A DNA stretch of 27,875 nt. Source: Plicaturopsis crispa FD-325 SS-3 (taxonomy: Eukaryota > Basidiomycota > Agaricomycetes > Amylocorticiales > Amylocorticiaceae). Made by a program: the position numbers and the translations under genes. The notes below the pieces were generated by a model. The model worked only from the letters and a program-made list of their open reading frames with translations, had not been told where the DNA came from and did no database searches. Each line of letters begins with the position of its first letter. Position 1 is the first letter of the stretch. The stretch is taken from positions 1,116,461 to 1,144,335 of the forward strand of contig KN832561.1 in NCBI GenBank assembly GCA_000827205.1, given 5' to 3'. Below, piece after piece: positions 1 through 27,875 of the stretch.

Positions 1-2384
1 GGTGAAACCGTCGCGCCACAGGTCGAGTAAAACGCGCTCGGCACCCGAGGTTTGCAGTTCGGCACTGCCTGATTTGCCAGCCGCTCTATCGCGAGGAGGA
101 CAGTGCTTAGGTCGGTGGTATTATAGAAAAAGAAGTTCTTGGCGGTCTTAAAATGGTATACAAAAAACGTGGTCAGAATATTTAGCCTCCGAGCGATACG
201 AGTGGCTGGTTTTAGGAGCCTGGTGGTCCATTAGAAAAGACCGCCATTACCTTTTCGCTCCAGTCAGTAAGATTCAAACTCCGAAAGTCCCATTGTAATC
301 TCATTGCCACGAAGATTGCAACTCCGATTATAATGTGCGTTGAAACTTATCTCCTTCATTCAAACTCCATTCCAATTCAGACAGGGGTTTTCCATAATAA
401 TGCCATTAAAATGGGTCTAAAAGATTTCCGACAACGCGAGCCTCGAGGCTCGGATTTGAGGACACGCGTCTGATCTCCGGCTAGCGTCCGCATCCCCAGT
501 CTCAGATATTGTTTCACGAGCAGTTTATCGAAGGTACCAGCATCATAGCAATCAAATACATTATTTAAGGACTATAAATGTGATATCCTTAGAGCCATAG
601 CAAGTCGAAAGAGTCAAAACAATATTATGGTATGTGGCATCCTGATGAGCCCGATAATATGAGTAGGTGTCCGTCCAGTCCAGTCCACTAGTATGCGTAC
701 CATACCCATGCAATATGCGTCCGTGATTACTAAACTAATTTTCGATACGACGGTCGCCAGCGCCGCCGCCTCGATATCGATGGTCCTTAAACACGCGTTA
801 ATGGAAGGCTGGATCGAAGCCGAGCGTGCCGTGCCGATCCCGCACGACGCACTCGCCGCATTTTGTCGGACTGATTCGGATAGGATTGCGGACGGGTGGG
901 TTCATCAGCCGGATACAGGCGGGGTCCTTGCACGCTGTATGGGTGCCTCAGATGAGTGGTACTTCGAAAAAAAACTTGGACGATCTGCTCACCGACGTGC
1001 TCGTGTCGTCTGCTGAAGAGACAGTTTGGCCGAAGGCAGTCTTGAATGCGAGATGCCATCGATACGAAATGGCCGCAGGCGGTATGGTAGCGTCCGTCCA
1101 TGACCTGGATGCCATCCAGTGCGGTGTTTAGTCGCAGCTATGGGCAAAGAGGAAGATTCAATCAACATACGTTATGACACATGTTTGGGTTTATGGAGAG
1201 TTGGAGGCGACGCCTGGGTAGTTACTGGGCTTGAGGTGCGCATCGTACCCATTTAACTAGATAATAAAGGTCCGAAGCATTGCAGAGCGCGGGCGTGCGT
1301 GTCTGCCTCATTCACGAGCGTGTCCAGATCTTGGAGTCTCGCAAAGATGAATGCGAACCGGAGTGGGTCTATCCAGGTTGTGCAGCATGGCGGCCTATTG
1401 AGGCGTCCTCGTGCGTGATCGACTCCTCCGGGGGCCGGGAAGCTGGTGTCGATCTCCCTAACTCTAGCAGGTACGTTCCGGGAAGGGCGACTAGTAGGTC
1501 CAGTAGAGGGCGATCCACGGTGCCCTTTTATCTGAACACTGGCCTACGAGTGTTGTTGAGACAGCGGGAATCATGAGTGGGGCCTTTAAGTGTTATCAAG
1601 CTTTACATACCGACATAGCAAGCTCTAAGTTTTTGGGACGGCATTCATCGTGCCCACAGACTGGAATTCGTGTCCCCGGCATGAGTACCAAGAATCTGTA
1701 AAAATATTGTGAAATATTACATTGTGTCGAACACGAGGTATGCGGTGCGGTCAACTCGTGCCAATAACCAGGCTTCTACTCTGCGCCCTCTGATGGCTAC
1801 ACGGGGTTGACCATTGCCAGAATCTTGAGATATCATGGGGGTGCGCCTTTGGTCGTGAAATAAATAGCGTGTGCGTACCGAGGAGTGAAAGAAATTGATG
1901 CGGTACGTCTCATTTGACGAGTGTCCATTTCCCGCGAATTTGTGAGACGTGCACGATGCTGGCGCGCACCGATAAGCCGCCCATTATGCAGGTGGACCGC
2001 GGAAGTACTTACCCCTCTGGTTTTCCTGGCGATAGCCGAGTGCAAGAAGACTACTTCTGAGCAGAGCAGGCTTGCATGTCAACCAAACGGATGTTAAGCC
2101 ATGGCTCCGTGGGGAACGCATTAATTCTGGCGCGTGGCTTCGCGCTACCCCTTGGGCCTATAAACAGTAAGTATGCACATGTGAGCTGTCCGCACTAGAA
2201 GTATAGTGACGACGTACAGGAGCGGTGGAGTTGCCCCCGACGTCTACCGACAGGAACAACTCAGTTGCACCACTACTGAGCTAAGTCGCCGCATACCTGA
2301 ACGAGGCGTTCGCACACTTTTGTGACACGACAAAGAAGGTGAAATATAGCGCAGTGATCGAATACAAAATACGGCTGCCAGAAC
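1..2384. other. Gene-poor stretch with no supported gene
   Basis: Nothing here reads as a gene. The open frames (about 100 codons at 693-1016, 826-1131 and 1280-1576) resemble no family I know, overlap one another on both strands, and lack splice-linked continuation in a consistent frame. I see no strong tandem repeat, terminal repeat or RNA gene. It may be decayed intergenic DNA, or may belong to something left of the window. Confidence 0.5.
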
Positions 2385-2988
2385 TCATCCACGACGGAGG
2401 CGGATGGCTTTCACGAGCTGCACATTTTTCCGCACCTTTGCAGCACATAATTAGGACACCATCCTTGGCACGGAAACTGATTACACGTACCTCTGCCGCA
2501 AACCGCCTTCTCCAACGCACGCTCCGTAGCCTTCTGCGCTTCACGCCCTTCTTCTCGTGCCTACTCTGCGATCTAATTTCTCTCCACATATTATTCCCTC
2601 TTAACCTGCGCATTAGTCGGTTATACGCCTCCGCGACGGCACCATCCCGAACCGCCACAGTGCGACCTTAAGGAGGCTTGTTATCGGTGTTTCGTCTTTG
2701 CAGACCTGATCACATACCTGCGTAGGGTCCTGGTGGCTTCGGTAGATATTTCAATGCATTGTCGGACTGTATCTTCCACAGTGCCTCCGGTGATAGACTG
2801 AATGCTTTCGTCTGTTCCGGATCCGGCACATTTGCGTTATGGAGTATAAAGTCCCATCCACTGTCCCTTTTCTCGGCGAAAGAGCGCACATGAGGTGCGC
2901 ATGCATATGGGAGCTTTGCGCGGGGTAGAGACAGCGAGATTTGACGCGCGACTGCAGGACGACAGCTCTGTGTTATTGCTCTCAGCAT
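2385..2988 (-). CDS. mrp21: Mitochondrial ribosomal protein bS21m (small subunit)
   Basis: Component of the mitochondrial small ribosomal subunit. Three exons join in phase: 2718-2988, 2491-2666 and 2385-2435, giving 165 aa. The C-terminal half carries the S21 signature: an AEAYNRLMRRLRGNN segment, then a strongly basic run (HEKKGVKRRRLRSVRWRRR), ending in VQLVKAIRLRRG before TGA. The first about 50 residues are Arg/Ser-rich with few acids, as expected of a mitochondrial targeting sequence. The frame is also open four codons further upstream, but from GTG; the first ATG is at 2988. Introns are 51 and 55 nt with GTATGT and GTACGT donors. The gene diverges from the RWD gene over 192 bp, so a shared promoter is likely. 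The S21 assignment rests on sequence seen plus family knowledge; the symbol follows yeast MRP21. Confidence 0.9.
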
Positions 2989-3180
2989 GGTGAAATGCAC
3001 CTGCGCTTGGAGGCGCTACGTGAAGCCCAGCGTGATATGAAAAACGCAGGAAAGCACCGCGTGAGGGAGTAGGAAGGCACTAGTAGTAGTAGAGGTAGAA
3101 TGCGAGCTGCGCGACAGCAACTTTGAATTTCGGCAAAGCCGCAAAATGGAACGGAATCGGAACTCGGATTGCTTCACGAC
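2989..3180. promoter_or_regulatory. Bidirectional promoter region between bS21m and the RWD gene
   Basis: These 192 bp separate two divergent start codons, so both promoters and 5' leaders must lie here. It contains a short TAG-trinucleotide run near 3081-3093. I see no clear TATA box. The call is inference from gene arrangement only. Confidence 0.55.
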
Positions 3181-4251
3181 ATGTCCTCCGATGTCCTGCT
3201 CGAAGAATATGAGGTCGGGCTCCCTAATTATTCGATTTGTACGCTGGACCTAACCAAAATGCACATGCCCAGGTCCTCGAGTCGATATATCCCACGGAGC
3301 TCGAAAGTTTGTCGTTGATCTGTATTAACTGTGGTCAGGTCCACTGAGGCTCATTGGAAGAAATATCCGAAAGGGACATACGCATCGATGTTGAACCGGA
3401 CGAGGTAGTCGATGGCCTTGATGAATGCACGTAGCCAAACTAGACCTTTCACCTGTGCCATATTTTGACAGTCTAACAGTGAAACTATCCCTGGGCGTCC
3501 ATTACCCGGACGGATACCCTGATGTACTGCCCGACTTGTCATTAGATGCTGTCGAGGGTACACTCGAAGACTCGGAACGAACTACATTGCTTGATGAGCT
3601 CAAGACCATGGTACGTGGCTACCCCGACTATCTACCTGACGGTCACCAAAGTTTCCGCGTACAGGGAGAAGATAATATCGGGATGGCCATGACGTTCACT
3701 CTTGTGTCCCATTTACGAGAGCGGCTCGCATCCCTTGTCCAAGTAAGAGCTGTAAATCGACAGCGGGCAGAAATGGAGAAGGAGCGGAAGGCTTTGGAGG
3801 TAAGTAACACTGAGCGGACTTTCCACGCGTACCCAGGACATTCGCACTTTATTCGCATTTGACAGGAGGAGGAAGCTCGGACTCGCGGTACCCCTGTAAC
3901 TGTCGAGAGTTTCAGGGCTTGGAAAATCAAATTCGACAAGGAGCTTGCGGCGATAAAAGCTCGCGAGGAAGAGGAACGATTTAAGGGCTTGTCGCCCAAA
4001 GAGCGTGAAGAAATTAAGAGGATCGCCACTCGACCAAGTGGTGAGTATCCGCTATCCAACTCGTCGGACATGGTGCGAGCGATCCTCATGTATCACCAGG
4101 GCGGCAATTGTTCGAACGTGACACCACCCTGGAAGAGGACAACCTCATGGAGGAGGGTACGGTCTCGGTCGACTTCAGTCAGTACGAAAGGAACAGGAAT
4201 TCGGGTAGCGATGATGAGGACGAGGGTATCACCTTCAGCGACAGTGATTGA
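3181..4251 (+). CDS. gir2: RWD-domain protein, Gir2/RWDD1-like
   Basis: Seven exons (3181-3213, 3273-3306, 3349-3430, 3472-3610, 3665-3799, 3866-4040, 4100-4251) give 249 aa with every phase consistent. The N-terminal about 110 residues form an RWD domain: EEYEVLESIYPTELE, then VKLSLGVHYPDGYPDVLPDLSL containing the family's YPxxxP motif, then GMAMTFTLVSHLRERL. A charged coiled coil follows, then an ESFRAWKIKFDKELAA segment typical of Gir2/RWDD1, and an acidic tail (SDDEDEGITFSDSD). In yeast, Gir2 binds the GTPase Rbg2 and Gcn1 at ribosomes; a similar cytoplasmic translation-linked role is inferred. The first donor is the non-standard GTCGGG. The intron at 3431-3471 is only 41 nt, and the 54-nt intron at 3611-3664 is stop-free in frame. 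Confidence 0.88.
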
Positions 4252-4434
4252 GCGCATATTTATCGTCACATCTGTCTCATTTCACTGTATTGGTACGCCA
4301 CACAGAATATGTACTGCTCTCTGTACACATATCACATATCCATCCGCACATTGGAGGTGAAGTCACGTTGCTAAAAAAAATCTATCTGAATTGCAAGGTG
4401 CAAAGCCCGTTATTGTAGTACACGCTCTATGCGA
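4252..4434. other. Convergent 3' region
   Basis: The RWD gene and the alpha/beta-hydrolase gene end toward each other here with 183 bp between stop codons. Both 3' UTRs and polyadenylation signals must sit in it, possibly overlapping. An A-rich stretch lies at about 4373-4381. Confidence 0.5.
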
Positions 4435-6407
4435 TTAAAGGCCAGCGAGGAACCCCTCGCCATCTGTGCCCATGAGAATACCGCCACCTTCAAGCTCGTA
4501 GCAGCCAAGATGCAGCCTATCATCCCCTTCCTCCTTGATGTACCCATCGACCTCGCGTAATGGCCGTCCCCGGGTCTTGTTGTAAACGAGGTCGGTGCCG
4601 ACCGCGTGCAGCCATTCGAGGACTGGCTTCGTGATCCACCGCCTGTCCCCAGCCTCGAACCATCCCAAGTGCCCACCCTTCGCGGTCAACACCATCGCGC
4701 AGAGCCCGTTTCCGCCCGCGTTCATGGGCACCTTCTGGACTACAGGGTCATCCGCGGCGTTGATCGCAAGGAACGGTACGCCCACGTCAGCAACGACCTT
4801 GTGCGTCGAGGCCCATCGATAGTAGTCCTCCGCCTTGTCGAGCGGAAACACGCCATGGGGACGGTCGGTGCCACCGAAGAATCTGGTCATCGCGTTGTCA
4901 AAGTCTTCGAGGGTCGGGCCCTTGAGGTTCAAGGCTACAGATATTTGTTGGGCGCAGCCGCGCTCGGTGAACTTGATCATGGACGATGCGTTGATTCGAA
5001 CCAGGTTGACAAGATTCCTGCCCAGGGTCTTCGCATAGACATTGCGGCTCACGAAATCACCCTTAAGACTGTATAGAGAGTTAGGATATTTCAGTTATCA
5101 GTTCTGGTAAGGCTAAGTACGAACGCGTCGTTGTTTGCTTTCAGATCCCAAGGCTAAAATGCATCATTAGCCGAGCGATGATGCTTGAGATAAAGAGCGA
5201 CTTACACATCCCAAAGATACGCCCGCCACTAAACGACTGTTGGGGCCCTCCTCTGCTAGATATTTCACTAGCACATTGGCTCCAAGAGAGAAACCAACTC
5301 CTAGGAACGGAGCGTTCGGATACCGCTTGGTGATGTAGAATAATGCTTGACGGATGTCATCTGTGTGGCCGGCAGAATATAGCTGCGGACTTGTGATGGG
5401 AACGCCGGCACCTAAACGATGATCCAACGATGTCAGGGCATCTATCCGTTTCGAATGGATGGTGGGTTGCGAACGTACAACCGCGGAAGTTGACGACAAC
5501 GGCACGATATCCTAGGCCACCCTCTGCTACTGGTCGGCAAGCAGGCGCTAATATGGCCCGTACGTATGCTTCATAAGAACCTACCGGACAGACTTGAGTA
5601 AGATATATTTGTCCGCCGAAACATAGATTGCACAGACCTCCTGTAAGACCGTGCAGAACGACAATGACAGGTGTATCCTCTTTCATATGCCGTTGTTCTT
5701 CGAAAGGAGGAGTGAAATCGAGACCACTTCAATTCATCAGTGCATCGTCAACAACCGCACGATTGACAGGCAGACAGTGCTACTCACAGAGTTCCACCAT
5801 CGACGAGCCGTATACATTTTCTAAGGACTGGATTAATGCTTTACCCCGCGGACTCGTTAAATGAAAATGCACACCTCTCGTAGACAACTTTGTCTACCTT
5901 GGAAAAATCGCCAACAACGCACCAACCAGTCTGAAGATGTCCGCTGCAGTAACATCAGTCCTCGGAGTTCCTATACATCCCAACAGTGGACACGCACTTG
6001 AATAGCCACCAAGCGGGTTTAAACTCGTTGTGTAGACTCGGACACCGCTGCTCTACGAACGCTCGCAACGAAGTTTGCTCGACCTCCTCCTCATCTGTCC
6101 CGTCCTTGGAAGTTGTAGACTTCTTGATTGGGAAGTAGTTCGGCTCGTCTGGGTAGTGTATCTTGGGGATGCGGGACGTCTCGTAGGTGCTGAGCAGGGC
6201 ACCCATGACTGCGACGCCCAGAGCCCCGAGGAACAGTGTCAGAAAGAAAGCCAGCGCGACTCAGATGAACGGGGACGTTAAATAACGAGAGGAAGAGAGA
6301 TGCATCTCAGACAGGGTATCATCGTTATTGTTAAAAGGAATCCCCGTGCCCGTGCGTGAGCAACGGATCGTCGGGAATCGCGGCTGGCTTCCGGAGAACT
6401 TGGACAT
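4435..6407 (-). CDS. YheT/EMB8-family alpha/beta hydrolase with N-terminal membrane anchor
   Basis: Probable esterase/lipase of the group containing bacterial YheT, plant EMB8 and yeast Eht1/Eeb1/Ymr210w. Exons: 6365-6407 (tentative), 5998-6259, 5875-5943, 5788-5820, 5638-5726, 5479-5580, 5206-5411, 5125-5153, 4435-5068; about 488 aa, all phases consistent. Landmarks are PAWWLFNGHLQTG, HGLTGG (oxyanion region), nucleophile Ser241 in GVGFSLGAN, catalytic Asp at about 384-385 in NAADDPVV, and His411 in GGHLGWF. A hydrophobic helix (LALAFFLTLFLGALGVAV) near the N terminus suggests a membrane anchor. The first exon uses a weak GTTGCT donor; if wrong, the first safe Met is at 6206 and the protein has 456 aa. 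The 29-nt exon at 5125-5153 has a GTTCGT donor. Substrate unknown; medium-chain esters are known for the yeast relatives. Confidence 0.85.
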
Positions 6408-7651
6408 GTTTTCTGAATCCTTCCCTGCTCCCTGCTCGACTGCTCTCATCCTGATTCCATGCACATTCTGCGGGAGCCGCTCATAGATAAAGCACAGACC
6501 GTCTCGCAGGGTGCACTCTCTATGTGCCGATTTTTGTCAAAGTATCACTCCGGATAGAACTCAACGCGTAGCGGCTCTTGTCTCATGACACTCGTGCTAC
6601 AGAGGTTAGGCTGGCAGCCTTATTGTTATTACCCAATCTTATCTCGGAGCCTGCACTGGTACCCGACATATACTGTCGTGGAACGTCCGGACGAGGAATC
6701 AGAGGACAAATTTAGGCCTCCGTAGGCCTTCAGGCCTCATTCGACTTACGCTAGCGCACTGCGCCCGCTGGATATGATGGCGTTATTCCACACCACAAGG
6801 TAAGCCTCCTGGTACTGTAGTCCGTGATAATACCTGAACGTCTTCTTGATTCCCATACTTATGCTGTCTGACCGACCGCATCGGACACTGGTACCATATC
6901 CGTACTTTCACAGGACCTCGACGCACGGCCGTGGACGGTCAACCGGTATCTAATCCGCTGAACAGCCACCAGCCCTACGCTCTGGCACACGTTGGCATAC
7001 ATGCCAGAGACTACAGGCTACCAATCTCGAAATTTCTGATAGCTCTGGATCGCCGCCGCACCGGTGTGTTGCCAACTCTAAATCGTCCACTCTTGGGCTG
7101 TTCTTGGGAGTATGGCGAAGAACGCACTACCGCTTAATCACTTTCTGGAAACTCGTCAGCTCTCGTACTTGTCCTGATTATATGTAGTTTCTCGCCGCTA
7201 AATTCACAAAGATTTGGTGAATTTATGCGCCACAGATTGACCGCAGGACAATTAAACTTTCAAGGTTGGCCGGAAGTTTTCTTGTTTGGGATGATTTCTC
7301 GGCGCGCCCACACAAGCAGCGTCGCGGCGCGCGTTTTGTCTTCACTGATCCTCTCGACTCTCATCTGGATCCCGCTGGGCACACTATTCGCAGCTAAATA
7401 ACGTATTGGTGCCCATCGATTTCGCATCAGCGCTACTACGCCTTTCGAGTGCCATCCAAATCGTGTAGACGCTCAAATTGTCTGGCAAATGTCCTTGTTC
7501 AAGGTCGTGCGGTGTCGCGTTAGTGTTTCTTTCGTTCGTAGCATCGGACGCGTTTTTTCTAGGTTGCTCATCTTTCGCGGCCAATACGCGTCTAGTACTT
7601 TGACAACTCAGGTCGCCCGGTTCATCCCTACTGCCCAAAACGATTTTGTAG
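6408..7651. other. Long intergenic region, no supported gene
   Basis: About 1.2 kb without a convincing gene. It should hold the hydrolase promoter (left) and the 5' end of the next gene (right). An ATG-initiated frame from 7489 (87 codons) may contribute a first exon to the coiled-coil gene, but I could not join it in phase. A 9-bp perfect inverted repeat lies at 7199-7225. Confidence 0.45.
7199..7225. repeat. Perfect 9-bp inverted repeat
   Basis: TAAATTCAC at 7199-7207 is matched by its exact reverse complement at 7217-7225, with a 9-nt spacer. It lies in intergenic DNA upstream of the coiled-coil gene. It could be a dyad-symmetric protein-binding site or chance in AT-rich DNA. Confidence 0.5.
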
Positions 7652-9305
7652 GTGTGTATATCTCCCTGTCCGTTTGCTCGGAAACAGCTAATCAAGCTCT
7701 TCAGCTTTCTTCACCCATCGGACCCAGGGTGGGACAATGGAATCGACAATGAGGCGTATTACAGTGCGAAGAACAAAGGTATCCTAATTTCACCTGGAGC
7801 TCGGTCGACGACGACGTACCAATCCCATAAACGCCGCTCGTCTCCCCTGGTCGCGCAAACGGACCTCTTCAAACGTGACGCCCATATTGATGTCAATGAA
7901 TCTCGGCGACGCAGCGTGAACTACGACGTGGATGACGGCCATTCGCATCGAAATGTCGACCCCCGCAGTCTGAGTCGCGATGCAAGACCATATCACGCTC
8001 GCGGACTTTCTATCTCCTCACAGGACGACAGGCCACACTTCCCCTCTGAAAACAAAGGAAAAACACGGCGAATGGTACGCGTTTTAATGCTATTTTCTCT
8101 CGCTATATTACGGCTCATGATATTGTCGATGATAGGCGTCCAACGACGATCTTAGATCGAATATGGGGACACGTTTTCATGATATGAGACAAAAACCCAC
8201 CGCAGAGCCAGCACACGACCGCGTAGGAAATCCTGCATCGTCCGCCTTTCGAAATGGTGCTCAGGCAGCACCAATCCTTGTGGATACCCCCCCTTCAGCG
8301 CCGTTGAATCTCCCAGAAGAAAGCTTGAATGACGTCGCCAAAATTATTCACCTCTTCCGAAGCATGGCCAAGTAGATGGTTCCCCTCGATCGATTCGATT
8401 GGACACTGAGGAGTGCGTTTTTAGATTGTCCAGCGATGCCGTTCAAAATACGATGGCCTACGAGAGCGAGGCAAAGAAAATGCAGACGTACACCGAACTG
8501 TCCGACGCCTTGTCCAAAGTGTCCCCCTCAGCAATGGGCGCTGTCTCAGCCTCTCTTACCGACATCGTCGCCCGTCACGCACAGTGCAAGGAGCACGTCG
8601 ACCGAGGCTTCCAATCCCTCGAGGAAGTCTGGCAGGAAGTATTTGGCGTCTTCGTCAAGGGCGTCACCCAAACAATCGATACAAAAATGGAGAGCGCCTT
8701 AGCAGCCATGAAAGTAGAGTGCGAGGCTGCGGTCAAGAACATTGCAGAATCTGGTGCTGCGACTCTAGCAGCTACTCTAGCCGCTCAGGCAGCGGCTGCG
8801 AAAACCCGGAGGACGACTCCCACGGGACCCAGTGCCTATGTTGAGGAACGGCGGGACCGCGAAAAAAATAGGACTCGCGGTCGTACGGATGGAGAGTATC
8901 TCAACCATTCGCGGACCGAGACGCGTGATCGCAGCCGCAGTCCTAGATCTAAAGAGCGCAAGCGCCGCCGCCCTTCCCTTGAACCCAGGTCGGAGAAGCG
9001 ACCCAAAATTGAGGAGGCGCCCGAGTCCCGCTTGATCGAGACGAATGTGCTCGAGGAGATGAGGTTGAAGATGGCAGCGCAGGAGGAACGGCTGAGGGCG
9101 CTGGCGAAAGAGAATAACGACGTGAGTCACGAATCCTTCTGAGCGAATATGTGCCTGCTAACATATACGCTGTGTCTTCAAGCTAAAATCGTCTATGGCA
9201 AAACAAATGGCTGCACACTCACCGCAACCCTCCTCTTCAAATTCCGTGGCGTCAGGCATCGAGCGGCCTATTCCGTCGTTCGCTGGAATTAACACGCAAC
9301 GCTAG
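7652..9305 (+). CDS. Arg/Ser-rich coiled-coil protein, probably nuclear (5' end unresolved)
   Basis: I do not recognise a family. Exons 8136-8371, 8425-9121 and 9183-9305 are well supported by phase and splice sites (GTAGAT, GTGAGT donors; TGCTAAC-type branch site in the last intron). An open frame from about 7652 to 8074 (donor GTACGC) joins in phase but starts at GTG and contains no ATG before its last codon, so one or more upstream exons are missing. The joined frame is about 492 aa. Features are an Arg/Ser/Asp-rich N-terminal part, a predicted helical middle (VSPSAMGAVSASLTDIV through an Ala-rich TLAATLAAQAAAAKTRR), a basic RS-like stretch (RDRSRSPRSKERKRRRP) that looks like a nuclear localisation signal, and a coiled coil (EEMRLKMAAQEERLRALAKE). 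A chromatin or RNA-processing role is possible but only inferred. Confidence 0.6.
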
Positions 9306-9655
9306 TAGACTTGTGGCTCTTTTACTTTCACTCTCTCGGAGACGTGATTTGATGTCCGAGGTTCGTCCCAAGATACCTAACTCTCGTCGACACCAGCGCA
9401 TTTTGCAGCACCATATTTATACCACCATGATCGTGTACTTGTCCAGGACTCCGACCTTGCTCCGGCCATTCTTGTAGCTCGAACTTGTCTTCATCACAAC
9501 CATGCATCATCGACGTTCACCTCAAATAGTACATATATGTAGTGCGGGCATTCGCGTTGCATTTGTGTGACTCTGTATCGAATATAGTGATTAGAACATT
9601 TGGCATTCGTTGGGTTTGGCGTTGTATAAATCAAAGCCCCCAGGTACAGCAATTT
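9306..9655. other. Convergent 3' region, no gene seen
   Basis: The coiled-coil gene and the SET gene converge across these 350 bp. I see no further coding segment and no repeat. It presumably contains both 3' UTRs. Confidence 0.5.
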
Positions 9656-11284
9656 CTAGAATTGCTCCCCGTCCCGAATGCTCTGCGTAACAGCGGATGC
9701 GACGATAACTTCCTCGTCCCAGAGTAGTCGGATATTGTTGCATGCCCAATCAAACCACGGCGGAGCGTCTGTACGTCGTGAGATTGTCGGGCGTCTCTGA
9801 GCTCGCTCGGTTATGCGATCGCATATGTCTACGAGCGTACGCCTCCAGGCCTCCTCGTTTGCATCGGAGACCGTATCTCGGCGGCCCATCAGGGTGTCCC
9901 GCCAGTCATCCAATTCGGCGGAAGGATCTATGTGCAAGAGTCGCAGTGCAGCGACGAGGCGAAACGACGGGTGGGCAGGTGCGGGGGATGTGTGCATCGT
10001 CCAGTCCCTTTCATTCAGTCAATTGGTTTCGTCAGAATGGAAAAGGGCCGCATGCGACTTACCCCCAGTAGCCTTCATCCCGGAGGGTTTCTTCGATCCA
10101 CGATTTTGTTGGCCGGTTCCGAATGTGCCATTCGACTAGGTCTTGTACCTCAACTTCGCGGTCCATTTCAATGCTCGGGATTTGCGGAGCGTCGTTTATG
10201 AAGCCATATTCGACGAACAATGTCCGGTTGCAGTGAAGGCCGTATGTTAAATACAGTTCTTGTCCTTTCGGAACTATCGCGTTACTTGGCGAGAGCAATG
10301 TAAAATCTTCGGCCGCTTTTCTTCGTCTGGGGGCGATATTCCATATTTCGGCATCCGACGAGAGGGGCAACATGTGAGGCAGATGGGCGGTGTGATTGGC
10401 AAAATCCAAGACGGGACATAGGGTGAAATTGTCAGGATGTGATTGGGGGTCTTTGAGGCGATGATATATACAACGCGTATTCACTTGAATTGCTGTGAGA
10501 CATGTCGACTACTCCACGGAGCCTGAGGATCCACTGACCATTCAGCCATGCCCAAACAAAGTCATTGATCAGATGGCTTTCCAGTGAGTCCGATTTATTC
10601 GAAACCTCTGGGTGAGTCGCCTATATGCAGATCAGTAATAATATGCACCATGATCATACCGCACACACCATGTATTCACGCACTATTCGCCAATCTTCCG
10701 AAAATTTGGCGTGCAATTTTTCCAATGCTGCCAGGGTACTGGGTGGAAGACTTTGCACGAGTTCATCCTCGACTGTTGAAGAGCGTCGTTTCACGAGCCA
10801 TGAAAGAGGATGGCTGTCAAAATCACGAGGTAGCACGGATATGTACGGTCCAAAGAGAGGGTCCGGGGACTCGCCGTCGGCGGCAGGACGATTTAAGAGA
10901 AGATGCAAAGATAGGACCTGACTTGCTGAAAGTAGATGTAGGTTTCCTGTCGGATAGTTGTCCTGGAGGGTCTTGATATTCATCAAAGCGCTGGAAGGTA
11001 CTGTAAAAAGTGGCGTCGAAGGCTGAGACCATTGTTTAAATCTTGAGTACGTCCGAGGAAGGGGAGTATCATACAGGGCATTCCGTTAGAGCGAAGAGCC
11101 CGTTTCCTGCGCCTTTGGTGGGATAGTCAGTGAGGATGCTCAATAGCAGATAAATTACTACTCAACCAGGTCTGGCTCTGCATTCCACCAATAAATCCTC
11201 GGAACCGACTTTCATACCGTGACTCTCTAGCCAGCAAAGTAGGTTCCCCCACCTGCTTAGCTTCGCTGTCTCCGCGACGCTCAT
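9656..11284 (-). CDS. SET-domain protein lysine methyltransferase (SETD4/RKM type)
   Basis: Six exons (11167-11284, 11075-11112, 10669-11022, 10539-10605, 10063-10483, 9656-10007) give 449 aa. The SET domain is interrupted by an insert, as in Rubisco-LSMT/SETD4/Rkm enzymes: GAGNGLFAL (residues about 40-48) binds AdoMet, CPVLDFANH (His223) is the NHxx motif, and QELYLTYG (Tyr273) holds the catalytic-type tyrosine, followed by NRTLFVEYGF. The C-terminal helical part (EGYWGDWTMHTSPAPAHPSFRLVAALRLL) matches the substrate-binding region of fungal relatives. All core motifs are present, so it should be active; known yeast relatives methylate ribosomal proteins, eEF1A or other non-histone targets, but the substrate here is unknown. 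One intron uses a CAGAG acceptor, chosen because CAG|AG breaks frame. It diverges from the SDR gene. Confidence 0.88.
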
Positions 11285-11641
11285 GTTGCTGCACGTCCAA
11301 GCAAACGTTGACCGAGGTATATTTCCACCGCCGAAGGAGTTGTCACCGGAACAAGCGCAGATTTTGACCGGTTTCGTGGCACTTGGTGGACACGCTCAAC
11401 AACACAGCGAACACAGCGAACCTCTGGCTCCTCGGTGTCGTCTGCAGAATTCTCGAGCAGTATGAAAGGGCTGGCGACTAAGGCTCAGAGAATGGCGTCT
11501 TACACCAAGATCGTTCGGACGCGTCCCCCCGATGCAATGGCCACCCGATTTGGAACAGATAACTCTCGACTGCTGTCGTTCGCGCACCCACGGATTACCC
11601 TTGCAAGTCGACCACCACCACGACCCAGCTTTTGTAGAAAT
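11285..11641. promoter_or_regulatory. Bidirectional promoter region, SET and SDR genes
   Basis: The two start codons face away from each other over 357 bp. An open frame in phase with the SDR gene extends back to about 11435, with in-frame ATGs at 11462, 11492, 11534 and 11552. Its translation is basic and Ser-rich, so an extended N terminus cannot be excluded. Regulatory content is inferred from layout only. Confidence 0.5.
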
Positions 11642-12737
11642 ATGTCTGTCTTCAATGCCTCCCGCTTGCTCGGAAAGACCGTACTCATCACCGGGGCGAG
11701 CTCTGGAATTGGAGCTGTGAGCGTCCCAGCTCTCTTCAACACCTTTCCGAGTTGCTTCCGAAACTAACCTCCCACCAGGCGACTGCCGTCCTTTTTGCTA
11801 AGGTGCGTCGTGTCCATTCGTGCGCTGAGTAGTAGTTGATCTTCTGAATTTAACAGGGAGGGGCCAATTTGATCCTCGTGGCTCGTCGTGTAGAGGCTCT
11901 CAAGACAGTCTCCGACGCCTGTGTCGCAGCACATAAATCCGCGGGCGTGCAAAAGGGTGGTAACTTCGCGTCGGTGCAACTCGATGTCTCTGATAAGAGC
12001 CAAGTTGCTTCTCTTTGGGACAAAGTGCCCAAGGAACTTCGTGAAGTAGACATCCTAGGTAAGCCAGAATATAATACGTTTCTTTGGTCTCTCATAATGG
12101 TGAATTAGTCAACAACGCGGGATATGTTCTTGGTGTTGAGCGTGTCGGTACCATCGCTGACGCGGACATCGAGGGGATGTTTGCCACGAACGTCTTGGGT
12201 CTCATTTCAGTGACCCAGCTTTTGATCAAAGGTATCATCTCAAGTGTCTAATTGACTTGTGCATAAGCTGAACAATACCCTACGATCAGACTTCAAGGCA
12301 AAGAAGTCGGGGCATGTTATCAACATTGGGTCCATCGCGGGGCGTGAACCTTACGCGGGCGGAAGCATATACTGTGCAACGAAGCACGCCGTAAATGCTT
12401 TCAGTGGAGCCCTATTGAGGGAGCTAGTCGACACACCCATCCGGGTGACTGAAATTCAGCCTGGCATGGTCGAAACCGAATTCTCGGTGATCCGTTTCCG
12501 CGGGGACAAATCTGCCGCCGACAAAGTCTACGAAGGCCTTGAGCCGCGTGAGTTTTCTGGTCTTTGTACGGACGACCCATGCTAACGAAATCATATGTTA
12601 TAACAGTGACGGCTGAGGATATCGCAGAAGAGATAGTTTGGGCTGCGGCGCGACCCCCGCATGTCAACATCGCAGAGCTCTTTGTCCTACCTGTGAACCA
12701 GGCTACGCCGACACTCAATTACAAGGGCCCAAAGTAA
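11642..12737 (+). CDS. NADP-dependent short-chain dehydrogenase (YMR226C/YdfG type)
   Basis: Classical SDR likely to oxidise L-serine/3-hydroxy acids or reduce short carbonyls with NADP(H), as known for yeast YMR226C and E. coli YdfG. Exons 11642-11716, 11778-11801, 11857-12058, 12109-12231, 12290-12547 and 12607-12737 give 270 aa, matching the yeast enzyme's length. Rossmann motif TGASSGIG is at 17-24, and an Arg pair (LVARR) after beta-2 fits NADP preference. NNAG is at 102-105. The catalytic set is Asn-Ile-Gly-Ser156, Tyr169 and Lys173 (SIYCATK). The C terminus ([23 protein letters not shown]) is typical of the subgroup. The start was chosen because it sits just before the beta-1 strand; an in-frame upstream extension exists. 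Probably cytosolic. Confidence 0.93.
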
Positions 12738-12929
12738 ACCACATTGTACGAGTACTTGGAAGTCAAAACACAATTGTATGTGCTTATCATCGATATACGG
12801 AGCGGTATGAAGTGGAGTAAGGTCGCGATGAAGAATATGCAAGAGCCTAAGATACACACAGCAAAATACGAAAGATACGACAAGAATAATCCCTACACAA
12901 CCCTAGCGAAATCCCCTGACCACAACATA
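12738..12929. other. Convergent 3' region
   Basis: These 192 bp separate the SDR stop from the stop of the disordered-protein gene on the other strand. A-rich, with no coding signal; it likely holds both polyadenylation sites. Confidence 0.45.
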
Positions 12930-15900
12930 TCAGCTCTTTGATTTTTTGCTCTTCGACCGGGTGACCTTGACAGGTGGCGCTGTTACTACAGGCTCGACAT
13001 CGTTGTCATAGACGAATTTCTTGACGACGACGTTCTCGGGAACCAAGTCAGTGAGGGGCACTTCTGCGTAGGGATGGTTGCCGAGAGTGTCCAAGCGAAG
13101 CGACTGTAAAGATATCATCAGTCTGCGATAGGCGAAGAAACCAACGAGTATGCATACCTTAGCTGTCCGCGCCAAACAACCCTTCTTGATAAGGATATCT
13201 TTCGGACGGGCTTTGGGGTTGGGATGAATCTCGTCGAGGTATATCTCGGTGTACAGCCCTCGGTCCCATTTCACTCCCTTCCTCTCCTCGCGCTCGCGCT
13301 CCCGTTCTGCATTCTCATCCAGTCTCGCCCTTTTCGCTGCACGTTCGGGCTTAAGAGGCGTCTCGTAGTCTTCCTCGTCGCCAGGCCCTCGCCGGTGCCG
13401 GAGCGGATTCTGGTCAACTTGCGAACTCCCTTCCCAATCCTCCGCCATACTCGATTCTCCTAGGCCTTCATGGTCGCTAGAGCCCCCCGGCCCATCTTCG
13501 CTCCTACGCGCTCTCCGTACCGCGCGCTCCGCCCGCCGCTGGCCCATCTCCTCCTTCTGCCGCTGCAGGATAGTCCTCACTTTGACCGTCGGACTCTCCG
13601 GGCGCGCGCCCTCCTTCCGAATCACCTCCGTCTCCAACTTCGCAGCAATATATTCCTGATTCCTAGTCGTATTAGACGTCGTGAGCGCCTTCAGGGCGAT
13701 GGCGGTCATGCCCCCGAGCGCTGGTTCGGAGCGCGAGGAGGGTGGTTTCCGAGGGGCCTGCAATGGCCGGACGGACCCGAACACGTCGGAAGACTGCACT
13801 GGCTTTCGCAGGCGCGATGTCCGCCGCACTTTTGTATGCGAGGTGTCCGTGTCGGTGTCTGCTGGAGAAGAGCCCGCCGGCGTGTCAGGGGCAGAGGCGT
13901 GAGCGTCAAGAGCGGCGGACGCCTCTCGTAGGACGGGCGACGAGGGCGGCGTGTTCTCCTTCTTGGAGGAGTTAGCTACAGGCTCGTCGCGTTTGGTTGA
14001 CGATTGACCCTCTGCGTCCTCAGAGGTAGGATGTTCCTCCATAGGGGCAGCCTGAACCTCCGGGGCTTTGTGGTTCCTCGCGAAAACACCGTCGACGACT
14101 TTGCGCATATGGCGCTTCACAGGGCTCGGCTCAGGCTGCTGCTGATGTTCCACCAGATGAGGCTTATTGGTGGGAGGCTGGTGATTCCGATGAATCGTCC
14201 CGGGGACGACCTGCCTAATGACGACCACCGGGCGCGCACCAGGAGGAGACGCAGCGCTCGGCCCTGCAGCGCGCTTTCGCTTGAGGTTCGTCGCCGTGAT
14301 GCCACCCGGCGGGTCAACCACCTTCCTAGCATGCATCGTCGTATTCGGGCCCGGCCCCGCGATCGCGTTGGTGTCGTCGGAGCTGCTATCGCTCCCCGAG
14401 CGTACGAGGCGCATGGGCTTCATCTACCCCCCCATCATCTCAATAATTAGTATACTAATAAAATATGAACTGAAAGTACTACGCACCGCGGGAGGCGGCG
14501 GCTCTGCTGCCGGCTGCTGCTGTTTCATGGTGGGCAGTTTACTCTTGGTCGCTGGCCGCGCATAGGGCTTCGCACCGATACGCGGGATGCGGCTCGTATT
14601 CGCAGGCTGCCGCAAACTCGACTTCGCAGGGCTGCGTTCTGCTGCTGCAGTCGACATCCTCCCGATTTTGCTCGGGCTGGCTGGAACGGGAGCGGGAGTG
14701 GGAGTAGGTGCAGACGCATGCTCCGTCTCCTCCGGTATAGATCGCGGAAGATTCTTGCCAACGCCATGGGACGGGATCAGCGGGAATGGTAAGTGAGTTG
14801 TCGGCCGCGGAGCGGACGAGGGGACCGGCCGCTGGAATAACCCGTCCTTACCGCCCGCCATGAACGGAGGGCGCTGCTGCTGCTCAACAGACCCCGCCCG
14901 CTGCCGCGGCTCAACAGACCCCGCCCTTTGCTGCGGCTCCACAGACCCCGCCCTGTGCCTCGGCTCAGCCGACCCCGCCCTCTGCCACGGCTCAGCCGAC
15001 CCACTCCGCTCCCTAGAAAATCCCCGTATGGGCGACGTCATCCTCTTCGCCTCTACTACGGGCACCCTCCTCGCGGGACTGCTCATCGGATCAGGGCGCG
15101 AGAACACGGGGGCGCGCGTCATCGGCGTCCCGTGCGCCTTCCCTGGCACCGGCCTTTGGGGCGACGCGCTCCCTGGCATGGGCCGTTGGGGCGACGCGCT
15201 CCCCTGCGCAACAGCCGCGCTGCCCTGCGCAACAGCCTGCTCGAACGGGATCCTTCGCGCCGGCGTGCGCGACGGGTCATTCCTCGTATCCAAGAACTTC
15301 CCGGGGGAGCTCCCGCGGATCGGGGTATGCGGGACCGCGGGGCGCTGGATGGTGCTCGGGAACGCCGTCGCGTGTGGGCGGGGTGTTTCAGACGGGAATG
15401 GGAATGGTTTGTGCTGCTTTGGTGTGCTCGGGATGGGGTTTTGAATTTGTGCCGCCCTTGGAGGGGGGGATTCAGGGGGATTTTGCCCTTCCACCGATTT
15501 GAGGGCTGGCACCAGTTGCGTCAGGACGTCCGCCGACTCGGGTGAGAGCGACCTTAGCTTCTTGCGGAACGTTTCTTCGGGCTTGCTGTCCGCCCTCCCG
15601 CGCTTGTCGCCGCGCCGCCGTCGGGTTTCTTCAGAGCTCGCCTCGCCGGATACGTCGGGAGTCAGCGCGCGGAGGTCTAGCGCACTAGCTTTGCTGCTTT
15701 CCGCCGACGAGCCAGCAGTGCCGCCTAATGAATCACTAACGACGGGGGATGTACCACGCGCCTGCTGCTTTTGCGTGTCTAGCAGCTCAGCACCGAGACT
15801 AGTTCCAGCTGGCTGTGAGGACGGCGCCGGTTCTAGGGGCGGCGTGCTTATGATATTGCTCGTGTCGATATCAGCGGAGACGATGGATGGAACTGGAACG

Positions 15901-16940
15901 GTGGACGGTGTGACGCTGCGACGGGCTGAGCGTCGGACGGGTGGGTTGGGCGAGGAGAGGCGGGACTGCGGGCGCGGTACGTTTTCTGTGTGATGCGCCT
16001 GGTGTGTCGGGTCCTGAGTGCCACGCTGAACAGTGTCCGTTTCTGGGGGGATAGGCGGAGTAGCCAAGTGTTGCGCAGGAGTTGTATCCGTCTCTGTTGG
16101 AGGTGCCGAGACCATTCCGAGCCCATTGACGGTGGGGAACGCAGGCACGGAGCGGTCCAGAAGATCGTCTACAGCTGCAAGCGGGGACGGGAGTTGGAAG
16201 GACCGGGAAGGGGATGAGAACGAGTCGAAGGATATGAGATCGCGTTGCGAAGTGTTTTCGCGCTGGGGAGTGGATTCGCCTTTCGGCGAGGGCTCGTGGA
16301 CGACCAATGCGGGCAGCGGGGGCGGCGTGTGGTCGGAAAGCAGCATGGGCGAGACCGGTCGCTCGGGGTCGTCGTCTTGTGCTGCGAACATGTTCTCGTA
16401 GGAAGGGTGCGGGGTGGGGGAGTCGATAAGAGGTGGCTGGGTGTCGTCCATGCCCGTGAGCTGGCGTGTCGTCGGTGGCGGGGACGGGTTGGTATGCGCA
16501 TGCATGATCTTGTCAGCCAGTACGGAGGAGGGTTCTGTTATAGTATCATCTGCGTGCTCGAACACAACGTTGTAACTGCACGATCGACAACGAGGCAACG
16601 TACCGTCTCGGCTGAAACGCTCCTCATTCTCAGGCGTCCCAGAGCGCTCGTGCTCTTCTTCTCTATTATTCTCCGCGTCGTCGTCCTTTTGCTCGCCACC
16701 CGAATCGTCGCTGTGTTCGTCTGGGCGCGGAGAGGCGGGACCTGGCGTGGAGAGTCGCGGAGACCGCCGGATTGAGGAGCTTGGGGTGAGCGTGCGTCGA
16801 CGAGCGACGTTGGGCACGAATTTCTTCTCGGGCGAGGTAAGAGGGCCGAAGTAAATCCTTGCCGAGGTCGTGTTGACCGCGTCGCTGTCAGACGCGGAGC
16901 CCGTAGAGCCTGGCGAATTCGTCGCCGAGGCTGTATCCAT
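12930..16940 (-). CDS. Very long disordered Ser/Pro/Arg-rich protein, probably nuclear
   Basis: I do not recognise a named family. Proposed exons 16604-16940, 14487-16549, 13158-14423 and 12930-13103 give about 1279 aa. Most of it is low-complexity Ser/Pro/Thr/Arg sequence with dozens of SP/TP sites, expected to be disordered and perhaps phosphorylated by proline-directed kinases. Two parts look conserved: near the N terminus RIYFGPLTSPEKKFVP then RRSPRLS, and at the C terminus TEIYLDEIHPNPKARP then SLRLDTLGNHPYAEVPLTDLVPENVVVKKFVYDND, ending in a basic SKSKKSKS tail. Two introns (16550-16603 and 13104-13157) are each exactly 54 nt and stop-free in frame, so unspliced forms would also be translatable; the first encodes a Cys-containing stretch unlike the rest, favouring removal. 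The 63-nt intron (14424-14486) ends in an in-frame stop, so splicing there is required. Several coding tandem repeats lie at 14881-15243. Confidence 0.72.
14881..15005 (-). repeat. 27-bp coding minisatellite (about 4.6 copies)
   Basis: Units begin at 14881, 14908, 14935, 14962 and 14989 (partial). On the minus strand each encodes a nonapeptide of the form GSxEPxxRA. The period is divisible by three, so copy-number change keeps the frame. Copies differ by a few bases each, showing some age. Confidence 0.9.
15141..15200 (-). repeat. 30-bp coding tandem duplication (2 copies)
   Basis: 15141-15170 and 15171-15200 are near-identical and encode two GSASPQRPxP-type decapeptides in the disordered protein. 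Frame is preserved. Confidence 0.85.
15202..15243 (-). repeat. 21-bp coding tandem duplication (2 copies)
   Basis: 15202-15222 and 15223-15243 share the core CCCTGCGCAACAGCC and encode an AVAQGSA-like heptapeptide twice, directly beside the 30-bp repeat. Frame is preserved. Confidence 0.8.
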
Positions 16941-17967
16941 CCTCGCGATGTCAAAGGAACGGTATCGATCTGCGGGTATGTCAGAGTGCTGCAGATTTCC
17001 AGAGGTATTGAGACGGAGATATTAGGATAGAAATCCGCAGACTGGACTGCGATTTGAGAAGGAGACGGGTCTGGGAGAAGACGAACGCGGGACAAAGCAC
17101 AAAGTTCGAGGTTGACCAAATGCGCGGTCTCGTGATCAACGCGGTTTCAACACGCTCACACTTTTCGGTGACATCCTACTTACCAGCGTCCTCTTTGAAC
17201 ATACCGCCTAAACCAAGGTCAGAAGTTGAAGCCTACCACCCCGGATGCATGTGTGCAGTCCTCGGTAAGGACTTTTGATTTGCTTTTCACTTCACCAGAC
17301 TTGATTTTTGAATATTGTAGGTAGAAAATCGCGTGGATTCTTGTGCAAAGTGCGTTGTCCAAGTGGAAGCCCAGTGAGCTATTTAGACGTGTACAATGCT
17401 GCATGGGTGGTATACATATGACCCGAGCAGGACGAGGCAGTAGACGTGCGCGAAAGCCCCATCGAAGCGAAATCCGTGCCCTTTCACCTACTTGGCCAGG
17501 CTCCTACAGGAGTAAAAAAAACATGTTATGGCATTTAAGATTTGCAGAACACACTCCAGAGAGGTTCAGTCCTATTATCCATTTGTACGCCTGCCAGTAG
17601 CAAGTTGGGCCAGGAAATTGTTCATGCTAATTCGTGCCCCCGGGCCGCACCTGACCTGACGTTGCCTGATTCTACTAGGGCTACGCAATATTTTAGCAGA
17701 ATTTAAGCGGAGTCTGTACTGTCCAAACGGCTAGTAAAGCAAAATGTATGGTAGGGTTGAACAGAGTAAGTACATTGTTCGAGAAACGGGAGTGGGTGGA
17801 CAGACCGATAGCAGACAGTATAGTCGCGGAGAGTGAACTCTAAAACTCTCTGCGGCCGAACTTACATAGACTTGCATACGCGCACAAGCAAGTGAGTGGG
17901 GGACATTCTTTCGAGCACTATTTGACATGCTACGTAGTAGTACAGAAACATATTTCGTTTCGTCGAT
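16941..17967. other. About 1 kb intergenic region, no supported gene
   Basis: This lies between the start of the disordered-protein gene and the stop of the CmcJ-like gene, both on the minus strand. It should carry the promoter and leader of the former near 16941-17250. Small frames at 17343-17600 and 17731-17928 show no family resemblance or splice continuity. A 3'-UTR function can be assumed near 17900-17967. Confidence 0.45.
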
Positions 17968-19059
17968 TTACAGAAGGCTTTTTCCCGGTCCCTCGATGAG
18001 GATCACTGTGCGCACCTCCATGCTCCATCTCGGTTGAGCATCATCCCGAGTGTTGGGATCCGCGAACGCCTGAAATCACCACGAACATACACGGTCAGAC
18101 ACTCCTTAGCTCCTTCCAGTATGTGACCCACTCACAGAATGGGGTGCCCTAACACCAGTTCCGCTATCAAAACACTGGAGCAGCATACACTCATCCGTGT
18201 CCATCGCGGACAAGTAGTACCACCGCTGCGCCGGGTGGAAGCGGACCATCTGCGACTCGCCCGTGCGGCACCCAGGCGGCGCAGGTAGCGTCTGCGCCAA
18301 GTCACGGTCCTCGTCGACAGACCGCGCGTCCGCGTACGCGAGGGGGTGGTCGGACACCGGGCCTACGAGGGGGCGCCATAAATTGCAGATTACGGCGCGC
18401 GCGGAGCCTGCGAGGACCCGTTGAGCGGCGGCGGGCCCGAGGTGCATGCGCACACGCTCGATGGCTGCCCAGTACGTTTGGTCGATATGGGTTTGCTGTT
18501 GTATTCGAGAGTTAGGCAGGGAGGGATCAAGCAGGCGAGTGGCTAACCTCTGCTGCGGGCGCTGTTTCGCCGCTGTCTCCATGGAGTTTGGACGAGTCTG
18601 TGACCGTGCGCTTTCGAAGCGTGTGGTCGAAAACGACGACTTTGGTAGCACCGTACTTGGCGCGCAAAACCCTAGCAAAGCAAGACAATATCAAAAACTG
18701 CGGTAAGGGGTAAAAGGCAGGGTTTACTTTTCTACATAGGGATAATAGGTGCTCGTCACCCATGCTTCGTCTTCCCATTTCCTCTCGTTCCAGTCCTTTG
18801 CGACAGCGTCTCCTTCTTCTCCCCACCCCTGCAAAGCCTCGAAACCCGCCTTCATTACGGTGAGTCCAAGCTCTTGTCTCTCGTCTACGCGGAGGCTGCG
18901 CATGTCGTATATCTGCACTTTGTGCGTGTCAGGAGCATGGGTGTTGGGGGGACGGGCTGCCTGATTGTCAGGCGTCCAGCGATATTCTGTAGGATTGACA
19001 GTACGATCATCGTAGAAATTGAGGTCCGCAGTGACGAAAGAAAGTGGGGCGAGTGTCAT
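17968..19059 (-). CDS. CmcJ/AsaB/GA4-desaturase-like hydroxylase
   Basis: Belongs to the fungal family annotated as CmcJ-like, AsaB-like or GA4-desaturase-like hydroxylase/methyltransferase, often found in secondary-metabolite clusters. Exons 18728-19059, 18548-18671, 18136-18495 and 17968-18069 give 305 aa. The order of landmarks fits: an N-terminal substrate-side region (LNFYDDRT, NPTEYRW), KVQIYDMR, then QTHIDQTYW (residues about 153-161) with an HxD pair that may bind metal, ICNLWRPL, the signature MVRFHPAQRWYYLSAMDTDECMLLQCFDS, and RAPHSAF near the C terminus. It ends in RWSMEVRTVILIEGP, typical of the family. No polyketide synthase, peptide synthetase or P450 lies next to it in this window, so the role could be housekeeping or part of a dispersed pathway. 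Function inferred from family only. Confidence 0.87.
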
Positions 19060-19079
19060 CTTTGTCCTCTGAATAAGGC

Positions 19080-19096
19080 GGGGGGGGGGGGGGGGG
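19080..19096 (+). repeat. Homopolymer run of 17 G
   Basis: Seventeen consecutive G on the plus strand, flanked by G-rich sequence, 21 bp upstream of the CmcJ-like start codon; on that gene's strand it is a C tract in the leader or promoter. Its exact length may be a sequencing or assembly estimate. Confidence 0.85.
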
Positions 19097-19216
19097 CAAA
19101 GGGGCGGAATGGTGTCGTGTGTCCAGCCTAGTTAAGTACTTTGCGGCGCCGTCCTACCTCCGAGAAGACAGGCCAAGACCAATAGGCGCTGGGAACTGAC
19201 TTTGACGGGCATCTGA

Positions 19217-19263
19217 GTATCCTCCTGCGACAAGCGAGTGCCAGGAGGATACAAGCGAGTGCC
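19217..19263. repeat. 11-bp perfect inverted repeat interlocked with a 13-bp direct repeat
   Basis: GTATCCTCCTG at 19217-19227 is exactly complementary to 19242-19252 across a 14-nt loop. ACAAGCGAGTGCC occurs at 19230-19242 and again at 19251-19263, so the loop sequence is copied immediately after the hairpin. It could be a regulatory dyad or the scar of a template-switch duplication. Confidence 0.8.
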
Positions 19264-20122
19264 TGCATGGAGACCGGTGGAGGAATTGCAGCGACGTCCG
19301 ATCATGCGCTAGGTCAAGGGAGATAAAAGGCGTTCAGCTAACCTTGTCCGCGTGAAGAAGTTGGTCGCACCTGGCCGTCATTGCATTTAGAGGCGAACAG
19401 GTGCTGCGTCGAACACTGGCCGTTCAAGTTGGCCGCGGAGACGGCAGTCTGGCAGATAATACGTCCCTACGACATGTACCTAGTGCTCAATGGGTTGAGT
19501 ACAATCGGGAAACTTCAACTAAACCTGGGTCAACCCGGAGAGTCAGTTAGTACATAGTCAACCCCAAAGGACACGAAGGCACCTACCTGGTGCACGTCCC
19601 ATGCCCAGGGTACACTAACATGGCGCAGCTATTTCAAATTCAATGGCTGGAATATGAGCGCTCATACTCATGCCCCGAAACAACCCCGAAGTATGATCGC
19701 CGTGGCCGTACCGGGGTACTTTCGTGGCGTCGGACTGGCCTGTTATGATATTATCAGTGCTCTGTTTTAGATAGACCAGACTCGCTACCTTATGCAGCTG
19801 CTAGTCACTAGTACAGCGATACCAAGGTCGACGGTAGAAATCAGAGGACGCGACGTTGACGCGACGAGGCGGCGCAGTGGTGCGCGGGCTGTGACGAGCT
19901 GTGACCCGGGCGGTACTTGGAGCTCCAAATGGAGATCACCCCTGAGAGAGAGATCCCGACTCCCTCGTGGCTTTCGGCAGCGCAACCGTGCGTCCTCGGC
20001 GCTCGTTTTACAACTTTCTCTCTGCTCCATATCCTGCCTATTGCTCTCCTGTTTCTTTCTTGCGTCGTACCGCACCCCGTCCACACCGTACCCGCTCACC
20101 TGGTGTGAACCCCGACACGAAA

Positions 20123-21981
20123 ATGGCTGTAGAACCGCTACTTGGGACAAGAGCGCAGAAGGCGTTCGTGGGGACCAGTGCGTGTTACAGGGCGATCTCT
20201 GTTTCATCGTGCCATCGAATGCTGATTTTTGCCCAGTTTCTGTCCGTTAGTATCTTTACGAATGATTGGACGTGCGCGCGTCAAATTTGCTCAAACTGTT
20301 ATACAGAGGCCATCGTGGTATTGGTTATGGTCGGGATCACGTTCAGAATGGTGCGCAATACGCTCCCCTGGCCCTCGCCAAGCGCTAACTAGCTCTACAT
20401 GTAGGTCGAGGACCATGTCACGTTCAACACATCACAGTACAAGGTATTCGCCACCTCGCCACATATTTAGTCACCGTACTGACCGCGTTACCGCCAGACA
20501 TTACCATGTTACCTTGCACTATTCGCACTTGCAGAGTGAGTGCCCCTAAAAGCACGACAGGCCTGCTGCTAATAATCGATCCCACAGAATTTTTGAGTTG
20601 TTAATGGCGTTCGATGCCCTGCGGCTACGAAATGTCATCCAGTTGATCGGTATACTCTGTACGGCACTATCATCCTAATACCGATAACCCTTCACTCATT
20701 TGTTCACGAAGTATTCCATGCTGCGCTTATTGTATTTGCTGCACTCCAAGTGCACCAAACACATTCGGCGTTGGTGACAGACCCGGATTGCACAGGCATA
20801 GAGACTACGAAATTCATCGTAAGCTATTTACACTGTGCATTGGTCGGGGGCACTATACTTACAACTCTACGTCCTAGAATTGTCAAGGCCCCGGCACGCT
20901 ATGGAACAAGGTCGAGCCGTTCCTCATCGTTGCACCGTGCGTTATCGCAGTGGCGTGGGTCGCTCTGTTATTCTGGGTAAAGGAGCTCTACGCTGAATTC
21001 GGGTATGGATGACTTCTATCGCCCCCGACGTCCGACTAACGCTGTGCCATAGCTGGGCAATATTCCACGTTGTCGGTGCCAACCCCAAGATGAAAAGTCA
21101 GTAAACCTATAAACACGCCGCAAATATCGCTCTGACCTTGACCCGATAGCGATGTACCAATGGTATCAAATCATGATATGTCTTTTAAAATTCGACTTCT
21201 TCTGTTTCACTGGTGTTACCATGCAGGTGAGCTGATAAAAAAGCTTCTTCACACATAATTTATTCTCATCCCCTCGTAGCTGTTAATCGTTGTATTAAAC
21301 CACGACTCAGCCGAATTCGGTGTTACTGTTGCTGCTATTCCTGTTGTGTTGTTCCTGCTTGCCGGGTGCGGTCGCGCAGTACAGCGAGAGATTAAATGGT
21401 TAGCACTGCTGCTTCAGCTCCGTGAATGTGTACTGATGAGATAACCGTTAGGCTCATGTCGATCTCGCTCGTACTGATGGTCGCTTCCATGTCTTACTTT
21501 GGTAGGATCCTTACATTCGCATTCTCACTACTTGTGACATCAGACTTACTGCGTGCATCTTCTTAGTCTTCAAGCTCGTTCGTTTCTACGAACCCTCTAC
21601 GGAAAACCAGTACACCACGACACGGGCGACATTAACTACCTTCAGTGCGTATCTAAACTAACTATAACTCGTCCGCAGATTGTAAATTAATTGTTGTGCA
21701 GCCATCGTCTCGTTCTTGCTGCTGCTTGGCACATTCGGTGTAGGCCTCCGCTGCTTCAGCGACTTCGACCGGGGGCTGCAGCCATCCAAGGTCAACGGTC
21801 AGTCATATGCACCTGTCCGGCCTCAGGCCCACAAGAGCGGTAATAACATTTCTGTGTGCATGCAGCTGTCCCAATTGGTGCTAAATTCTCGAGTCGTCCC
21901 CCACTCACAGGGAACTCGTCGGAACGGCAAAGCTCGTATTTCGGCGGCGCGCAGATGCAGCAACGAATATCTATCGAGTGA
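20123..21981 (+). CDS. UPF0658-type Golgi multipass membrane protein
   Basis: Fungal polytopic membrane protein of the UPF0658 group (S. pombe C1952.10c type); molecular function unknown. Fifteen exons: 20123-20177, 20237-20245, 20307-20350, 20405-20443, 20498-20535, 20588-20649, 20712-20818, 20878-21002, 21053-21096, 21150-21226, 21280-21398, 21452-21501, 21567-21644, 21702-21797, 21866-21981; 352 aa, all phases consistent. About eight hydrophobic segments are visible, including FVGTISVQAIVVLVMVGITF, LALFALAEIFELLMAFDALR, FHAALIVFAALQV, FLIVAPCVIAVAWVALLFWV and EFGVTVAAIPVVLFLLAG. Recognisable family blocks are YQIMICLLKFDFFCFTGVTMQ, SMSYFVFKLVRFYEPS and the RATLTTF segment before the last helix. 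The cytosolic-type tail ends MQQRISIE. Exon 2 is only 9 nt; skipping it would also keep the frame but shorten the first membrane helix. Confidence 0.86.
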
Positions 21982-22492
21982 TCGGTTTCAAAGACACTAT
22001 TTTCTTTGTGCTGTGTTTCGCTATGGATGTTATGGAGTTTGTCATACCACCCACGGGTCTGATACCCGCTCCGTTGCCCCGCCCTGCGTAGTTTCTGCTG
22101 CTATCTTCCCCCACTACACCCATTTCTCCATCCTCCTACCTAACGCCTTGTTGACGATTCGGTATTTATTTCTACGTTGGGATTCAGATCGTCAACTGCT
22201 TACTTATATCTCTACGTCCGTACATTCACGATTGTTGCACACAATCAAGGACTTTGTCTATTGGTTGGATACTTGCTACGGACCGCTTCAAGTCTGCCAG
22301 AGTCTTTCACAAGCGGCGACGAAGATATCGGACCCAGGACTCGGGAGGCTCACGTAGCGGCGAACAGCACGAAGACCACATTATGGATTATCGATTACCA
22401 GTGAAACCACCCGGAGAGTACAATGTATACAGTGACATAGCCGCAGTGCCAACGCTGTGACACCACCAGAAACAGAAGAGGAACGAGCATAC
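21982..22492. other. Convergent 3' region, no gene seen
   Basis: About 510 bp between the stop of the UPF0658 gene and the proposed stop of the duplicated-module gene. Open frames crossing it have no recognisable content. If the latter gene's last splice is wrong, a short alternative 3' exon could lie at about 22378-22495. Confidence 0.4.
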
Positions 22493-24945
22493 TTACTATG
22501 CAATGTCGACAGCCATCGGGTCTACGAGCAGACCTCAGTACTAGTACTGGTTCCGTCTCACCCCCCTCTGCCACGCCTGATAGGTCGGCCACTTCACCCA
22601 GCTGGGCGTAGTCCCGTCATCAACGACCTTCAAGTGGTACTCTGTCAGGTCAAGGTGCTTGCACCCCATAACCGCCGCCAGCCACGCCTTGCCGTCCCAG
22701 AGCCAGAGCTGGATGCGGAAGCGGCCATTGCTCAGCCTGTATCGGTGGATAAATATGTCCGAGCGTAGAGGGCCCTCGCAACTGGTTGGCTTGCTCAGCT
22801 TGCCCTTGCCGGTAGAAAAGAAGTGCATCGCCCAAACCGGGCGCTTGGTGATTTGGCGACCCGTCAGGCGCTCGAGAGGGACGTCTTCATCGGTATCTTC
22901 ATCGGGTAGCTCCTGCTGATATTGATTGGGTTCGAACCGGGGGCCCTGAAAAGATTCAGCGCGGGGAGAGGGAGCGTGTGCGACGCGGGTATTGCCAGTA
23001 GGTTCGATGCGGGGATTGAGAACAGGTTCAACGCGCGGAGCAGGAGCGGTTTCAACGCTAGATACGGGAACAGGTTCGGTGCGGGGTATGGAGATAGGTT
23101 TGACTCTGCTGACGCCAGACAATGAGCAGGAGGCCAGCAGCGACATCTACATTGCCATATGCACTCACTTTGCAGTTCGGTGGAACGAGTGGTTAGCAAC
23201 AGCGCTCTGCGGTGTGTAGGTCGCGCGGGATTCCTCGACCTTGATGGGCTCAGGATCCTCGACTTTGACGGGAACAGATTCCTGGACATCGACCGGAACG
23301 GGCTCCTCGAATTTGGCGGGTTCGACCTCCTCGACTTTGACCGACACATCCTCCTCAATCTTGACAGGTTCAGGCTCTTCGACTTTGACGCGCACACGCT
23401 CCTCAACTTTGACGGCCTTCAATTTGGCGGGCTCAATGGACCTGCGCGGGGAATGTCAGAATGGAGATAAACTAACAGACAACCAAAGGGACTTACCGGG
23501 GACCACGCACAGGCAAAGGCCGAAAAAACCTGTTCGCTGGCTCGGGCGAGGTTTCTTTCTTCTACAATCATGGTCAGAGAGACACACAGAGTCGTTTGGA
23601 ATTAGGCGGCTCACGATTTGTGCGAAATTGAAGCTCGGTCTAGTCGCGGTGCTTTCGGGTGTCAGGGACTGCTGATTATCACTGAATCGAAAGTGCGGTT
23701 TATGCTCAGGGACCGGCTCGACGCGAGGATTGGGAGCGGGTTCCACGCGGGGACTGTAAGCGGGATCAGCGGAGGACCTGGGTTCAACCTTGAGGCACGA
23801 AATGGGAATGGCATCGGCTGCGGGAGCGACAGGTTGGAATAGAGCAACAGACTCATCGCGGGAGAATGGATTGGCATGAGCACCGGGCGCAGCCTGGGCG
23901 AAGAGATCAACACGAGGGATGGGAGCAGGTTCAACCCGGGGTATATATATAGGTTTGGCCCTGTTCACGCCAAATGATGAGCAACGAGTTTTATTAGGCA
24001 CGAGCTCTATACTGGTGTATACACTAACCTATCATCTCGATGACCTGAGTGATGGGCGACAGCACTCTGGGGTGTATAGGTCGTGCGTGGTTCATCAACC
24101 TTTATCGGCTGGAGATATCTACCGCGGAGATGGTCATTGAAGAAAGACCAGCTTGAGAGCGGCGTAACTCACTGGACGCGTCGCGCAGGCAAGGGGCGAA
24201 GCTTCCTGTCTGTGTGCTTTGGCTTACCATCCGAAAGCCAATCGATTACGGGAATTTCTGTTTCCTTCTTCTATGTATAGGCACTCGGTCAGAAATTGAG
24301 CACTTTCACTAGAAATTATATGCCTTACGATCTGAGCAGGTACACCGAAGATGACTTTGCGTTCCTCCGATGGTTGGTCATTCTCCGACGTGGTGTTCAA
24401 TGCACAGGGAACGATCTCGCGTTCAGTGTTATTCGTGCTGCTGCAGAGAAAATGACCCGTCAAAATATATAGCAGACAGAGTAAACAAGGTGGGACAGAC
24501 GGGATGTGTAATTGTGATTCCGGTTGCGGCTGGTGGGCACTACCACTGGCGACGTCTTCCGCTCTCTGCGGCAGGCTCTTCATATCATCCGCCTTGTGAA
24601 CATCGTCCGACACAACAGCCCCCACCGCACCCGCACCTGCGGTAGGCTGCGGCTTGACTGGAGGGGCATCCGTCTGGGGCTCGCAATTCCTGTGAGCCAC
24701 AGCGACATCGACTTCGTCACTGTATGGGAGTGGAATCAGGCGGAACGTGCCAATGGAGGGTCTACGACATCAATTACATACCTCTGGGCGGAAACGCACT
24801 GCACGGGCGCGTCGGACAGGGAGTAAATCAGGGAGCGGACGACGCGTCTCAGCACATAAAAGACAGCCAGCGATAAGAGGTATCCGGCAATGTCGAAATA
24901 TGGAGTGGCGTGGCTTGGGGGGTAAGCATCGCAGGAAGTGGCCAT
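22493..24945 (-). CDS. Membrane-anchored protein with duplicated exon module and Pro/Glu-rich repeats
   Basis: No family recognised. Proposed exons 24782-24945, 24329-24719, 24228-24270, 24029-24167, 23615-23960, 23497-23561, 23169-23441, 22562-23105 and a final stop codon at 22493-22495; about 655 aa. The N terminus has one hydrophobic helix (YFDIAGYLLSLAVFYVL) followed by basic residues, fitting a signal anchor; a second weaker hydrophobic stretch lies in exon 2. The middle consists of two related modules (see findings) with PRVEPxP-like and KVEEPEP-like repeats. The C terminus is globular-looking: DIFIHRYRLSNGRFRIQLWLWDG then KHLDLTEYHLKVVDDGTTPSWVKWPTYQAWQRG. The 3' end is uncertain: splicing from 22561 to 22496 puts a TAA directly after the acceptor, while read-through adds six residues. 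The exon 4 acceptor (GTGAG) was chosen because CAG would give a stop. Confidence 0.68.
23040..23630 (-). repeat. Exon-intron module, copy B (downstream in gene)
   Basis: Runs from the end of exon 5 (FNFAQI) through introns of 53, 55 and 63 nt into exon 8 (KVKPISIPRTEPVP). Relative to copy A, its third coding block is expanded by KVEEPEP-type repeats. Shared motifs are KKET, TYTPQSAVA and the KPIxIPRxEP start. Confidence 0.72.
23900..24345 (-). repeat. Exon-intron module, copy A (upstream in gene)
   Basis: Runs from the end of exon 2 (VPAQI) through introns of 58, 60 and 68 nt into exon 5 (RAKPIYIPRVEPAP). It parallels copy B in the order AQI | KKET... | ...TYTPQSAVA...H | xKPIxIPRxEPxP, with the first and third introns in the same phases. 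Confidence 0.72.
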
Positions 24946-25134
24946 GGTGAGTACTGGGGTCAGGGTTATAGAGAGTCACGAAAGACGAAGGAAGCGTGGA
25001 TTAAATACCCGGAGGGCTTGGTGAATGAGAAGTCACAAAGGGCGCCACGCTTTGGCGTAACAAAGAGCAGTGTGCATTAGAAGGGCAAGAGCTTTGACAT
25101 TGGCTTAGGTATAAGTGACGATTAGTCTGTCAGG
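24946..25134. promoter_or_regulatory. Intergenic region upstream of the membrane-anchored gene
   Basis: These 189 bp lie between the start of the membrane-anchored gene and the stop of the next minus-strand gene. The sequence must hold the promoter of the former and the 3' UTR of the latter. An ATTAAATACC stretch at 24999-25008 could act as an A/T-rich core element, which is speculative. Confidence 0.4.
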
Positions 25135-25806
25135 TCAAAGCGAAACGGCTTGTATTTGAGTGATAGCGGCAGATTTGAAGGGAGGGCAAGACTTGCCATG
25201 TTCATGTTCCTCTTCATGGCAGTCGCAAGTACAAGCCTTGCGAAAACGCGACCACCTCCACTGGTCCAAGTCAAGGTACCATCGCGCTGGGGCACCACCA
25301 AAGAATGCCTCCAACTTCGCTAGCTCGTCCTTCGTCGGGAAAGTTGTATAGTTGGTCCCAGCTCCGAAAATATGCAAGTATTCGCCGTTTTCGAATGCTA
25401 CGTCCGGCCACAGATGGCCAGTGTTCGTGACACCCACATGCTTGGCAATGGCAGCGACCAAGGCAGGGTTAAAGAGGGTGCCCGAAACGTCCGGTGTCTT
25501 GTCCGGGCCCGCAACGACAACCAGATTGTGTTCAGCAGCGAACTTCATGATCGCGTCTTCATCGATGGCCCAGCCGTAGTGCAAGATGGGAGGCGCGTAT
25601 TCTGTGCATCTTGAAGGATTGAGATAACTTGGTATACGACATAATGGCTGTTGCTCTAGGGCCTTCAGGTAGTCCTAGGAACTGGGATTAGTTCATGCAC
25701 GGGGGGTGGGAAACACGGGACATACCCCTTCGACATATCTGAGGCCGCCTCGCTTGGGGGCGAAAAGCAGTTTCTTGTTGGTTGAGATGGAAGGAGGCAC
25801 ACTCAT
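25135..25806 (-). CDS. Hypothetical 206-aa protein with Cys/His-rich tail
   Basis: Two exons, 25726-25806 and 25135-25674, join in phase (intron 25675-25725, GTATGT donor, CCTAG acceptor) to give 206 aa. No signal peptide or membrane helix is seen and I recognise no family. The body is well formed: DYLKALEQQPLCRIPSYLNP, then HYGWAIDEDAIMKFAAEHNL, HVGVTNTGHLWPDVAFENGEY, FPTKDELAKLEAFFGGAPARWYLDLDQWRW. The last 35 residues carry CTCDCHEEEHEHGKSCP, with four Cys and three His close together, which could bind a metal ion. Trp- and Tyr-rich composition argues for a folded domain. It is probably a lineage-restricted fungal protein. A repeat cluster lies about 115 bp upstream of the start. Confidence 0.72.
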
Positions 25807-25910
25807 AGGACTGAAAGACACCAATTTAAGACTGAGAGGAACGTGGATTCGAATTGAGTATTGATTCCTGTATCCGGAGCCTCGAGCACGCATGGCACTG
25901 CGTGTCCATG

Positions 25911-26062
25911 CAAATTTTACGCCGGCGGTTGGATGGCGGAATGTCCAGCTTACCGCCAGCTTACCGCCAAATTTTCTGCCGGCGGTTGAGTGGCGGAATT
26001 TCTGCATTACCGCCAGCGGAAATGCGGTATTCACCTGGCAGCCAACGGTTTGGTGGCGGTTT
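25911..26062. repeat. Cluster of degenerate tandem repeats with TGGCGG/CCGCCA dyads
   Basis: Three related 22-mers start with GCC(GG/AA)CGGTT at 25921, 25978 and 26041, spaced 57 and 63 bp. The first two are preceded by AAATTTT. Between them lie TTACCGCCA copies, the inverted counterpart of TGGCGG, so the block can form several hairpins. It resembles a small non-coding foldback element or its remnant; no transposase is nearby. Confidence 0.75.
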
Positions 26063-26290
26063 AGTAGGCCTGATGAAAACACCTAAAAATGATAGAAAAT
26101 AATAATATTCTCGCTACGGTACACGGCTGGGCGGTAGCTACGTGTAGAAGTCTGTGAGCCCATCAGGTGATTGTATTCATCAGCCCAGGATGCCCGCAGC
26201 GGCGCCGAGAAGAAACCTCGCTGTGACCGAGCAATACTTTGAACTACGAAGGCGTCGTAGGGCTGTACAATCGAACAACAAGGCTCACCG

Positions 26291-26338
26291 TGCTCGTCGT
26301 CGGTGATACAACCGTGCTCGTCATCGGTGATACAACCG
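26291..26338. repeat. 24-bp tandem duplication
   Basis: 26291-26314 and 26315-26338 differ at one base, and a partial third unit follows. On the minus strand one frame would encode the acidic octapeptide GCITDDEH twice, but no complete gene could be built around it. Confidence 0.85.
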
Positions 26339-26784
26339 TCCTCGTGGTCCATTGTGTCAACAACCTCGAGCTGTCTTGGCCGACGAGGACAAGCTCGGCA
26401 CTGGGTACGTCGCCGTAGGTGTAGACAGACTTGGACCCGGTGATGAGGTAAAGGGGCCAAGGGTGATTGAGCAGGCAACGTCTGAGCAAAGGATTGAAAA
26501 AAGGAGGTGGGCAATTAGACGCACCCATCTCCAGGCTTGAGACACGTCCGAATCACGACCCCGATTGTCCTCTTCTTCTCGCCATACGACCCTCTCCACC
26601 GCGCAAGCCCACTGTGAGCGCCATAGTCAATGATGGAAAGCGTGGGGAGATAGGCTGACACTGTGATACTCATGTGCAGTGCACGAGTTTATTGGGGCCC
26701 CACCTGCCAGCAGTGCCATGACGCAAGAGCGTCCCCAACGCGAAAGAAAAGCTGTTGGTACAGGAGAAAATCACGGGCTAGTTC

Positions 26785-27294
26785 TTATCCAGCCACGTAA
26801 ACGTCTGGTGCGCTGTCCTGGAAAGCAGGGAACAATCGTGCGTACCTGACGACAACGACATGCATGCCGCTTTGCTCGTGCAGTTTTTCCAGCATGAGCC
26901 TCAATCGGAATTCAAACGCGTAGGCGCCGGGACGCTGGCTGTCTGCGGTGCATCGTGATCCAGTACTTGTTGCGCGCAGCTTGAATCCAGTCTCTGCGGG
27001 AATTTCTTTCGATTTATTAGGCAAATTATCGCAGAATATTGAATGTAATGATCATACCTGCTTGAGAACTGTCATCCACGGGTATTGAGTAAGAATTCGT
27101 TTAAGTCGTCGAGACGACGTCGTGGTCAAGAGCAAGGAGTGATTCAGACTCCGCCACCAGTCACGCAGGGACTTGGTCGCGTACGGCGGCGCGTCAATAG
27201 GGATGATCAAAGTAGAATCTGCAACTTCACTTTTTGTTTCACTTTTTGTGCCACTTTTTGCGATTTTGGCAGTGATTTCGTGAAAAGGAGGCAA
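26785..27294 (-). pseudogene. ORF fragment of unknown origin, running into the AAAAAGT array
   Basis: Two segments, 27058-27294 and 26785-26991, join across a plausible intron (GTATGA donor, CGCAGAG acceptor) into 147 residues containing IIPIDAPPYATKSLRDWWRSLN and a helical FEFRLRLMLEKLHEQSG. There is no ATG at the 5' end: the frame opens with TTG inside the repeat array, and the residues SGTKSETKSE are simply translated repeat. Either a real 5' exon lies further right or the gene has been interrupted by the repeat. No family recognised. Confidence 0.3.
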
Positions 27295-27400
27295 AAAGTG
27301 GACCTAAAAAGTAGCCAAAAAGTAGCCAAAAAGTGGAGCTTTGAAACCCACCTCGTTTTCCTTATTCAAAAAGTAGCCAAAAAGTCACTTCTCCTTTTTG
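27226..27400. repeat. AAAAAGT/ACTTTTT array, left block
   Basis: Three CACTTTTTG copies (27228-27264) are followed by AAAAAGTGG/AAAAAGTAG copies in the opposite orientation (27292-27336), then two more AAAAAGT copies and a CTCCTTTTTG (27366-27400). Opposed orientations allow long hairpins. Confidence 0.85.
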
Positions 27401-27714
27401 CGTCCTGCGGTAGGCCGTCGGCAGTCTGCCCAATGCTATAACTCCGTCCAACTCCGCATGACGCCCTGCCACTGCCTGGTGTGCGCACGTGATGGCATAC
27501 AGCCCGTGCCGAAACCTTGCCGAAAACACTCCCGCATCGTCGCACACCTCCCGGTCGACCTCCTGCCGTACCCAAACGCCGTAAACAAGCTATTTATCTA
27601 TGCTAATGTACAAAAAGCGGAAATCACGTTGGGCTGAGTCGTGTCTGGGGAGCTTCGGCATCAGGCGGCAGTCCTATCGGAGCTTGAATGTGACCTCAAG
27701 CGTTCCGACAAACA

Positions 27715-27875
27715 GCGGGCAAAAAGGAGAGCAAAAAGTAGACTTTTGTCAAAAAGGAGACCCCCCCTCTCCTTTTTGTGAAACAGCCACTTTTTGCGCT
27801 CCTTTTTGACTTCCTGTTTGCTCACTTTTTGGAAAAGTAGAACTCAAAAAGTGACCAAAAAGTGGCTAAAAAGTG
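27715..27875. repeat. AAAAAGT/AAAAAGGAG array, right block (continues past the window)
   Basis: Dense copies of AAAAAGGAG, AAAAAGTAG, CTCCTTTTTG, CACTTTTTG and AAAAAGTGG occur in both orientations up to the last base. It is the same motif family as the left block; the roughly 310 bp between them contain no supported gene. The right end is truncated by the window. Confidence 0.85.

Follow-up and report, generated by a model that had tools for sequence, protein, structure and literature searches.

A putative nine-nucleotide coding micro-exon in the first membrane helix of a fungal membrane-protein gene

Positions 20123-20350 of the window, the whole stretch of 27,875 nt analysed here, are very probably best read as containing a 9-nt exon between two short introns. 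It is highly likely that a nuclear fungal gene has this segment, 20237-20245, as a coding micro-exon with constitutive inclusion, and that the gene encodes a multi-pass membrane protein, provisionally called UPF0658-like; taken by itself, constitutive inclusion is probable. Coding micro-exons are very short internal exons, of about 30 nt or less, that possess an acceptor and a donor of their own. The gene as modelled is laid out as follows:

20123..20177, plus strand: coding part of exon 1, from the start codon to a phase 1 end, ACC A
20178..20236, plus strand: intron 1, 59 nt, GTGCGT..CTGAT..GCCCAG
20237..20245, plus strand: micro-exon TTTCTGTCC, 9 nt, giving with its neighbours Ile-Ser-Val and the first base of a Gln codon
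20246..20306, plus strand: intron 2, 61 nt, GTTAGT..CTCAA..ATACAG
20307..20350, plus strand: exon 3, beginning AGGCC, remainder of the first membrane helix, QAIVVLVMVGITFRM
20405-20443, 20498-20535, 20588-20658 and 20712-20818, plus strand: exons 4-7 of the gene model
20878-21002, 21053-21096, 21150-21226 and 21280-21398, plus strand: exons 8-11 of the gene model
21452-21501, 21567-21644, 21702-21797 and 21866-21981, plus strand: exons 12-15 of the gene model
21979-21981, plus strand: stop codon, at the end of exon 15

The putative micro-exon and its gene

The 9 nt are flanked by AG (20235-20236) and GT (20246-20247), and so have both an acceptor and a donor of their own. Joining exon 1, TTTCTGTCC and exon 3 gives ACC ATT TCT GTC CAG GCC, which is in frame and translates to FVGTISVQAIVVLVMVGITF; the skipped form, in which 20177 joins 20307, is likewise in frame and translates to FVGTKAIVVLVM. 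The preliminary description had placed two intron-like units around nine bases, and on re-reading all of its coordinates and letters were correct. Its proposal that inclusion adds Ile-Ser-Val and leaves the helix unbroken also holds, the best 19-residue hydropathy mean being 2.37 with the micro-exon and 1.88 without it, as does its observation that skipping preserves the frame yet brings a lysine into the first membrane helix (FVGTKAIVV).

The gene model spans 20123-21981 on the plus strand, with 15 exons, 14 introns and a product of 355 aa, its borders picked by hand from landmarks, frame and motifs of the family. Spliced alignment with the protein of a paralogue covers nine of the 14 introns and places identical borders in eight; in the ninth the donor is identical and the acceptor lies later. 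This alignment stops short of exons 1-4, and hence of the N-terminus and the micro-exon site. The only family match of the protein is to Pfam DUF7789 (PF25044), over residues 170-291 (E 6.3e-5), and its 23.4 bits fall under the curated Pfam cut-off of 25 bits. An exon-by-exon search of the gene's own genome with the DUF7789 profile gave no match. The UPF0658 identity proposed earlier is not confirmed by this sub-cut-off match; we use the name, and take UPF0658 and DUF7789 to be linked, as an assumption.

One paralogue is found in the same genome (33.2 Mb in 49 contigs; G000), on contig G000:C2, with a protein of 456 aa and 32% identity. Judging by gene structure, this genome is that of a fungus, probably a basidiomycete. 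The locus of the paralogue (L010, G000:C2:1586500-1591500, minus strand) was modelled by hand with seven exons and has a long extra N-terminus, and its protein matches no Pfam family at E 0.01. The paralogue exon is uninterrupted at the site of the micro-exon. MAFFT, given the included form only, places FVGTISVQ opposite YVLTIVVE with no gap, a pairing with a distant paralogue of 32% identity. Global pairwise alignment scores inclusion at 346 and skipping at 340, a difference of 6 units, and places the N-terminus differently. The fit of the paralogue to the Ile-Ser-Val residues thus appears weak. Searches among GTDB contigs, viral contigs and plasmids returned no orthologue of the protein, and solved structures offered no usable relative, the two matches to viral nucleoproteins being at chance level (E 0.3 and 0.52). 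At the DNA level, a genome search with the 228-nt region, passing over very common words, found one match at E 0.001, and within that scope nothing points to a family of repeated introners.

Elsewhere in the window, 12930-17021 on the minus strand holds two long open stretches of 865 and 497 codons that share a frame and are separated by one stop, neither giving a Pfam match at E 0.01. On the plus strand, 3863-4360 and 8333-9142 have weak Pfam matches below cut-off, to DFRP_C (Tma46) and COG2_C respectively.

Intron lengths, splice signals and the skipped form

The yardstick consisted of nine genes from this genome, five of them actin-family members and the other four tubulins (two alpha-tubulin, two beta-tubulin-like). 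Their introns were called by spliced alignment allowing 35-400 nt, a procedure that favours consensus signals and not a particular length. The 72 introns obtained, including 12 from the alpha-tubulin genes used for lengths only, measure 46-90 nt with a median of 55; the longest, at 90 nt, has a low flank identity of 0.29. The other 12 introns of the micro-exon gene measure 50-68 nt. At 59 and 61 nt, the introns flanking the micro-exon lie inside the normal range for the genome (46-90, n=72). The single intron needed for skipping, 20178-20306, is 129 nt long, beyond the sampled maximum of 90, and is an outlier because none of the 72 reaches 100 nt.

Splice signals were scored with a model built from 51 yardstick introns; nine of the initial 60 were dropped for flank identity below 0.5. 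The same model scored its own training introns, which flatters their scores. Intron 1 scores 17.08 bits, at the 25th percentile of the 51, so its signals are ordinary. Intron 2 is the weak point of the micro-exon case: its 12.54 bits fall under the training minimum of 13.12, and its branch-point match is poor, CTCAAA being the best. Two of the other 12 introns of the gene score lower still, at 11.83 and 10.39. The model lists ten candidate introns near the site, intron 1 among them; intron 2 falls under the threshold of the list. On reading, candidates with a donor at 20164 (73 nt, 16.78 bits) or an acceptor at 20250 (73 nt, 14.44 bits) lose the frame into exon 3. Two others, 20246 to 20404 (15.53 bits) and 20272 to 20404 (17.30 bits), would take out exon 3 together with the greater part of the helix, and an acceptor at 20308 for intron 2 causes a frameshift.

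How often would such a pattern arise by chance? The outer donor and acceptor were held fixed and the interior was dinucleotide-shuffled 20000 times, counting in-frame decompositions into two introns of 45-75 nt around an exon of at most 30 nt. Some decomposition of this kind appears in 4557 shuffles. Both introns reach 12.5 bits, a threshold placed just under the observed score of intron 2, in 209 of the 20000 shuffles and in 44 of 2222 real tiles taken from both strands of the window; when the observed summed score must be reached as well, the counts drop to 88 and 20. The pattern alone is therefore expected at about 0.4-2%, a suggestive result that stands moderately beyond chance and is not proof by itself. 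Beyond the pattern, the case is carried by the lengths of the introns and by codon use, and weakly by the paralogue.

The same measurements bear on the skipped form. The preliminary description saw in the micro-exon a simple switch, in which included and skipped forms would both be made and the first helix altered. Nine nucleotides do preserve the frame either way, the skipped form is open, and a 20-nt micro-exon switch has been reported for Trichoderma Xlr2 (PMC11121469). However, skipping would require the 129-nt intron in a genome where all 72 sampled introns measure 90 nt or less, and the product would carry lysine in the helix. Skipped exons also make up 3% of fungal alternative-splicing events, against 61% for intron retention, in a survey covering multiple species (PMC3925392). 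A regulated switch is accordingly quite improbable. Much the same evidence makes it unlikely indeed that 20178-20306 is simply one 129-nt intron with no micro-exon in it. Its donor, branch point and acceptor sum to 13.22 bits, slightly above intron 2 alone, and the join of 20177 to 20307 is in frame; but this intron is the length outlier, it leaves a good internal acceptor and internal donor unexplained, and it yields the charged residue of FVGTKAIVV.

Codon use and the predicted order of intron removal

Together, the two introns and the micro-exon (20178-20306) form 129 nt that are in frame and free of stops, and that would insert 43 residues if retained. Read in frame, this stretch scores -0.473 bits per codon, lower than every one of 291 overlapping windows from exons 3-15, which lay outside the codon training. 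At least as high a score is reached by 79% of intron samples, themselves drawn from introns used in training, so the codon use of the stretch is intron-like. Exon 1 has a mean codon log-odds of about +0.43 to +0.44 (+0.429; the intron backgrounds differ slightly), a score reached by no 18-codon intron window. Its other two frames are positive as well (0.15 and 0.34), so that a coding-like composition is supported for exon 1 more than its frame.

These scores weigh on two readings that retain intron 1. In one, 20123-20350 is a single exon with a 43-residue insert, as the stop-free frame and a length divisible by three would allow. The codon score, under all 291 coding windows, and the ordinary signals of intron 1 make this highly improbable. 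In the other, translation starts at ATG 19792 and continues to 20245, and only intron 2 is removed. The frame 19771-20245 is indeed free of stops and continues in frame into exon 3, 19792 is its single ATG, and its first 129 nt score +0.20; yet the score is -0.087 overall and -0.395 in 19921-20049, and this start, which disregards both the signals of intron 1 and the coding-like exon 1, has very little likelihood.

Under the micro-exon reading, introns of 59 and 61 nt would each be recognised singly, across the intron (intron definition), and for that reason the small exon would be no obstacle. The splicing itself, and the order in which the introns leave, are what we infer from observed sequence, frame, signal scores and intron-like codon use. 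Intron 1 is predicted to leave first because its signals are stronger, while removing intron 2 first would expose a frameshifting acceptor:

20244..20308, plus strand: latent acceptor GTCCAG/G, formed when removal of intron 2 joins TTTCTGTCC to AG/GCC

Once intron 1 had left, the nine bases would lengthen exon 1 at its 3' end, and intron 2 could then leave as an ordinary intron, giving the in-frame ACC ATT TCT GTC CAG GCC and the unbroken first helix.

Could the latent acceptor have a role of its own? Relative to the real acceptor of intron 1 it lies 11 nt further on and scores higher, 6.33 against 5.18, and its use shifts the frame so that translation hits a stop. Splicing may then be order-dependent, with removal of intron 2 first leading to the better-scoring acceptor and a frameshift, and removal of intron 1 first to the protein; we regard this as a faint prospect. 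If it were true, the frameshifted transcript would perhaps be destroyed, removal order would set the output of the gene, and the pyrimidines of the micro-exon would double as a polypyrimidine tract. That intron 2 is the internal part of an acceptor-type stwintron, its removal creating the TTTCTGTCC-AG/GCC acceptor for an outer intron, has a negligible probability: the recreated site outscores the real one, but shifts the frame into a stop.

Short exons in this genome and in other fungi

The preliminary description called micro-exons of this size rare, which does not agree with the yardstick genes: six of their 63 internal exons do not exceed 16 nt (6, 6, 6, 6, 12 and 16 nt), one of them poorly supported. 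Three actin paralogues each have a 6-nt exon between ordinary introns, inside the conserved GFAGDD:

L021:420-425, plus strand: 6-nt actin exon, flank identity to the actin query 1.00
L022:1643-1648, minus strand: 6-nt actin exon, flank identity to the actin query 1.00
L023:1572-1577, minus strand: 6-nt actin exon, flank identity to the actin query 0.76-0.82

A fourth 6-nt exon, at L020, is unsupported, with flank identities of 0.29 and 0.24. Rarity is also at odds with published cases, since exons of 6 bp and of one nucleotide are reported for fungi (PMC1184071, PMC12940212). The micro-exon is thus ordinary for intron-rich fungi, a fresh case of a known phenomenon; a literature search found no paper on this particular one. 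Its importance would grow only with a demonstration of the removal-order idea or of a skipped isoform. Its value is mainly for annotation: a gene finder could take the open 20123-20350 as one exon, or omit the nine bases, and in either case give a wrong first helix. Because actin genes of this organism have 6-nt exons, its gene models should permit micro-exons.

Among known systems, stwintrons (spliceosomal twin introns) resemble the present arrangement (PMC6616335) in that two introns lie next to each other and the order in which they leave could be of consequence. Here, however, the recreated acceptor shifts the frame and would not be a productive path. The P450 genes of Phanerochaete chrysosporium are reported to contain micro-exons of 2-10 aa, with a shortest exon of 6 bp, and frequent introns of 45-55 bp (PMC1184071). 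Tiny exons, short introns and a host that is, here probably, a basidiomycete are common to both cases; the gene family differs, and here a single exon of a membrane-protein gene is predicted from sequence. Trichoderma Xlr2 is reported to have a 20-nt micro-exon switch, and its expression changes with glucose (PMC11121469). That tiny exon was likewise missed by gene models, but it is glucose-dependent, whereas the evidence for the present one is genomic. The closest parallel in reasoning is the one-nucleotide exon of Fusarium CYP621A (PMC12940212). There too, an apparent intron of more than twice the median length turned out to be two introns flanking a tiny exon, and the outcome was checked against an uninterrupted relative. 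The Fusarium exon is backed by 20 orthologues and SRA reads, and the present one by the DNA itself and, weakly, by one distant paralogue.
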